Below, piece by piece: positions 1 to 64,000 of a stretch of 64,000 bases of DNA. Location of the stretch: NCBI GenBank assembly GCA_025350465.1, contig JANXXU010000027.1:62001-126000 (forward strand). Reading direction: 5' to 3'. Within the stretch, counting starts at the first letter, position 1. Every line of letters starts with the position of its first letter. The notes beneath the pieces are model-generated. The model did not search any database, was not told the origin of the DNA, and saw nothing but the letters and a program-made list of their open reading frames with translations. Source of the DNA: Alphaproteobacteria bacterium. GTDB lineage: Bacteria; Pseudomonadota; Alphaproteobacteria; Micropepsales; Micropepsaceae. The translations under genes and the position numbers were made by a program.

Positions 1-1944
1 CGTGATCGGTTCGGCCTTGAGCAAGCTTCGGACCTGATCGAGCATCGTATCGAGGCCGTTGGTCAGGACTTCGGCGGCTCGCGTTCTTGTCGCGGCGTCG
101 GCAGTGGCCAAGCGTTCCAGTGACGCTGCGAGCGCGCGCGCGTTCGCGGCTGCAGCGGTGTTCGCGCTTCCGGCGGCTTCTTTCAATTGGCGCGCCGTCG
201 CTCCAAGGCTCGCCGCGAGTTCAAGATCGGTCGGTGCTGGCTTCATTGAGGGCGGACTGAGCGTCAGATCGAGGAGCATCGATGCGTCGGCGATTTGCGA
301 AAGTTTTTGCTGCTGATCCTTCGGAATGAAATCGTCGATGGTGATGACGCGAGCGACCTCCGGCAAAACAGATAGCCTCCGCGCCAATGCAGCAGCGGCA
401 TCGTGAGTGGGAGCGGCGACATCCAGCGTGTCGGGCGAGGTGTCGGGATCGCGGGACAAATCGAGAAGAGTCGCCATCGATTCGACGTCGTGGCTGCGCA
501 GGTTGAGTGGGTTGAAATCGAATTCGAGCCACGGCATGAGCGCCAGCGCGACAACACCGCTCGCGGCCGCCGCCGTAACGATCGGGCGGGCGCGATCGCG
601 CAAGAACCGATCGACGCCGGCCAAACCACGAGAGCCGATTTTCTCCGACTCACCGGGGGGCTGCATTAGTTTGATCAGCGCCGGCAGGAGCGTCAGGCTC
701 AAGACAAACATCACCGGCATGCCCATGCCGGCGACAAGGCCGAGTTCGGCGACGCCCGAATAGCTGGTTGGCAGAAAGGCCAAGAAGCCGGCAGTGATCG
801 CCATCATCGCAAGCGTCAGCGAAGGACCGAGGCCGCGCCCCACTGCAGCCAATGCTCGATCAAGGTCTTCCACAGCCTGGCGCTCGGTCCGATAGCGCAC
901 GCAGACCTGGATACCAAAATCGATGCCCAGGCCGATGAAGAGTGCGATGAAGGCGATGGATATGAGATTGAATGCACCGACAAACAACAAACCCAGCGTC
1001 GTCGTGACCGCGAGGCCGACCAAGACTGTGGTCAAAACCGCGACGATGAGGCGCAGCGACTGCAGTGCCATCAACAACATCGCCAAGACTGCCGCACCCA
1101 TGACCACGGCGATCGCGTCGGCGCGGTCGGCCAAGGAAGCAAATTCCTCGTCAGCGAGCGGCACGGGTCCCGTCAAACGGACCCGCACACCGTTATTCGG
1201 TAGAAGCCCGAGCTGCTTTGCGGTTGCACGAATGAAGTCGCTCGCGTTGCCTCCCGGCGTCAACGCCTCGTAGTCGAGGATAGCTTCGACCTCGATCAGG
1301 CGCCGAGTTTGGCGCAAGCTTGCATCGCCCCCCATCGCCAATTTGCGCCACGACAAGAACGCGCGCCGGCCGCCAAAGAAATCCTCGAGCGTTCGCTGCA
1401 ATTCCGAAATTGGCCGGCTCATACGATCGAGCGTCACTTGTCCGTGCGTTACACCCAGCAACGCCGTGGACAAGCTGTCCATCACCCCGCGAAGATTTGG
1501 ATCGGCAGCGAGCGCGCCCAAGAACGGCTGGGCAGCAACAATGTCTTGAACGGCTGCAGCCGTCTCTTGCGTGCTGAGAAATAGAAGTCCGTTCCGCTCA
1601 AAGAACGGGCCGCCCCCCGGCCGTCTGACCGAATAAAAAAGATCGCGGCGCTTTTCGAGAGCGTCCGTCAATCCCACAGTTGCCTGTTGCGCGCGCTCCG
1701 GCGTCACACCGTCTATAACAATGAGGATCAGGTTTTTTCGATCCGGAAAAATCTTGAAGAATTGTGCCTCACGCTGGCGCCACGGCAGTTCGGGCGAGAG
1801 GAGCTTGGTCGTGTCGCTGTTGAGCGCAAAATGCGTGCCCGCGTAACCGCCGCAAATGATGGCGAGTACTGTTGCCGCGATGACAACGCCCGTCGCATGG
1901 CGCGTACAGAAACCCACGGCGCGCGCGATCCCCGATGCCAACAT
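1..1944 (-). CDS. hpnN: HpnN-type hopanoid RND transporter (3' end outside window)
   Basis: Inner-membrane RND-superfamily permease of the HpnN group, which is thought to move hopanoids towards the outer membrane. The minus-strand frame stays open from an ATG at 1944 to the left edge (648 codons, no stop). The protein begins with a short cytoplasmic end and a TM helix (MLASGIARAVGF..). A long periplasmic domain follows, then a run of several TM helices with LGLLFVGAFNLISIAFIALF near residues 315-335. A second hydrophobic stretch contains MPVMFVLSLTLLPALIKL. After it comes DFNPLNLRSHD, typical of the second periplasmic domain in HpnN. The start lies 21 bp after the mlaA stop, so the two are probably one transcript. 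The C-terminal part is not visible. The assignment rests on recalled family features, not a search. Confidence 0.82.
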   Translation of the reverse strand, partial: MLASGIARAVGFCTRHATGVVIAATVLAIICGGYAGTHFALNSDTTKLLSPELPWRQREAQFFKIFPDRKNLILIVIDGVTPERAQQATVGLTDALEKRRDLFYSVRRPGGGPFFERNGLLFLSTQETAAAVQDIVAAQPFLGALAADPNLRGVMDSLSTALLGVTHGQVTLDRMSRPISELQRTLEDFFGGRRAFLSWRKLAMGGDASLRQTRRLIEVEAILDYEALTPGGNASDFIRATAKQLGLLPNNGVRVRLTGPVPLADEEFASLADRADAIAVVMGAAVLAMLLMALQSLRLIVAVLTTVLVGLAVTTTLGLLFVGAFNLISIAFIALFIGLGIDFGIQVCVRYRTERQAVEDLDRALAAVGRGLGPSLTLAMMAITAGFLAFLPTSYSGVAELGLVAGMGMPVMFVLSLTLLPALIKLMQPPGESEKIGSRGLAGVDRFLRDRARPIVTAAAASGVVALALMPWLEFDFNPLNLRSHDVESMATLLDLSRDPDTSPDTLDVAAPTHDAAAALARRLSVLPEVARVITIDDFIPKDQQQKLSQIADASMLLDLTLSPPSMKPAPTDLELAASLGATARQLKEAAGSANTAAAANARALAASLERLATADAATRTRAAEVLTNGLDTMLDQVRSLLKAEPIT

Positions 1945-1965
1945 CAGGTCCGCCGTCGAACGGAG

Positions 1966-2703
1966 TCAGAACTCGGGGAGCGATTGCGTATTCGGCTTGC
2001 TGTTTCTGATTTCATTGTTGCGCTGTTGGCGATAGAGGCTTCGCAGCGCAGCGTAATAGTCGATGGAGCTACGTTCAACAGCGTCCAGCGATTCTATGTT
2101 CCTGGACCGAGCGTCGACGATCTTTCCAACGAAGCGCATGACCGACCAAAACGTCTGGCCGTCATAGCGGGCATAGGTGAGGGGATCAAAAAACAGGTCG
2201 ACTCCCGTGCCGACAGCGTCCCTGGGGTTGCTGGGGCCAAGCAGTGGGAGCACCAAATATGGCCCTTCGTCGACGCCGTAGACCGCAAGCGTTTGGCCGA
2301 AATCCTCCGTATGCGCCGGAATGTCGAGTTCGGCTCCGACATCGATCAAACCGCCGATGCCCGCGGTGGTGTTGAGCGCCAGCCGGGCGAGCGTTTGGCC
2401 TGCTCGATCAATCTCGCCCTGCAGAACGTCGTTGGCGAACGTTACCGGCGAATCGAGGTTTGCCAGGAAATTATGGACACCGTTGCGCGCGAATTCCGGC
2501 ACCACTTCGACATATGCTTGTGCGATGGGAAGCGCGACCGCTTTATCGAGCGCGTCGTTGGCGTCGAAAACCGTCCGGTTCGTCGGCTCGAACGGGTCGT
2601 TCTCCTGCGTCGGGGGATTTTGTGCGCAGCCGACCAACGCCGGAACTAGAACTGCATATACTAGGGAACGCCAGTGCACTTGATCGCCGATCGCAGACGC
2701 CAC
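1966..2703 (-). CDS. mlaA: MlaA (VacJ) outer-membrane phospholipid-transport lipoprotein
   Basis: Outer-membrane lipoprotein of the Mla system, which removes misplaced phospholipids from the outer leaflet. The N-terminus is hydrophobic and ends in a lipobox LVGC with Cys26 as the lipidation site. It is followed by the family hallmark DPFEPTNRTVF and further conserved stretches (DFGQTLAVYGVDEGPYLVLP, FFDPLTY). The 245-residue length is normal for the family. The annotated start is a GTG. A second in-frame GTG at 2679 would give a cleaner 18-residue signal peptide and may be the true start. The gene leads directly into hpnN, so the second gene's cargo may be delivered through this outer-membrane protein; that functional link is inference. 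Confidence 0.88.
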   Translation of the reverse strand: MASAIGDQVHWRSLVYAVLVPALVGCAQNPPTQENDPFEPTNRTVFDANDALDKAVALPIAQAYVEVVPEFARNGVHNFLANLDSPVTFANDVLQGEIDRAGQTLARLALNTTAGIGGLIDVGAELDIPAHTEDFGQTLAVYGVDEGPYLVLPLLGPSNPRDAVGTGVDLFFDPLTYARYDGQTFWSVMRFVGKIVDARSRNIESLDAVERSSIDYYAALRSLYRQQRNNEIRNSKPNTQSLPEF

Positions 2704-2898
2704 GAATCACACTGTGATCGAAGATAGAAGACCGTGCCCTTCCGGCATACCGCGACGCGCTTGCGCGCGCGGCCGCGCAGATCAAAACCGCGACGCATGG
2801 CATCTGAGTCACACTAACGAGTCGGTGCGTCTTCAAAATTGAGAGGCAAGTTCGAGACCGATAACGCGGTGACGCATACAAGGACGACGTCAGCGAGG

Positions 2899-4152
2899 CT
2901 AAGCAGGCCGCACGAGAACGTGTTTTTTCTTGCCAAGCGAGAGCTTGATTGCGCCACCCGAGTTCAGATCGCGCTCGCCTACCTTGGCCCCTTCATCCGT
3001 CACAACTTGATCGTTGACCTTCAAGCCGCCGCCAGCAATTTGCCGGCGTGCCTCTGAATTCGACGCTGTCAGCCCAGCTAGGGTGAACAACGCCAAGACG
3101 CCGACGCCCTTAGCCAACTCGCCACGGTCGACAGAAACGGTTGGGAGATCAGCCGACACGCCGTCGCCTTCAAAGGTTTGGCGGGCGGTTGCCGCCGCGC
3201 GCTCTGCCTCCGCCTGGCCGTGAGCGAGTGCTGTCGCTTCGTTCGCCAGAATCTTTTTCGCGTCGTTCAATTCCGCGCCTTTGAGAGATTCGAGTTTCTC
3301 GATTTCGCCGATCGGCAAGTCGGTGAAGATGCGCAAGAAGCGCCCCACATCGGCGTCTTCGGCGTTACGCCAGTATTGCCAAAACTCGTAAGGGCTCAGC
3401 ATGTCGGCCGAGAGCCATACTGCGCCGGCCACGGACTTGCCCATTTTTGCCCCCGATGCAGTTGCAATCAACGGCGAAGTCAAACCGAACAGCTCAGCGT
3501 TGTCGGTGCGCCGCGCGAGATCGATACCCGTCACGATGTTGCCCCATTGGTCCGAGCCACCCATTTGCAGGCGGCATCCGTGGCGGCGGAACAGCTCGGC
3601 AAAATCATAGGCTTGCAGGATCATGTAGTTGAATTCGAGGAACGTCAGCGGCTGCTCGCGATCGAGGCGCAGCTTCACGCTGTCCATCGTGATCATGCGA
3701 TTGATCGTGAAATGCCGGCCGACGTCGCGCAGGAAGGGAATGTATTCGAGTTTGTCGAGCCAATCCGAATTGTCGACCAAAATGGCGTCGGTCGGGCCGT
3801 CCCCGAACTTGATGTAGCGGGTGAAGATCTCTCTGATCCGCGCCGAGTTCGCGATTATCTGTTGTTCGCTCAGCAGCTGACGCACTTCGTCCTTGCCGGA
3901 GGGATCTCCGATCTTGGTCGTGCCCCCGCCGACGAGAACAATGGGCTTGTGCCCGTGACGCTGCAGGGTGCGTAAGCGCATGATCTGCGTCAGGTTGCCG
4001 ATGTGCAAACTCGCGGCGGTCGAATCGAAGCCGATATAGCCCGCCACGCGCTCCTTCGACATGAGCGCGTCCAGCCCCTCAAGATCGGTGCATTGATGGA
4101 GGTGGCCGCGCGCGGCGAAGTCGTTCAAGAATGCGGAGCGAAAGGCGCGCAT
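2899..4152 (-). CDS. tyrS: Tyrosyl-tRNA synthetase
   Basis: Class I aminoacyl-tRNA synthetase that charges tRNA-Tyr in the cytoplasm. The nucleotide-binding signature HIGN is at residues 50-53 and the KMSKS-type loop KMGKS at 236-240. Between them are the tyrosine-pocket stretches [12 protein letters not shown] and GGSDQWGNI. The C-terminal 60 or so residues look like an S4 RNA-binding domain ([11 protein letters not shown]). I chose the ATG at 4152 (417 aa, normal length). The frame is open further up to a TTG at 4203, but that would overlap the divergent anmK start and adds a tail unlike the family. It shares a roughly 50-bp intergenic region with anmK. Confidence 0.95.
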
Positions 4153-4202
4153 GGGCAATTGGGCTCGTGAAAGGCGAATAAGGGGCGGCTGTGTAGCACA
4201 CA

Positions 4203-5306
4203 ATGGCGCGTATTCTGAAGGCTTTGGGGCTCATGAGCGGAACGTCGATGGACGGCATTGACGCGGCAATCCTTGAGACCGACGGTGAAATCGTTGCGGC
4301 CTTTGGTCCCACACGCTTTGCGCCCTATGACGATGTCCTGCGCGCGCGGCTGCGTGACACCGTTAGGGCCGGGCCCTCGCTGCGACTCGATGGCCCGCTT
4401 CCGCGCCGAATTGCAGACATTGAACGCGATTTGACCAAAGCCCACGGCGAAGTGGTGGACGCGTTGCTGAGGGCCGAAGGCCTGCGCGCGACCGATATCG
4501 CCGTTATCGGCTTTCACGGCCACACGCTGGCGCATCGCCCCGCGCTGCGCTCGACGCTGCAGATCGGCTCTGGACCTCTGCTCGCGCAATTGACCCGCAT
4601 CGATGTGATCAGCGATTTTCGCGTCGCCGATGTGCGGGCGGGCGGTCAGGGCGCGCCCTTGGCTCCGACCTATCACCAAGCGCTTTCGCGCGGGCGCGCG
4701 CCTGTCGCAATCCTCAACATCGGCGGTGTCGCCAACGTCACCTTCGTCGGACGCGATGGAACTCTGATCGCGTTCGACACCGGGCCTGGCAACGGTCCGA
4801 TAGACGATTGGGCTTTGCACCATGTCGGCAGGCCCGTCGACGAGGGCGGCAAGCTCGCGCAACGTGGCCGCGTGCACGAAGACATCATTGCCGTGCAACT
4901 GGCCCATCCTTACTTCATCAAGCCCCCGCCCAAATCCCTGGACCGCATGGATTTCACTGCGGACATGACGCGCAATCTAAGCCCAGCCGACGGTGCCGCA
5001 ACACTGACGGCATTCACTGCCCGCGCGGCTGCGAAATCGCTAGAGCAATTTCCTGAGGCTCCGCGCGACTGGATCGTGTGCGGCGGCGGCCGACACAATC
5101 CGGTTCTTATGGCAGCGCTGCAATCGGCATTGCCGGGCACCCGTATAAAGGCCGCTGAAGACCTCGGCTGGCGCGGCGACTTCATCGAGGCCGAAGCCTT
5201 CGCTTATCTCGCGGTGCGCAGCTTGCGCGGCCTGCCGTTCAGCTTTCCCAAGACCACGGGCGTGCCACGGCCGATGACTGGCGGCGTGCTGAGTGTGCGA
5301 AGCTAG
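4203..5306 (+). CDS. anmK: Anhydro-N-acetylmuramic acid kinase
   Basis: Peptidoglycan-recycling enzyme that opens the 1,6-anhydro ring of anhMurNAc and phosphorylates it to MurNAc-6-phosphate. The N-terminal signature [12 protein letters not shown] is present, followed by [11 protein letters not shown], the phosphate-binding [10 protein letters not shown] and FDTGPGN. A C-terminal [11 protein letters not shown] matches the second nucleotide-binding lobe. The length of 367 residues is typical. It is divergent from tyrS, an arrangement seen in other alphaproteobacteria, and its 3' end overlaps the convergent hydrolase gene by 4 bp. Confidence 0.95.
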
Positions 5307-5962
5307 CCGCTGCTTTCCTCGACAGGCGGCATGCGCATGTCGAGATATTCCTCGACCACCTGCTTCAGTTGCGTGATGTGATTGTCGAAGAAGTGGTTGG
5401 CGCCATCGACTTTGACCTGAGTGATTTTGATGCCGCGTTGCGCCGACAGACGATCGACGAGTTTCTGCACGTCCGCCTCCGGCGCCACCTGATCATTGCG
5501 CCCGTGCACGATCAGGCCGGACGCGGGACAAGGGGCGAGGAAGGTGAAGTCGTAGATGTTCGCCGGCGGTGAGATCGAGATGAAAGCTTGGATCTCTGGC
5601 CGGCGCATCATCAACTGCATGCCGATCCAAGCGCCGAACGAGAAGCCGACGATCCAGCAACCTTGAGCGCCGGGATTCATCGCCTGCATCCAGTCGAGCG
5701 CGGCCGCGGCATCCGACAACTCGCCGATGCCGCCGTCGAAAAGACCTTGACTGCGGCCGACCCCACGAAAGTTGAACCGCATCACCGAGCAGCCCCGGCG
5801 CTGAAAGCAGTAAAACATCTCGTAGACGACGCGATTGTTCATCGTGCCGCCGAACTGCGGGTGCGGGTGCAGAACCAAGGCGATTGGCGCCGTCTTGTGT
5901 TTTTGATGCTGATATCGACCTTCGAGCCGGCCAGTCGGCCCTGCAAAAATCACTTCAGGCAT
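5303..5962 (-). CDS. Alpha/beta hydrolase of the KANL3/Tex30-like group
   Basis: Predicted cytoplasmic serine hydrolase of 219 residues. An HPHPQFGGTMNN stretch at 32-43 is characteristic of this bacterial subfamily. The nucleophile elbow GFSFG puts Ser108 at the active site. Asp in HGRNDQVAPE and His in DGANHFFDNH are plausible triad partners. There is no signal peptide. Substrates of the subfamily are poorly known and nothing next to the gene specifies one. The gene converges on anmK with a 4-bp overlap, and its 5' side faces the regulatory region of the suf operon. Confidence 0.8.
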   Translation of the reverse strand: MPEVIFAGPTGRLEGRYQHQKHKTAPIALVLHPHPQFGGTMNNRVVYEMFYCFQRRGCSVMRFNFRGVGRSQGLFDGGIGELSDAAAALDWMQAMNPGAQGCWIVGFSFGAWIGMQLMMRRPEIQAFISISPPANIYDFTFLAPCPASGLIVHGRNDQVAPEADVQKLVDRLSAQRGIKITQVKVDGANHFFDNHITQLKQVVEEYLDMRMPPVEESSG

Positions 5963-6063
5963 GTTTGGGCGTTACCTTCTCGCGCGGCTTTGTCAATGTC
6001 CGCTGTAGGGTCTTTCTCGGCGGCGCAAACCCGAAAAACCCGTTTCGGAACAATTTGTTGCAG

Positions 6064-6089
6064 ATAACCTGACTGAAATAGTCCCTAAT
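6064..6089 (+). promoter_or_regulatory. IscR type-1-like operator, distal copy
   Basis: The palindromic core GACTGAAATAGTC (6071-6083) is flanked by AT-rich ends. The layout matches the type-1 [2Fe-2S]-IscR box known from Escherichia coli, with GACT and AGTC half-sites and a 13-bp core. It lies just upstream of the -35 element of the iscR-suf promoter. Binding by the downstream IscR is inferred. Confidence 0.65.
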
Positions 6090-6113
6090 ACTTGACCACA
6101 GCAGTCGGGAAAT
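6088..6113 (+). promoter_or_regulatory. IscR type-1-like operator, promoter-overlapping copy
   Basis: A second core with the same geometry, GACCACAGCAGTC (6094-6106), with flanks ATACTT and GGGAAAT close to the known type-1 consensus. Its centre is 23 bp from the first copy. It covers the spacer of the predicted promoter, as expected of an autorepression site. Confidence 0.7.
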
Positions 6114-6120
6114 CTATATC
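6092..6120 (+). promoter_or_regulatory. Predicted sigma-70 promoter of the iscR-suf operon
   Basis: The -35 is TTGACC (6092-6097) and the -10 is TATATC (6115-6120), with a 17-bp spacer. The proximal IscR-type box occupies the -35 and the spacer. The predicted transcript start is near 6127, which leaves a leader of about 110 nt before the iscR ATG. Confidence 0.6.
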
Positions 6121-6237
6121 GCTCGCCGGCAGGGCGCCGGGGGCGGCGCTTTCTACCACGCCTCTATGGCGCAAAAGCAAGGAAATCGAACGCAGGGCGC
6201 GCTTGTGGCGCAGGTGGTTCGGAAAGGGACGGAACCC

Positions 6238-6705
6238 ATGAAGCTCTCGACCAAAGGGCGCTACGCAGTGATGGCGATGGTCGATCTCGCGCGCCATAGC
6301 GCGGGCAAACCGGTGGCGCTGAACGATATCGCAGCGCGCCAGGAAATCTCGCTATCCTATTTGGAGCAGCTGTTCGCCAAGCTCAGACGAGGTGGCCTTG
6401 TGATCAGCACACGAGGTCCCGGCGGCGGCTATCGCCTGGCACGCAGTGCCGCAGAAACGCGCATCGCCGACATTATTTTGGCAGTCGATGAGCCGATCAA
6501 AGCAACGCGCTGCGAACTCGGTAGTCCGAAGGGCTGCACGGGCCACCAGGGGCGCTGCGTGACCCACGACCTTTGGGAAGAGCTCGGCCGCCAGATCCAG
6601 ATCTTCTTGAGCGCCGTCACTCTCGACGATGTCGTCAACAAGCGCGTGCTTGGTATGAGCCGGCTGCCGAACACTGAGACATCACGCGAGCCGGTCGCGG
6701 CCTAA
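6238..6705 (+). CDS. iscR: IscR, Rrf2-family Fe-S cluster regulator
   Basis: DNA-binding sensor of Fe-S status that normally represses its own operon when it carries a [2Fe-2S] cluster. The 155-residue protein starts MKLSTKGRYAVMAMVDLA, the standard Rrf2 winged-helix opening, with the recognition segment ISLSYLEQLFAKLRR. Cluster ligands are recognisable as Cys92, Cys100, Cys107 and His110. The Cys spacing is slightly longer than in the E. coli protein, as is common in alphaproteobacteria. The ATG at 6238 follows a GGAAAGGGA-type ribosome-binding site; an earlier in-frame start at 6166 would add an unrelated tail. It heads the suf operon, 9 bp before the cysteine desulfurase gene. Confidence 0.93.
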   Translation: MKLSTKGRYAVMAMVDLARHSAGKPVALNDIAARQEISLSYLEQLFAKLRRGGLVISTRGPGGGYRLARSAAETRIADIILAVDEPIKATRCELGSPKGCTGHQGRCVTHDLWEELGRQIQIFLSAVTLDDVVNKRVLGMSRLPNTETSREPVAA

Positions 6706-6714
6706 GACAAAACG

Positions 6715-7878
6715 ATGCGCGCTTATTTCGATACCAATGCAACAGCGCCGCTTCGCCCCGAGGCGAAGGCAGCTATGCTTACGGCTCTCGACGCCACCGG
6801 TAACGCCCAGTCGGTGCACGCTGAGGGTCGCCAGGCACGCGCCCGAATTGAAAAGTCGCGCAAGCAAGTCAGCGCTCTTGTCGACTGCGCCGCCAGCGAC
6901 GTCATCTTCACCAGCGGCGGGTCGGAAGCGAATGCTCTAGCGTTGCGCGGCGCTATCCAAGGCGCTGCCGAAGCCGGCGACCGGTTCACGCGGCTTGTCG
7001 TCTCGGCGATCGAGCATGACTCCGTTTTGGCTAACGCCGCGCTCTGCGAGGCGACGAACGCAGGCTTGCGGGTTGTCGAATGCCCGGTGACCGGGCAGGG
7101 AGTTGTCGATCTTATCGAGTTCCGCCGGATCCTGCGCGAAGGCAAGGGTCGCGCACTGGTTTCCATCATGGCCGCGAACAACGAAACCGGCGTCGTCCAA
7201 CCGATTGCCGAGGTCGTCAACGAAGCCAAGACCGTCGGCGCGTTGGTTCACTGCGACGCCGTACAGGCGGCCGGCAAATTGCCGTTCTCGTTCGCCAAGC
7301 TCGGACTCGATTATGCGACTCTGAGTGCGCACAAGGTCGGAGGCCCACAAGGGGTCGGAGCGCTGGTTGCACGTTCGAAGGTTCCGCTGGCGCGTCAGAT
7401 CGCCGGCGGCGGGCAGGAGCGAGGACATCGCGCCGGGACCGAGAACGTCGCTGCGATCGCAGGCTTTGGCGCCGCGGCCGAAGCTGCGTCGCGCGATCTC
7501 GATCAGATTGGGGATATGCAGACTCTACGCGAATATGGTGAACAAATACTTAATGCGATTTGCCCGGACGCAACCATCTTCGGAGTAGGCGCCGCGCGCT
7601 TGGCCAATACGATTTGCATCGCGGCACCGGGCATGAGCGCTGAGACGCTTGTCATCGCCCTCGACCTCGAGGGCTTTGCTGTGAGTGCTGGCGCCGCCTG
7701 CTCGTCTGGCAAGGTACGTCAGAGCCACGTCTTGGCTGCCATGGGTGTGGATTCGGTCTTGGCGAAAAACGCGATACGCGTGAGCTTTGGCCCGACCACG
7801 ACGCGCGGAGAACTCAACGCATTCGCCGAGGCGTGGGCGCGCATCCTGAAGCGCGCGCAGCCGCGCGCGGCGGCATAA
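6715..7878 (+). CDS. Type I (NifS/IscS-like) cysteine desulfurase
   Basis: PLP enzyme that takes sulfur from cysteine for Fe-S or thiolation pathways. It opens with [14 protein letters not shown]. The PLP lysine is Lys207 in SAHKVGG. The sulfur-accepting Cys329 lies in the extended loop [15 protein letters not shown], the type I arrangement. The length of 387 residues is normal. It sits between iscR and sufB in the same operon, although the operon also encodes a type II SufS. The division of labour between the two is not evident. No IscU scaffold gene is in the window. Confidence 0.92.
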
Positions 7879-7886
7879 GGACAACG

Positions 7887-9338
7887 ATGGCAGAACAAGC
7901 AACCATTGATGCCGTCACCGCCCGGGGCGCCGAGCGCTACAAATACGGCTTCGTCACCGACATCGAGAGCGACAAAGCCCCCAAAGGCCTGAGCGTCGAC
8001 ACGGTTCGCTTCATTTCGGCCAAGAAGAACGAGCCGCAATGGATGCTCGAATGGCGCCTTCAGGCGTATGAGCGCTGGCTGACCATGCGCGAACCGCGCT
8101 GGGCGCGCGTGAGCTATCCGCCGATCGACTATCAGGATGCCTATTATTATTCGGCGCCAAAGAACCAGAAGAAGCTCGAGAGTCTGGATCAAGTCGACCC
8201 GAAGCTGCTTGAAACTTATAAGAAGCTCGGCATTCCGTTGACTGAGCAGAAACTGCTCGCCGGCGTCGCCGTTGACGCGGTGTTCGACAGCGTTTCGGTC
8301 GCGACGACCTTCAAAGGAAAGTTGGCGGAGGCCGGCGTCATATTCTGTCCGATCTCCGAGGCGTTGCAGACCCACCCTGAACTCGTGCGCAAATATCTGG
8401 GTAGCGTCGTACCGATCACCGATAATTTTTTCGCCACTCTGAACGCGGCCGTCTTTTCCGACGGCTCGTTTGTCTATGTGCCGCCCGGCGTTCGTTGCCC
8501 CATGGAGCTGTCGACGTATTTTCGCATCAACGAAGCCTCGACGGGTCAGTTCGAACGTACGCTCATCATCGCGGACAAAGGCTCCTACGTTTCCTATCTC
8601 GAAGGCTGCACGGCGCCGATGCGCGACGAGAACCAGCTGCACGCTGCCGTCGTTGAGCTGATCGCGCTCGATGACGCAGAGATCAAGTACTCGACCGTCC
8701 AAAACTGGTATCCGGGCGACGAGAACGGCCTCGGCGGGATCTACAATTTCGTCACCAAGCGCGGCGATTGCCGCGGCTCGCGGTCGAAGATCAGCTGGAC
8801 GCAAGTCGAGACCGGCTCTGCCATTACCTGGAAATATCCAAGCTGTATCTTGCGCGGCGACAATTCCGTCGGCGAGTTCTTTTCGATCGCCATCACAAAT
8901 CATCATCAGCAGGCCGATACCGGCACGAAGATGATCCACCTCGGCCGCAATACGCGCTCGCGCATCATCTCGAAGGGGATCAGCGCCGGTCAGGCACAAA
9001 ACACCTATCGAGGGCTCGTCAGCGCTCATGCCAGAGCCGACAACGCACGCAATTACACGCAGTGCGATTCGCTGCTGATTGGGCCCAAATGCGGCGCACA
9101 TACCGTGCCGTACATGGAGAGCGGCAACCGCACCGCACAGTTCGAGCACGAAGCAACGACGTCGAAGATCAGCGACGACCAACTGTTCTATTGCCTTTCG
9201 CGCGGTATCCCGGCCGAGGAAGCGGTCACCTTGATCGTCAACGGTTTTTGCCGCGACGTGCTGCAGAATCTGCCGATGGAATTCGCCGTGGAGGCACAGA
9301 AATTGATTGGAATCAGTCTTGAGGGAAGCGTCGGATGA
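7887..9338 (+). CDS. sufB: SufB, Fe-S cluster scaffold subunit
   Basis: Core subunit of the SufBCD complex, on which new Fe-S clusters are assembled. The 483-residue protein has the SufB signature regions [16 protein letters not shown] near residue 75 and [17 protein letters not shown] near 200. The C-terminal beta-helix core includes [17 protein letters not shown], and the conserved [10 protein letters not shown] is also present. Translation is taken from the ATG at 7887, 8 bp after the desulfurase stop. An upstream in-frame start inside the previous gene is unlikely. The stop overlaps the start of the next small gene (ATGA). Confidence 0.97.
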
Positions 9339-9596
9339 GCGACAGCCGCGAAGTTTGGTTCGTTCGAACCAGTTACACCGGTCAAGCCTACCCGGTGACG
9401 TGGCAAGGATGGCTGGCGACACTGGCGTTTGCAGCGTTCGTCGTCACGATGGTGATTCTTGGTGTAATCATTGCGGCGACGGCTTTCGTGATCGCTGTCA
9501 TCGTCGCCGTGTTTCTCGTTGCCTTTGCTTATCTACGGTTTGTTTTCCGTCATAGCCGTGCGTCGCGTAACGTTGCCGACTACCGAGGGCCCACCG

Positions 9597-9604
<8 letters not shown>
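9335..9604 (+). CDS. Small membrane protein embedded between sufB and sufC
   Basis: 89-residue protein of unknown function. The N-terminal part has aromatic and polar residues ([20 protein letters not shown]). Residues 26-67 are almost wholly hydrophobic, enough for one long or two tightly packed TM helices. A short basic tail ([11 protein letters not shown]) follows. The W-F-P-x-TWQGW pattern recalls a family of short bacterial inner-membrane proteins without assigned function. It overlaps sufB by 4 bp and sufC by 8 bp, so its translation should be coupled to both. A membrane protein inside a cytosolic Fe-S assembly operon is the odd point here; a tethering or membrane-recruitment role is only a guess. 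Confidence 0.75.
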
Positions 9605-10339
<735 letters not shown>

Positions 10340-10343
<4 letters not shown>

Positions 10344-11656
10344 GTGCGGCACCTGAACAGCGACCGGATCAACCCGCGTCCGAAGCTGAATTCGCGGCTC
10401 TGTTCGCGTCCGTGCGCGCTCAACTTCCAGGACCCAATTGGATCCAAGCGATGCGGGCCGAGGCTCTTGCTGCCTTCTTGCGCCAAGGGTTGCCGCACAA
10501 GCGGCTCGAGCGTTGGAAGTACACCGACTTCCGGACGCATTTCGGTGGCGGCTTGGCACTCGCGCAAGGAGGGGAGGGCGAAACTCCGGTCGATCTCTTC
10601 GATGGTCTGAATGCCCACCGCGTGCTGCTTTCGAACGGCGCGGTCCGCAGTGCGCCCGAGCCAGAGGGGTTGCCGGACGGCGTCGAGATCATTCGCCTTG
10701 CCGACGCGTTGACCACACCTGCTCTGTGGCTCAAGCCATGGTTGCGCGCCGATCGCTCCGCGCTCGAATCACTCAACCTCGCCTTTATGACCGATGGAGT
10801 CCTGATTCGCGTTGGCGCCAAAACGCGCGTGACCTTGCCGATCCTTCTCCACAATACAATGAGCCAAGCGGGCGTCATGGCCCACACACGCTCTATTGTG
10901 ATGCTTGAAGAAGGCGCCGAACTGACGGTCATCGAAATCGACGACGGCGCACCCTCCAGCCAAAGCTTCGTCAACAGCGTCATGGCGCTGTCGCTCGACG
11001 ACGGCGCCCGCCTTCACCATTTGCGCCTCGTCGCTGCACAAGGTCCAAGCTTGCTGGTTCGGACCGACCAAGTAGAGGTCGCTCGCAATGCCCGCTACGA
11101 GACATTGGTATTTTCGTCCGGCACAGCGTTGGCGAGGTCCGAGCTGAATGTCCTGCTTGCCGAGCCCCGGTCCTCGTTCGATTTGGCCGGTGCGTATGTT
11201 GCGAGCGGTGAGGAACTGAACGACATCACATTCTCCGTGACCCATGACGCGCCACACACTACGAGCCGCATGCTCGTCAAGGGAGTCGCCGGGGGCGAGG
11301 GCCGCGCGACGGTTCAGGGTAGCGTCATTGTCAAACCCGATGCCCAGAAATCCGACAGTCATCAATTGGCCCGCGGAATTCTACTTTCGCCGCGTGCCGA
11401 GATCGACCAAAAGCCCGAACTGGAGATCTTCGCCGACGACGTCAAATGCGGCCATGGCGCTGCCATCGGCGCTCTCGATGGCGAACAACTTTTCTATCTG
11501 CGATCGCGCGGCATTCCCGAACCGCAAGCGCGCGCCGTCCTGATTAGAGCTTTCATCGGCGAGGTCGTCGAACGGCTCGGCACCGGCGATTGGCAGGCCC
11601 GCATTTCCGCATGGTTGGACTCGCGCCTCGCGATTGTGACGGAGGAAGCGGCGTGA
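10340..11656 (+). CDS. sufD: SufD, Fe-S assembly subunit
   Basis: Partner of SufB in the SufBC2D complex. The 438-residue protein has a variable helical N-terminal part, with LERWKYTDFRTHF near residue 55. The C-terminal beta-helix domain ends with the diagnostic DVKCGHGAAIGALDGEQLFYL-type region, followed by LRSRGIPEPQARAVLIRAF. It begins at the ATGA overlap with sufC and ends in a GTGA overlap with sufS, consistent with tight coupling. Confidence 0.95.
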
Positions 11657-12906
11657 CCGCTCAACCCGTACCAACGGCACCGCCTAAGCGCCCCTTCGAC
11701 GTAATGCGCGTGCGCGAAGATTTTCCGATTCTGTCGGGCCGCGTGAATGGCAAGGCGTTGGTTTACCTCGACAACGCCGCGTCCGCGCAAAAGCCCAAGG
11801 CCGTGATCGACGCGATGACAGCGCTGATGGAAAATTCCTATGCGAACGTCCATCGCGGATTGCACGCGCTCTCGACGCAGTCGACCGAGGCTTACGAAGC
11901 TGCGCGCGAGACGGTCCGCGCCTTCCTGAATGCCGGTGAAGCCGCAGAAATCGTCTTTACCAGCGGCGCAACGGATTCGATCAATCTTGTCGCCAGCAGT
12001 CTCGGCGCCTCGATCAACGCCGGCGATGAGATCGTGCTCAGCCAAATGGAGCACCATTCCAACATCGTGCCTTGGCATTTTCTGCGCGAGCGAAAAGGCG
12101 CCGTCATTCGCTGGGCGCCGATCACCGACGACGGCGCCTTTGATCTCGCAGCATTCGAACAATTGCTGACACCGCGCACTAAGGTCATTGCCGTCGCGCA
12201 TATGTCGAACGTCCTTGGCACGGTAACGCCGGCGGCCGAGATTGTGCGCATCGCTCGTGCGCGAGGCATACCGGTGCTTTTCGACGGCGCGCAGGCGGCG
12301 GTCCACATGCCGATCGATGTGCAAGCGTTAGGCTGTGACTTCTACGCTTTCACCGGTCACAAACTCTACGGACCCACCGGCATCGGCGTCCTCTACATGA
12401 AGCGCGAGTGGGGCGAGAAACTTGCGCCATTCCGCGGCGGCGGCGAGATGATCGACGAAGTCCATTTCGACCGCGTCACCTACGGTCCGCCGCCCCAGCG
12501 ATTTGAGGCGGGTACGCCCCCGATCATCGAGGCGATTGGCCTTGCGGCCGCGATCGACTACGTGAACTCGTTTGAACGCAGAGCGTTGATGGCGCAAGAA
12601 CACGACCTGCTGGAATACGCGACGGAACAATTGTCTGGACTGAACTGGATTCAGCTTCAGGGCCGGGCGCCAGGCAAGGGTTCAATCGTTTCGTTCACGA
12701 TGGAAGGGGCGCATGCGCACGATGTGGCGACGCTCGTCGATCGCCAAGCCGTCGCGGTGCGTGCCGGACATCACTGCGCCCAGCCGTTGATGGAGCGCCT
12801 CGGCGTCGCGGCCACGGCGCGCGCTTCGTTTGCCTTCTATAACACGCGCGGCGAGGTCGACGCGTTGATCGACGCGCTTCGCCGCGCCCGCGCGATTTTC
12901 TCATGA
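11653..12906 (+). CDS. sufS: SufS, type II cysteine desulfurase
   Basis: PLP enzyme that supplies sulfur to the SufBCD scaffold. The GTG at 11653 overlaps the sufD stop and gives 417 residues; an ATG at 11704 is a possible later start. Lys237 in TGHKLYGPTG binds PLP. Cys375 in RAGHHCAQPL is the active-site cysteine in the short type II loop. SufS normally needs a SufE or SufU partner, and neither is encoded nearby, so the partner must be elsewhere or replaced. Confidence 0.96.
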   Translation: MTAQPVPTAPPKRPFDVMRVREDFPILSGRVNGKALVYLDNAASAQKPKAVIDAMTALMENSYANVHRGLHALSTQSTEAYEAARETVRAFLNAGEAAEIVFTSGATDSINLVASSLGASINAGDEIVLSQMEHHSNIVPWHFLRERKGAVIRWAPITDDGAFDLAAFEQLLTPRTKVIAVAHMSNVLGTVTPAAEIVRIARARGIPVLFDGAQAAVHMPIDVQALGCDFYAFTGHKLYGPTGIGVLYMKREWGEKLAPFRGGGEMIDEVHFDRVTYGPPPQRFEAGTPPIIEAIGLAAAIDYVNSFERRALMAQEHDLLEYATEQLSGLNWIQLQGRAPGKGSIVSFTMEGAHAHDVATLVDRQAVAVRAGHHCAQPLMERLGVAATARASFAFYNTRGEVDALIDALRRARAIFS

Positions 12907-12916
12907 GAGCCCCATC

Positions 12917-13273
12917 ATGAGCGCAGAACCTTTGCACGTCGAAGCGTCAACCCTCAAGCCTAAGGAGCTTGAGGAATTGACCGCCGCCATGGTCAAGGAA
13001 CTCAAGACCGTCTTCGACCCGGAAATTCCGGTCGACGTCTATGAGCTGGGACTGATTTACAAAATCGACATCGCGGACAACAAGGACGTGACCGTCGACA
13101 TGACGTTGACCGCGCCGGGCTGCCCGGTGGCGGGCGAAATGCCGGGCTGGGTCAAGGAAGCCGTACAACGTATCCCGGGCCTCGGCGAGGTGACCGTGAA
13201 CATGGTTTTCGATCCGCCCTGGACGCCAGAGCGCATGTCGGACGAAGCGAAGCTTGAATTGAACATGTTCTGA
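12917..13273 (+). CDS. sufT: SufT, MIP18/DUF59-type Fe-S maturation factor
   Basis: 118-residue protein of the MIP18 (DUF59) family, an accessory factor in Fe-S protein maturation. The conserved opening VFDPEIPVDVYELGLIYKID and the central cysteine motif LTAPGCPVAGEMP are clear. The end NMVFDPPWTPERMSDEAK is typical for suf-linked members. It lies 10 bp after sufS and 19 bp before sufA in the operon. Confidence 0.93.
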   Translation: MSAEPLHVEASTLKPKELEELTAAMVKELKTVFDPEIPVDVYELGLIYKIDIADNKDVTVDMTLTAPGCPVAGEMPGWVKEAVQRIPGLGEVTVNMVFDPPWTPERMSDEAKLELNMF

Positions 13274-13292
13274 GGCCAGATAACGCAAAGCT

Positions 13293-13685
13293 ATGACCGA
13301 CATCCAAGCCCCAGTCAGACCACGCCGTGAGCGCCCGAAGGTGCTTCGCCTGACCGATGCCGCCGCGGACCAGATCAAATCCGTGATGGCGCGAACGGAA
13401 AAGCCAGCGATTGGGCTGCGAGTCGGTTTGAAGAATGCCGGTTGCGCCGGCATGAGCTACACGCTCGACTTCGCCGATAAGCAAAATCCGCTCGACGAGG
13501 TTGTCGAGGACAAGGGCGCGCGCGTTCTCATCGACCCGAAGGCCGTTCTATTTCTTATCGGTACCGAAATGGATTTCGTGAAGGACAAGATGCAATCGCG
13601 CTTCGTTTTTAACAATCCGAATCAGACTGACGCCTGCGGCTGCGGCGAATCCGTGGCGCTCAAGGCCGCCACAAAGGCGGAGTAG
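13293..13685 (+). CDS. sufA: SufA/IscA-type A-type carrier protein
   Basis: A-type carrier that passes Fe-S clusters from the scaffold to client proteins. Of its 130 residues, Cys51 (NAGCAGMSY), Cys115 and Cys117 (DACGCGES) are the three conserved cysteine ligands. The N-terminus carries about 15 extra basic residues before LRLTDAAADQIKSVM. Its place at the end of the suf series supports SufA over ErpA, although sequence alone does not fully separate the two. Confidence 0.92.
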   Translation: MTDIQAPVRPRRERPKVLRLTDAAADQIKSVMARTEKPAIGLRVGLKNAGCAGMSYTLDFADKQNPLDEVVEDKGARVLIDPKAVLFLIGTEMDFVKDKMQSRFVFNNPNQTDACGCGESVALKAATKAE

Positions 13686-13690
13686 AAGCG

Positions 13691-14116
13691 GTGGCGGTCT
13701 CGGCCGCCTTTCGCGACTACGTCGCCGATCTGTTCGCTTCCTTTGGCGAGATCAAAATCCGCGCCATGTTCGGCGGCGCCGGCATCTATCACAAGGATCA
13801 GATCCTCGGCCTGATCATCGCCGAGCGCATCTATCTCAAGGCGGACGACGTCACCCGGCCGGCATTCGAGCGCGAGGGCGCGCAACCGTTTCGCTACAGC
13901 ACGAAGAACGGCGAAGTCGGCGTAATGGCATATTGGGAACTGCCAGAGCGGCTGCTTGACGATCCCGATGAACTCAAATCCTGGGCAAAAGCCGCCTACG
14001 AGACCGGCATTCGCTCGCGGGGAAAGAAATCGGCGGCCAAGAAACCGCGAACCGGCAAACCGCTCAATCCGCGCGATCTGCCCCTCGTGTCGCTGCCTAA
14101 GAGGCGCGGCAAGTAG
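13691..14116 (+). CDS. TfoX N-terminal-domain protein
   Basis: 141-residue protein with a single TfoX N-terminal domain at residues 5-100 (IRAMFGGAGIYHKDQILGLI, RYSTKNGEVGVMAYWELP). A lysine/arginine-rich tail follows (RGKKSAAKKPRTGK). The C-terminal DNA-repair-like half of full-length TfoX (Sxy) is missing, as in many alphaproteobacterial homologues. It starts with GTG, 5 bp after sufA, and looks like the last gene of the suf transcript. A competence role should not be assumed; its function here is unknown. Confidence 0.8.
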   Translation: MAVSAAFRDYVADLFASFGEIKIRAMFGGAGIYHKDQILGLIIAERIYLKADDVTRPAFEREGAQPFRYSTKNGEVGVMAYWELPERLLDDPDELKSWAKAAYETGIRSRGKKSAAKKPRTGKPLNPRDLPLVSLPKRRGK

Positions 14117-14125
14117 TTCGGCCGA

Positions 14126-14728
14126 TTAGTGGGCCGGCGGTGTCGCCGGTGCGGGCGTGGGTGCGGTCGTGGCCGCCGCCGCCGGTGGGGTCGTCGGTGT
14201 CGCAGGTACCAACGTGGTTGCGGCCGCCGCGGGGACAGATGGCGTCGACTGCAACGTCGGCGCGTCGCTCGAGAACATGTCGGTCAGCACCTGCCAGTCG
14301 CCGTCGTGCTTCACCCAGGTCACAACGGACTTGCCTTTGTCGCTTGCCGACGAGGCGCCGGACGAGCTTTTGAATTCATAAGAGCCGATATCGACTGCAA
14401 GATCGTTGCTGGACCCAAAGACGAATTTGTCGGTGGCAAAGGTCAGGCTGACGCCCGGAATTTGGAACATTGCTTGCCAGGCCGCCTTGATGCGCTCGCG
14501 CCCCGTCACTTTAGCTGAGTTGGGCGGCAGGAATTCGCCGTCCTGAGCGTACATAGCCGCAACCGCGTCCGCGTCGTGTTTGGCGATCGCCTCGAGCCAC
14601 TTGACGTTTTGCGCTCGGATTGCAGCTTCTTCGTTCGTCGACGAGGTCGGCGTGGGCGAACAGGCGCCTAGCACGAGCACGACGGCGCTAAAGAGCACGG
14701 CGGTGACGAGGGTCGAACGCATTGACAT
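14126..14728 (-). CDS. Lipoprotein with SnoaL-like/DUF4440 domain
   Basis: Secreted lipoprotein of 200 residues. The signal peptide MSMRSTLVTAVLFSAVVLVL leads into the lipobox LGAC. A SnoaL-like (NTF2 fold) domain follows, with WLEAIAKHDADAVAAMYAQD and a C-terminal DGDWQVLTDMFS. The last 35 residues are a Pro/Ala/Thr-rich low-complexity tail. The ATG at 14728 is preceded by an AGGAG site. An open frame continues upstream to 14968 but overlaps the divergent SDR gene. Family members lack a common activity, so the substrate is unknown. Confidence 0.82.
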   Translation of the reverse strand: MSMRSTLVTAVLFSAVVLVLGACSPTPTSSTNEEAAIRAQNVKWLEAIAKHDADAVAAMYAQDGEFLPPNSAKVTGRERIKAAWQAMFQIPGVSLTFATDKFVFGSSNDLAVDIGSYEFKSSSGASSASDKGKSVVTWVKHDGDWQVLTDMFSSDAPTLQSTPSVPAAAATTLVPATPTTPPAAAATTAPTPAPATPPAH

Positions 14729-14848
14729 TGGTCTCCTGCGGTGGCGCACGGTTTCATTGCCGAGTGGCAATGGGGGAACCGGATCCATGGACTTGTACTG
14801 TGGCATTATGAACCTAAAGTGCGCCATTGCTATACTAAGGAGACTTCC

Positions 14849-15619
14849 ATGGACCTGCACCTGAATGGGAAGAAGGCAATCGTATTGGGCGGGACGCGCG
14901 GCATCGGCCGGGCGATCGTCGAGACGTTGATCGCAGAAGGTGCAGATGTCGGGCTCTGCGCGCGGCACGCCGATCAGGTGAAGGATGCGGTTGGCGTTCT
15001 CAAGGCCAAGGGAACCAAAGTCGTTGGCGCCGCAGTGGACATTGCTGACGGTACCGCCCTCAAGAAATGGGTGACGGAAGCTGGCGACGCGCTTGGCGGC
15101 ATCGATATTCTGATTTCCAACGCCAGCGCGCTCAGCATCGGCAACAACGAAGCCGCGTGGCAGTCGGGAATGAAGATCGACATCATGGGCGCGGTGAATT
15201 CATTTGACGCGGCCTTTCCTTTTCTGGAGAAGGCAGCCGCGACCCACGGCGACGCCTCGTTCGTCATGATTTCGTCCGTGTCGGCCGCGGAAGCGCAGTC
15301 CGCCTCAGCCTACGGCGCAATCAAGGCGGCGCTGATCCACTACGCCAAGGGCGTCGCGCGCGAACAGGCGAAGAAGAAGATCCGCGCCAACGTTGTCTCG
15401 CCGGGCACGGTCTATTTCAAAGGCGGCGTCTGGAATATGATTGAGCAGAACATGCCCGATCGCTACAACGCGGCAATGAAGGCAAACCCAACAGGCCGCA
15501 TGGGCACACCGCAGGAGATTGCCAACGCGGCAGTGTTTCTGGCGAGCCCGCTCTCAACGTTCACGACGGGCGCCAATCTGGTCGTCGATGGCGGCATCAC
15601 GCAACGGGTGAATTTCTAG
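14849..15619 (+). CDS. Short-chain dehydrogenase/reductase
   Basis: NAD(P)-dependent SDR oxidoreductase of 256 residues. The cofactor loop is GGTRGIGRAI, the structural motif NASA follows at about residue 90, and the catalytic core is Ser in MISSVSAAE with Y-x3-K in SAYGAIKAAL. The end SPLSTFTTGANLVVDGG is typical of classical SDRs. The ATG at 14849 has an AAGGAGA site 5 bp upstream. The substrate is unknown. It converges with epmB, overlapping by 4 bp. Confidence 0.88.
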   Translation: MDLHLNGKKAIVLGGTRGIGRAIVETLIAEGADVGLCARHADQVKDAVGVLKAKGTKVVGAAVDIADGTALKKWVTEAGDALGGIDILISNASALSIGNNEAAWQSGMKIDIMGAVNSFDAAFPFLEKAAATHGDASFVMISSVSAAEAQSASAYGAIKAALIHYAKGVAREQAKKKIRANVVSPGTVYFKGGVWNMIEQNMPDRYNAAMKANPTGRMGTPQEIANAAVFLASPLSTFTTGANLVVDGGITQRVNF

Positions 15620-16674
15620 CCCGCGCGATAGTCATGCCAATCGCCCTCGTCGTCGCGTACACGATAGCAGCTTGATGCGCGCTCGATATCTGGCGCACGC
15701 AAGTCCGCCTTCGAAAAGCCGCCTGGAATATCGAGCACGTATGCGGGTTGCGCGAGGCCCGATACCCGGCGCTTGAGTTCGCGCATCAGTGCTTGGCCTT
15801 CCTCGATCGTCGTGCGGAAGTGCTCGGTCCCGGGCGCCAGATCGGCGTGATGCAGGTAATAGGGCTTCACGCGCGCCTCGACGAAGGCACGCATCAAAGC
15901 CTCGAGCGTGTCCGGATCGTCATTGACGCCTTTGAGAAGCACGCTCTGGCTTACCATGAGCACACCTGCATCCACGAGCCGCGCGCAGGCCTGGCGCGCT
16001 GCGGCCGTCAACTCACGCGGATGATTGGCGTGCAGCGCCACATACGTTGCTTTGTCGTATGTCTTGATCGCTTGCACGAGTTCCTGCGAGACACGATCGG
16101 GATCGACGACCGGCACGCGCGTGTGCCAGCGGATAATCTTGACGTGGTCGATCGCGCCCAGCCGGCCGGTCACTTCAGCTATGCGGCGCGGCGCCAACAT
16201 AAAGGGATCACCTCCGGTGAGGATCACCTCCCAAATCTCGGAATGCGCCTGGATATAAGCGAGCGCATTCTCCAAGGCGGTGGCCGAGAGAGCCGCTTCG
16301 CCGGTAGGTCCAACCATCTCGCGACGAAAGCAGAAGCGGCAATAGACGGCGCAATGATTGACGATCTTGAGCAATACTCGGTCGCGATAGCGATGGACGA
16401 CACCTTCGACGGGGGAATGTTTCCTGTCGCCAATGGGATCGATTAGCTCGCCGCCGCGATGCTCAAGTTCCCCAAGTTGTGGCACGAATTGCCGTGCAAT
16501 TGGATCGCCCGGAGCCGATTGGTCGATCAATTCTGCCATCGCAGGCGTGATCGCCACCGCATACCGCTGCGCCACACGCTGGAGTTCGGGAGCATGTTCG
16601 AAGTGGACGAACCCCGCTTCAACCAGGTCGGGTATCGATCGAAGCGTGCGAGGCAAGGCGGTGTTGATGCTCAT
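15616..16674 (-). CDS. epmB: EpmB-like lysine 2,3-aminomutase (radical SAM)
   Basis: Radical SAM, PLP-dependent aminomutase of 352 residues that converts (S)-alpha-lysine to (R)-beta-lysine. The [4Fe-4S] ligands form C-x3-C-x2-C at Cys108, Cys112 and Cys115 (HCAVYCRFCFRR). The substrate-pocket region PYYLHHADLAPGTEHFR and the PLP-lysine region DIPGGFSKADLR are intact. It lies near epmA and efp, and its length fits EpmB better than the longer clostridial enzymes. This makes EF-P modification the likely purpose. A catabolic lysine aminomutase is the alternative. Confidence 0.85.
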   Translation of the reverse strand: MSINTALPRTLRSIPDLVEAGFVHFEHAPELQRVAQRYAVAITPAMAELIDQSAPGDPIARQFVPQLGELEHRGGELIDPIGDRKHSPVEGVVHRYRDRVLLKIVNHCAVYCRFCFRREMVGPTGEAALSATALENALAYIQAHSEIWEVILTGGDPFMLAPRRIAEVTGRLGAIDHVKIIRWHTRVPVVDPDRVSQELVQAIKTYDKATYVALHANHPRELTAAARQACARLVDAGVLMVSQSVLLKGVNDDPDTLEALMRAFVEARVKPYYLHHADLAPGTEHFRTTIEEGQALMRELKRRVSGLAQPAYVLDIPGGFSKADLRAPDIERASSCYRVRDDEGDWHDYRAG

Positions 16675-16762
16675 GGCAGGGCTCGTTTTGCCTGAGGCCG
16701 CCGCTCGCGTCTATGCCCGCCCGCAATGTTAAGGTGCAAGGCGCAGAACATGGGAGCGAGAG

Positions 16763-17500
16763 ATGGGCGAGTTAGACTTCTCAGGCAAGACCGCGCTGGT
16801 CGTTGGCGGTTCGAGCGGCATCGGCAACGGTATCGCGCAGGGTTTTCGCAGTCATGGCGCGCAGGTGCACGTTTGGGGCACGCGCGGCGCGGCTACGGAC
16901 TATTCCAAAACCGAGGGATCAGATCTCGCCGGGCTCGCCTACGATCAGGTCGATGTAGCCGACTTCTTGGCCGTCGAGGCTTACAGGCCACCGTTCCAGC
17001 GCCTCGATGTGTTGATCTTGGCGCAAGGCATCGTGCTCTACAAGCGCGGCGAGTTCGAAATGACGGGATTCGAAAAGGTCATCGGCGTCAATTTAAACAG
17101 CATGATGGCTTGCGCCATGAAATTCCGCGACATGCTGGCGGCCGCCAAGGGCGCGCTCATCACCATCTCCTCTACTTCTGCCTATCACGCCACGCGCGGC
17201 AATCCTGCGTATAACGCCTCGAAGGCCGGCGTCGTCGGCCTTACGCGAACGCTCGGCGAGGCTTGGGCGCGAGACGGCATACGCGTGAACGGCATCGCGC
17301 CGGGGCTCGTCGACACGAAGTTGACCAAAGTGACGACGGAAAATCCCGAACGGCTGTCGCGCGCCCTCGCTGGGATTCCGCTCGGCCGCCTCGGCCAACC
17401 AGGCGATATGGCGGGCGTCGCGTTGTTTCTAGCTTCGCCATTGGCGGCGTACGTCGTCGGCCAAACGATTCCGGTCGATGGTGGTTTGATCCTCGCCTAG
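16763..17500 (+). CDS. Short-chain dehydrogenase/reductase
   Basis: Second SDR of this neighbourhood, 245 residues. The cofactor loop is GGSSGIGNGI, the active-site Ser is in ITISSTSAYH, and Y-x3-K is in NPAYNASKAGVVG. The late GQTIPVDGGL is typical of classical SDRs. It differs clearly from the SDR at 14849, so it is not a recent duplicate. It is divergent from epmB and overlaps the end of epmA by 4 bp. The substrate is unknown; a link to beta-lysine or EF-P modification is unproven. Confidence 0.87.
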   Translation: MGELDFSGKTALVVGGSSGIGNGIAQGFRSHGAQVHVWGTRGAATDYSKTEGSDLAGLAYDQVDVADFLAVEAYRPPFQRLDVLILAQGIVLYKRGEFEMTGFEKVIGVNLNSMMACAMKFRDMLAAAKGALITISSTSAYHATRGNPAYNASKAGVVGLTRTLGEAWARDGIRVNGIAPGLVDTKLTKVTTENPERLSRALAGIPLGRLGQPGDMAGVALFLASPLAAYVVGQTIPVDGGLILA

Positions 17501-18534
17501 GTGGTCGGCGTCCATATCACTTTGTCGATGTGCGGCGCGCCGGTGACAAGCATGACGAGCCGGTCGAAGCCCAGCGCAACACCGCTCGCCGGCGGCATGT
17601 GGGCGAGCGCCGCGAGGAAATCCTCATCGACCGGATAGCGCTCGCCGTAGACGCGCTCCTTCTCGCGCATTTCGGCCTCGAAACGCGCACGCTGCTCAAT
17701 AGGATCGGTCAATTCGCCAAATCCGTTTGCGAGTTCGACGCCACAAACATACATCTCGAACCGCTCGGCGAGGCGTGCGTCATGCGCGCACGCGCGCGCA
17801 AGTGCTGCTTCCACGCGTGGATACTCGAAGAGAATGGTCGGTCGGTCGATGCCCAGATTCGGCTCGACGCGCTCAACGAGAACGCGGCTGAAAATATCGG
17901 ACCAAGAATCGCTTGCGCCGACTTTAACGCCCGATGCCTGTGCGGCTCTCGCCAACGCATCGCGGTCGGGGCCGGGCAAAAGCGTCGCCAACAGGTCGAT
18001 CGAGGCATGCATCCGAAACGCGTCGGCAACCGTCAGCCGCGCCGGCGCCGCATGCGGGTTCGCCGTGCGGTGGCGATAGGTAAGACGCGAGGCGCCAACT
18101 GCCTCCGCCGCCAGCGAAATCAAACGCGCACCATCCGTCATGACCGCGTCGTAGTCCTCGCCGGCGCGATACCATTCCAGCATTGTGAATTCCGGCGCGT
18201 GGAGCGGACCGCGTTCGCGGTTCCGGTACACGCGTGCGAGGTCAAAGATCTTGCTCTCTCCGGCTGCCAGCAGCTTCTTGCAGGCAAATTCGGGCGAGGC
18301 GTGCAGATAGCGTCGCGTCGACGATGCGTCGGGGCCGATCATTTCGGTCGCAAAAGCATGAAGATGCGCCTCATTGCCCGGCGACATCTGCAACGCGCCG
18401 CACTCGACCTCTGTGAACCCGTTCGCTTGGAAATAGGCCCGCGTTGCGCGCAGAATGTGGCCCCGCGCCTGCAGAAACGGTCGGCGGTCGGCGTGGATGT
18501 TGGCGCTCCACCATGGCGATTTCGGCGGGCTCAT
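17497..18534 (-). CDS. epmA: EpmA, EF-P beta-lysyltransferase (LysRS paralogue)
   Basis: Class II aminoacyl-tRNA synthetase-like enzyme that ligates (R)-beta-lysine to a lysine of EF-P. The 345 residues form a catalytic core only, with no anticodon-binding domain, which separates it from LysRS. Motif 2 is [20 protein letters not shown] and motif 3 is [12 protein letters not shown], whose GVALG has the alanine typical of EpmA. It is divergent from efp with a 94-bp gap, and epmB is 0.8 kb away. These three together make the assignment firm. Confidence 0.93.
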
Positions 18535-18628
18535 AGCTGTCGGCTCCCGTCGACGGCGCCACCTTGGCGGACCGCGCTCATGCTGCTATGACCGCGCCTC
18601 ATTTTTGCAAGGCATAAGGAGTTCATGC

Positions 18629-19204
18629 GTGGCATCCGTCATCGCCAGCGGCGTCCGAAAGGGCAACATCATAGATGTCAACGGCAGACTTTATGTCGTC
18701 CTCACCGCCGAAAATTTCCATCCAGGTAAGGGCACACCCACCACGCAGATCGAAATGCGCCGTATTAGCGACGGGGTGAAGATCAACGAACGCTACAAGA
18801 CCACCGATCAGCTCGAAAAGGCCTTCGTCGAGTACAAAACGCATAACTACCTCTACCAAGAAGGCAACCATTTTATCTTCATGGACCCGGAAACGTTTGA
18901 CCAGATTCATGTCTCCAAGGAAATCGTCGGCGACGGCGCGCCCTACCTGCAGGAGAACATGGAAGTTCGCCTGAGCCTCCACAACGGTGTGGCAATTGCG
19001 ATCGAACTGCCGCAGCGCGTCGTTCTGGAAGTAATGGAAACGGAGCCGGTCACCAAAGGTCAGACGGCAACCTCGTCGTTTAAACCGGCGCTGCTGTCGA
19101 ACGGCGTAAAGACCGGCGTGCCAACGCACATCGTCCCTGGCGTCAAGATCGTCGTCAACACGGAAGACGGTTCCTACGTCGAGCGTGCGAAAGACCAATC
19201 TTAG
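18629..19204 (+). CDS. efp: Elongation factor P
   Basis: Ribosome-binding factor that relieves stalling at polyproline. The 191-residue protein has three beta-barrel domains. The modifiable lysine is Lys34 in the tip loop HPGKGTP, exactly where EpmA adds beta-lysine. Further hallmarks are [18 protein letters not shown] and, near the end, [18 protein letters not shown]. Translation starts at a GTG at 18629 behind AAGGAG (18615-18620); the ATG at 18625 is in another frame. The stop overlaps the convergent heme-protein gene by 4 bp. Confidence 0.96.
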
Positions 19205-20493
19205 CGCCGCACCTCGACGCTCTGCACCTCGTTCACGATCAATCGATCGCCTTCACGGCGCAACCTGCCAAGCGGCGTTCGGCGAACAGCGCCGCTTGAC
19301 GAGGTGTGCGCGAGGCTCCAATTGCGTAAGCCGATGGCCAGTTGCAGCGAAAAATCCAATGGGACCATTGCACTCGTCGTCGGTAGATCCGCACATTTGG
19401 TCGTGGCGTTCGGCTCGAGACCGAACGGGTAGCGCGCGTCCAAATTGCGAAACCAGCATTTTGCTTGGCTCCACTTGGCAGGCGCGGTCATGTGTGCGGC
19501 CGTCGGCCATTGCGCCGCCATGTGGCAGGACGAGCAGGCGGAGCTTCGCTCGTCAACAAGGCCGTTCATGCGCCCGCTGCGGCCAAGCGCATGTCCGAGG
19601 CCCAGGTCGGTAAAGACCATGCTCTCGATGGGCTTTGCGCCGGCGGCCGCATCGGCGTCCGAGAGGTAGGGATCGTTGCCCCACATCAACCCGATTGGCT
19701 CTAGCTTCGCCCAAGGATCGTTGCCGGGCTTGCGACCATTGTAGAAGAAACTCGCAAACACCCAGCCCGTCTTATAATCGGCGCGCGCCTCCTTGATTGC
19801 GAGATCAAGCTGGATCAGGCGCAACCGGTGTGGCGTCCGCGGTGCTATCTCCGCGACTGGGCACGCTGGATCACCACCTTCGCCTTTTGTATGAATATTA
19901 GCATCGATCTCGGGTGCGCCGGCGAGCAACGACGTATCGTCAGACGTCGCCTCAGTGAAGACCAATTTTACAACGACAGTTCCGGCGGGGAAGGGGAGAT
20001 GGATCAGATCCGGCGCGCCGCCGCGCACGACACTGCGCCAGATTTGTCCGAGCACATACCCGCCGGTTGGATTATAGAGGGCAACCGCCCAATTCTGCCG
20101 GCACTCGGTCTGCGCCGCGCCCAATTCGCCGGCGGCAAAATCACGCTCACGCGTCAGCCCATGAATAGACTCGCGCCCCGTCGGCCCTGGGCCCATCCAA
20201 GGCATGTGAGTCCAACGACGGACCCTGTTGTCCTGCAGTCGCCAATTGTTCCGATCTTGGCCCTCAAGCGCATAGCTCAACACGGTTTCCAGATAGCGCT
20301 TGGGCTCATGGCGATAGCTGATCGCCTCCCAAGGATGGGAGTCCGCGATTGGCGGCCGCTTGGGAAAGGAAAAACTCTGTTTGAACACATTGCCGTGCCA
20401 GCCCTTCGGCGCGGCCTCCATGCGATCAAGTGCGCCCGCTGCTGCTTGCGCGACAAGCAGCTGAATGATCAGTACAACAACAACAGCGCGCAC
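19201..20493 (-). CDS. Periplasmic protein with one c-type heme motif
   Basis: 430-residue exported protein of unrecognised function. A GTG start is followed by the signal peptide [20 protein letters not shown]. One covalent heme attachment motif CSSCH is at residues 320-324 (Cys320, Cys323, His324). The rest is rich in Trp, Tyr and Pro and lacks the compact cytochrome c fold, so the heme motif sits in a larger beta-rich protein. It lies 18 bp after the alcohol dehydrogenase gene and is likely the last gene of that operon. It may be an electron carrier or a peroxidase-like enzyme; neither is shown by the sequence. Confidence 0.78.
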
Positions 20494-20511
20494 GAAATTT
20501 ACCGAATATCC

Positions 20512-21597
20512 TCACGCATCAAACATGATCACCGAACGTGCCGTCTCGCCGCGCTTCAACTCTTCGAACGCCTCGTTCACCTGATTGAGCTTGATGCGCC
20601 GTGCAATCATGTGATCGAGCTTGAGTTTGCCCGCCATATAGAAATCGACGAGCCGCGGCATGTCGACCGGGAAGCGGTTCGAGCCCATCAACGAACCTTG
20701 TATGCGTTTTTCACCCAAAAATTCGGCGCCGTGCAGTTCAATATTTACCCCGACCGGGATCATGCCGATGATGTTGGCCGTGCCACCGCGCCGCAGCATC
20801 TTGAATGACTGTTCGGCGGTTTGTTTCAGCCCGATCGCTTCGAATGAATGGTGCACGCCGCCCTTGGTCAATTCGATCACTTGCTTGACCGGGTCGCCGT
20901 CCTTTGCGTTGATAACATCGGTTGCGCCGAATTCCTTTGCCAGATTCAGCTTCGTCCCTTGTGTGTCGATTGCGATAATGCGTCCGGCACCGGCAATCGC
21001 TGCGCCGTTGATGCAGGCAAGACCCACGCCGCCGCAACCGATCACCGCGACATACTCGCCTGCACGCACATTCGACGTGTGAATGACCGCGCCGACGCCC
21101 GTCATCACCGAGCAGCCGATGAGCGCGGCGCGATCGAGCGGCATGTCGGGACGGATCGCGACGCAGGCATGCTCGTGGATCAGCATCTGCTCTGCGAATG
21201 AAGAGAGATTGAGGAATTGGTTCATCGGGTCGGCATCTTTGGCAAGACGCGGCTGCTCACCCTGTTGGCGCTTTGTCTCGGGGCTGACGCATCGCGACAT
21301 GTGACCCGTCAGGCAGTGTTCGCAGTGACCGCAGAACGCCGAGAGGCATGTGATGACATGGTCGCCGGGCTTAACCGTCCGCACTTCGTTGCCGACTTGC
21401 TCGACGACCCCTGCCGATTCATGACCGAGCACGGCCGGAAGCGGGTAGGGGTACAAGCCGTCAACGAAATGCAGGTCGGAATGGCACACGCCTGCTGCCA
21501 CCGTTCGGATCAGCACCTCGTGCGGACCGGGTTTGTTGATCTGCACATCTTCGATGACGAGCGGCTTCTTCACTTCGCGGAGAACGGCGGCTTTCAT
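20512..21597 (-). CDS. Zinc-dependent alcohol dehydrogenase
   Basis: Medium-chain NAD(P)-dependent dehydrogenase of 361 residues. Catalytic zinc ligands are recognisable in AAGVCHSDLH, GHESAGVVEQ and IGCSVMTG. Four cysteines in CLSAFCGHCEHCLTGHMSRC form the structural zinc site. The nucleotide-binding loop is VIGCGGVGLACI. The ATG at 21597 follows an AAGGAA site; a longer open frame to 21693 is not supported. It belongs to the minus-strand operon of two crotonases and the heme protein, which points to oxidation of an alcohol formed during acyl or aromatic degradation, but the substrate is open. Confidence 0.88.
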   Translation of the reverse strand: MKAAVLREVKKPLVIEDVQINKPGPHEVLIRTVAAGVCHSDLHFVDGLYPYPLPAVLGHESAGVVEQVGNEVRTVKPGDHVITCLSAFCGHCEHCLTGHMSRCVSPETKRQQGEQPRLAKDADPMNQFLNLSSFAEQMLIHEHACVAIRPDMPLDRAALIGCSVMTGVGAVIHTSNVRAGEYVAVIGCGGVGLACINGAAIAGAGRIIAIDTQGTKLNLAKEFGATDVINAKDGDPVKQVIELTKGGVHHSFEAIGLKQTAEQSFKMLRRGGTANIIGMIPVGVNIELHGAEFLGEKRIQGSLMGSNRFPVDMPRLVDFYMAGKLKLDHMIARRIKLNQVNEAFEELKRGETARSVIMFDA

Positions 21598-21725
21598 GGG
21601 ATATTCCTTGAGCGTTGGGATGCGGGAGTTCCAGTTGGCCATATGCTCGCGCGCCACCTCGGCTGGGTCAACGCCGATCTGGCGCCTCGGCAACGAGGCG
21701 TCATGGAGGCATCGCAGTAGAAGCG

Positions 21726-22526
21726 CTAACGCCCTTTGAATTCGGCCTTTCGTTTCTGCAGAAAGGCGGCGATGCCTTCAGCAAAATCCTCTGCGCGGCC
21801 GGCCTCCTTCTGCGCGCGACGCTCGGCGTCGAGTTGCTCCTCATAGGAATTCATCGGGCTGTCCCAATAGAGTCCCCTGATTAGGCCAAGGGCCACTGTT
21901 GGGCCGTGCGCCAGCTCACGCGCCAAGGTCATCGCTTGGTCGAGGAGTTCGCCGTCGGCATGGACTCTGTTGATCAGGCCCCATTCAAGCGCCTTCTCCG
22001 CCGACAATTTCTCCCCCAGCAACGACAGCTCCTTTGCCCGCGCAAGGCCGACGAGGCGCGGCAACAACCACGTTGAGCCGCCGTCCGGCACAAGACCGAT
22101 GCGGCGAAACGCCTGCAAGAAATAGGCGGATTTCCCCGCGAGTATCATGTCGCCCATCAGAGCGAAACTCATGCCGACGCCGGCCGCAGGTCCGTTGACG
22201 GCTGTGATGAACGGCATCTTCAAATTGCGTAGTCGGCGCAGGAACGGATGGTAGATCGTCTCCAGCGCCGCGCCTGCGTCGCGCTCGCTGGGCCCGAATT
22301 CGTTCGAAGAGGCTCCGCCGGAAAGATTCGCGCCGGCGCAAAAGCCACGCCCTTCACCGGTCATGATCAGCGCCCGCAGCCCTGTCGCCGGCTTCTCGAT
22401 GAAGCTCATCGCGCCGGCAAGGCCTTTCAACATCTCGGGACCGACCGCATTCATCACCTCCGGATGATTGAGTCTGAGCACGCCGACCGGCCCATGCACC
22501 TCGACCTTCACGCGTTCGAAATCCAT
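21726..22526 (-). CDS. Crotonase-family enoyl-CoA hydratase/isomerase (PaaG-like)
   Basis: Acyl-CoA enzyme of 266 residues with the oxyanion-hole stretches GRGFCAGANLSG and NGPAAGVGMSFALMGD. In the active-site helix, IGLVPDGGSTWLLPRLVG carries Asp where classical hydratases have Glu, the pattern of PaaG-type isomerases. It starts 11 bp after the neighbouring crotonase gene and is one of two homologues in tandem. The exact reaction (ring epoxide isomerase, enoyl isomerase or hydratase) cannot be fixed here. Confidence 0.87.
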   Translation of the reverse strand: MDFERVKVEVHGPVGVLRLNHPEVMNAVGPEMLKGLAGAMSFIEKPATGLRALIMTGEGRGFCAGANLSGGASSNEFGPSERDAGAALETIYHPFLRRLRNLKMPFITAVNGPAAGVGMSFALMGDMILAGKSAYFLQAFRRIGLVPDGGSTWLLPRLVGLARAKELSLLGEKLSAEKALEWGLINRVHADGELLDQAMTLARELAHGPTVALGLIRGLYWDSPMNSYEEQLDAERRAQKEAGRAEDFAEGIAAFLQKRKAEFKGR

Positions 22527-22537
22527 CTTGTACTCTC

Positions 22538-23341
22538 CTATTTGCCTTTGAATTTGGGTTCGCGCTTGGACAGGAATGCCGTCACGCCCTCGCGAAAATC
22601 GTCAGTGTCGCCGAGCCGTCGCTGTGTGTTGCGTTCGAGTTCGAGTTGCTCATCGAGCGAGTTGAACGCGGCTGCATCCAGCACGCGCTTGATTTCTGTG
22701 AACGCGAGGGCAGGGCCCTTGGCCAAGCGTTGCGCGAGCGCCTGCGCTTCGCTCATCAGCTTGTCGTCATCGACGGCCGCCCAAATCAAACCCCACTCGG
22801 CCGCCTTCTCCGCCGGCAGACGGTCACCGAAGAGGGCCAAAGCTCGCGAGCGGGCGCGCCCCAAAAGTTGCGGAAGAAACCAAGTGCAGCCCATGTCGGG
22901 CACCAGGCCCAAGCGCGGCCCAAACACCTGAACGAACGACGCCGACTTCGCGGCGATCACGACATCACCACACAACGCGAGGCCGACGCCACCTCCGGCG
23001 GCGATGCCGTTGACCGCGCAGATGACGGGTTTCGGGAAGCCTGAGAGCTCTCGCACGAGGGGGTTGTAACCGATCTCCATCGAGTGCGAGACGCCTTCGC
23101 CTACGCTGCGCTGCACGCCGTCGCCGAAGTCATTGCCCGCCAAATCGGCGCCGGCACAGAAGCCGCGTCCGGCACCAGTCACGATGAGAGCGCGTACAGA
23201 CTCGTCCTTACGGAGCGCACGCAACGCGGATCGTATGTCGTCGATCAAGCCCTTGTTGATGCTGTTGAGCGACTGCGGACGGTTGAGCGTCAGGCGCGCG
23301 ATCCCCTCCGCCGTCTCGAGCAGAATATTTTGATAGCTCAT
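22538..23341 (-). CDS. Crotonase-family enoyl-CoA hydratase/isomerase (PaaG-like)
   Basis: First gene of the presumed operon, 267 residues. Oxyanion-hole regions are GRGFCAGADLAG and NGIAAGGGVGLALCGD. The catalytic helix has LGLVPDMGCTWFLPQLLG, again with the PD-x-G pattern of PaaG-like isomerases. It resembles the downstream copy along its whole length (AEKAAEWGLIWA, DFREGVTAFLSKREPKFKGK) but is clearly diverged, so the duplication is old. The GGDEF gene upstream ends 66 bp before this start. Confidence 0.87.
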   Translation of the reverse strand: MSYQNILLETAEGIARLTLNRPQSLNSINKGLIDDIRSALRALRKDESVRALIVTGAGRGFCAGADLAGNDFGDGVQRSVGEGVSHSMEIGYNPLVRELSGFPKPVICAVNGIAAGGGVGLALCGDVVIAAKSASFVQVFGPRLGLVPDMGCTWFLPQLLGRARSRALALFGDRLPAEKAAEWGLIWAAVDDDKLMSEAQALAQRLAKGPALAFTEIKRVLDAAAFNSLDEQLELERNTQRRLGDTDDFREGVTAFLSKREPKFKGK

Positions 23342-23407
23342 CGATGTGCCTTCAATGCCGATATGGCATCAGGCCACCACAAGCTCCGGATGAGTGCAAC
23401 CGGCGAG

Positions 23408-24454
23408 TTAGGCGGTGGCCGCCGCGGGTGCCTCTACGGTACCCAGGTCTTTCTCACAGCGCACGCAATTGCGGCCCGCGTGTTTGGCGGCGTAGAGACA
23501 GGTGTCGGCGCGGTTGATCGAGTCTGCCGCCGGTTCGCCACGAATGTATTGCGCGATGCCGATGGACAACGTGATCGAGCCCAGACTCTCGCCGGTCGAG
23601 CGTTTGACGATTTTCTTCGATTCGACTGCTTTGCGTATTTGCTCCGCGACCCGGCGCGCGTTGCCGAGCGAAGTGTCCGGCAATATAACGACGAACTCTT
23701 CACCGCCGAAGCGCGCCGCCGTGTCGCGCCCCTTGACGTTTGACTTGAAACATTGCGCCACAAGCCGCAGCACCTGGTCGCCGGTCGCATGACCCCACGT
23801 GTCGTTGAATTTCTTGAAATGGTCGATGTCGCCCATCAACACACAGAGGTCGCCGCCTTCGCTGGCCGCTTGCGCAATTGCCTCGCTCATTCGCAGATCG
23901 AACGCTCGCCGGTTAGAAAGGCCCGTTAGAGCGTCGAGCAAGCTTTCTTGGCGGACCGTCTCCATTCGCTCGCGCAAGGTCGTCACTTCGCCGGCCGACG
24001 CCTCAAGTTGATTCTCGAGTTTCTTGGTGCGCGTTTCCATCGCGCGCGTCGCAGCGGCCACGCCGTCGACGATGGTCTTCAGATTCTGTGTCACGTCGCC
24101 GTCGCTAAGTTCATCGGCGACCTTGGTCAGCGTCTCGCTGTATGCCGACGTATCCTGCCCCGCGCTTTCGAGAATGAGCGCCAGACGTTTGACTTCGTCC
24201 TGCAGCTTCCCGCCGAGCTGGTCGATGGCCGCACTCTGCGCGTGCGTAAAGAAGTGCGCGTGAATTTCGCGAGCAAAATGAACGTCCGCTGCCTTGCCGT
24301 TGGTGACCGCCGTGTCGAGTGTACGGACAAGTTCGGCATTTTGGCCGGTCGCATACATGAACCAGAGTTCGAAATTTTGAGGCGTCGCCGGAATCTTGTG
24401 CTCGCGCAGAAAGCTCAACGCTTTCTCGGCCAGCGCATCCGCCTGTTCGGGCAT
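23408..24454 (-). CDS. GGDEF-domain diguanylate cyclase
   Basis: Cytoplasmic cyclic-di-GMP synthase, 348 residues from the ATG at 24454 (a TTG at 24499 would add 15). The N-terminal 170 residues are helical with no TM segment or known sensor domain, opening ALAEKALSFLREHKIPATPQ. A coiled-coil-like linker follows (TRAMETRTKKLENQLEASAG). The GGDEF domain has LTGLSNRRAFD, GDIDHFKKFNDTWGH and the active-site motif FGGEEFVVI. The inhibitory RxxD position reads KGRD, so product inhibition may be weak or absent. Confidence 0.9.
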   Translation of the reverse strand: MPEQADALAEKALSFLREHKIPATPQNFELWFMYATGQNAELVRTLDTAVTNGKAADVHFAREIHAHFFTHAQSAAIDQLGGKLQDEVKRLALILESAGQDTSAYSETLTKVADELSDGDVTQNLKTIVDGVAAATRAMETRTKKLENQLEASAGEVTTLRERMETVRQESLLDALTGLSNRRAFDLRMSEAIAQAASEGGDLCVLMGDIDHFKKFNDTWGHATGDQVLRLVAQCFKSNVKGRDTAARFGGEEFVVILPDTSLGNARRVAEQIRKAVESKKIVKRSTGESLGSITLSIGIAQYIRGEPAADSINRADTCLYAAKHAGRNCVRCEKDLGTVEAPAAATA

Positions 24455-24568
24455 TTCCCAATAGTGCACGAACTGAACTCCGCCGCGTGCGGGACGCAAC
24501 CCGCACGCCTACCCACGATGCGGGTGGAGTGTGGCGCCCAACCGTAAAGATCGGTTAAATCATCGCCT

Positions 24569-25342
24569 CTAACGCGAGTAATTCTTCATACGATAAGTGA
24601 TCCAATCTGGCTCAGGCATCGCGGCAAAGCTTTGCGCCAAGCTGTTGGCCCACATCGTTCTCAAGGTGCGCAAATAGGGGTCGTCGGAACCCATTCGCCG
24701 CTCCACCGCGCCGGTAAGGGAATCCTTTACATAAGCCATCAGATCGATCGGCAGGCCCACGGCCGCATTGCTGCGGATCGTGGCGTCGAACGACAGCAAG
24801 GCGGCTTTTGCCGCGGTCGCCAGGGGCGTTTTGAGTGTCACCGCGCGATCAAGGATTGGTTTACCGTATTTACGTTCGCCGATCTGAACGTAGGGCGCTT
24901 CGTCCGCTGCTTCGATGAAATTGCCGGGCGGATAGATTAGGAACAGCTTCGGCTTTTCGCCTTTGATTTGACCTCCGAGAATGAGCGAAACGTCGAACGG
25001 CACGCCATGGCGGGCAAGCGGTCCGGCCTCATTGCGCTCAATCTCGCGCAGGGCGTGTCCCACGACCTGCGCGCACGCAAACAACGACGGCGCCTTTAGC
25101 AGTGAACGCTCGGGACTCTTCGGCGTGCGCTTGGCACCGTCTGCATCGCTGTTCAACCGATGAAGCAACGCCTGCGTGATGGAGAGGTTGCCCGCCGTGA
25201 TCAGCACCAGGAACCTGTCTCCGGCACGCTCGAAGACGTGCATCTTGCGCGACGCCGAGACCTGATCGATGCCCGCGCTCGTGCGGTTGTCGGCGGCGAA
25301 AATCAGCCCATCCTCGACCCTGATGCCAAGCCCATAACTCAT
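24569..25342 (-). CDS. Anbu-type (ancestral beta-subunit) proteasome homologue
   Basis: Ntn-hydrolase-fold protein of 257 residues matching the Anbu family (predicted bacterial proteasome-type protease). After removal of Met the first residue is Ser; Asp17 (FAADNRT) and the Lys of SRKMHVF follow at the expected catalytic spacing. The pattern GLIFAADNRTSAGID is characteristic. Thr is the usual first residue in proteasome subunits, so Ser is a departure worth noting. The genes typically linked to Anbu (ATP-grasp, alpha-E, transglutaminase-like) are not adjacent; the neighbours are a GGDEF protein and an aldehyde dehydrogenase. Confidence 0.85.
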   Translation of the reverse strand: MSYGLGIRVEDGLIFAADNRTSAGIDQVSASRKMHVFERAGDRFLVLITAGNLSITQALLHRLNSDADGAKRTPKSPERSLLKAPSLFACAQVVGHALREIERNEAGPLARHGVPFDVSLILGGQIKGEKPKLFLIYPPGNFIEAADEAPYVQIGERKYGKPILDRAVTLKTPLATAAKAALLSFDATIRSNAAVGLPIDLMAYVKDSLTGAVERRMGSDDPYLRTLRTMWANSLAQSFAAMPEPDWITYRMKNYSR

Positions 25343-25460
25343 TGCTGCCCAAACCTCGTGGAAGGCGGCACCCGGATGGATGCCAGGTATGTTGTATCCG
25401 GCCTCAGTTTTTCCGCTAAACTGCCGCCACGAACATTAGAGATCTTCAGGAGAAACGACC

Positions 25461-26951
25461 ATGAGCCTCGCCGAAGCCGCCCCGCGCCGCGAGCTGAAGC
25501 CCTCTGGCACCCCGCCCGCCACCGCCGATTCGATGAAAGCCACGCTTGAGAAGCAGCGCGCCGCGTATCTGCGTGATGGCCCGCCGACGGCCGAGGTGCG
25601 CATCGATCGCATCGACCGCTGCATCAGCCTCTTGGTCGATCACCAAGAGGAGATCGCCGACGCGCTTCAGAAAGACTTCGGCAGCCGGCCGATTCCTATG
25701 AGCAAGTTCACCGATGTCGCCGGTTCGATCGGGCCGCTGAAATACGCCAAGGCGAATCTGCGCAAATGGATGCGGAGCGAGAAGCGCTCGCCAACGCCTG
25801 CGATCTTGGGACTGTTTGGCGCCAAAGCGGAGATTCAATATCAACCGCTTGGCGTCGTGGGCGTCATAGCGCCGTGGAATTTTCCGATCAACCTGACGTT
25901 CTCTCCACTGGCGGGCATTCTCGCCGCCGGCAATCGGGCGATGATCAAACCGTCGGAATATACGCCGGCGAGTTCCGACGTTCTGGCGCGCCTCGTTCGT
26001 ACCATGTTCGATGAAAGCGAAATGGCCGTCATCGTCGGCGGCCCGCAGGTCGGGGAGCAATTCAGCCGCCTGCCGTTCGATCATTTGATCTTCACCGGCT
26101 CGACCTCGATCGCCTACCACGTGATGCGCGCCGCGGCCGAAAACTTGGTGCCTGTCACGCTTGAACTGGGCGGCAAATCGCCCGTCATCATTGGGCCCGG
26201 CGCCAATATGGATTTGGCGGCGACCCGCGTGATGGTCGGCAAGACGATGAACGCCGGGCAGATCTGTCTCGCGCCCGACTACGTCATGGTACCCGAAGCG
26301 CAGCGCGACGATTTCATTACCAAGGCGAGCGCTGCCGTTCACAAACTCTACCCGACGCTGAAGGACAATCCCGACTACACCTCCGTGATCAATCAGCGTC
26401 ACTACGACCGCCTGCGCGGTTATCTCGACGACGCAAAGGCCAAGGGCGCCAAGCTCGTGGAGGTCAATCCGGCACGCGAAGATTTCTCGCAGCAGCAGTT
26501 TCACAAGATCCCGCCGACCTTCGTGCTTGATCCCACCGACGATATGAAGATCATGCAGGACGAGATCTTCGGGCCGCTATTGCCGGTGAAAACGTACAAG
26601 AAGGTCGATGAAGCCATCGACTACATCAACGGAAAAGCCCGGCCCTTGGGCCTCTATTATTTCGGCACCGACAAGGCCGATCAGCAGCGCGTCCTGTCGC
26701 GCACGACCTCGGGCGGCGTCACCGTCAACGACGTGATCATGCATGTCGCGATGGAGGATCTGCCGTTCGGCGGCGTCGGTCCGTCGGGCATGGGCTCCTA
26801 TCACGGGGTCGACGGGTTCCGGACCTTCAGCCATCGCAAGTCGGTTTATACGCAACCGACGTCGAGCTTCATCGAAAAACAGCTGACGGCGTTGCGCCCG
26901 CCTTACGGCGAAGCGCTGACGAAACGACTGGCAGGAGAGATCAAGCGCTGA
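25461..26951 (+). CDS. Aldehyde dehydrogenase, coniferyl-aldehyde-dehydrogenase-like
   Basis: NAD(P)-dependent aldehyde dehydrogenase of 496 residues that oxidises an aldehyde to the acid. GVIAPWNFPINL binds cofactor. The catalytic general base lies in VTLELGGKSPVI, and the nucleophile Cys is in MNAGQICLAPDYVMV. The GQICLAPDY context and the rest of the sequence fit the coniferyl/long-chain aldehyde dehydrogenase group, not betaine or succinate-semialdehyde enzymes. It has an AGGAG ribosome site upstream and stands alone as a transcription unit, with a gap of about 400 bp downstream. Confidence 0.9.
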   Translation: MSLAEAAPRRELKPSGTPPATADSMKATLEKQRAAYLRDGPPTAEVRIDRIDRCISLLVDHQEEIADALQKDFGSRPIPMSKFTDVAGSIGPLKYAKANLRKWMRSEKRSPTPAILGLFGAKAEIQYQPLGVVGVIAPWNFPINLTFSPLAGILAAGNRAMIKPSEYTPASSDVLARLVRTMFDESEMAVIVGGPQVGEQFSRLPFDHLIFTGSTSIAYHVMRAAAENLVPVTLELGGKSPVIIGPGANMDLAATRVMVGKTMNAGQICLAPDYVMVPEAQRDDFITKASAAVHKLYPTLKDNPDYTSVINQRHYDRLRGYLDDAKAKGAKLVEVNPAREDFSQQQFHKIPPTFVLDPTDDMKIMQDEIFGPLLPVKTYKKVDEAIDYINGKARPLGLYYFGTDKADQQRVLSRTTSGGVTVNDVIMHVAMEDLPFGGVGPSGMGSYHGVDGFRTFSHRKSVYTQPTSSFIEKQLTALRPPYGEALTKRLAGEIKR

Positions 26952-27347
26952 GTCTCAAAACACGCGCTCGCCGGAGCCTGGCGCAGGGCAGGATGCCCGC
27001 GGTCCCGGGGGAAGGCGCGATCCCGGCGGCCTCGCTGTATTTCGCTGTAAATAACCGAAATTAACAGCGGCGGCAGCGCAAGTGCCGACCTGGCGGCAAC
27101 CGCTCGTTCTCGTCCTGCCGACAGTCGAAATGTGCCCCGCCTGTCCCGACTCTGATCTAATCTCATCCCACTCTCGTTGCGAATTGCGAGTCGGATCCTA
27201 CCCCTTCAACCCGTTACAACGTTGAATTCATTTATGTTTTAGCGCTGCGATCCAGTAAGAACGAGCTGCGCCTCAGCCATTCGGCGCGCAATTCGGGGCA
27301 CACATCGCGCTTTCGGGCGCAACAGCCTTTGGATTTGATGGACGATG
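26952..27347. other. Intergenic stretch without recognisable gene
   Basis: About 400 bp between the aldehyde dehydrogenase and a small minus-strand reading frame. The first 180 bp are GC-rich with several short inverted repeats, the rest more AT-rich. No convincing coding frame, RNA gene or strong terminator was found. Confidence 0.5.
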
Positions 27348-27548
27348 TCAAGAAGCGGGTGACCCGGAAAATTCGACCGGATCGTATGCTAGAACAAATA
27401 TAGAACAAAAGTCAGCATTACGCAAGAAAAATGGTGCGCCCGAATTGCCGCATCCACCTGGGCCGATCACCACATCGGTGTAGACGATTAGCGTCGCAAA
27501 CAGTGCAATCAACAGAATTCTAAATCCCGTCATGATAGGTCCTATCAA
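27348..27548 (-). CDS. Doubtful small membrane-protein reading frame, possibly decayed
   Basis: 66 codons. The start MTGFRILLIALFATLIVYTD looks like the first TM helix of a family of roughly 70-residue inner-membrane proteins. After the GPGG the sequence no longer resembles anything membrane-like. Alternative frames in the second half also do not continue the expected pattern (WPGQFNLDF-type ending). It may be a truncated or frameshifted remnant. It lies 46 bp downstream of the DUF2834-like gene on the same strand. Confidence 0.3.
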   Translation of the reverse strand: MIGPIMTGFRILLIALFATLIVYTDVVIGPGGCGNSGAPFFLRNADFCSIFVLAYDPVEFSGSPAS

Positions 27549-27594
27549 TCGTTTTCAAACCCGTATGGAGCAGCACTCAATCGCCGTTGGGCCT

Positions 27595-27930
27595 TCACGC
27601 TGAACGGTCTGCGGATTGTTGAATCGCAGCAGTCGTCGCTCCGGCCTTGAGCTCGCGCGCTGCCAGATAAAACAACGGCCCAAGCGAACCGAGCAACAAT
27701 GTGAGAGCGACGAACGGCCAGGGACTGATGCCGCTGCTGCGCCCGTCGGCAACAATCCAAATGCACGCCAGCGTCAGCGCGATCACCAGATCGGCGAACA
27801 CCTGCCCGCCGCCCCAGCTTTGAAAGTGCGGTGCGATGATGCCGAAATAGCCGACATCGGCGAGCGCCAGCACGGACAAGACGCCGAAAGTCACGATAAC
27901 TATGCTGAGAACCAAAAACCGCGTCGACAT
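27595..27930 (-). CDS. Small membrane protein, DUF2834-like
   Basis: 111-residue integral membrane protein with three predicted helices: FLVLSIVIVTFGVLSVLALA, VFADLVIALTLACIWIVADG and WPFVALTLLLGSLGPLFYLA. The order and the charged loop between helices two and three match the DUF2834 pattern. A strong AAAGGAGG site precedes the ATG at 27930; the frame extends further upstream but into the divergent regulator gene. The function is unknown. Divergence from the XRE regulator with a 91-bp gap suggests, without proof, that the regulator controls it. Confidence 0.7.
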   Translation of the reverse strand: MSTRFLVLSIVIVTFGVLSVLALADVGYFGIIAPHFQSWGGGQVFADLVIALTLACIWIVADGRSSGISPWPFVALTLLLGSLGPLFYLAARELKAGATTAAIQQSADRSA

Positions 27931-28021
27931 GGGAAGAGCCTCCTTTGGGATGTTTGCCGCCTGAAGAAGGGCCCATTTCGATCTCGCCGCAATAACGTCG
28001 GAGGTTATTGAACCGGCCTCG

Positions 28022-28882
28022 GTGAGCGCGCAAATATCTGGAATACTTGCGAAAGGGCCTAATGCCGTGTCGCTCTCGACCGTCGCCCCAAACAACGATG
28101 CGTTTCCGGGGCTCTTGAAGACATGGCGCAGCAAGCGGCGGCTGTCGCAGCTCGAGCTTGCGTTGCAATCGGGCGTCTCGCAGCGTCATCTCAGCTACCT
28201 CGAATCCGGCCGTGCCAAGCCCAGCCGCAGCATGATCATGCAGCTGAGCGAAACGCTCGACGTGCCGTTGCGCGAGCGCAACGATTGGCTGGTCGCGGCG
28301 GGCTTTGCCCCGGTCTTCCGCACCCGCCCGCTCGACGATCCGCAGATGACGCAGATCATGGGCGCGGTGCGCATGATGCTGAGCAATCACGAGCCCTATC
28401 CTGCCGTCGCTATCGACCGCGCCTGGAACATCCGCTTAGCGAACAAGCCGTTCGAGATGCTGAGCACGATGCTGGGCCAAGATTTGTGGGCGCGCGTCGG
28501 CGGGCCGGAGCGCAATCTGATGCGCCTCTTCTTCCATCCGAACGGCATAAAGCCCTTCGTTACCAATTGGGCATCGGTTTCGCCGCTGCTTTGGCACCGA
28601 GCGCAGCGCGAAGCCGAAGCGCTCGGCGGCGCCGAGATGAAAGCTTTGCTGAGCGAACTTGCGCAGTATCAAGACGCCAAAACATTGTGGGCCGCGGAGG
28701 ATTCGGCCCTCGTCCCCGTCTTGCCGCTGACGATGGAAAAAGGCGCACTTCGCGTCTCGCTCTTCACCGTCATCGCCACTTTCGGAACTGCGCAAGACGT
28801 TACCGCAGACGAACTGCGCATCGAAAGCCTCTTCCCGGCCGACGAAGCAACCGAGCGGCTGTTCAAGTCGGTGGAGACTTAG
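28022..28882 (+). CDS. XRE-family regulator with MmyB-like ligand domain
   Basis: Transcription regulator of 286 residues from a GTG start. A helix-turn-helix occupies about residues 28-85 (LSQLELALQSGVSQRHLSYL, then PSRSMIMQLSETLDVPLRER). The C-terminal two thirds match the MmyB-like domain, with AIDRAWNIRLANKPFEML and a later MRLFFHPNGIKPFVTNW. The domain is proposed to bind lipid-like ligands in related proteins. It is divergent from the DUF2834-like gene. The ligand and targets are unknown. Confidence 0.88.
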   Translation: MSAQISGILAKGPNAVSLSTVAPNNDAFPGLLKTWRSKRRLSQLELALQSGVSQRHLSYLESGRAKPSRSMIMQLSETLDVPLRERNDWLVAAGFAPVFRTRPLDDPQMTQIMGAVRMMLSNHEPYPAVAIDRAWNIRLANKPFEMLSTMLGQDLWARVGGPERNLMRLFFHPNGIKPFVTNWASVSPLLWHRAQREAEALGGAEMKALLSELAQYQDAKTLWAAEDSALVPVLPLTMEKGALRVSLFTVIATFGTAQDVTADELRIESLFPADEATERLFKSVET

Positions 28883-29174
28883 ACAGCCCGAGCCTCGCCT
28901 CGGCTGCAGCAAGCATCGCCTTGAAGCGCGGATGCTCGCGGATCAGGCAATTGACTATGATCGATGCTCGGATATGTCCGTGTTAACCGAATGGGCAACG
29001 CCAAAATCGGCGCGGTGTCGCTTCGTGGCGTTACTCAGTGGCAGAGTGATCGACCAGGCTCATCACGGTCGTCGTCGCGAACCCCAGATCCATGCCGCGA
29101 TTCAACTCGGCGACAGGCTTGTCGACTTGGGGCCAATGTGGCGTGCGATAGGTGTCGCCGACACCGCAAGCCAC
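28862..29174 (-). pseudogene. Possible remnants of decayed coding sequence
   Basis: Two short minus-strand frames with coding-like composition lie in the gap between the regulator and the SDR gene. One (29031-29174, GTG start, 47 codons) contains GVGDTYRTPHWPQVDKP. The other, open below 28985, ends LIREHPRFKAMLAAAEARLG and resembles the C-termini of TPR or winged-helix proteins; it overlaps the end of the regulator gene. Neither is a complete gene. The identity of the parent gene or genes is unknown and chance is not excluded. Confidence 0.28.
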
Positions 29175-29227
29175 TCAGCGCTGAGCGGGCCATCTTCAGA
29201 GTGAGCCGCCCCAACCTTTCGGATCAG
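28883..29227. other. Intergenic stretch holding only fragmentary frames
   Basis: 345 bp between the XRE regulator and the SDR of the sigma/anti-sigma operon. Apart from the coding-like fragments noted on the minus strand, no RNA gene, promoter of good quality or terminator was found. Confidence 0.45.
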
Positions 29228-29980
29228 TTACGCGTTCAAAATGGTGCGACGCAGCAGCCAAAAATACAGCGCATAGGGGAGCACCCGCGCAAACTTGAGA
29301 ATCGCTACGAAGCGCAGGGGATACGCGATCTCGAAGCGTTTCCGGACAAGCCCTTGAATCGTCAAGCGGGCCGCCAGCGGCGCCGTCATCAAAAAGGGCA
29401 TGGGAAAATCATTCTGCGCTGTCAGCGGCGTCTCGACGAAGCCTGGATTGATGACGCTCACCGTCACGCCGTTCAGATCAAGTTCAGGTTTCAAGCATTC
29501 GGCCAAGTTGATCAACGCCGCCTTGGAGGGGCCGTAGGCAGCCGCTTTTGGCAACCCGCGATAGCCGGCAACTGAACCAATCCATGCGATGTGCCCGCCC
29601 TTGCGCTTTAGCATGCGGGGCAGAATCGCGGCGAGGCAATTGACGACGCCGAAATAGTTCGCCGCCATTGTGTGTTTGAAGATTGTCGGATCGAACCTGT
29701 CGGCTGCGACAGGGGTATAGGTTCCGGCTCCCATTATCGCCAGGTCAATGGGCCCCAAGTCGCGCTCAATCTGCTCAACAGTTGCAGAAACAGCGGACTG
29801 GTCGGTGACATCTAAAGGATAGGTCCGAACGCCAGGCTCAAGTTTGTTGAGCTTTTCAACCGAGCGCGCAGAGGCTGCGACGGCGACGCCTAGCGCCGTA
29901 AGCTGAAGCGCAATCTCGCGCCCTATGCCCGTTGAGGCGCCGGTGATCCACACAACCTTCCAAGGAGGATTCTGAGTCAA
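29228..29980 (-). CDS. Short-chain dehydrogenase of the ECF sigma operon
   Basis: SDR of 250 residues, third gene of the rpoE-chrR operon. The cofactor loop is ITGASTGIGREIA, the active-site serine is in AWIGSVAGYRG and Y-x3-K in AAAYGPSKAAL. The C-terminal 40 residues are hydrophobic (FARVLPYALYFWLLRR) and may hold the enzyme at the membrane. The best start is a TTG at 29980 that overlaps the chrR stop (TTGA). An SDR is frequently found with ChrR-controlled lipid-modification genes, so a lipid substrate is likely but not shown. Confidence 0.85.
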   Translation of the reverse strand: MTQNPPWKVVWITGASTGIGREIALQLTALGVAVAASARSVEKLNKLEPGVRTYPLDVTDQSAVSATVEQIERDLGPIDLAIMGAGTYTPVAADRFDPTIFKHTMAANYFGVVNCLAAILPRMLKRKGGHIAWIGSVAGYRGLPKAAAYGPSKAALINLAECLKPELDLNGVTVSVINPGFVETPLTAQNDFPMPFLMTAPLAARLTIQGLVRKRFEIAYPLRFVAILKFARVLPYALYFWLLRRTILNA

Positions 29981-30630
29981 ATGCCGATGAACGGTTGGAT
30001 GAGACGGACGGACCAAGACTTAAATCGCGTCGGCGCTTCCGTCGCGACGAGACAAATGCACGGCCCGCTGTGCTCGACGATGGGCTGATGTTCAATATCA
30101 ACGTCGAGATCGGCCACGTCGCCCTGAGCAAAACGCCCCAGGCGATCATTGTAAGCCCCCGACAGGACGAGCGTGATCTCCTCGCCGCCATGTCCATGTT
30201 CGGGCATAGAGGTTCCCGCTGCGACCCGCACGAGAAACAGCTTGCCGCGCGACATCGCCGGCATTGGAAGATCGAACATGGCCCAACCCGGCGCTTTGGT
30301 CCTCCATTTCAGATCTGCCAGTCGTCGACCATTCAACAGATTGGCAAGGGGCGCAGGGACTTCGCTGGCAATTGGCTCTCTCTTTGGAAAGCGGTGCAGA
30401 GTTGCCCGGTCGAGCTGGTCAAGCGTGCGCCCGCGGCAGTCGTCCGATACTGACGTACCGGCGAGCTCGGCGAATAATGCGCCTCCCACTTCCTCCGCAT
30501 CGTGCGTCGCAGCGCGGCAGACCGGGCACCAGGCGATATGGGCCGAGGCCACAACGCTCAACGCTCCATCGAGCGTACCTGCGACAAAGGCCAAAATGGT
30601 GGCGGAATCCAAATGGTGATGCATGTTCAA
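29977..30630 (-). CDS. chrR: ChrR-type zinc anti-sigma factor
   Basis: Anti-sigma factor of 217 residues that in Rhodobacter sphaeroides holds RpoE inactive until singlet oxygen or organic hydroperoxide is present. The N-terminal ZAS domain has His6, His31, Cys35 and Cys38 (AHIAWCPVC), the same positions as the zinc ligands of the studied protein. A C-terminal cupin domain has the metal-binding EHGHGGEEITLVLSGAY. It overlaps the sigma gene by 4 bp upstream and the SDR gene by 4 bp downstream. Confidence 0.93.
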   Translation of the reverse strand: MNMHHHLDSATILAFVAGTLDGALSVVASAHIAWCPVCRAATHDAEEVGGALFAELAGTSVSDDCRGRTLDQLDRATLHRFPKREPIASEVPAPLANLLNGRRLADLKWRTKAPGWAMFDLPMPAMSRGKLFLVRVAAGTSMPEHGHGGEEITLVLSGAYNDRLGRFAQGDVADLDVDIEHQPIVEHSGPCICLVATEAPTRFKSWSVRLIQPFIGI

Positions 30631-31229
30631 TTGAGTATCTCCAGCGCCCTCCGCAGGTGCCCGTAAGCCAGCCGCATTCTCGACTTTACGGTACCAAGCG
30701 GCAAATTGAGTCGCAGCGCAATTTTGTTGTGCGCCAGGTCATCGACGAAAGAGAGCATCAGCGTTTCCTTCTGCTCTGGCGGAATCTCCGCCAGCGCTTG
30801 CGCCACAAGCCCGGCTTCTTGCTTGCGCGTCACGATCTCATCGCTTCCCGGTTCGCCGGATGGCGCGTCGTAGTCGCCAAGGGCCACAAGCGGCATCAGC
30901 GAGGCACGTCTGTGCCGGTCGATCCACAAATTGCGTGCGATCGTGAAGACCCAAGCCGAGACCGAGCCCCTTGCCGGATCGTAGAGACCTGCCTTGGTCC
31001 ACACGAGGATCATGGTCTCCTGCACCAAATCTTCGGCTTGTTCCGGAGATGCGCCCTTGCGCATCATGAAGTTCTTAAGTCGTGGGGCAAACGCATCGAA
31101 CAACTCGCCGAACGCTCGTCGGTCGAGATCCTGCGCAACGCTTTTCAGCAGGCGCCTTGCAATGTGCTCATCTTCCTGCCGGGCGACTGGGTTATCTGCT
31201 TTCGGCATGACCGATGCCACGGCGCGCAC
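30627..31229 (-). CDS. rpoE: ECF sigma factor, RpoE/ECF11-like
   Basis: Extracytoplasmic-function sigma factor of 200 residues. Region 2 has FDAFAPRLKNFMMRKGAS and EDLVQETMILVWTKAGLYDP. Region 4 contains EIPPEQKETLMLSFVDDLAH and the helix-turn-helix ending LPLGTVKSRMRLAYGHLR. The GTG at 31229 has a GAGGAA site at good distance; an ATG at 31208 is the alternative. Pairing with a ChrR-type partner places it with the singlet-oxygen response sigma factors (ECF11). A candidate own-type promoter lies upstream, consistent with autoregulation. Confidence 0.92.
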   Translation of the reverse strand: MRAVASVMPKADNPVARQEDEHIARRLLKSVAQDLDRRAFGELFDAFAPRLKNFMMRKGASPEQAEDLVQETMILVWTKAGLYDPARGSVSAWVFTIARNLWIDRHRRASLMPLVALGDYDAPSGEPGSDEIVTRKQEAGLVAQALAEIPPEQKETLMLSFVDDLAHNKIALRLNLPLGTVKSRMRLAYGHLRRALEILN

Positions 31230-31253
31230 AGTTTGTTCCTCTCATCAACATTT

Positions 31254-31283
31254 ATCCTACGGAACCGGGCCTGAGTTGGATCA
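31254..31283 (-). promoter_or_regulatory. Predicted ECF-sigma promoter of rpoE-chrR-SDR
   Basis: On the minus strand TGATCC (31283-31278) is followed after 18 bp by TAGGAT (31259-31254), preceded by CG. TGATCC is the -35 reported for RpoE/ECF11 targets. The predicted start lies some 15-20 bp before the ribosome site of rpoE. Confidence 0.6.
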
Positions 31284-31322
31284 CCGACGGTGCCGAGCCC
31301 GGTTAAGCATTTTTTTCTCGAT

Positions 31323-31352
31323 TGATCCAACGGCCATAAGGGTGCGTAGCAA
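31323..31352 (+). promoter_or_regulatory. Predicted ECF-sigma promoter of the lipid-modification operon
   Basis: TGATCC (31323-31328) and TAGCAA (31347-31352) stand 18 bp apart, the same spacing and the same CGTAG context as the divergent promoter 40 bp away. The leader before the TTG start at 31379 would be about 20 nt. Recognition by the adjacent sigma factor is inferred. Confidence 0.6.
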
Positions 31353-31378
31353 GGCCAACCCAATGAGGTCGCAAACCC

Positions 31379-32725
31379 TTGTCACACCTTAACATTGCTG
31401 TGGTCGGTTCCGGAATTTCCGGATTATCCGCAGCATGGCTGCTGTCGCAACGGCATAACGTCACACTGTTGGAGGCAGATGACCGTATCGGTGGACACAC
31501 GCACACGGTCGACGTCTGCGTCGATGGTGCCGCAATGGCCGTCGACACCGGCTTCATCGTCTATAACCGCGCCACCTATCCAAACCTGAGCGCGCTGTTC
31601 GACTATTTGAATGTGCCCACGGCTCCCTCCCACATGGGCTTTGCCGTGTCGCTCGCGGGCGGTCGCACCGAGTATTCGGGCAACAGCGCCCTTGGGATGC
31701 TGGGGACCTGGACAAATTTCGTCGACCCAGGTCACTGGCGCATGCTGCGCGACATCGCTCGCTTCTTCCGCACGGCGGCGAAGCACGCCGAGGCGCTAGG
31801 CGACCAGGTAACGCTTGGGCAATTCATCGCCGCTCAGGGTTATTCGCAGGATTTCCTCGACCGTCACCTCTTACCGTGCGTCGGCGCCATCTGGTCGTCG
31901 CCGCCCCGCCAGATGTTGGATTATCCAGCGAGCGCCTTCCTGAGATTCTTCGATAATCACGGCCTGTTGAAGTTCATCAACCGACCGCAATGGCGAACGG
32001 TTATCGGCGGCTCGCGCAAATACGTGCAGCAACTTTTCGCCGACGCGCCCATGCGCGCCTTGACCAATTGTCGCGTAACCTCGATCAAACGCTCACGAGA
32101 TAGCGTTACGCTGCATGCTCAGAACGGTTTTCACCAGACGTTCGATCAAGTCGTTGTTGCCGCCCACGCCGACCAAGCGCTCGCTATGCTAGACGAGCCC
32201 AGTCTGGACGAGCGCCGCTACCTCCAGGCGTTCCGTTACACACGCAATCGCGCCGTGCTTCACCGTGACGAGACATTCATGCCGCGCAACCGCTGGCTTT
32301 GGTCGAGTTGGAATTATCTATCAGACTCGGGCGCCGACACCGCCGCCTCAACGATCACCTATTGGATGAACGCGCTTCAACCTCTTCCCACGAAGACAAA
32401 TTATTTCGTCACCCTCAACCCGCATCGCGAGCCGGCGGACGGCACGATTGACCGCGATTTGTCTTACGATCACCCGATCTTCTCGCCCGAGACCGGGCGC
32501 GTGCAACGTGAGCTTTGGTCGCTGCAAGGTCGTCGACGGACTTGGTTTTGCGGTGCCCATTTCGGTGCAGGATTTCACGAAGACGGCTTACAAGCGGGTC
32601 TGGCGGTCGCCGAACAGCTGGGCTCCGTCAAGCGGCCGTGGACCCTCACCGCTCCATCGAACCGCATTCACGTGGCGTCGAGACCGTCTTTGTCTAGGCC
32701 TGTATTGGTCGAGGCCGCGGAATGA
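31379..32725 (+). CDS. FAD-dependent amine-oxidase-family oxidoreductase
   Basis: Flavoprotein of 448 residues, first gene of the lipid operon. The FAD loop VVGSGISGLSAAWLL lies at the very N-terminus, followed by EADDRIGGHTHTVDV. C-terminal WFCGAHFGAGFHEDGLQAG closes the FAD site. The start is a TTG at 31379 with GAGG upstream; the nearby ATG (31363) is in another frame. Homologues accompany ChrR-type sigma systems and cyclopropane-fatty-acid genes and are thought to act on fatty acyl chains; the reaction is not settled from sequence. Confidence 0.88.
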   Translation: MSHLNIAVVGSGISGLSAAWLLSQRHNVTLLEADDRIGGHTHTVDVCVDGAAMAVDTGFIVYNRATYPNLSALFDYLNVPTAPSHMGFAVSLAGGRTEYSGNSALGMLGTWTNFVDPGHWRMLRDIARFFRTAAKHAEALGDQVTLGQFIAAQGYSQDFLDRHLLPCVGAIWSSPPRQMLDYPASAFLRFFDNHGLLKFINRPQWRTVIGGSRKYVQQLFADAPMRALTNCRVTSIKRSRDSVTLHAQNGFHQTFDQVVVAAHADQALAMLDEPSLDERRYLQAFRYTRNRAVLHRDETFMPRNRWLWSSWNYLSDSGADTAASTITYWMNALQPLPTKTNYFVTLNPHREPADGTIDRDLSYDHPIFSPETGRVQRELWSLQGRRRTWFCGAHFGAGFHEDGLQAGLAVAEQLGSVKRPWTLTAPSNRIHVASRPSLSRPVLVEAAE

Positions 32726-33501
32726 AGGGGCCTCTATCATGCCTCTATCACGGAGAGGTCGGTCACCGGCGCCTAGCGCCGGTGCAGCATGAATTGCGCT
32801 ACAGTGTCTACAATCTCTTTGCCAACATCGATGAACTGCCGCAGCTCGACCGGCGCTTGCGCCTATTCAGTTACAACCGCTTTAATTTCTTCTCCATCGC
32901 CGATCGCGATCACGGACCGGGCGACGGCACCGCGATCCGCGACCATATTTGGTCGCTCGTTAGGGCGACCGAGGCGGGCGCCGACGCTTCTCGCGTGTTC
33001 ATGCTCTGCTATCCCCGCGTGCTGGGCTACGTTTTCAATCCGCTGACGGTCTATTACGCTTTCGATCGCCAGGGCAGGCTTCGTTTGATGATCTACGAGG
33101 TCAACAACACGTTCGGCGAGCGCCACTCCTATGTGATTCCGACCGACGACAGCTCGCATCAGTCTTGCATCAAGAAATTGTATGTGTCGCCGTTCAACAA
33201 GGTGGAAGGCCACTACGACTTCAACATTCGGATACCCGATGACGAGCTCGCACTCGGCATAGCGTTGACCACACCCGATGGGCCGCGCATAAGCGCCTGG
33301 TTTTCCGGATCGCGGATTGCGCTGACCGATCGCGCTTTGCTTCACTCTTTTCTGGGTCTGCCGCTGCTGCCACTCAAAATTATCGGCGGCATACATTGGG
33401 AAGCAGCAAAGCTATGGCTCAAAGGCATGCGTCCGGTGACGCGGCCTGTGCCGCCCACACCAAGCACCTCGTTTGCCAAAACGGCTAAAGGCGTCAAATG
33501 A
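32722..33501 (+). CDS. DUF1365 protein
   Basis: 259-residue protein of the DUF1365 family, which nearly always lies between an FAD oxidoreductase like the one upstream and a cyclopropane-fatty-acid synthase. Conserved parts are SCLYHGEVGHRRLAPVQHEL, RVFMLCYPRVLGYVFNPLTV, EVNNTFGERHSYVIP and YVSPFNKVEGHYDFNI. No signal peptide or TM helix is evident. Start and stop overlap both neighbours by 4 bp. The function is unknown, but the fixed context implies a shared role in fatty acyl modification. Confidence 0.92.
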   Translation: MKGPLSCLYHGEVGHRRLAPVQHELRYSVYNLFANIDELPQLDRRLRLFSYNRFNFFSIADRDHGPGDGTAIRDHIWSLVRATEAGADASRVFMLCYPRVLGYVFNPLTVYYAFDRQGRLRLMIYEVNNTFGERHSYVIPTDDSSHQSCIKKLYVSPFNKVEGHYDFNIRIPDDELALGIALTTPDGPRISAWFSGSRIALTDRALLHSFLGLPLLPLKIIGGIHWEAAKLWLKGMRPVTRPVPPTPSTSFAKTAKGVK

Positions 33502-34706
33502 GTGCGACAATCATCGCAAGTCGATATGGCGCGGTCGACCGCCTAATCCTCGCCATCGCGCGTCGCGCAATAGGCGACGGTTTTGCCGGTCATCTCATAC
33601 TCGTCCTGCCATCCGGCCGCGCGATCAAACTTGGCCGTGCCTTGCAGGAACCTGCCGCCGAAATTCACCTCAGATCCTACCAGGCCGTCTGGGCATCTAT
33701 CCGTCGCGCTTCATTAGGTCTGTGCGAATCCTACGTCGAGGGCCATTGGGACAGCCCCGACCCCACTCGGGTATTTGCCTTCCTCCTGGCCAACAGCACG
33801 AAGCTCGACCGCGCAGCCCCGTTCGCCTCGCTCGGAAACTTGCTCGACCGGCTTTGGCATTTCCGGCGAAGCAACAGCCGCAGCGGTTCCAAGCGCAACA
33901 TCGAAGCACACTACGATCTCGGTAACCAATTCTACAAGCTCTGGCTCGATGACACGATGACATACTCGGCGGCCTGGTTCGGCGGCGGAGCGCCGAGCCT
34001 TGAAGCAGCTCAGAACGCGAAATATCAACTAGTGCTCAATTCACTCGGCATAGCCCGCGGCCATAGTCTCCTAGAAATAGGATGCGGTTGGGGTGGTCTG
34101 GCGGACGCAGCAGCCGATATTGGCGTCGAGGTCACCGGCATAACCCTGTCCGAGGAACAGTTGGCGTTTGCGAGGAAGCGCTTGGGCAGTAGGGCCGATC
34201 TTCGTCTGCAGGACTATCGCGACGTGCAGGGCGAATTCGACCGCATCGCCTCCATCGAAATGATCGAAGCGGTGGGCGAGGCGTATTGGCCGAGTTACTT
34301 CCGCACGCTCTCCGATCGGCTCAAACCGGGCGGCATCGCCGCGATCCAAGCCATCACGATCGATCCAGGCTTATTTCAGCTCTATCGCCGCAGCGTCGAC
34401 TTCATTCAGCGCCACATCTTTCCAGGTGGCATGTTACCAACAACGGATATTCTTAAGCGCCAGGCCGAAGCAGTTGGGCTCATCTATGAGCCAGTGCTGA
34501 GTTTCGGAAAGGACTACGAGCGGACCCTTCTGATCTGGCGCGAACGTTTCGAAGCAGCTTGGCCAAAGATTGCGGCACTTGGATTCGACGAGCGCTTCCG
34601 CCGCAAGTGGCTACTTTATCTGATCTACTGCGAAGAAGGGTTTCGCGCCCGCACTATCGATGTCGGATTGTACCGGCTGACGAAGCCTTGTCGAATGGCC
34701 GGATAG
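33498..34706 (+). CDS. Cyclopropane-fatty-acid-type SAM methyltransferase
   Basis: SAM-dependent enzyme of 402 residues that methylates unsaturated acyl chains of membrane phospholipids. YDLGNQFYKLWLDDTMTYSA is the family signature, LLEIGCGWGGLA near residues 190-200 binds SAM, and SIEMIEAVGEAYWPSYF contains the conserved active-site segment. In ChrR-regulated operons such enzymes make cyclopropane or furan-type acyl chains that respond to singlet oxygen; which one is made here cannot be told. It ends the operon and converges with tspO. Confidence 0.92.
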   Translation: MSATIIASRYGAVDRLILAIARRAIGDGFAGHLILVLPSGRAIKLGRALQEPAAEIHLRSYQAVWASIRRASLGLCESYVEGHWDSPDPTRVFAFLLANSTKLDRAAPFASLGNLLDRLWHFRRSNSRSGSKRNIEAHYDLGNQFYKLWLDDTMTYSAAWFGGGAPSLEAAQNAKYQLVLNSLGIARGHSLLEIGCGWGGLADAAADIGVEVTGITLSEEQLAFARKRLGSRADLRLQDYRDVQGEFDRIASIEMIEAVGEAYWPSYFRTLSDRLKPGGIAAIQAITIDPGLFQLYRRSVDFIQRHIFPGGMLPTTDILKRQAEAVGLIYEPVLSFGKDYERTLLIWRERFEAAWPKIAALGFDERFRRKWLLYLIYCEEGFRARTIDVGLYRLTKPCRMAG

Positions 34707-34746
34707 CTATAAACAATTCAAGCGAAATACAGGGATCGCTTCATCG

Positions 34747-35226
34747 TCACTTCGCTGTGGATGGATTGAGACGCCAGATGGCGAAATTGAGCGCCGCCGC
34801 AAATGTGACCCATGCGAGGTAAGGCAAGAGTAGCGACGCTGCCACGGCGTTAATGGGATAGAAGAGCAGCATCGTTGCGACGATTGATAGCCAAACTAGC
34901 ACGATGTTCAGGAAAGCGAGATTTGGACGGTGCAGGCCGAAGAAAATGGGCGTCCAGGCTGCGTTCAGGACAAGCTGCAGTCCATATACCGCGAGCGGCA
35001 GCGTGGCACCGGCGAAGCCGGCCTCCCGCCAAACCAGCCAACCGGAAACCGCAATCATGACGTACAGAATCGTCCAAACAGGCGCGAAGAGCCGGTTCGG
35101 CGGTCGCCAAGATGGTTTGGCTAGTCGCTCGTACCAATCACCGGGTCGAAAAAATGTCCCGGCGAGGGCCGCTAAAAAACAAGCGACGATGAACCCAAGA
35201 AGTGCAACTAGCGAGGAAGCGTCCAT
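34747..35226 (-). CDS. tspO: TspO/MBR-family membrane protein
   Basis: Five-helix membrane protein of 159 residues, homologous to bacterial TspO, which binds tetrapyrroles and affects oxygen- and light-regulated genes in Rhodobacter. Typical segments are LAKPSWRPPNRLFAPVWTIL, NAAWTPIFFGLHRPN and LLLPYLAWVTFAAALNFAIW. It converges on the fatty-acid synthase gene with a 40-bp gap, so it is a separate unit. The neighbourhood of a singlet-oxygen-type regulator suggests handling of photoreactive porphyrins; this is inference. Confidence 0.93.
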   Translation of the reverse strand: MDASSLVALLGFIVACFLAALAGTFFRPGDWYERLAKPSWRPPNRLFAPVWTILYVMIAVSGWLVWREAGFAGATLPLAVYGLQLVLNAAWTPIFFGLHRPNLAFLNIVLVWLSIVATMLLFYPINAVAASLLLPYLAWVTFAAALNFAIWRLNPSTAK

Positions 35227-35310
35227 GGTTCTCCCATATCACGAACCGACCGATACCCTGATAACGGAAACCAACATCCGGTCAGCCCTGAAACAACTGC
35301 TCCTATCTTA

Positions 35311-35829
35311 GTGAAGAAGCCCACGCGAAAGTCGATTGTCATTGTCAACGACCGGATGGAGCAGAATTGTCGGTACAGACTTATAGCCCCGATTGGCCGC
35401 GGATTTGATCCGGCATTCAAGCCGGAGCTAACACCGAAACAAATGCTTTCTCTCGGCGTCTTTGGCGGTAAGTACATGAACGACTGTCGGCGCGAATTTC
35501 CGACGAGTTGGTTCCAAAACGCGAAGCTTTCACACGACGGACGCGATTGCAGGCTGAATTATTTTGGCGTCGATGCGAGCCAGCCACTCTCGGTATGGAG
35601 GAAAAAGGGATGGATCCATCCCCAGGACCCACGCGGATGGTTCCAGTGGTACTGCCGCTACTATATGGGCCGGCGCACCGAGGACGATGCGCGCCAGATC
35701 AAACGCTGGAAGGCGATGCGACGCCATATTGCGCAGGTGAAGAAGAATTGTGAGCCCGGCGATACGCGCTGTCGCCCGCGCCAGCGGCAGGCCTTGCTAC
35801 ATTGGGCTTACGACAGCCGGAAGCTCTGA
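35311..35829 (+). CDS. Conserved hypothetical protein
   Basis: 172-residue soluble protein from a GTG start, function unknown. It has no signal peptide or TM helix. The central part is rich in aromatic and basic residues (SVWRKKGWIHPQDPRGWFQW, then YCRYYMGRRTEDDARQIKRW), and the end is strongly basic (HIAQVKKNCEPGDTRCRPRQ). Tryptophan/basic proteins of this look occur in many bacteria and plants. The four cysteines are too scattered to suggest a zinc site. It stands alone between tspO and the helicase gene. Confidence 0.8.
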   Translation: MKKPTRKSIVIVNDRMEQNCRYRLIAPIGRGFDPAFKPELTPKQMLSLGVFGGKYMNDCRREFPTSWFQNAKLSHDGRDCRLNYFGVDASQPLSVWRKKGWIHPQDPRGWFQWYCRYYMGRRTEDDARQIKRWKAMRRHIAQVKKNCEPGDTRCRPRQRQALLHWAYDSRKL

Positions 35830-36080
35830 ACGCGGCCGTCTTCAGGATTTGTTTCTTTCCTTTGGCTAACCTGGCGACGGCTCCTTCAGATCGGATTGCG
35901 ACGCGCGCGACATTGCAAGTGTCGCATTTCGGCGATCTCCGGCCATATGGCGCCACCGCGGCGAATGTCCGACATCCGGAGTGATCCGGACGTTCGCACC
36001 GCAGACTACGAATTCGCGAATTTGGCCCAAATGCCAAACCAGACATCATCAAGTGCTAGACTTGGTTCCCGAGGAAAGGG

Positions 36081-36096
36081 CGGGCGAGACCGCCCG
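36081..36096 (-). terminator. Candidate terminator hairpin after the helicase gene
   Basis: The stem CGGGCG/CGCCCG with a 4-nt loop lies 15 bp beyond the helicase stop. On the minus strand it is followed by CCTTTCCTC, only a weak T tract, so the call is tentative. Confidence 0.4.
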
Positions 36097-36110
36097 CGCG
36101 CTCGTCGGAC

Positions 36111-37712
<1,602 letters not shown>

Positions 37713-38022
37713 ACGATAACAACAACTCCGGCGAGAGGTTTTTCTGTTCCCAAGGCCGGAATGCCCCTCGCAGGCAGACCAACCACGTACGGTCAGCAGT
37801 GGCTCCGCGCCGGTCGACTCAAATTAGGTCGTGCCGCGCGATCAGCAATATTGCAACGCAACATAGAGTTTAGTCGCCATTTGTCAACTCAAGGTGAAGA
37901 TGAACGCCGTGAATCCGTCACGCTGCGGCGGTTTGCGTCGCTGCTATTGCAGCGGCGCCTCGGGCGCCTGATCTACGTACGCCTAGAGAGAGGAGAGCGC
38001 TCGAATTCTCCGCGTACGGCAA

Positions 38023-38053
38023 TTTTGTCGATTTTGGCGATTTTGTCGCTAGG
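38023..38053 (+). repeat. 31-bp dispersed repeat, copy 1
   Basis: The unit begins TTTTGTCGATTTTGG and ends ATTTTGTCGCTAGG. It contains two internal TTTTGTCG words. It differs from copy 2 at 3 of 31 positions and from the reverse complement of copy 3 at 1 of 31. Confidence 0.75.
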
Positions 38054-38096
38054 TCGCGGCAGTCGTGGTCGCGGCCCTGGATGTGGGCAGCGGGGG

Positions 38097-38127
38097 TTTT
38101 GTCGATTTTGGCAATTTTGTCACAAGG
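38097..38127 (+). repeat. 31-bp dispersed repeat, copy 2
   Basis: Direct copy of the unit, 43 bp downstream of copy 1, ending TTTTGTCACAAGG. It carries three differences from copy 1, so it is an older or less constrained copy. Confidence 0.75.
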
Positions 38128-38201
38128 ATCTGAGTGTGCATTAATCCGTTCGAACGCGCGCGTTTCCGACACGCTTCGTTATACGCGAACACAGCGTTTA
38201 A

Positions 38202-38429
38202 CCCCCGCTCCGGAAATCGGCATTCGAGATATTCAGCTACGACTACACGATAGAGAGCCCTCCGGATGTCAGCGCGTTCGTAAAATGCCTCATGACCGAA
38301 GAAGGAGATTTCTATCTGTCGCTTGATCCGTACGACGAGCGAGAAGCGTTTGTTTCGGACAAGGACAACGAGTTTTTCAGATCAAAGCTGGTGAAGCTTA
38401 CAACCGGCGGTGCGCCTGCGAGCGCGTAA
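38202..38429 (+). pseudogene. 5'-truncated coding fragment
   Basis: An open frame of 75 codons follows a stop at 38199-38201 and ends in TAA at 38427-38429. It reads naturally as protein (SYDYTIESPPDVSAFVKCLM, then EEGDFYLSLDPYDEREAFVS) but has no usable start until an internal ATG at 38292, which would leave only 45 residues. The coding look continues upstream of that ATG, so a gene that has lost its 5' end is the better reading. The parent family is not recognised. Confidence 0.5.
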
Positions 38430-38570
38430 CCAAGCTTACCCGTTGCGCATCAATCTTCGCGCGTTCGTCTCATCTTCCCTACCCACACGGGGGAGGGAGA
38501 CGCGCCCGATGGCGTGCGTGGGAGGTGCACCGGCCCGCTCAGGAGGCGAGTTTGGTATCGGCAAAGAAAA

Positions 38571-38634
38571 TTGAACCACTAAGCACACGAAGGACACGAA
38601 GCCGCTCTGACTCTTCGTGGCCTTCGTGGTTCAA
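38571..38634. repeat. Imperfect palindromic repeat with GAAGGACACGAAG words
   Basis: The left arm TTGAACCAC..GAAGGACACGAAG and the right arm CTTCGTGGCCTTCGTGGTTCAA pair with a 9-nt interruption. Palindromes built on ACCACGAAGGACACGAAG occur as dispersed elements in many bacterial genomes. It is a mobile-type small repeat or strong hairpin, not a gene. Confidence 0.65.
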
Positions 38635-38830
38635 ATTGTTGTTGGCAGCGCGCTGCCCCCCCACCCGATCCTTCTCGCCCTTGCGGGCTCGAACGATCGA
38701 CCGCCCCACAGCGGGGGCGGTAGCAAGTGCTGTACGATCTGGACGCATGGCCGACAGTTCTATCCGTGGATACGGCTGACAGTTTTGGCCTTTGCGTCCT
38801 CATCAGTGTCCTTGATCTCTTCCGCCGGAC

Positions 38831-38861
38831 CCTAGCGACAAAATCTCCAAAATCGACAAAA
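38831..38861 (-). repeat. 31-bp dispersed repeat, copy 3 (inverted)
   Basis: Reverse-oriented copy, 30 of 31 positions identical to copy 1, lying 29 bp before the start of the sterol-desaturase-like gene. With copy 1 it brackets about 780 bp that include the truncated gene and the long palindrome. Confidence 0.75.
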
Positions 38862-38889
38862 CCCTCCTCGCGCGGCTGCCGCCGGAGAT

Positions 38890-39738
38890 TTGACCGTCGG
38901 CCGTTTAATCTCCAACGCATTTGGAGGCCGGTCGTTGCGCGACGCACCAACGCTTGAAGGGATCGCCATTGCCTTCCTTATTCTGTCTGCGGCGTTCTTC
39001 GTGCTGCAGAAGCTGTTCCCGTCCGTTCCGGGCCAACGCATGTTTCGCCGTGGCTTCCTTACCGACGCGGTCTATTGGCTCTTCACCCCGTTCGTGACGC
39101 GGATCATCACGCCGATCGCCGTCGGGATCGCACTCATTCCGATCGCGATGGCGAACGGAATCGATATGAAGGACTTGGCCAAGGGCCACGGCGTCATCGG
39201 CGCCCAGCCGCTGCGGCAGCAGGCAATCGAAATCTTCGTCCTCGGCGACTTCATCGGCTATTGGCAGCATCGCTGGTTTCACGGCGGCTGGCGCTGGCCG
39301 TTTCATGCCGTGCACCATTCCAGCCAAGATCTGGATTGGCTCTCGTCCGCGCGCTTGCATCCGGTCAACGACGCGTTGGCGCGCATCTTTCAAGCGGTGC
39401 CGATCGTCGCCCTCGGCTTCAACGTCGCGGCGGTCGCGGCATTCGCCACCTTCGCCACGCTCTACGCGATCATGCTGCACGCCAACTTGAATTGGACCTA
39501 TGGCCCACTGCGCTATCTGATCGCGAGCCCCGCCTTTCATCGCTGGCATCACACGAGCGCCGAGGAGGGCAGGGACAAGAATTTTGCAGGCTTCTTTCCT
39601 TTGTGGGATTTGCTCTTCGGAACGTTCTACATGCCCAGGGGCGAGCAGCCCGAAGTCTTCGGCGTGGACGATCCGGTGCCTTCAGGATTGTTGGGCCAAA
39701 TGATCTATCCGTTCCGGCGATCAAGCTCGGCGCGATAG
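38890..39738 (+). CDS. Sterol desaturase/fatty acid hydroxylase family membrane protein
   Basis: Integral membrane di-iron enzyme candidate of 282 residues. The histidine clusters are present: HRWFHG, FHAVHHSS and HRWHHTSAEEGRDKNFAG, spaced as in the fatty acid hydroxylase superfamily. At least four hydrophobic segments are visible. The reading starts at a TTG at 38890; no ATG is available near it, so the start is uncertain. The reaction is unknown; hydroxylation of a lipid, carotenoid or hopanoid-like substrate is possible. It converges with the macrodomain gene, overlapping by 34 bp. Confidence 0.85.
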   Translation: MTVGRLISNAFGGRSLRDAPTLEGIAIAFLILSAAFFVLQKLFPSVPGQRMFRRGFLTDAVYWLFTPFVTRIITPIAVGIALIPIAMANGIDMKDLAKGHGVIGAQPLRQQAIEIFVLGDFIGYWQHRWFHGGWRWPFHAVHHSSQDLDWLSSARLHPVNDALARIFQAVPIVALGFNVAAVAAFATFATLYAIMLHANLNWTYGPLRYLIASPAFHRWHHTSAEEGRDKNFAGFFPLWDLLFGTFYMPRGEQPEVFGVDDPVPSGLLGQMIYPFRRSSSAR

Positions 39739-40223
39739 ATCGAGGCGTCGCTCTCACTGAAGCAGCAGAAGATGACGCGCGCCGCATGCGCATGCTTCGC
39801 GCCTTCGTCGATGGCAACCGCCGAGGCGCGGGTAATGGGAATTCCATAGACGCCGGTGCCGAGACTTGGGAAGGCGATGCTCTGCGCGTCGTGAGCCACC
39901 GCCAACGCCAGGGCGTTGCGATAGCAATTCGCCAGCAATCGCCAAACGTCTTGTTCGCGATGCTGCGCATAGACCGGCGCAACCGTGTGGATCACGTGCT
40001 TCGCTTTGAGCTTGAAGCCGGGCGTGATCACCGCCTCGCCGGCCGGACAGCGCCCGATCGCCATCATCGCCTTGCCAAGCTCGGGACCCGCGGCCTTGTT
40101 GATCGCGCCGTCGACGCCACCGCCGGGAATTAGCCGGCTGTTCGCTGCATTGACGATGACGTCGACCTCAAGCGTCGTGATGTCGGCATGCACGATCTCA
40201 ATGCGTGCGAGCGCCGCTGCCAT
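39705..40223 (-). CDS. Macrodomain (ADP-ribose hydrolase-type) protein
   Basis: Single macrodomain of 172 residues, MacroD/YmdB type. The ADP-ribose-binding elements are VNAANSRLIPGGGVDGAI near residues 24-41 and AFPSLGTGVYGIP. Such enzymes remove ADP-ribose from proteins or hydrolyse O-acetyl-ADP-ribose. The ATG at 40223 overlaps the parE stop by one base (TGATG), so it is translated from the parE transcript. Longer open frames upstream run through parE in another frame and are not real. Confidence 0.9.
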   Translation of the reverse strand: MAAALARIEIVHADITTLEVDVIVNAANSRLIPGGGVDGAINKAAGPELGKAMMAIGRCPAGEAVITPGFKLKAKHVIHTVAPVYAQHREQDVWRLLANCYRNALALAVAHDAQSIAFPSLGTGVYGIPITRASAVAIDEGAKHAHAARVIFCCFSESDASIYRAELDRRNG

Positions 40224-42211
40224 CACACGTCGATGTCCTTGGCGAATTGCGCGTGCTCTTGAATGTATTGAAAACGCAGCTCGGGCTTTTTGCCCATGAG
40301 GCGTTCCACCAGATCGTCGGTCTCGGTTGCCGCTTCGCTCGCAATCGCCACGCGCAGAAGGATGCGCGAGCCGCGCTTCATCGTCGTTTCCTTCAGCTGC
40401 GCCGGCATCATTTCGCCGAGGCCTTTGAAGCGTCCGATTTCGACCTTCGCGTTCGCTTTGAATTCGCTCTTCAACAACTTGTCGCGATGCGCGTCGTCGC
40501 GGGCAAAAACGGTCTTGCTGCCTTGGGTCAACCGATAGAGCGGCGGCATCGCCAGATAGAGATGGCCGCCGGCAATCAGCCCCGGCAGCTCGCGATAGAA
40601 GAACGTGATCAACAATGAGGCGATGTGCGCGCCGTCGACGTCGGCGTCGGTCATGATGATGACCTTCTCGTAGCGCAGGTCGTCGTCGCGATAGCGCTCG
40701 CCCGTCGCGCAGCCCAGAGCCTGGACGAGATCGGCAAGCTCCTGGTTGCCCGCAAGCTTGCCGGCCGCAGCGCTTGCGACGTTTAGAATCTTTCCGCGCA
40801 ACGGCAGCACAGCCTGCGTATTGCGATCGCGGGCTTGCTTGGCGGAACCGCCGGCGGAATCGCCTTCGACGAGGAAAATCTCTGTCCCCTCGGCGGACTG
40901 ATCCGAACAATCCGCGAGCTTGCCCGGCAGCCGCAGTTTGCGGGTCGCGCTTTGGCGGCTCACCTCTTTTTCCTGGCGCCGCCGCAGCCGCTCTTCGGCC
41001 TGGTCGATCACAAAGCCGAGGAGACGCGTCGCATCGACCGGCGAGTCCGCAAGCCAATGATCGAAATGATCGCGCACCGTGTTCTCGACCAAGCGCTGCG
41101 CTTCCGGGTTCGACAGGCGGTCCTTGGTTTGCCCTTGAAATTGCGGATCGCGGATGAAGACGGAAAGCATCGCTTGGGCCGATCCCATCACGTCGTCGGC
41201 GGTGATCTGCGCCGCCTTGCGATTGTTGGTGAGCTCGCCATAGCCGCGAAGCGCTTTCGTCAATCCCGTGCGCAAGCCCTGATCATGGGTGCCGCCTTGG
41301 GGCGTTGGAATCGTGTTGCAATAGGAATTGAAGAACGCGTCGATCGCCGGCGACCACGAGATCGCCCATTCGACAATGCCCTTGCCCTCCTTGGCGTCGA
41401 CGCGGCCGGCGAAGGGGCGCGGGTTCACCGTCGCCGCGCCTTTGATCGTCGTCTCCAAGAAATCGGCGAGCCCGCCTGGAAAATGCAGTGTGTCTTCCGC
41501 CGGCGTCTGTTCGCTTGAGCCGATCAGCTCGGGGGCGCAATTCCAGCGGATTTCAACGCCGCGAAACAGATAGGCCTTCGATCGCGCCATGCGATAAAGC
41601 CGGGCAGGGCGGAAGTGCACATCGGGCCCGAAGATCTTAACGTCCGGCTTGAAGCGGATCGTGCTGCCGCGGCGGTTCTGAACCGGGCCGCCATTTTTCA
41701 GCTTCGTCACCGGCGCGCCGCGCTCGAATCTCTGCGTCCAAAGAGTGCGGTCGCGCGCGACTTCAACCTCAAGCCATTCCGATAGCGCATTGACGACGGA
41801 GGCACCGACGCCGTGCAAACCGCCACTCGTCTCGTAGGCGCCCGTCGTAAATTTTCCGCCCGAATGAAGCGTGGTCAGGATTACTTCCAACGCCGACTTC
41901 GCCTTGAACTTGGGATGGGGGTCGACGGGAATGCCGCGGCCGTTGTCGCGCACGGTCAGAATATTGTCGGCCTCGAGAACGATCTCGATGCGACTGGCGT
42001 GGCCAGCGACCGCTTCGTCCATGGCGTTGTCGAGGATCTCGGCCGCCAAATGGTGCACGGCGCGCTCATCGGTGCCGCCGATATACATGCCGGGCCGGCG
42101 GCGAACCGGCTCCAGGCCCTCGAGAACCTCGATGTCCTTCGCCGAATAGCCCTTGCTTCCCAGATCTTGGCCTTCGGCGAAGAGATCTTCTTTGGCGGCG
42201 GCACGAGCCAT
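40223..42211 (-). CDS. parE: DNA topoisomerase IV subunit B
   Basis: ATPase subunit of topoisomerase IV, needed for chromosome decatenation. The 662 residues include the GHKL ATP site (EILDNAMDEAV, VRDNGRGIPVD), GGLHGVGASVVNALS and the TOPRIM region EIFLVEGDSAGGSAKQARD with its acidic DADVDGAHI. The N-terminus has the ParE pattern SAKDIEVLEGLEPVRRRPGM. Length and composition favour ParE over GyrB. The macrodomain gene follows directly. Confidence 0.94.
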   Translation of the reverse strand: MARAAAKEDLFAEGQDLGSKGYSAKDIEVLEGLEPVRRRPGMYIGGTDERAVHHLAAEILDNAMDEAVAGHASRIEIVLEADNILTVRDNGRGIPVDPHPKFKAKSALEVILTTLHSGGKFTTGAYETSGGLHGVGASVVNALSEWLEVEVARDRTLWTQRFERGAPVTKLKNGGPVQNRRGSTIRFKPDVKIFGPDVHFRPARLYRMARSKAYLFRGVEIRWNCAPELIGSSEQTPAEDTLHFPGGLADFLETTIKGAATVNPRPFAGRVDAKEGKGIVEWAISWSPAIDAFFNSYCNTIPTPQGGTHDQGLRTGLTKALRGYGELTNNRKAAQITADDVMGSAQAMLSVFIRDPQFQGQTKDRLSNPEAQRLVENTVRDHFDHWLADSPVDATRLLGFVIDQAEERLRRRQEKEVSRQSATRKLRLPGKLADCSDQSAEGTEIFLVEGDSAGGSAKQARDRNTQAVLPLRGKILNVASAAAGKLAGNQELADLVQALGCATGERYRDDDLRYEKVIIMTDADVDGAHIASLLITFFYRELPGLIAGGHLYLAMPPLYRLTQGSKTVFARDDAHRDKLLKSEFKANAKVEIGRFKGLGEMMPAQLKETTMKRGSRILLRVAIASEAATETDDLVERLMGKKPELRFQYIQEHAQFAKDIDV

Positions 42212-42378
42212 CTACGCGGTACTCCGTGTCGGGAATCGTTGGGGAATATAGCGACTCCGGGGGACGCAGCGAGGCCCCACACGCAAGTATGTCGCGCGCG
42301 GCCGAAACCTTTGCCCTCTCGCGCCGCGTGGCGGGATTGCTATGGTCGGAGACCCGCACTCGCCGCCAAAGGACGCCC

Positions 42379-43674
42379 ATGCCAGATCGCTTGAAAGAGC
42401 AGCTCAAGCTGCCCTGTGGACAACTGCTGCCCAACCGGCTCGCCAAGGCCGCGATGACGGAGGGTTTGGGCGACGCCCGAAATCGCGCCACGGCGAAGCA
42501 CGTGACGCTCTATCGCCGGTGGGCCGAGAGCGGGCTGGGACTTTTGTTGACCGGCAACGTGCAGATCGACCGTAAGCATCTCGAACGGCCGGGCAATGTC
42601 GCCATCGAGGGTCCGCAAAGCGGCGAGGCGATGGCGGCGCTGAAGGCTTGGTCGGCGGCGGCGAAGGCGGGCGGCGCGCAGGTTTGGACGCAGCTTTCCC
42701 ATGCCGGGCGCCAGACGCCTAAAAACGTCAACGCGACACCATTGGCGCCGTCGGATATCGGCTTGGCGCTGCCCGGGGGGCAATTCGGCAAGCCGCGCGC
42801 GATGACGGGCGATGAGATTCAAGACGTCGTAAAGCGCTTTGCCCACGCCGCCGCGGTCTCGCGCGAGGTTGGATTCACCGGCACCCAGATTCATGCCGCG
42901 CACGGCTATCTCTTGTCGGAGTTTTTGAATCCGCGCGCCAACCGGCGGACGGATGCGTGGGGCGGCAGCCTTGAGAACCGCGCGCGGCTTCTGCTCGAAA
43001 CCGTGAAAGCGGTGCGCGCGAACGTCGGCGCCGACTTTGCGGTTTCGGTGAAACTCAACTCCGCCGACTTTCAGAAGGGCGGGTTCAGCTTCGACGACTG
43101 CATGAAGGTCGTCGAAATGTTGAACGGCGCGGGGATCGATCTCCTCGAAATCTCCGGCGGCAATTACGAGCAGCCGCGAATGGCGGGGCTCGACGGACTC
43201 GAGCCGGTGTTCGAGGAGAATGTGCGGGCGACGACGCGGGCGCGCGAGGCTTATTTCATCGGCTATGCGGCGACGATCGCGAAAGTGGCGAAGATGCCGT
43301 TGATGGTGACGGGCGGGTTTCGCACGCGCGCGGCGATGAACGCGGCGATCGACGAAGGCTCGACGGCGATCGTGGGGTTGGCGCGCCCGTTGTGCGGCGA
43401 ACCACTCGCGGCGAAGCGTCTGATCGACGGCGCGATCGGCGAAATGCCGAGCTATGAGAAGATGCTGCGGCTGGGGCCCGGATGGCTCGGCCCGCACTCG
43501 CCGCTCGCCATCATCAAGATGATCAACGGCTTCGGCGCACAGGGGTGGTATTGCCTTCACTTGCTGCGCATGGGCGAGGGGCTCGAACCGGATTTGACGA
43601 TGTCCGTGTGGCAGGCGTTCAACCGCTACCGGAAAAACGAGGACGCGGCGGCGCGCGCGTTGAGCCGGGCCTAA
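42379..43674 (+). CDS. NADH:flavin oxidoreductase, old yellow enzyme family
   Basis: FMN-dependent ene-reductase-type enzyme of 431 residues with a TIM-barrel fold. Recognisable parts are LPNRLAKAAMTEGLGD at the N-terminus, FTGTQIHAAHGYLLSEFLNP with the substrate-binding His pair region, and NRRTDAWGGSLENRARLLLE. The phosphate-binding GGFRTRAAMNAAID follows. The ATG at 42379 is chosen; upstream codons in frame are not conserved. Substrate unknown. It is divergent from parE. Confidence 0.88.
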   Translation: MPDRLKEQLKLPCGQLLPNRLAKAAMTEGLGDARNRATAKHVTLYRRWAESGLGLLLTGNVQIDRKHLERPGNVAIEGPQSGEAMAALKAWSAAAKAGGAQVWTQLSHAGRQTPKNVNATPLAPSDIGLALPGGQFGKPRAMTGDEIQDVVKRFAHAAAVSREVGFTGTQIHAAHGYLLSEFLNPRANRRTDAWGGSLENRARLLLETVKAVRANVGADFAVSVKLNSADFQKGGFSFDDCMKVVEMLNGAGIDLLEISGGNYEQPRMAGLDGLEPVFEENVRATTRAREAYFIGYAATIAKVAKMPLMVTGGFRTRAAMNAAIDEGSTAIVGLARPLCGEPLAAKRLIDGAIGEMPSYEKMLRLGPGWLGPHSPLAIIKMINGFGAQGWYCLHLLRMGEGLEPDLTMSVWQAFNRYRKNEDAAARALSRA

Positions 43675-43987
43675 CTGCGCCGGCCGCAAGCGTTGCGACG
43701 TTTCGCGTGGCCCATTTTCAGCCTGAACGATTGTTCACCGCGCCATCGCCCAAGCGTGTTTTGAAAGCAGCTAGGCATCCACCTATTTCCTATATGCGCT
43801 GGCGTGCCTTCCCTGACGGAAGATTGGCGCAAACGGAGCCGCGGTCTCTCCTCAAGGTCCTGCGGATGGCTCCGAAAGCGGGCTCGTCCGCGCGCCTAGG
43901 GCGAGCCCGCGCTTTGTTGCTCGCGCTTATTTGCATCACTCCCTGCATTCGTGCGCGAACCTCTTGTAACGCCGGGCGTCGGACGGC
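43675..43987. other. Intergenic stretch with one hairpin
   Basis: 313 bp between the flavin oxidoreductase and the polysaccharide deacetylase. A strong inverted repeat at 43878-43910 is the only structure seen. Open frames crossing it are extensions of neighbouring shadow frames; no gene was supported. Confidence 0.5.
43878..43910 (+). terminator. Candidate terminator hairpin
   Basis: A 9-bp stem GCGGGCTCG/CGAGCCCGC with a 15-nt loop, followed by GCTTTGTTGCT. It could end the flavin oxidoreductase transcript, although it lies 200 bp after the stop and the T tract is broken. Confidence 0.4.
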
Positions 43988-44797
43988 ATGGATGGGCTTA
44001 TGTGGGGGATTCGGATCATTGTTGCGTTGAGTGCGGCGCTGTCTGCGCCGACGATCGCGTGCGCCGACGTCATCACGCGGCTGCCGACGAGCGAGAACGT
44101 CATTGCCTTGACCTTCGACGCCTGCGAGGCGGGCAAGCCTGTCGCGTTCGACAGGGCGCTTCTCGACTATCTCCTCGACCAGCGCATTCCCTTTACCGTA
44201 TTCGTCACCGGCCGGTTCGTGCAAACGAACACCCAGGATGTCACCGAATTGTCCAAACTCGATTTCGTCGAAATCGAAAATCACTCCTGGAATCATCCCA
44301 ACAACATGGACCGCCTGCCGCTCGACGTCGTGCGCGACGAAGTCACGCGCGGCGAGGCGGCGATCACAAGCGCCATCGGCCGCAAGCCGCAGTTCTTCCG
44401 CTTTCCCGCGGGTAACTACAACGCCGCAGCGCTCGCCGTGGTGGAGGGTCTTGGGTACAAGGTCGTGCACTGGAGTTGGGCGAGCGGCGATCCGTCGCCT
44501 CTGGAAAGCCGCGATGGCTTGATCCGCCGCGTGCAAACACTGACGCGGCCGGGGCAAATTCTGATTTTTCACATCAACGGTCGCGGCGTGCATACGGCCG
44601 AGGCACTGCCCGTGATCGTCGCGGACCTGCGCAAGCGCGGCTACCGGTTCGCCAAACTCTCCGATTATCTGGGTGCGCACCCGCGGGGAACAGCCGCTCA
44701 AGCCCACGTTGTCGATCGCGATCGCGAGATGCTGGCCCTGAAATACTTCCAGCAAACGGCCCACGCGCCGCGACCCTCAACCGCGCCGGCCCATTAG
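43988..44797 (+). CDS. Exported polysaccharide deacetylase (NodB-like)
   Basis: Secreted NodB-domain protein of 269 residues. The signal peptide GIRIIVALSAALSAPTIACA starts from Met1 or more likely Met5. Motif 1 reads LTFDACE, motif 2 HSWNHP, motif 3 RFPAGNYN and the last motif LIFHINGRG, so the metal-binding Asp/His/His set appears intact although the second Asp of the usual TFDDG is replaced. This variant is seen in a subgroup acting on unknown glycans. A proline-rich tail follows. It is a single-gene unit. Confidence 0.85.
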   Translation: MDGLMWGIRIIVALSAALSAPTIACADVITRLPTSENVIALTFDACEAGKPVAFDRALLDYLLDQRIPFTVFVTGRFVQTNTQDVTELSKLDFVEIENHSWNHPNNMDRLPLDVVRDEVTRGEAAITSAIGRKPQFFRFPAGNYNAAALAVVEGLGYKVVHWSWASGDPSPLESRDGLIRRVQTLTRPGQILIFHINGRGVHTAEALPVIVADLRKRGYRFAKLSDYLGAHPRGTAAQAHVVDRDREMLALKYFQQTAHAPRPSTAPAH

Positions 44798-44833
44798 CTC
44801 GCGCGCGGCGCCCTGCAACGCACCGACCGAACT

Positions 44834-45334
44834 CTAGACATAACCGAGTTCGACAAGGTTCTTGATCCCGAACGCCTGATCTTTCCTCGTCGCCTCGCGC
44901 CCGCCAAGTCTTTCGTAAAAGCGCCGCGCCGGCGCATTCTCGTCGATGACCCAAAGTCCAACTCGGGCAAAGCCGTGTTGCGACAACGCGTTTGCCATCG
45001 CCGCCATCAACCGTATGCCGAGCCCTCGTCGCTTCTCTGCCTCAACGATGTTGATGGCGAAGATCTCGCCGTCGGTCCCGAGTTCGGTCTCGCGCGCCGG
45101 GCCGGAAACACCAAACCCGACGACGCGTTCGTCCTGGCTGTAAGCGACGAAGATGGCCTGCCGGTCGGGCAGGTTGGCGATGCGATCGCGAAACACAGCG
45201 ACGCGTTGCTCGATGGACAACGCCGCCAAATAATCGGCGGGCATGATGCCGGCATAGGTCTCGCGCCACGCCGTGACCGAGACCCAGCCGATGCCCTGGG
45301 CGTCTTCAACAATCGCCGGACGGATGGTGCTCAT
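44834..45334 (-). CDS. GNAT-family N-acetyltransferase
   Basis: Acetyl-CoA-dependent transferase of 166 residues. The cofactor-binding motif A is INIVEAEKRRGLGIRLMAAM, and ENAPARRFYERLGGREATRK is the C-terminal family pattern. The N-terminal IGWVSVTAWRETYAGIMPAD marks the subgroup of small GNAT enzymes with unknown acceptor. It lies downstream of glnA but behind a strong terminator, so it is probably transcribed separately. Confidence 0.88.
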   Translation of the reverse strand: MSTIRPAIVEDAQGIGWVSVTAWRETYAGIMPADYLAALSIEQRVAVFRDRIANLPDRQAIFVAYSQDERVVGFGVSGPARETELGTDGEIFAINIVEAEKRRGLGIRLMAAMANALSQHGFARVGLWVIDENAPARRFYERLGGREATRKDQAFGIKNLVELGYV

Positions 45335-45352
45335 CGATTGGTCGCAAAGAAA

Positions 45353-45378
45353 AAGGGCCGGATTTCAACCCGGCCCTT
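45353..45378 (-). terminator. Rho-independent terminator of glnBA
   Basis: On the minus strand a 9-bp stem AAGGGCCGG/CCGGCCCTT with an 8-nt loop runs directly into TTTCTTTGCG. It lies 24 bp after the glnA stop and is the best intrinsic terminator in the window. Confidence 0.85.
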
Positions 45379-45401
45379 GCATCGCAAATTGGTCGGCTCG
45401 C

Positions 45402-46811
45402 TCAGACAGAATAGTACATCTGGAACTCGACCGGATGCGGCGTGTGCTCGAAGTTGTACACCTCCTGCATCTTGAGCTCGATGTAGCTGTCGATAAAGTC
45501 GTCGCTGAACACGTTGCCGCGCTTCAGGAAGGCTCTGTTCTTGTCGAGGTGATCGAGCGCCTCGCGCAAGCTGCCGCAAACTTGCGGCACGTCCTTCAAC
45601 TCTTCGGGCGGCAAGGAATAAAGATCCTTGTCCATCGGCTGGCCGGGATGGATCTTGTTCTGAATGCCGTCGAGACCGGCCATCAGCATCGCCGAGTAGG
45701 CCAGGTATGGATTAGAGCCCGCGTCGGGGAAACGCACTTCGATGCGCTTGGCCTTGGGACCCGCGCCGAACGGAATGCGGATCGACGCCGAGCGGTTGCG
45801 CGAGGAGTACGCCAAGAGCACCGGCGCTTCGAACCCGGGTATCAAGCGCTTGTAGGAATTCGTCAGCGAGTTCGTGAGCGCGTTGATCGCCTTGGCATGC
45901 TTGATGATGCCGCCGATATAATAAAGGCAGGTCTCGGAAAGATCGGCATAGCCCGAACCCGCAAACAACGGTTGGCCGCCCTTCCAAATCGATTGGTGCA
46001 CATGCATGCCGGAACCGTTGTCGCCCTTGATCGGCTTGGGCATGAAGGTCGCGGTCTTGCCGTAAGCAGCCGCAACCTGGTGGATCACATATTTGTAGAT
46101 CTGCGTCCGGTCGGCGGTCTTGACGAGCGTCGAGTATTTGAAACCCAACTCGTGCTGTGACGGTGCCACTTCATGATGGTGCTTCTCAGGCTCGATGCCC
46201 ATGTCGCCCATGACGGAAAGCATCTCGGAGCGAATGTCCTGGCATGCGTCGACGGGCGGAACGGGGAAGTAGCCGCCTTTGATTCCAGGACGGTGCCCCG
46301 AATTGCCCATCTCGTATTCGGTGCCGGTGTTGTAGGGACCTTCCATCGAGTCGACCTCATAAGAGGCCTTGTTCATGCCGACGGTGTAACGCACGTCGTC
46401 GAAGATGAAAAACTCAGCCTCGGGCCCGAACATCGCGGTGTCGCCGACGCCGGTCGACTTCAGATAATTCTCGGCGGCCCTAGCGATCGAGCGAGGGCAG
46501 CGGACGTAAGGCTGATGCGTCGTCGGCTCCAACACGTCGCAGAACAAGATCAGCGTCTTCTGCGCGAAGAACGGATCGATCACCGCCGAATTGGGATCGG
46601 GCAGAAGCGTCATGTCGGATTCGTTGATCGCCTTCCATCCCGCGATCGAGGAGCCGTCAAACATGAGGCCGGTCTCGAAGATATCCTTGTCGATCAAAGA
46701 GAGATCGAACGTCACGTGTTGCCACTTGCCGCGCGGGTCGGTGAAGCGCAGGTCGACGAACTTGACCTCTTCATCCTTGATCCGTTTCAGAACACTGTCG
46801 GCGGTTGCCAT
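45402..46811 (-). CDS. glnA: Glutamine synthetase, type I
   Basis: Dodecameric ammonia-assimilating enzyme of 469 residues that makes glutamine from glutamate. The N-terminal [18 protein letters not shown], active-site [27 protein letters not shown], and [16 protein letters not shown] are all canonical. Tyr398 in [10 protein letters not shown] is the adenylylation site, so GlnE-type control is expected. It is the second gene of the glnB-glnA operon and ends at a strong terminator. Confidence 0.97.
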
Positions 46812-46866
46812 TGTCCGTTGCCTTTCTGCCGGTTGAACACGAGGCGGCTTTCGGCCGCCGGAACGC

Positions 46867-48635
<1,769 letters not shown>

Positions 48636-48653
48636 CGGAACTGGTGACCTGAG

Positions 48654-50195
48654 ATGGACGACGAGCGCATGCCGATTCTGATCGGCGCAGGACAACTCAC
48701 CCAGCGAACCGCGCAGAAGGGCAAACTCGAAGACAGCCTCGATCCGATGCAGCTGCTCGTCGAGGCATCGAGCCGCGCCGCCGCCGATACCGGTGTTGCC
48801 GACAAGATCTTCAAGACGCTCGACACGATCGCCGTCGTCCGGTTCACCGCCGACTCATCGGAAGCTGGGCGCTTGCCTATCGGGCAATACAAGAACGCGC
48901 CGCGCACGTTGGGCAATCGAGTAGGAGCCAAAGCCAAGCGGGAATACTACACGGCCGCCGGCGGCAACACGCCGCAATGGCTGGTCAATCGCATCGCCGA
49001 CGAAATTGCGCGCGGCGAGGTGTCGCTGGCGCTGCTCGCGGGATCCGAAGATTTGGCGACGATGATCGGTTCGCTCAACAAAGGTCAAAAGCTCGAGTGG
49101 GGTGACGATCCGGGCGGCGAACCAATTCATATCGGCGAACACAAACCGGGCGTGAACGACATCGAGCGCCGCCACGCGCTTTATTTTCCGGTGAACGCCT
49201 ATCCGTTGTTCGAGAACGGAATCCGCGGCCACAAGGGGCGCAGCGTGCGCGACCATCAACTGGCGCTGGGGCATTTGTTCGCGCCGTTTTCAAAAGTCGC
49301 GGCGTCGAATCCGTACGCCTGGTTTCCCAAGGCGCGCACCGCGGAGGAGATTGCGACGCCGGCGGAAGACAATCGCTATGTCGGCTTTCCCTATACCAAG
49401 TACATGAACGCCATCATCCAGGTGGACATGGCGGCGGCCGTCATCATGACCAACGTCAAGACGGCGCGCGAGCTTGGTGTTCACGCGGCGAAGTGGGTTT
49501 ATCTGCACGGAGGCGCGGACGCGAGCGACATCTGGAACGTCAGCGAGCGGACGAATTACTATTCGTCGCCCGCGATACGAACCATCGGCCAGAAGGCGTT
49601 AGGGCAGGCCGACCGCACGATCAACGACATCGACTACTTCGATCTCTATTCGTGCTTCCCGTCGGCGGTTCAAATCGGGTGCGCCGAGCTCGGCATCGCC
49701 GAGGATGACCCGCGCGGCCTGACCGTCACGGGCGGGCTCCCGTATTTCGGCGGCGCCGGCAACAACTACGTCATGCATTCGATCGTTACGATGATGGACA
49801 AGGTGCGATCGAAACCGGGCACCTTCGGACTTGTCACCGCCAACGGCTGGTACGTCACAAAGCATGCCATCGGGATCTATTCGACGCTGCCGCCGCGCAA
49901 TCCCTGGGAGCGCGAGAATCCGAAGACCTATCAAGCAACGCTCGACGCCATGCCGCATCCGGAGGTCGATCCGACGCCGAACGGATCGGGCACGATCGAG
50001 ACCTATACCGTCATGCACGATCGCACAGGCCCGAAGATGGGGATCATTATCGGCCGCCTCGCAAGCGGCCGTCGGTTCGTCGCGCACACGCGCAACGATC
50101 CCGAAACGCTAAACGGACTGATGGAACGCGAGATGCTGGGTGGGCAGGGGACGGTGACCGCGGGCGAGAAGACCAATCTCTTCGTTCCGGCCTGA
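48654..50195 (+). CDS. Thiolase-superfamily acetyl-CoA acetyltransferase-like protein
   Basis: 513-residue protein of the thiolase fold, annotated in relatives as acetyl-CoA acetyltransferase. The C-terminal GLVTANGWYVTKHAIGIYS and central IDYFDLYSCFPSAVQIGCAE match the group. At the place of the usual acyl-accepting cysteine the sequence reads TAAGGNTPQWL without Cys, so normal thiolysis is doubtful. A C-terminal extension of about 90 residues (GSGTIETYTVMHDRTGPKMG) looks like a DUF35/OB-type end. It lies 18 bp after the aminotransferase gene and 5 bp before the phosphatase gene. Confidence 0.82.
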   Translation: MDDERMPILIGAGQLTQRTAQKGKLEDSLDPMQLLVEASSRAAADTGVADKIFKTLDTIAVVRFTADSSEAGRLPIGQYKNAPRTLGNRVGAKAKREYYTAAGGNTPQWLVNRIADEIARGEVSLALLAGSEDLATMIGSLNKGQKLEWGDDPGGEPIHIGEHKPGVNDIERRHALYFPVNAYPLFENGIRGHKGRSVRDHQLALGHLFAPFSKVAASNPYAWFPKARTAEEIATPAEDNRYVGFPYTKYMNAIIQVDMAAAVIMTNVKTARELGVHAAKWVYLHGGADASDIWNVSERTNYYSSPAIRTIGQKALGQADRTINDIDYFDLYSCFPSAVQIGCAELGIAEDDPRGLTVTGGLPYFGGAGNNYVMHSIVTMMDKVRSKPGTFGLVTANGWYVTKHAIGIYSTLPPRNPWERENPKTYQATLDAMPHPEVDPTPNGSGTIETYTVMHDRTGPKMGIIIGRLASGRRFVAHTRNDPETLNGLMEREMLGGQGTVTAGEKTNLFVPA

Positions 50196-50200
50196 ACGAC

Positions 50201-50752
50201 ATGGCAAGGCTTTATCTCGTTCGGCATGGCGAACCCACAGGCACGTGGACCGACTCGCCCGATCCCGGTCTTTCGACCCTGGGGCACGAACAAGCGAAAG
50301 AGGCCGCTGAGCGCTTGCGCGCGTTCGGTTCGCTCGACATCGTGACGAGCCCCCTTCGCCGCGCACAAGAAACGGCAATTCCGTTTGCTACATTGCGCGG
50401 CACGTCGCCAAGAATTGCGAGCGCCGTTTCGGAGATTCCGACGCCGAGCGGAGTGGCGCTGGAAAATCGCGGCGATTGGCTCCGCTCTGTGATGACCGGC
50501 AGATGGAGCGACACGGACCGGGCGCTGCAGGATTGGCGCGCGCAATTGATCGCCTATCTTTCGAGCTTGTCGCGCGACACCGCCGTCTTCTCCCACTACG
50601 TCGCCATAAACGTTGCCGTTGCCGGCGCCCGCCGCGATGAGCGCGTGACGGTCTTCGCTCCGACGCACGCGTCGATCACGATCCTCGATGCTACACCGCG
50701 CGGCCTCGAAGAGGTCGAACTTGGTCGCGCGGGCGAAACGACGGTGCGCTAG
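50201..50752 (+). CDS. Histidine phosphatase family protein
   Basis: 183-residue phosphatase of the phosphoglycerate-mutase-like branch. The phospho-accepting His9 lies in LVRHGEP, followed by LSTLGHEQAKEAAERLR and VTSPLRRAQETA; the second catalytic His is in VFSHYVAINV. The substrate is unknown. It lies 5 bp after the thiolase-like gene and 8 bp before the amidase gene, so the three are likely cotranscribed. Confidence 0.88.
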   Translation: MARLYLVRHGEPTGTWTDSPDPGLSTLGHEQAKEAAERLRAFGSLDIVTSPLRRAQETAIPFATLRGTSPRIASAVSEIPTPSGVALENRGDWLRSVMTGRWSDTDRALQDWRAQLIAYLSSLSRDTAVFSHYVAINVAVAGARRDERVTVFAPTHASITILDATPRGLEEVELGRAGETTVR

Positions 50753-50760
50753 GATCCGCC

Positions 50761-52167
50761 ATGGATGAATTGCATTGGCTATCGGCAAAGGAATTGCTCG
50801 CCGCCTATCGGACGCAAGTGCTTTCGCCTGTGGAAGTCGCCGAATATCTGCTTGGCCGCGTTGAGGCGCTCGACGCCGAGGTCAACGCCTTCTGCCTCAT
50901 CGATCCTGAGGCAACGCTCGCTCAAGCGACCGCGTCCGAGCAACGATGGCAGGCCGGCGGGGCAACGGGCCTGCTCGACGGCGTTCCGGTCGCAATCAAA
51001 GATCTCGTGTTGAGCAAAGGGTGGCCGACGCTGCGCGGCTCGAAGACGGTCGCACGCGACCAACCCTGGGAGCACGACGCGCCGAGTGTCGCGCGCTTGC
51101 GCGAACACGGTGCCGTCTTCATCGGCAAGACGACGACGCCCGAGTTCGGCTGGAAGGGAACCAACGACGCGCCGCTCACCGGCATCACCCGCAACCCATG
51201 GAATTTGCGCAAGACGCCGGGCGGATCGAGCGGCGGCTCCAGTGCCGCGCTCGCCGCCGGGTTTTGCCCGCTGGCCATCGGTACAGACGCGGGCGGCTCA
51301 ATTCGAATCCCTGCGAGTTTCAGCGGTGTGTTCGGATTGAAGCCGACATTCGGTTTGGTTGCAGCCTGGCCGGCGAGCCCGTTCGGCACACTCGCACATC
51401 TCGGACCCATGTCGCGCACCGTCGAAGACGCAGCGCTCTTTTTGAATGTCGTCTCCGAGCCCGATGCTCGCGATTGGTTCCAGCTGCCGTTTCCAAAGAC
51501 CGACTTCGCGCACGGCATCGATCGCGGGATTAAGGGCGCGCGCGTGGCCTTCAGTCCGCGGCTCGGTTGGGCAAAACGCGTCGACCCGCAGGTGGAAGAG
51601 ATCGTCACCCGTGCCGCCGCTCGCTTCAGCGAACTCGGCGCCGTCGTGGAACAGATCGACCCGCCGGGCGGCGACCCGACGTCGTTTTTTCGCACGCTCT
51701 TCTTCTCAGGCGCCGGTTTTCTACTCGGCGACATGTCCGAGGAAAAGCTTCGGCTGCTCGATCCAAATCTCCTTGCCTTGGTCGAGGCGTCACGAAGCAT
51801 CACGCGCAAGGAATTCCAGCAGGCGACGGCCGAGCGGGCTGCTTATGGCGCCGGTTTCAAGTCGTTCATGCAAAACTATGATTTCCTATTGACTCCGAGC
51901 ACCGCCGTGCCGGCCTTCGATACTCCGCTCGTAACGCCGTTCGATCCGATGGGACAGATGTGGATGGAGTGGTCGCCTTTCTCTTATCCCTTCAATCTCA
52001 CCACGCAGCCGGCGGCGAGCATTTGCTGTGGGTTTACGCGCGAGGGATTGCCTGTCGGCCTGCAGATCGTAGGGCGCATGGGCGACGACGCCGGCGTTCT
52101 GCAAGCTGCTCATGCGTTCGAGCAACTTGGTGATTTTCCCACCAAACATCCGAAGGGCTTCGCATGA
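50761..52167 (+). CDS. Amidase-signature family amidase
   Basis: Hydrolase of 468 residues. The Ser-cisSer-Lys triad is visible: Lys in PVAIKDLVLSKG, and the serines in KTPGGSSGGSSAALAAGFCP. The following GTDAGGSIRIPASFSGVFGL is diagnostic. GatA is unlikely, since no gatB or gatC is adjacent. The amide substrate is unknown. The stop overlaps the start of the next gene by 4 bp. Confidence 0.91.
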   Translation: MDELHWLSAKELLAAYRTQVLSPVEVAEYLLGRVEALDAEVNAFCLIDPEATLAQATASEQRWQAGGATGLLDGVPVAIKDLVLSKGWPTLRGSKTVARDQPWEHDAPSVARLREHGAVFIGKTTTPEFGWKGTNDAPLTGITRNPWNLRKTPGGSSGGSSAALAAGFCPLAIGTDAGGSIRIPASFSGVFGLKPTFGLVAAWPASPFGTLAHLGPMSRTVEDAALFLNVVSEPDARDWFQLPFPKTDFAHGIDRGIKGARVAFSPRLGWAKRVDPQVEEIVTRAAARFSELGAVVEQIDPPGGDPTSFFRTLFFSGAGFLLGDMSEEKLRLLDPNLLALVEASRSITRKEFQQATAERAAYGAGFKSFMQNYDFLLTPSTAVPAFDTPLVTPFDPMGQMWMEWSPFSYPFNLTTQPAASICCGFTREGLPVGLQIVGRMGDDAGVLQAAHAFEQLGDFPTKHPKGFA

Positions 52168-53687
52168 GCACGGAGTGGCGCGCCAACGGCCACGAGATTC
52201 TGAGCGTTGCGCAGATGGTCGAAGCCGACCGCCTCGCCATCGGGTCGGGCATATCGTCTCTGACGCTCATGGAGAACGCCGGACGCGCCGTTGCCGACGA
52301 GATCAGCCGGCGTTGGCGCCCGCGACCGATCACCGTGCTCTGCGGACCGGGAAATAATGGTGGCGACGGATACGTCTGCGCGCGTCACCTGATGGATCGG
52401 GCTTGGCCGGTCAGCCTCTTCACCTATGGCGATCACGCGGCGCTCAAAGGCGATGCCGCGGTCATGGCCAAGAAATGGAACGGCCCCGTTCAACGAATGA
52501 CGAAGGATAGCATCGCCAATGCCGACATCGTGGTCGACGCGCTCTTCGGTACGGGCTTGAAGGAGCCGTTGAAAGATGATGCTGACATGGTCCGCGCCGA
52601 ACTCACTCGTCGTCGAATAGGGACGGACGGACCCATAGTCGTTTCCGTCGACGTGCCGAGCGGCGTGCACGGCGACATCGGACCGCTATCGCCGGCAAGC
52701 ATCACGGCCGATTTGACGGTGACGTTCTTTCGCAAGAAGCGCGCGCATATCGGCCAACACACCAACACGCGAGAAGTCGTCGTCGCGGACATCGGAATTC
52801 CGGCAACGGTTTTGGAGACGATCAAACCGAAGCTCGCGGAAAATGCACTCGAATGCTGGTGGCCCGCGGTTTGGCTCCTGCGCTCGGAAGCTTTCGAAGG
52901 ACACAAATACAACCGCGGTCACGTCTTCGTCGTGAGCGGACACATGTCCTCGACCGGCGCCGCGCGTCTTGCAGCGCGCGCTGCGCTGCGGGCGGGGTGC
53001 GGCCTCGTGACCGTACTTTCGCCACCCGACGCACTGGAAGTGAATGCCTCGCACCTCACCTCGATCATGCTGCGCCGCTTCGATCATGCCGATGATTTGC
53101 GCGCCATCGTGAGCGCAAAGAGCGGTTGGAGGGCGGCCGTCATCGGCCCAGCGAACGGCGTTGGCGAAACAACCAAAGTCAATGTGAAAGCCATGTTGGA
53201 GCTCGGCATCCCCACCGTGGTGGATGCCGACGCGCTGACATCATTCGAAAACGACGCGGACACACTAATCTCGGCTTTGCACAGCAAGTGCGTGCTGACG
53301 CCGCATTCGGGAGAGTTCGCACGCCTGTTTCCCGGCATTCCAACCAACCAACCTATCGATGCCTGCATCGCCGCAGCCGCGAAGGCTCGTTGCGTCGTCG
53401 TCTTGAAGGGAGCGACGACGGTCGTCGCCGAACCCTCCGGCCACGCAGTCGTCAACACCAATGCGCCTGGGTGGCTCGCGACGGCCGGATCAGGCGACGT
53501 TCTGGCGGGCATGATTGCGAGCCTTCTTGCACAGGGCGAGCCAGCCTTCTCTGCCAGCGCCGCGGCGGTCTGGATGCACGGCGATGCGGCGCGCCGGTTT
53601 GGTCGCGGCCTGATCGCCGAAGATCTGCCCGAACTTCTCCCCGGCGCGCTGAGAGCCTTGGAAAACTGCCGCTTAGCGACCCTTTGA
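52164..53687 (+). CDS. nnr: Bifunctional NAD(P)HX epimerase/dehydratase
   Basis: Metabolite-repair enzyme of 507 residues that restores hydrated NADH and NADPH. The N-terminal YjeF domain (residues 1-215) has NAGRAVADEI, CGPGNNGGDGYVCARHL and VDALFGTGL. The C-terminal dehydratase has TPHSGEFARLFPG, VVLKGATTVVAEP and the active-site stretch TAGSGDVLAGMIASLLAQG. The fused form is typical of proteobacteria. It ends the five-gene series that starts at the aminotransferase. Confidence 0.95.
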   Translation: MSTEWRANGHEILSVAQMVEADRLAIGSGISSLTLMENAGRAVADEISRRWRPRPITVLCGPGNNGGDGYVCARHLMDRAWPVSLFTYGDHAALKGDAAVMAKKWNGPVQRMTKDSIANADIVVDALFGTGLKEPLKDDADMVRAELTRRRIGTDGPIVVSVDVPSGVHGDIGPLSPASITADLTVTFFRKKRAHIGQHTNTREVVVADIGIPATVLETIKPKLAENALECWWPAVWLLRSEAFEGHKYNRGHVFVVSGHMSSTGAARLAARAALRAGCGLVTVLSPPDALEVNASHLTSIMLRRFDHADDLRAIVSAKSGWRAAVIGPANGVGETTKVNVKAMLELGIPTVVDADALTSFENDADTLISALHSKCVLTPHSGEFARLFPGIPTNQPIDACIAAAAKARCVVVLKGATTVVAEPSGHAVVNTNAPGWLATAGSGDVLAGMIASLLAQGEPAFSASAAAVWMHGDAARRFGRGLIAEDLPELLPGALRALENCRLATL

Positions 53688-53711
53688 GATTGCAAATACC
53701 CCTGCTATAGA
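53684..53711 (+). promoter_or_regulatory. Predicted promoter of tRNA-Leu
   Basis: TTGAGA (53684-53689) and TATAGA (53706-53711) with a 16-bp spacer, overlapping the nnr stop codon. The tRNA gene begins 80 bp downstream. Confidence 0.5.
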
Positions 53712-53790
53712 CACCCCCCTCGTATCGAACAGGGTCGTTCGTATTCTGCCCGCGCAGGCTTGGTGAGCCGTCGCGTGTGCGCGAATTCCG

Positions 53791-53875
53791 GCGGGCGTGG
53801 CGGAACTGGTAGACGCGCTGGATTTAGGTTCCAGTGATGCAAATCGTGGGGGTTCAAGTCCCTCCGCCCGCACCA
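53791..53875 (+). tRNA. tRNA-Leu (anticodon TAG)
   Basis: 85-nt gene with the 7-bp acceptor stem GCGGGCG/CGCCCGC, discriminator A and encoded CCA. The anticodon stem CTGGA/TCCAG encloses TTTAGGT, giving anticodon TAG at 53825-53827. The long variable arm (TGATGCAAATCGTGG) marks a class II tRNA, as expected for leucine. Confidence 0.96.
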
Positions 53876-53937
53876 GCTTGAAATGAGCGGCCGAGTCGAG
53901 AAGATCGCGACAGACAAGAGAACAGGGCAGACTTCTT

Positions 53938-55299
53938 ATGGAAATCACCGAAACGCTCCACGACAGCTTGCGACGCGAGTTTCGCATCACCGTGGGCGTG
54001 ACCGATCTTGACGCCAAGCTGATGACGCGTCTGGAGTCGATGAAATCCCAGATCAATCTTAAGGGCTTTCGCCCGGGCAAGGTCCCGGTCGCGCACCTGA
54101 GAAAAACGTACGGCAAGGCAATGATGGGCGAAATCGTCCAAGAAGCCGTCGCCGAAGCCGGCCAAAAGGCCGTGGACGAGCGCGCGCTGCGCCCCGCGAT
54201 GTCGCCTCAGATCCAGATGGTGAGCGCAGTCGAGAAGGTCGTCGAGGGCGGCGAGGATCTTATTTTCACGCTTGGCGTCGACTTGATGCCGGATTTTACG
54301 CCGACAGACTTGGCGTTGATTTCGCTCGTGCGCCCCGTCGCCGACGTAGCCGACGAAGACGTTCAGGAATCGCTAAAGCGGCTCGCCAGTCAGCAACGTA
54401 CTTTCGAGCCGAAAGGAGACGGCGCAGAGGCGATCGACGGCGATCAACTAACGATCGATTTCATCGGCAAAATAGACGGAATTCCGTTCGAGGGCGGTAC
54501 TGCCGAGAGTTCGCAGCTCATAATCGGCTCAGGCTCGTTCATTCCGGGCTTTGAAGAGCAGTTGCGAGGCGCCAAAGCAGGCGACATACGTGAGGTCAAC
54601 GTATCGTTTCCGGACAATTATCCGGCCGCGCATCTTGCGGGAAAATTCGCCTCGTTTGGCGTAACGGTGAAGGAAGTAATGCGTGGCGTCGATGCCGAGG
54701 TCGACGACTCGCTCGCTCTAAAATTGGGTTTGGACAGCCTGGACAAGCTGAAGGACGCAGCGCGCGGCCAACTCGAAGCCGAGCATGCGCGCACCAGCCG
54801 CGCGCATTTGAAGCGTGCCCTGCTTGACGCCCTCGATGTTTCGCACAGTTTTGATCTTCCGCCGGCGATGGTTGAAGCCGAGTTCCGTCAGATCTGGAGC
54901 CAGGTCGAGCAGGACATCAAATCGGGAAACCTGGCGGATGAGGACAAGACGAAATCTGAGGATGAACTGAAGATCGAGTTCCGCCGGATCGCAGAGCGGC
55001 GCGTGCGCTTGGGTCTGCTGCTATCGGAAATCGGACGCCTCAACAACATTCAGGTCACTCAAGAGGAGCTGAATCGCGCCGTCGTCGCGCAGGCGCGTCA
55101 ATATCCGGGCCAGGAGCAACGCATCTTCGAAATCTACCGGAACAACCCCGACGCCGTCGCGCAACTGCGCGCGCCGATATTCGAGGATAAGGTGGTAGAC
55201 TTCCTTTGCAGCCAAGTGAAAATCGAAGACCGTCATGTGAGTCGAGCGGACCTCTCTAAGGACCCCGACGAATTGGCGAAAACGTTGAAAGAGAATTGA
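53938..55299 (+). CDS. tig: Trigger factor
   Basis: Ribosome-bound chaperone and prolyl isomerase of 453 residues that meets nascent chains at the exit tunnel. The ribosome-docking signature GFRPGKVP is at residues 43-50. The PPIase domain has [20 protein letters not shown] and [16 protein letters not shown]. The long helical C-terminal domain ends with [20 protein letters not shown]. It opens the tig-clpP-clpX-lon series, as in many proteobacteria. Confidence 0.96.
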
Positions 55300-55333
55300 A
55301 GCGCCGCGGCGCGGTCCGCGAGGGGTGATTGAA

Positions 55334-55972
55334 ATGAGCGGCGTGCGCGAATCGCAAGCGAGCTATCTGGTTCCGTACGTCGTTGAGCAAACGTCGCGCG
55401 GCGAGCGGACCTATGACATTTACTCGCGCCTTCTGAAGGAACGCATCATCTTCGTCTCGGGACCGATCGACGACAATGTCGCGACGGTGGTCACCGCTCA
55501 GCTCCTCTTCTTGGAGGCGGAAAACCCGAAGAAGGAAATCTCCATGTACATCAACTCGCCTGGCGGGGTCGTGACCGCCGGGCTCGCGGTGTACGACACG
55601 ATGCAATACATCCGCCCCCAGGTCTCGACGCTTTGCATCGGCCAGGCCGCGTCGGCAGCCTCGCTGCTGCTGTGCGCCGGCGAAAAAGGTCAGCGCTACG
55701 CTCTCCCCAATTCGCGGGTTCTCTTGCATCAGCCATCGGGGGGCATCTCCGGCCAGGCGGCCGACATCGCTCGGCACGCGCAAGAAATTATCAAGATTAA
55801 GCGCCGCCTGAACGAGATCTACGCCAAGCACACGGGGCAGGGGGTCGATGTGATTGAAAAGGCACTGGACCGTGACTATTTCCTAACGGCCGAGGAAGCC
55901 AAATCTTTCGGTATGATCGACCAGGTCATGGCTAAGCGCCCGACAACCCTAGATCCGAGCCGGGGGGAATGA
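55334..55972 (+). CDS. clpP: ClpP protease subunit
   Basis: Serine protease that forms the chamber of ClpXP and ClpAP. From the ATG at 55334 (GAGGGG upstream) it has 212 residues; an in-frame GTG at 55325 is less likely. The triad is Ser107 (IGQAASAAS), His132 (LHQPSGG) and Asp181 (DRDYFL). A short propeptide-like N-terminus ([20 protein letters not shown]) is present. It lies 34 bp after tig and 195 bp before clpX. Confidence 0.97.
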
Positions 55973-56167
55973 TTTCCCCCGCGCAACTGTCAGGGTGCGT
56001 GGGGCGGTTCCACGTTAATGAATTCTTGATCCGCGGCCACCTAGCATGCTCGAATTCGTGGGACAGGCGGTTCGCCTACGGATTCGGGCGGGTCTTTCCT
56101 GGCAGATGTATGCGTTCTGACTCGAAGGCCCAGAAGGGCCTGAGCCAGCCGGCGTGAAGGAGAGCGT

Positions 56168-57433
56168 ATGAGCAAGGTCACCAGCGACTCGAAAAATACG
56201 CTCTACTGTTCGTTCTGCGGCAAAAGCCAGCATGAAGTTCGCAAACTGATCGCAGGGCCGACGGTCTTCATCTGCGATGAGTGTGTTGAACTCTGCATGG
56301 ACATCATCCGTGAGGAGAACAAGACCTCGCTGGTGAAATCGCGCGATGGCGTGCCGACGCCGGCCGACATCCGCAAGGTCTTGGACGATTACGTCATCGG
56401 TCAGGATCATGCGAAGAAAGTGCTCTCCGTCTCGGTGCACAATCACTACAAACGCCTGCATCACCAGACCAAGAATTCGAACGACGTCGAGATCGCCAAG
56501 TCGAACATCTTGCTGATTGGCCCGACGGGTTGCGGCAAGACCCTGCTCGCCCAAACGCTGGCACGCATCCTCGATGTGCCGTTCACAATGGCAGATGCGA
56601 CCACACTCACCGAAGCCGGCTATGTCGGCGAGGACGTGGAAAACATCATCCTGAAGCTGTTGCAGGCTGCCGACTACAACGTCGAGCGCGCACAGCGCGG
56701 CATCGTCTATATCGACGAGGTCGACAAGATCAGCCGCAAATCGGACAACCCGTCGATCACACGCGACGTGTCGGGCGAGGGTGTACAGCAAGCGCTCCTG
56801 AAAATCATGGAAGGCACGGTCGCCAGCGTTCCTCCACAGGGCGGTCGCAAGCATCCCCAGCAGGAATTCCTGCAAGTCGACACGACGAACATCTTGTTCA
56901 TCTGCGGTGGCGCGTTCTCCGGTTTGGAAAAAATCATCGCCTCGCGCGGCAAGGGCACCTCGATTGGATTTGGCGCCAACGTCCAGGCGCCTGACGAGCG
57001 TGGCACCGGCGAGATCTTCCGCGAGGTCGAGCCTGAAGACTTGCTGAAGTTCGGACTGATTCCGGAATTCGTGGGCCGTTTGCCGGTGCTGGCGACCCTC
57101 GAGGACCTCGATATCGACGCCTTAATGGCGATTCTGACACGCCCGAAGAACGCGCTGGTTAAGCAATACCAGCGCCTGTTCGAGATGGAAGGCCTGTCGT
57201 TGACCTTCTCCGACGACGCGCTCAAGACGATTTCGCGCAAAGCTGTTGCACGCAAGACGGGAGCGCGCGGTTTGCGCTCTATCATGGAAGGTATTTTGCT
57301 CGATACCATGTTCGAGTTGCCCACCATGCGTGGCGTCTCGGAAGTCGTGATCAATGGCGAAGTTGTTGAAGGCCGGGCGCGTCCGTTGCTCATCTACGCC
57401 GACAAGCGCAGCGAAACCTCCGCCGCATCCTGA
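56168..57433 (+). CDS. clpX: ClpX, ATPase subunit of ClpXP
   Basis: AAA+ unfoldase of 421 residues. The N-terminal zinc-binding domain uses Cys14, Cys17, Cys36 and Cys39. Walker A GPTGCGKT is at 118-125, the pore loop is in [10 protein letters not shown], and Walker B is [11 protein letters not shown]. The RGD-type second pore loop and the IGF loop (SIGFGANV), which contacts ClpP, are present. In alphaproteobacteria ClpXP controls the cell cycle; that role is knowledge of the group, not seen here. Confidence 0.98.
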
Positions 57434-57460
57434 ACGCCGCCTAAGCTAAGCCTCACGGTC

Positions 57461-57520
57461 GGTTGAGTGGAAACTACAAGCCCTTGAATGGAAGGGCGGT
57501 CGCTTCCACTTCCATCAACC
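57461..57520. other. Nested inverted repeats between clpX and lon
   Basis: Outer arms GGTTGAGTGGAA (57461-57472) and TTCCATCAACC (57510-57520) enclose an inner pair TGGAAG/CTTCCA (57489-57494, 57503-57508). A CTTGAA at 57483 could be the -35 of a heat-shock promoter of lon, but the -10 match is poor. It may be a clpX terminator or a regulatory structure for lon. Confidence 0.4.
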
Positions 57521-57618
57521 GTTAACATTCCGGCGACAGTCGGATTCGCGAACAAGGTCGTTGGCCGACCGTTTGCAGGGTCCGATGGAAAGCCGTCAAT
57601 CCAGAAAGGCAGGTAACC

Positions 57619-60048
57619 ATGCAGGGCACGAACGAACAGAGAGGCGCTAAGGCCCCCCTCGTGTTTCCCGTTCTGCCGTTGCGGGACATCGTGGTGTTTC
57701 CACATAAGATCGTGCCGCTATTCGTCGGACGCGAAAAGTCCGTGCGCGCGCTTGAGGATGTCGGCGTCGATGAGAAGCAAATCCTTCTCATAACGCAAAA
57801 GAATCCGGCGCAAGACGATCCCACGGAAGACGATCTCTACATGGTAGGTACGCTTGCCTCCGTCGTTCAGCTCCTCAAGCTGCCCGACCAGACGGTGCGC
57901 GTTCTCGTCGAAGGCAAGCAACGCGCGCGCATCAAGCGCTTCATTCCCAATAGCGGCTTCTTTCAGGTCGAGGCCGAGTTGATTGCCGACGACGCCGGCG
58001 ACGAGCGCGAGATCGAAGCCCTCGCGCGCTCCGTATCCGCGCACTTCGAGAACTACGTCAAACTGAACAAGAAAATCCCGCCCGAGAGCCAGGCCGAGGT
58101 TCAGCAGATCACGGATGCGTCGAAGCTCGCCGACACAGTCGCCTCGCATATCACCGTCAAGATCTCCGACAAGCAGTCGCTGCTCGAAACGACAAGCGTG
58201 ATCGCGCGGCTGGAAAAGGTCTACGGCCTGATGGAAGGCGAGATCGGCGTGTTGCAGGTCGAGCGCAAAATTCGTACGCGCGTGAAGCGTCAAATGGAGA
58301 AGACGCAACGCGAGTACTATTTGAACGAACAGCTGAAGGCCATTCAGAAGGAACTGGGCGAAGGCGAAGAACAGCGCGACGAACTGGGCGAACTTGAAGA
58401 CCGCATCAAGAAGACGAAGCTGTCGAAAGAAGCGCGCGACAAGGCGATGGGCGAGCTGAAGAAGCTGCGCCAAATGTCGCCGATGTCCGCCGAAGCGACG
58501 GTCGTTCGAAATTATCTCGATTGGATGCTCTCGCTGCCCTGGGGCAAGAAGAGCCGCGTCAAGAAAGACATCGACGAAGCCGAAAAGATCCTCGACGACG
58601 ATCACTACGGCTTGGAAAAGGTTAAGGAACGCATCCTGGAGTACCTCGCGGTGCAGCAGCGCGCGGGCAAATTGAGGGGCCCGATCCTCTGTCTCGTCGG
58701 CCCGCCGGGTGTCGGCAAGACGTCGCTCGGCAAGTCGATCGCGCGCGCAACGGGGCGCGAGTTCTTGCGTATGTCGCTCGGCGGCGTGCGCGATGAAGCC
58801 GAGATCCGCGGCCACCGGCGCACATATATCGGCTCCATGCCGGGCAAAGTCATTCAAGGCATGAAGAAAGCGAAGACGGCCAACCCGCTCTTCCTGCTCG
58901 ATGAGATCGACAAGCTCGGCGCGGATTGGCGCGGCGACCCGTCGTCGGCTTTGCTGGAAGTACTGGACCCCGAGCAGAACGCGACGTTCAACGATCACTA
59001 TCTCGAGGTCGACTTTGATCTTTCCGACGTGATGTTCATCACGACGGCGAACACGTTGCGCATGCCGCAGCCGCTGATGGATCGTATGGAGATCATTCGC
59101 ATCCCCGGCTACACCGAGGATGAGAAAGTCGAGATAGCCAAGCGCCATTTGCTGCCGAAGCAAGTCCTGGCACACGCCTTGACGGAAGGCGAGTGGACGA
59201 TCTCCGATCCCGCGCTAAAGGACCTGATCCGCTACTACACGCGCGAAGCAGGCGTGCGTAATCTCGAGCGCGAACTGGCGAGCCTGGCGCGCAAGGCCGT
59301 CAAGGAAATCGTTTCAAAAAAGGCGAAGTCCGTCGCTCTGACGCCGAAGAACCTCGAGAAATATGCGGGCGTCCGCAAATTCCGCTTCGGTGAAATGGAG
59401 GGCGAAGATCAGGTCGGTGTCGTGACCGGGTTGGCTTGGACCGAGGTCGGCGGCGACACGCTGACGATCGAAGCTGTCATGCTTCCCGGCAAAGGCAGGA
59501 TGCAGGCGACCGGCACGTTGGGCGACGTGATGAAGGAATCTATCGACGCGGCGCGCTCATATGTTCGTTCGCGTTCGGCGTCGATGGGGGTCACGCCACC
59601 GACATTCGACAAGCGTGACATCCACGTCCACGTGCCGGAGGGCGGAACTCCGAAGGACGGACCTTCGGCCGGCATCGCGATGACGACCGCGATTGTTTCG
59701 GTCTTGACCGGCATCCCGATCAAACGCGACGTCGCCATGACCGGCGAGGTGACCTTGCGGGGCCGCGTTCTGCCTATCGGCGGATTGAAAGAGAAGCTGT
59801 TGGCGGCCCTGCGCGCCGGGATCAAGACCGTGCTCATTCCTTCTGAAAATGAGAAGGACTTGGCGGAAATCCCGGACAATGTGCGCAAGGGCCTGAACAT
59901 CATTCCGGTGGCGACGGTCGACCAGGTTTTGGCGCATGCGCTCGTGCGCATGCCTGTACCGGTCACCTGGGTTGAGCCGGTCGATGAGCCGGTTCGCCCA
60001 CCTGCAGGCACAGAGCCTGTTGACCACGACAGCCTGGTTGCGCACTAG
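57619..60048 (+). CDS. lon: Lon protease
   Basis: ATP-dependent AAA+ protease of 809 residues. The N-terminal substrate domain starts [20 protein letters not shown]. Walker A GPPGVGKT is near residues 361-368, Walker B is in [13 protein letters not shown], and the catalytic Ser683 is in [12 protein letters not shown] with the partner Lys in [14 protein letters not shown]. The length and domain order are standard for LonA. It follows clpX after 185 bp that hold inverted repeats. Confidence 0.98.
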
Positions 60049-60067
60049 GCACGCGTAGAAGTTGCAA

Positions 60068-60095
60068 GGGGATCGTCCTTAACGGGGCGGTCCCC
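60068..60095 (+). terminator. Candidate terminator of lon
   Basis: GGGGA (60068-60072) pairs with TCCCC (60091-60095) and inner bases extend the stem with one mismatch. CACGCTTTTCTG follows. Weak but correctly placed 20 bp after the lon stop. Confidence 0.4.
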
Positions 60096-60138
60096 CACGC
60101 TTTTCTGCGGGCGCCTGCCAAAAAACGGCGGATTTCCT

Positions 60139-60166
60139 TTGACAGGGCCCTTTCAGGCCTTAAATT
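60139..60166 (+). promoter_or_regulatory. Predicted promoter of hup
   Basis: A perfect -35 TTGACA (60139-60144) and TAAATT (60161-60166) with a 16-bp spacer. The leader before the hup ATG would be about 60 nt and contains a GAGAGGA ribosome site. Confidence 0.6.
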
Positions 60167-60235
60167 CCGCCCCTGCAGTTTTCGAGCGGTTTGCTCGCCC
60201 AAAGACCACCTCCCAAACAGAGATCGAGAGGACCC

Positions 60236-60511
60236 ATGAATAAGAACGATCTTGTCGCGGCCGTCGCCGAAAAGACGACCGTACCGAAGGCAGAAGCCGA
60301 AAAAATCATTGACGCCACCTTGGAAGTCGTGACCTCCACATTGAAAAATGGCGATGAAGTGCGCCTTGTCGGCTTTGGCACGTTTGTCGTGACAAACCGT
60401 AAAGCCGGCACCGGCCGAAATCCGCGCACGGGCGAAGAAATCAAAATTCCGGCCTCCAAACAGCCGAAATTTCGCGCCGGCAAGCAGCTAAAAGACGCCG
60501 TCAATATCTGA
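60236..60511 (+). CDS. hupB: DNA-binding protein HU
   Basis: Histone-like nucleoid protein of 91 residues. It begins MNKNDLVAAVAEKTTVPKAE, has the hydrophobic core VRLVGFGTFVV and the DNA-binding arm RKAGTGRNPRTGEEIKIPAS. The position after lon is conserved across proteobacteria and supports HupB-type naming. The ATG at 60236 sits 5 bp after GAGAGGA; an earlier in-frame start at 60191 is not supported. Confidence 0.95.
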   Translation: MNKNDLVAAVAEKTTVPKAEAEKIIDATLEVVTSTLKNGDEVRLVGFGTFVVTNRKAGTGRNPRTGEEIKIPASKQPKFRAGKQLKDAVNI

Positions 60512-60636
60512 CGTTTGATTGCCGACTGCCCAAGTTGCGGCAGGTGAACAGGGGCGCGGGGCCGCTTGGCCGAGCGCCCCTTTGCACATGCGCTTTTGCG
60601 CCGTCGAGTAGGCTTTGCTATGCCACCGGCGAAGGC

Positions 60637-60712
60637 GGGCGATTAGCTCAGTTGGTAGAGCGCATCGTTTACACCGATGATGTCGGCGGTTCGAGCCCGT
60701 CATCGCCCACCA
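60637..60712 (+). tRNA. tRNA-Val (anticodon TAC)
   Basis: 76-nt gene. The acceptor GGGCGAT pairs with ATCGCCC, the discriminator is A and CCA is encoded. The anticodon stem CATCG/CGATG encloses TTTACAC, anticodon TAC at 60670-60672. The D-arm AGCTCAGTTGGTAGAGC and T-arm GGTTCGAGCC are regular. A possible promoter TTGCGC-N17-TATGCC lies 13 bp upstream. Confidence 0.96.
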
Positions 60713-60829
60713 GCCTTCGCTCGCGAAGCACGTGAAGGCTGCCGCGCCGAAGCCCAATAGGGACGAAGGCGGGCAATTGTTTCCGCGAGCTACGGTTTGT
60801 CGAGCCGGTATCCGGCTCTGAAGATCAAC

Positions 60830-61744
60830 TCAACCAAGACTTGCAAGCAACAGTACAATTCCGCCGACAATCAGCGCGGTGGCGACCAGTTCGCGGTTGG
60901 TCGGCTGCTCTCGGAACCAAAATACCGTGACGCCGTAACTGAAGACGACTTCGAGCAGGCCGATCATGCGCACGTGCGCCGCGGGCTCCAACGTCATTGC
61001 CGTCATCCACCCGGCCGACGCAGCCGCCCCGGTTAGGCCCGGCAGGGCCGACTGGCGCCAGCTTGTGGCAACGCGAAGGATTTGAGCCGGCTCGCGCCAC
61101 GCAAGCCAGGCGAGGAGCAACAATGTTTGCATCGCGAGCATGATCACCAAAGCCAGCGCTCCAGCGCCTAAGAACGATGGCGAATGCAGCGACAAAGTCG
61201 CGCCCCTGATGGCCAGTGCCGTAATCGTGTAGCCGGCACCAACAGCGAAACCTAGGAGCGCGGGGCGCTCCGTCCAACTCAACGCGACCGCCTTGAGCGA
61301 GAGCACAGTGCCCTTGACCGACAACATCATGATGCCGGCCGTCGCTATCAGGATTGCGGTGATCGATCCCCACGACAAAGGGTCGGAAAGAACTATCGCG
61401 CTCAAGACGGCGATCTGCGCGAGTTCGGTCTTGGTGTAGGCGATGCCGACCGTGAAGTTGCGCAGCTGCAGCAGCATGATTAGTGCCAACATCGCCAGAA
61501 CTTGGGCGACTGCGCCGAGGAGACACCACTCAAAAAATCCAAGTCCCGGCACGGGTATCGTCGTTCCCAGGGAAACGAGCAACGCTGCGTAGAGGAGCGC
61601 GAACGGCAGGCCGTAGACGAAGCGCGTCGACGTCGCTCCGACGGGCGAAAGGTAGCCCGTCAATTTACGCTGGAGTGCATTGCGCGCGGTTTGCAGGCCG
61701 GCTGCCCCGACCGAGATCGCGACCCAGAGTAGGGGCGGCGTCAT
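60830..61744 (-). CDS. EamA/DMT-family transporter
   Basis: Inner-membrane permease of 304 residues with about ten predicted helices in two repeats of the drug/metabolite transporter type. Typical segments are MTPPLLWVAISVGAAGLQTA, SILIATAGIMMLSVKG-like stretches near residue 145, and the last helices FREQPTNRELVATALIVGG and IVLLLASLG. The substrate is unknown. It stands alone on the minus strand between two tRNA genes. Confidence 0.87.
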   Translation of the reverse strand: MTPPLLWVAISVGAAGLQTARNALQRKLTGYLSPVGATSTRFVYGLPFALLYAALLVSLGTTIPVPGLGFFEWCLLGAVAQVLAMLALIMLLQLRNFTVGIAYTKTELAQIAVLSAIVLSDPLSWGSITAILIATAGIMMLSVKGTVLSLKAVALSWTERPALLGFAVGAGYTITALAIRGATLSLHSPSFLGAGALALVIMLAMQTLLLLAWLAWREPAQILRVATSWRQSALPGLTGAAASAGWMTAMTLEPAAHVRMIGLLEVVFSYGVTVFWFREQPTNRELVATALIVGGIVLLLASLG

Positions 61745-61943
61745 TCAGTTCCCGACCCACGCCGCTATCAAAAGTGCTTTGATCAAACTCTTGCCGGTTG
61801 CGCTTCCCCAACTGGCCTCGACCGAAGCCAGCCAATTCATCGTGCGCTCGGCTTCGTCATAGGGGTTCGCGTTGGTCGCCACGGCGGTGCTCGCTTGGCC
61901 AAAGGGTTGACCAGACTACCAGAGCGCGCGGGCTGAGCGTTCC

Positions 61944-61972
61944 TTGACACCCCTGGGGGGCTGCCTTACACA
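61944..61972 (+). promoter_or_regulatory. Predicted promoter of tRNA-Asp
   Basis: TTGACA (61944-61949) and TACACA (61967-61972) with a 17-bp spacer, directly followed by a small hairpin ACCCCG/CGGGGT. The tRNA starts 35 bp after the -10. Confidence 0.6.
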
Positions 61973-62007
61973 CCCCGCTCTTCGGGGTCTTTCGGCCCCT
62001 GCCCGTC

Positions 62008-62084
<77 letters not shown>

Positions 62085-62202
62085 TCGAACCAGCATCTGG
62101 ATCCGCGACTCGTCGCACCGTGGTCGTCACGGTTGCTGCGATTGTCGATTCGAGCGCCATTTTCACAACCGATTCTGTCGCACGCCCAGCATGTTGCTGC
62201 GC

Positions 62203-62230
62203 TTGCAAAGCCACGCGGACACGCTAGTTT
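62203..62230 (+). promoter_or_regulatory. Possible promoter of the nuo operon
   Basis: TTGCAA (62203-62208) and TAGTTT (62225-62230) with a 16-bp spacer in the 272-bp gap between tRNA-Asp and nuoA. It is only a moderate match to the consensus. Confidence 0.35.
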
Positions 62231-62356
62231 CCGCCTCGAATCCAATTCGCGTCGACTCGCGCGCGGCTATTCCGCCGGGTTGACGCAAGAGGTCAAGAAA
62301 GGGGCGGGGACTCGTGCGGGCGCCAAGCCGTCCGTGTCCCCGGTTGTGCGATCCCG

Positions 62357-62722
62357 ATGCCAAATATTTTGGTCGAGTATCTGCCGATCATCATTTTCCT
62401 TGGCATCGCCGGTGTGCTTGGTGCCGTGCTCCTCGTGTTGCCGTTGTTGTTGGCGCCGAACAATCCCGATCCGGAAAAACTTTCAGCCTACGAATGCGGT
62501 TTCAACGCCTTCGACGACGCGCGCTTGAAATTCGACGTTCGTTTTTATCTGGTCGCCATCCTCTTCATCATCTTCGACCTCGAGGTGACGTTCCTCTTTC
62601 CCTGGGCAATTACGCTGGGCAAGACCGGCACCTTCGGCTTCTGGTCGATGATGTCCTTCCTGGGCGTTCTGACCGTCGGGTTCATTTATGAATGGAAGAA
62701 GGGCGCGCTCGAATGGGAATAG
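62357..62722 (+). CDS. nuoA: NADH-quinone oxidoreductase subunit A
   Basis: Membrane subunit of respiratory complex I, 121 residues with three TM helices ([40 protein letters not shown], then [14 protein letters not shown]). The conserved quinone-site loop [20 protein letters not shown] is intact. It is the first gene of the nuo operon and overlaps nuoB by 10 bp. Confidence 0.97.
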
Positions 62723-63279
62723 AGCGCCCGCCAGCTCTGAGCGCGGCCCGCAGCGCGGTCGAAGGCGCCGGCCGCATCGATCCCAACGATCCGTTTTTCC
62801 TAGGTGCGCGCGATCAACTGTCGGACAAAGGGTTCCTGCTCGCGCGTGCCGACGAACTCGTCGCTTGGTCGCGTACCGGCTCGCTGATGTGGATGCTGTT
62901 CGGCCTTGCTTGTTGCGGCGTCGAGATGATGCAAGCCTCAATGCCGCGCTACGACCTAGAGCGGTTTGGTTTCGCGCCGCGCGGAAGTCCGCGCCAATCC
63001 GACGTGATGATCGTGGCAGGTACGCTGACCAACAAGATGGCGCCAGCTCTGCGCAAGGTCTACGACCAGATGCCCGAACCGCGCTACGTGATTTCGATGG
63101 GTTCGTGCGCCAATGGCGGCGGCTACTATCACTATTCTTATTCGGTTGTGCGCGGCTGTGATCGGATCGTGCCGGTCGACGTTTATGTGCCCGGCTGTCC
63201 ACCCACCGCCGAGGCGCTGGTCTACGGCGTAATGCTGCTGCAAAAGCGTATTCGCCGCATCGGCAACATTGTCCGCTGA
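62713..63279 (+). CDS. nuoB: NADH-quinone oxidoreductase subunit B
   Basis: Peripheral-arm subunit of complex I that carries the terminal [4Fe-4S] cluster N2. Ligands are Cys67 and Cys68 ([11 protein letters not shown]), Cys132 (MGSCANGGG) and Cys162 ([10 protein letters not shown]). It has 188 residues from the ATG at 62713 inside the end of nuoA; a start at 62692 is possible but overlaps more. The first 40 residues are a variable extension. Confidence 0.97.
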
Positions 63280-63295
63280 TCGCGTGGGAGCGGCC

Positions 63296-63901
63296 ATGGA
63301 AGACAAGCTCAAAAGTCTCGCAGACCATCTGGCCGCATCGCTCGGCAGCGAGATCGTTCAGTCGACGCTGGTCTTTGGCGAACTCACCGTTCAAACGACG
63401 GTCGGCGCGGTACATCACGTACTCACGCATTTGCGTGACGATCCCGAGTGCCGCTTCATTCAATTGATCGACATTTGCGGCGCCGATTATCCGGCGCGCG
63501 CAAATCGCTTCGACGTCGTCTATCACCTCTTGAGCCTGCACAAGAACCAACGCATTCGCGTGAAGATCGAGACAGACGAACAAACGCCAGTGCCGAGTTC
63601 AATCGACATTTGGCCATCGGCGAATTGGTATGAGCGCGAAGCGTTCGACATGTACGGCATTCAGTTTTCCGGCCACCCGGATCTACGCCGCCTCCTCACG
63701 GACTATGGGTTTTCGGGTTACCCGCTTCGCAAGGACTTTCCGCTGACCGGCTACGTCGAGGTTCGCTACGACGACGACCAGAAGCGCGTCGTGTATGAGC
63801 CGGTGAAGCTCACGCAGGAATTCCGCAAATTCGACTACCTCTCGCCGTGGGAAGGCGCGAAGTATGTGTTGCCGGGCGACGAAAAGGCGAAAAAGCCATG
63901 A
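63296..63901 (+). CDS. nuoC: NADH-quinone oxidoreductase subunit C
   Basis: Complex I 30-kDa-type subunit, 201 residues. The family signature [20 protein letters not shown] is present, followed by [20 protein letters not shown]. It is not fused to NuoD, in agreement with alphaproteobacterial operons. The ATG at 63296 follows GGGAG; the stop overlaps the nuoD start (ATGA). Confidence 0.97.
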
Positions 63902-64000
63902 GTGCGCCCGTCGCCGAGCCTAAAACCAAGAACATGACGATCAATTTCGGGCCGCAGCATCCGTCGGCTCACGGCGTCTTGCGTCTGGTGCTCGAACTCG
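63898..64000 (+). CDS. nuoD: NADH-quinone oxidoreductase subunit D (5' end only)
   Basis: Beginning of the 49-kDa-type subunit, cut by the right edge of the window after 34 codons. The visible part contains [20 protein letters not shown], the invariant N-terminal quinone-site segment of NuoD. It overlaps nuoC by 4 bp. Confidence 0.95.

Follow-up and report, generated by a model that had tools for sequence, protein, structure and literature searches.

A predicted two-site IscR operator at the iscR-suf promoter of an alphaproteobacterium of the family Micropepsaceae

IscR operators at characterised iscR promoters

The described iscR promoters closest in layout to the one reported here are those of Escherichia coli and Pseudomonas aeruginosa. 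The reference operator used throughout is the E. coli Type-1 25-mer consensus ATASYYGACTRWWWYAGTCRRSTAT, with its GAC...GTC half-sites, as printed in PMC6599224. Scored against this consensus, the E. coli promoter PiscR (L131) has a site A of 24/25 and a site B of 22/25, which lie 25 bp apart, equivalent to 2.38 helical turns, with B placed over TTGACC-N17. According to PMC6599224, E. coli IscR binds either of the two sites independently. In P. aeruginosa PAO1, the footprinted sites A and B of the iscR promoter span −67 to −43 and −42 to −18, respectively, and match the consensus at 17/25 and 19/25 positions (68% and 76%). Site B is bound first and helps binding at A, and only [Fe-S]-IscR binds; the authors did not distinguish stepwise from cooperative binding (PMC6599224).

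Two alphaproteobacterial systems provide the other points of comparison. In Caulobacter, IscR binds over the −35 element of the isc-suf promoter and acts as a repressor when iron is high (PMC11475020), and in Rhodobacter sphaeroides an IscR box is predicted at −36 to −19 of P2, the main promoter (PMC6956336; PMC4618611). A literature search conducted mostly without subscription papers found no tandem or second IscR site in an alphaproteobacterium, which does not prove absence.

The iscR-suf locus and its two Type-1 cores

The window, a 64,000-nt stretch of contig JANXXU010000027.1, carries iscR (6238–6705, forward strand; 155 aa) next to a divergent alpha/beta hydrolase gene (5303–5962, reverse strand), which is a conserved neighbour of the operon. 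Downstream of iscR, the forward strand encodes, at 6715–14116, an iscS-like gene, sufB, an 89-aa ORF, sufC, sufD, sufS, sufT, sufA and a TfoX_N protein, in this order. Gaps between adjacent genes lie between −67 and +19 nt, where the two largest overlaps are measured on the longest open frames; thus, the genes from iscR to tfoX_N plausibly form a single operon, and the count of ten given in a first-pass annotation, made from the DNA letters alone, was right. The 89-aa ORF (9335–9604) is hydrophobic. In R. sphaeroides, a hypothetical gene, RSP_0439, is listed between sufB and sufC (PMC6956336).

The 275-nt intergenic region between the hydrolase gene and iscR holds two Type-1-like cores and a predicted promoter, TTGACC-N17-TATATC, which spans 6092–6120 of the forward strand (−35 at 6092–6097, −10 at 6115–6120, spacer of 17 nt). 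The −10 element is conserved in relatives; a simple consensus promoter scan did not call it. Both cores are read on the forward strand. Site 1 (A-like), with the core GACTGAAATAGTC at 6071–6083, is part of an extended 25-mer (6065–6089) that matches the E. coli consensus at 19/25 positions, including all 13 of the core, and deviates in the right flank. Site 2 (B-like), with the core GACCACAGCAGTC at 6094–6106, has an extended 25-mer (6088–6112) matching at 20/25 positions overall and at 10/13 in the core. Judged by consensus match and half-sites, both therefore qualify as Type-1 IscR operators at the sequence level. The core centres, 6077 and 6100, are 23 bp apart, exactly as the first-pass annotation had placed them, and the 25-mers overlap by 2 bp, a tighter packing than that of the E. 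coli pair. The bases GACC are common to the −35 element and site 2, which continues into the spacer, a placement expected to block RNA polymerase. The annotation had proposed this promoter with the second core over its spacer; both points hold, and the overlap extends to the −35 element as well. It had also described the two palindromes as alike in geometry and flanks. Each core has four of six outer pairs complementary, so the palindromes are imperfect, and the flanks differ.

The E. coli Type-1 core GACTRWWWYAGTC has a single exact match in the 4,063,295-base genome, namely, site 1. The core written backwards, used as a control, likewise has one exact match, and base composition predicts about 0.8 matches for a whole genome and 5e-5 for the 275 nt between the hydrolase gene and iscR. 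Among 2,520 shuffled regions, a 25-mer score of at least 19 at any position was seen in 0.5% and a score of at least 20 in none. By contrast with these measures, the loose initial pattern, which tolerated up to two mismatches, was unspecific, with 327 matches in the window against 257 expected.

The arrangement resembles the E. coli iscR promoter in its tandem Type-1 sites, with B on TTGACC and a 17-nt spacer and A just upstream. E. coli site B (ATAGTTGACCAATTTACTCGGGAAT) overlaps the −35 element in the same way as site 2 of the window (ATACTTGACCACAGCAGTCGGGAAA), and one regular expression matches both E. coli PiscR and the window with its 23-bp layout. The two differ in spacing (23 versus 25 bp), in the match of site A, which is stronger in E. 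coli (24/25), in the operon controlled (suf versus isc) and in the minor third site, C, reported for E. coli (PMC6599224). P. aeruginosa, too, pairs a Type-1 site on the −35 element with another one upstream, B being primary and A secondary; unlike in the window, the spacing there is 25 bp, the operon is isc and the A site is weaker (68% of the consensus) (PMC6599224). In common with Caulobacter and Rhodobacter, iscR is the first gene of the operon, isc-suf in those two, and an IscR site covers the −35 element. However, one IscR box is described at the main promoter of those two, whereas the window has a second, and Rhodobacter IscR has a single Cys, in contrast to the Cys3His set of the window protein. 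By its sequence, the locus is a known kind of two-site arrangement, that of the A/B sites of E. coli and P. aeruginosa, here at an alphaproteobacterial suf promoter.

Site 2 as a probable inherited operator

We collected 126 regions upstream of iscR: 30 loci including the window and a further 16, all from whole genomes, and 80 named loci. A few genomes are present twice under different collections (L005/L051, L015/L052, L017/L053). Twenty regions without a main site scoring at least 16 were left out of part of the analyses, which cover the other 106; removal of six near-duplicates left 100, and 90 of these include enough upstream sequence to cover the positions around −57.

An equivalent of site 2 that carries the −35 TTGA and scores at least 18/25 is present in 82 of all 126 regions, versus 2.7% of shuffled regions when any position is allowed. 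Within the family, the pattern is ATACTTGACY....YASTCGGGAAAT-CTATAT, and more distant relatives have full palindromes at this place, such as ATACTTGACTAAAACAGTCAGGAAT (24/25, L044). A second site scoring at least 18 was found in 25 of the 126 regions, at least three of which (L065, L084 and L129) are main sites that had been mis-called. In some lineages, cysE is inserted between the hydrolase gene and iscR, and in most of these cases the operator precedes cysE and so stays with the promoter of the operon. On this comparative evidence, site 2 is best read as the usual Type-1 operator of alphaproteobacterial IscR, inherited and merged with the −35 element.

The regulator and its possible regulon

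The Cys3His cluster ligands of the encoded regulator, C92, C100, C107 and H110, are invariant in 13 aligned orthologues, although their spacing differs from that in E. coli. The five DNA-contact residues listed for E. coli IscR, S40, Y41, E43, Q44 and R59 (PMC11475020), are all present and equally invariant in the 13 orthologues. Against TIGR02010, the NCBIfam model of IscR, the protein scores 184.8 bits, below the cut-off of 207.55; this is still its best family, and the Rrf2 cut-offs are passed. The case for calling it IscR is made by synteny, ligands and similarity, not by the TIGR02010 cut-off. With a regulator that keeps its ligand and contact residues and a site 2 conserved class-wide, the view of the first-pass annotation that IscR-type operators lie over the iscR-suf promoter is supported.

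No wider Type-1 IscR regulon is visible in the genome. A scan with the family operator pattern, allowing up to two mismatches, returned the iscR site and only two weak matches, with two in the control, and the Type-1 core with one mismatch occurs in 10 places versus 12 in the control. The annotation had suggested a search for the 13-bp core before other Fe-S genes; near matches to the core across the genome are at control level, so the motif has no supporting regulon here. A one-mismatch Type-1 core precedes a lipA-like ORF of the same genome (L138) by 48 bp. Of the lipA loci of 11 relatives, that of the closest relative retains a partial match of 11/13, nine have at most 10/13 and one start could not be located. 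We considered the core at the lipA-like ORF as an IscR site and rejected it; it is not conserved in relatives and was taken as a chance match.

Site 1 is found in no sampled relative

Unlike site 2, site 1 is absent from all 10 sampled genus mates, even from one with a 93% identical IscR. Among the 106 aligned regions (100 after deduplication), a score of at least 16/25 at −22 to −26 is seen in the window alone. A looser tandem pattern is found in one of 96 family genomes and the strict tandem pattern in one of 385 class genomes, in both cases the window's own; the strict pattern also recovers E. coli PiscR and is thus able to detect the arrangement. The simplest reading of this distribution is that site 1 was gained in this lineage. 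Duplication of site 2 was considered as its source and set aside: the flanks of the two sites are dissimilar, and the relative with the 93% identical IscR lacks the core although its spacing is almost unchanged. For these reasons an origin through point changes seems likelier.

We therefore take the iscR-suf promoter as probably carrying a Type-1 IscR operator with two sites, which combines the inherited site 2 with the lineage-specific site 1; the positions of the sites, the conservation of one, the uniqueness of the other and the ligand and contact residues of IscR can all be read from the sequence. For binding, cluster dependence and repression we argue from the characterised relatives. Because site 2 is built into the −35 element and the spacer, a holo-IscR dimer bound there would block RNA polymerase. 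Site 1 would be an E. coli-like site, newly arisen in this lineage where site A lies in E. coli and P. aeruginosa, and its 13/13 core, together with the precedent of these two species, makes it plausible as the site of a second dimer. Such a dimer could raise occupancy or extend the block, so that [2Fe-2S]-IscR would repress the operon more tightly, while both sites would be freed once IscR loses its cluster, as when iron is limiting or the cell is under oxidative stress. By this analogy, the most likely effect of the second operator is a tighter autorepression by holo-IscR.

Two further elements of the first-pass annotation do not carry over into this reading. It had placed both dimers on one face of the helix, which is only roughly so: at 10.5 bp per turn, 23 bp correspond to 2.19 turns, about 69 degrees off. 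The cooperativity that it had proposed is unsupported as stated, given that the E. coli sites are reported to be bound independently and the mode in P. aeruginosa was not distinguished (PMC6599224).

Alternative readings of site 1

The strongest competing explanation, unlikely on balance yet credible, is that site 2 is the sole operator and site 1 a fortuitous sequence, either ignored by IscR or bound without consequence. It agrees with the absence of site 1 from every relative, in the aligned regions as in the family and class genomes, and with the single IscR box described at this promoter in Caulobacter and R. sphaeroides. What it leaves to coincidence is that the one exact core in 4.06 Mb takes the place of site A, at a distance of 23 bp from site 2, in an intergenic region where so few matches are expected by chance (5e-5).

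Another Rrf2-family regulator could also read site 1, and the two sites would then integrate two signals. Rrf2 proteins bind related palindromes, and the genome encodes two further members of the family. Both paralogues, however, fall well below the IscR, RirA and NsrR cut-offs, nothing ties them to site 1, and the core of site 1 is identical to that of the E. coli Type-1 site for IscR, all of which makes this explanation improbable.

In 10 of the 90 deduplicated regions (L108, L111, L107, L034, L109, L102, L080, L061, L120 and L038), a second Type-1-like site (at least 17/25) lies 55–57 bp upstream of the main site. This is far above background, since a three-base interval at other distances averages 0.66 regions; a second maximum, of four regions, falls near −65 to −69. 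That the window has just a closer copy of a distal operator that assists IscR throughout the class is nevertheless hardly credible: the distal sites cluster around −56 or −67 rather than −23, the window has no Type-1-like site at −56, and several of the carriers are closely related (L034/L107, L108/L111).

Farther upstream of the promoter lies a separate palindrome, CAA-N4-TTG, at 6051–6060 in the window, 41 bp upstream of the start of the −35 element and conserved in part of the family. Twelve of the 106 regions, the window included, carry it at a distance of 40–42 bp from the −35 start; the others are L005, L008, L011, L020, L024, L025, L027, L028, L051, L054 and L055, where L005 and L051 represent one genome.

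A predicted promoter opposing the suf promoter

A block that follows the suf promoter is conserved among relatives and reads on the antisense strand as TTGCTT-N19-TAGAAA. In the window, this predicted promoter occupies 6150–6180 of the reverse strand (−35 TTGCTT at 6180–6175, −10 TAGAAA at 6155–6150), with a 19-nt spacer and TGG just before the −10 element, and faces the suf promoter. Sigma-70 promoter scores were compared with those of shuffles over the 130 nt after the suf promoter in the 106 regions. The mean z is 0.96 on the antisense strand versus −0.32 on the sense strand, and z exceeds 1.64 in 29 antisense and three sense regions (Wilcoxon p 1.5e-10, calculated over related sequences that are not independent); the z of the window itself is 1.44. 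The pattern TTGnnn-N19-TGn-TAnnnn recurs both upstream of iscR and where cysE begins (L004–L130 regions), and we infer that the element is class-wide in Alphaproteobacteria. In cysE-first lineages, its −35 element lies inside the first codons of cysE.

A structured RNA leader was also considered for the genus-conserved block at about 6149–6182 and rejected. An Rfam search with the iscR leader block gave no match, and its consensus fold has five pairs, none supported by changes on both sides. The occurrence of similar elements at the cysE start in cysE-first lineages also counts against an RNA leader, and a promoter on the opposite strand explains the block better.

In R. sphaeroides, P5 is a measured promoter at this place, which drives the divergent hydrolase gene and is repressed by OxyR; its presence raised the sense promoter (PMC6956336). 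The antisense promoter of the window has the same position on the opposite strand, downstream of the iscR promoter, and the same direction, toward the divergent hydrolase gene. P5 was measured, whereas the window promoter is predicted from sequence and conservation, and it is probably the orthologue of P5 and the promoter of the hydrolase gene. With this precedent, the antisense promoter implies that the IscR sites probably lie inside the transcribed leader of the hydrolase. If hydrolase transcripts run across the IscR operator in this way throughout Alphaproteobacteria, the newly gained site 1 might, though we hold this to be doubtful, be both a tighter repressor and a stronger roadblock to the opposing transcription.

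Implications

If true, the roadblock reading would tie expression of the hydrolase to Fe-S status. Two side results, the opposing promoter with its conservation and the distal operator that recurs near −56, can be put to the test and concern a pathway needed by every such cell. As for the two-site operator itself, it would mean that the one-site alphaproteobacterial suf switch can be upgraded to the two-site form of the gammaproteobacterial isc promoters by one 13-bp core. The genome of the window and the relative with the 93% identical IscR form a natural pair in which the contribution of the second site could be measured.

Follow-up and report, generated by a model that had tools for sequence, protein, structure and literature searches.

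A putative self-contained RpoE-ChrR (ECF11) stress switch with opposed promoters for the sigma factor and a furan-fatty-acid operon in a member of the Micropepsaceae

In Rhodobacter sphaeroides, the sigma factor RpoE is held by ChrR. Proteolysis of ChrR is promoted by singlet oxygen, and RpoE-dependent furan-fatty-acid genes are needed for this turnover (PMC6852236, PMC7074977). The genes RSP_1090/91 lie directly upstream of rpoE-chrR in this species and in many Rhodobacteraceae, and RSP_1087-1091 are RpoE-dependent (PMC7074977). The furan fatty acid is made by UfaD, UfaO (a DUF1365 protein) and UfaM, which are encoded in the order RPA2571-2569 in Rhodopseudomonas palustris (PMC7380195). In Stenotrophomonas maltophilia, the nine-gene lipid cluster smlt2375-smlt2367 is divergent from rpoEc-chrR-chrA and was found to be sigma-dependent by RNA-seq, and ChrA, an oxidoreductase whose gene follows chrR, contributes to the expression of its own operon (PMC11832516). 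The published promoter of RpoE-ChrR (ECF11) systems is TGATCC-N16-CGTA, as seen in the binding sites of Pseudomonas syringae (PMC5507510) and in Shewanella oneidensis (PMC4336711).

We analysed a stretch of 64,000 nucleotides (hereafter the window) from an alphaproteobacterium of the family Micropepsaceae (assembly GCA_025350465.1, contig JANXXU010000027.1, positions 62,001 to 126,000). We propose, with a probability of roughly 0.88, that this window carries a self-contained ECF11 (RpoE-ChrR) stress switch that drives rpoE-chrR-SDR and ufaD-ufaO-ufaM from two opposed promoters. The arrangement itself is not new, as it is already known from R. sphaeroides and S. maltophilia. The features of the locus are as follows.

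29228..30016, minus strand: short-chain dehydrogenase/reductase (SDR), third gene of the rpoE operon; adh_short; start uncertain, the ORF overlaps chrR
29977..30630, minus strand: chrR, zinc anti-sigma factor with a cupin-like domain, 217 aa; 4-bp overlap with rpoE
30627..31229, minus strand: rpoE-like ECF sigma factor, 200 aa; GTG start with AGAGGA upstream; sigma-70 regions 2 and 4
31258..31283, minus strand: putative ECF11-type promoter of rpoE-chrR-SDR; -35 TGATCC at 31278-31283, 16-bp spacer, -10 CGTA at 31258-31261
31323..31348, plus strand: putative ECF11-type promoter of ufaD-ufaO-ufaM; -35 TGATCC at 31323-31328, 16-bp spacer, -10 CGTA at 31345-31348
31379..32725, plus strand: ufaD-like FAD protein, 448 aa; TTG start with GAGG upstream; Amino_oxidase/NAD_binding_8
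32722..33501, plus strand: ufaO-like DUF1365 protein, 259 aa; PF07103, 250.8 bits; 4-bp overlap with ufaD
33498..34706, plus strand: ufaM-like SAM methyltransferase, 402 aa; PF02353, 261.1 bits; 4-bp overlap with ufaO

The start codons of the sigma gene and of the FAD-protein gene are 149 bp apart, and both opposed promoters fall inside this gap. The minus-strand promoter reads TGATCCAACTCAGGCCCGGTTCCGTAGGAT (TGATCC-AACTCAGGCCCGGTTC-CGTA-GGAT) and the plus-strand promoter reads TGATCCAACGGCCATAAGGGTGCGTAGCAA (TGATCC-AACGGCCATAAGGGTG-CGTA-GCAA). An earlier sequence-only reading had placed two TGATCC sites here, one per strand and with -35 boxes about 40 bp apart; both are present, and the outer ends of the boxes (31283 and 31323) are separated by 39 bp. 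The same reading took TAG, after 18 bp, as the shared -10 element. The conserved -10 is instead CGTA, and TAG is the TA that ends CGTA followed by a variable base: in a search that required CGTA, the following base was G in just 11 of 47 rpoE-side and 10 of 33 lipid-side sites. Within the window, TGATCC-N18-TAG matched twice against 0.20 expected, a count reached in one of 100 shuffles. As a genome-wide query, which had been suggested as a check, it performed poorly: spacers of 17-19 bp returned 26 matches against 13 in the reversed control, mostly noise. We replaced TGATCC-N17..19-TAG with TGATCC-N16-CGTA.

The sigma factor has both region 2 and region 4, homologous to those of R. sphaeroides RpoE, which is its best PDB match (2q1z_A, E=3.5e-36), and the autoregulatory promoter TGATCC-N16-CGTA expected of an ECF11 member is found upstream of its gene. 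ChrR scored 161.6 bits against TIGR02451 (cut-off 124.5), and its best solved relative is R. sphaeroides ChrR (2z2s_B, E=2.5e-42). All eight of its zinc ligands, His/His/Cys/Cys in the anti-sigma domain and His/His/Glu/His in the cupin domain, align with their R. sphaeroides counterparts, and the HxHxxxE...H motif of the cupin site is intact. It had been proposed that His6, His31, Cys35 and Cys38 occupy the same positions as in R. sphaeroides. These residues align in any case, but the exact numbering holds only if translation starts at the TTG at 30630. As for the SDR, a counterpart of 75% identity occupies the same position in the nearest relative (L039), and an SDR gene likewise follows chrR immediately in L129 and L181.

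Comparison with the described systems revealed what is shared and what differs. In R. sphaeroides, rpoE-chrR (RSP_1092-1093) and the upstream RSP_1091-1087 likewise comprise an ECF11 sigma factor, ChrR, a TGATCC-type promoter and an RpoE-dependent ufaD-ufaO operon (PMC7074977, PMC7380195). There, however, ufaM (RSP_2144) is found at a separate locus beside phrA and the SDR gene belongs to the lipid operon, whereas in the window ufaM is inside the lipid operon and the SDR gene follows chrR. In S. maltophilia, a sigma factor, ChrR and an NAD(P)-binding oxidoreductase also share one operon that is divergent from a membrane-lipid cluster; that system belongs to a gammaproteobacterium, has a cluster of nine genes rather than three and responds to superoxide. 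In its position after chrR, the SDR gene of the window corresponds to chrA of S. maltophilia. The three lipid genes have the same order as RPA2571-2569 of R. palustris. Meanwhile, S. oneidensis rpoE2-chrR (SO_1986-1985) with SO_1987 and P. syringae PSPTO_1043/1042 have the same TGATCC...CGTA promoter, mapped or bound, and are autoregulated (PMC4336711, PMC5507510), but their neighbouring and target genes differ from those of the window and their lipid genes are located elsewhere. A search of the window's genome (98% complete) at E<=0.001 gave no match to the classical photolyase family PF03441, so this usual core target seems absent. ECF11 membership does not require a photolyase, as the full core was found in 45 of 73 species (PMC5507510).

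We surveyed the conservation of the promoter pair in loci collected by sigma similarity from relatives, the order and the class; the survey is biased to loci resembling the window's sigma factor, and the related genomes are not independent. A divergent locus was counted when a homologue of ufaD, ufaO or ufaM (practically ufaD or ufaO) started 100-450 bp from the matched sigma start, and the motif allowed TGATCC or TGATCT, with CGTA required. Of 35 such loci, 32 carried both promoters (21 of ufaD type, 11 of ufaO type), two had one promoter and one had none. Including the window, an ECF11-type site was found upstream of rpoE at 47 loci and upstream of the divergent ufa gene at 33. The nearest relative, a Rhodobiaceae MAG with 69% sigma identity, has all six genes of the window's locus as well as both promoters, with 38 bp between the boxes. 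Across loci the gap between the -35 boxes ranged from 1 to 111 bp while the boxes were kept, so the two promoters are independent elements rather than parts of one composite site of fixed geometry. In ten loci from genomes of the family (L092, L096, L097, L098, L100, L102, L103, L105, L106 and L122), the divergent gene is ufaO and the boxes are 1-6 bp apart. Judging from typical polymerase footprints, two polymerases could hardly bind simultaneously at such ufaO-type loci and should compete, and at the 39-bp gap of the window both could probably bind together. The helical phasing of the gap gave R=0.33 with a nominal p=0.03 over 32 related loci, which we do not treat as real.

In the circuit that we propose, the promoters, genes, residues and conservation come from the data above, and the dependence on the sigma factor, the signal, the lipid product and the feedback are modelled on the relatives. 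At rest, the sigma factor would be held by ChrR through its zinc anti-sigma domain, next to a cupin-like sensor domain. Singlet oxygen or organic hydroperoxides would lead to the loss or inactivation of ChrR and free the sigma factor, which would take RNA polymerase to both TGATCC-N16-CGTA promoters, so that transcription of both rpoE-chrR-SDR and ufaD-ufaO-ufaM begins. The products of the lipid operon may then methylate, desaturate and oxidise membrane acyl chains, yielding furan fatty acid. If ChrR turnover follows the R. sphaeroides mechanism, the shared control region would thus turn on three things together: the sigma factor, ChrR as its inhibitor, and the lipid pathway that helps to remove ChrR. 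A single intergenic region would then jointly drive a positive arm, made up of the sigma factor and furan lipid, and a negative arm, made up of ChrR. The equivalent switch of S. maltophilia protects against superoxide and not singlet oxygen (PMC11832516), so the signal here may differ.

That one sigma factor drives both sides, as the sequence-only reading proposed, is well supported by the promoter match, the ChrR-type pair, the conservation in 32 of 35 loci and the co-regulation measured in relatives, where it has already been described. A coincidental match of the boxes, with the genes transcribed by the housekeeping sigma factor, deserves virtually no weight. Ten specified bases would indeed be expected to occur by chance about 6 times in a genome of such base composition, yet the window's two sites are the sole exact matches in its 4,063,295 bases, and the pair is conserved across many genomes. 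In the 149-bp gap, each strand is expected to hold about 1e-4 occurrences, so the presence of two opposed copies at just this place is not due to chance. A more serious alternative is that both sites are served mainly by a paralogous sigma factor, sigma2, or by both sigma factors, in which case the locus would be a shared target and not a self-contained autoregulatory loop. The genome encodes a second rpoE-chrR pair (L117:3926-5163; G000:C19:61425-62662), which is 42% identical, resembles the first in the helix of region 4.2 (LPLGTVKSRLRLAFGRLRK versus LPLGTVKSRMRLAYGHLRR) and could recognise the same promoters; the reading with a single sigma factor is thus probable rather than certain. No TGATCC-N16-CGTA was found upstream of this pair, a result that can be read in favour of the shared target but that also suggests a different or constitutive promoter for sigma2. 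Since the paired sites adjoin an rpoE-chrR pair in nearly all loci with a divergent ufa gene, we consider the shared-target explanation unlikely. The second pair is followed by an asparaginase-like gene.

The product of the lipid operon also has to be weighed. The operon unites ufaD (FAD), ufaO (DUF1365) and ufaM (CMAS-type methyltransferase), the combination that defines a Ufa operon, whose product is 9M5-FuFA formed via 11Me-12t-18:1, and RPA2571-2569 are sufficient for this product (PMC7380195). The methyltransferase is the genome's sole strong CMAS protein. It scores highest against cyclopropane synthase models, which would fit an operon making cyclopropane fatty acids for membrane hardening, unrelated to furan lipids or ChrR turnover. 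Against this stand its residues and its neighbours. The bicarbonate ligands of cyclopropane synthase are Glu239, His266 and Tyr317 in E. coli numbering (PMC11387697). A residue check against 6bqc revealed that Glu239 and Tyr317 are kept in the window's protein, but His266 is replaced by Gln and Cys139 by Ala. The Gln is common to nine of nine UfaM-type proteins compared (the window's and eight relatives), and the Cys139 position is Ala or Ser in all eight that were readable there. These residues would fit an enzyme that adds methyl branches rather than one that forms cyclopropane rings. So would the context, in which ufaD and ufaO adjoin the methyltransferase gene in a single operon of overlapping genes; it has the same neighbours in R. 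palustris. Cyclopropanation is therefore improbable, and the divergent operon is best read as a complete furan-fatty-acid pathway, ufaD-ufaO-ufaM.

A TspO/MBR gene (34747-35226, minus strand) lies beyond the last ufa gene and points towards it, and a TspO-like gene is also found near chrR in L171.

These findings confirm from raw sequence a conserved design in which a stress sigma factor and lipid enzymes tied to the destruction of its inhibitor share one short control region, and they add numbers to it: both promoters in 32 of 35 loci, spaced 1-111 bp apart. The window is a compact case, with nearly all recognisable targets at one locus, and would be useful for testing the feedback of furan lipids on ChrR. 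What sets it apart from the known cases is the distribution of the genes, namely ufaM within the lipid operon, the SDR after chrR and the missing PF03441 match.

Searches with looser forms of the promoter were of uneven value. Allowing one mismatch in TGATCC-N16-CGTA gave 211 matches against 69 in the control, and no usable regulon list. The relaxed TGATCYR form gave four matches in the genome against one in the reversed control. A TGATCT-N16-CGTA match at L151:1501-1526 (G000:C19:19343-19368) lies within the coding sequence of an M48 peptidase, and we take it as probably chance.

The genome encodes three ChrR-family proteins and two RpoE-like sigma factors at this similarity. The third ChrR gene is an orphan with no neighbouring sigma gene.

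L152:1501-2233 (G000:C40:15906-16638): orphan ChrR gene and its putative promoter, divergent from a cysteine synthase gene

This gene (L152:1580-2233) passed the TIGR02451 cut-off, and its product scored 124 bits against the window's ChrR and 86 bits against ChrR2. Its candidate promoter, TGATCT-N16-CGTA at G000:C40:15906-15931, lies 54 bp upstream of the likely start and is one of two further TGATCYR-N15-CGTA matches; for the 100 bp preceding any one gene, the expected number of sites of this form is about 6e-5. Two further orphan chrR genes were found in other alphaproteobacteria, L170 (G434:C332) and L176 (G187:C43), with no adjacent sigma gene and with rpoE elsewhere in both genomes. There, an exact TGATCC-N16-CGTA precedes the matched chrR start by 86 and 119 bp, respectively.

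The orphan ChrR under the same promoter is an unexpected lead, as it may add another inhibitor to the loop. We see evenly balanced odds that the window's sigma factor controls this second, unlinked anti-sigma factor. Since orphan chrR genes occur under the same promoter in three genomes, ECF11 circuits may rely on a pair of anti-sigma factors, each possibly responding to its own signal. Our literature search found no account of such orphan ChrR genes, the key survey (Dufour 2008) being outside its reach. The promoter site of L170 overlaps the end of an upstream ORF. In both L170 and L176, chrR is preceded by ORFs of similar sequence and an SDR gene lies downstream of it.
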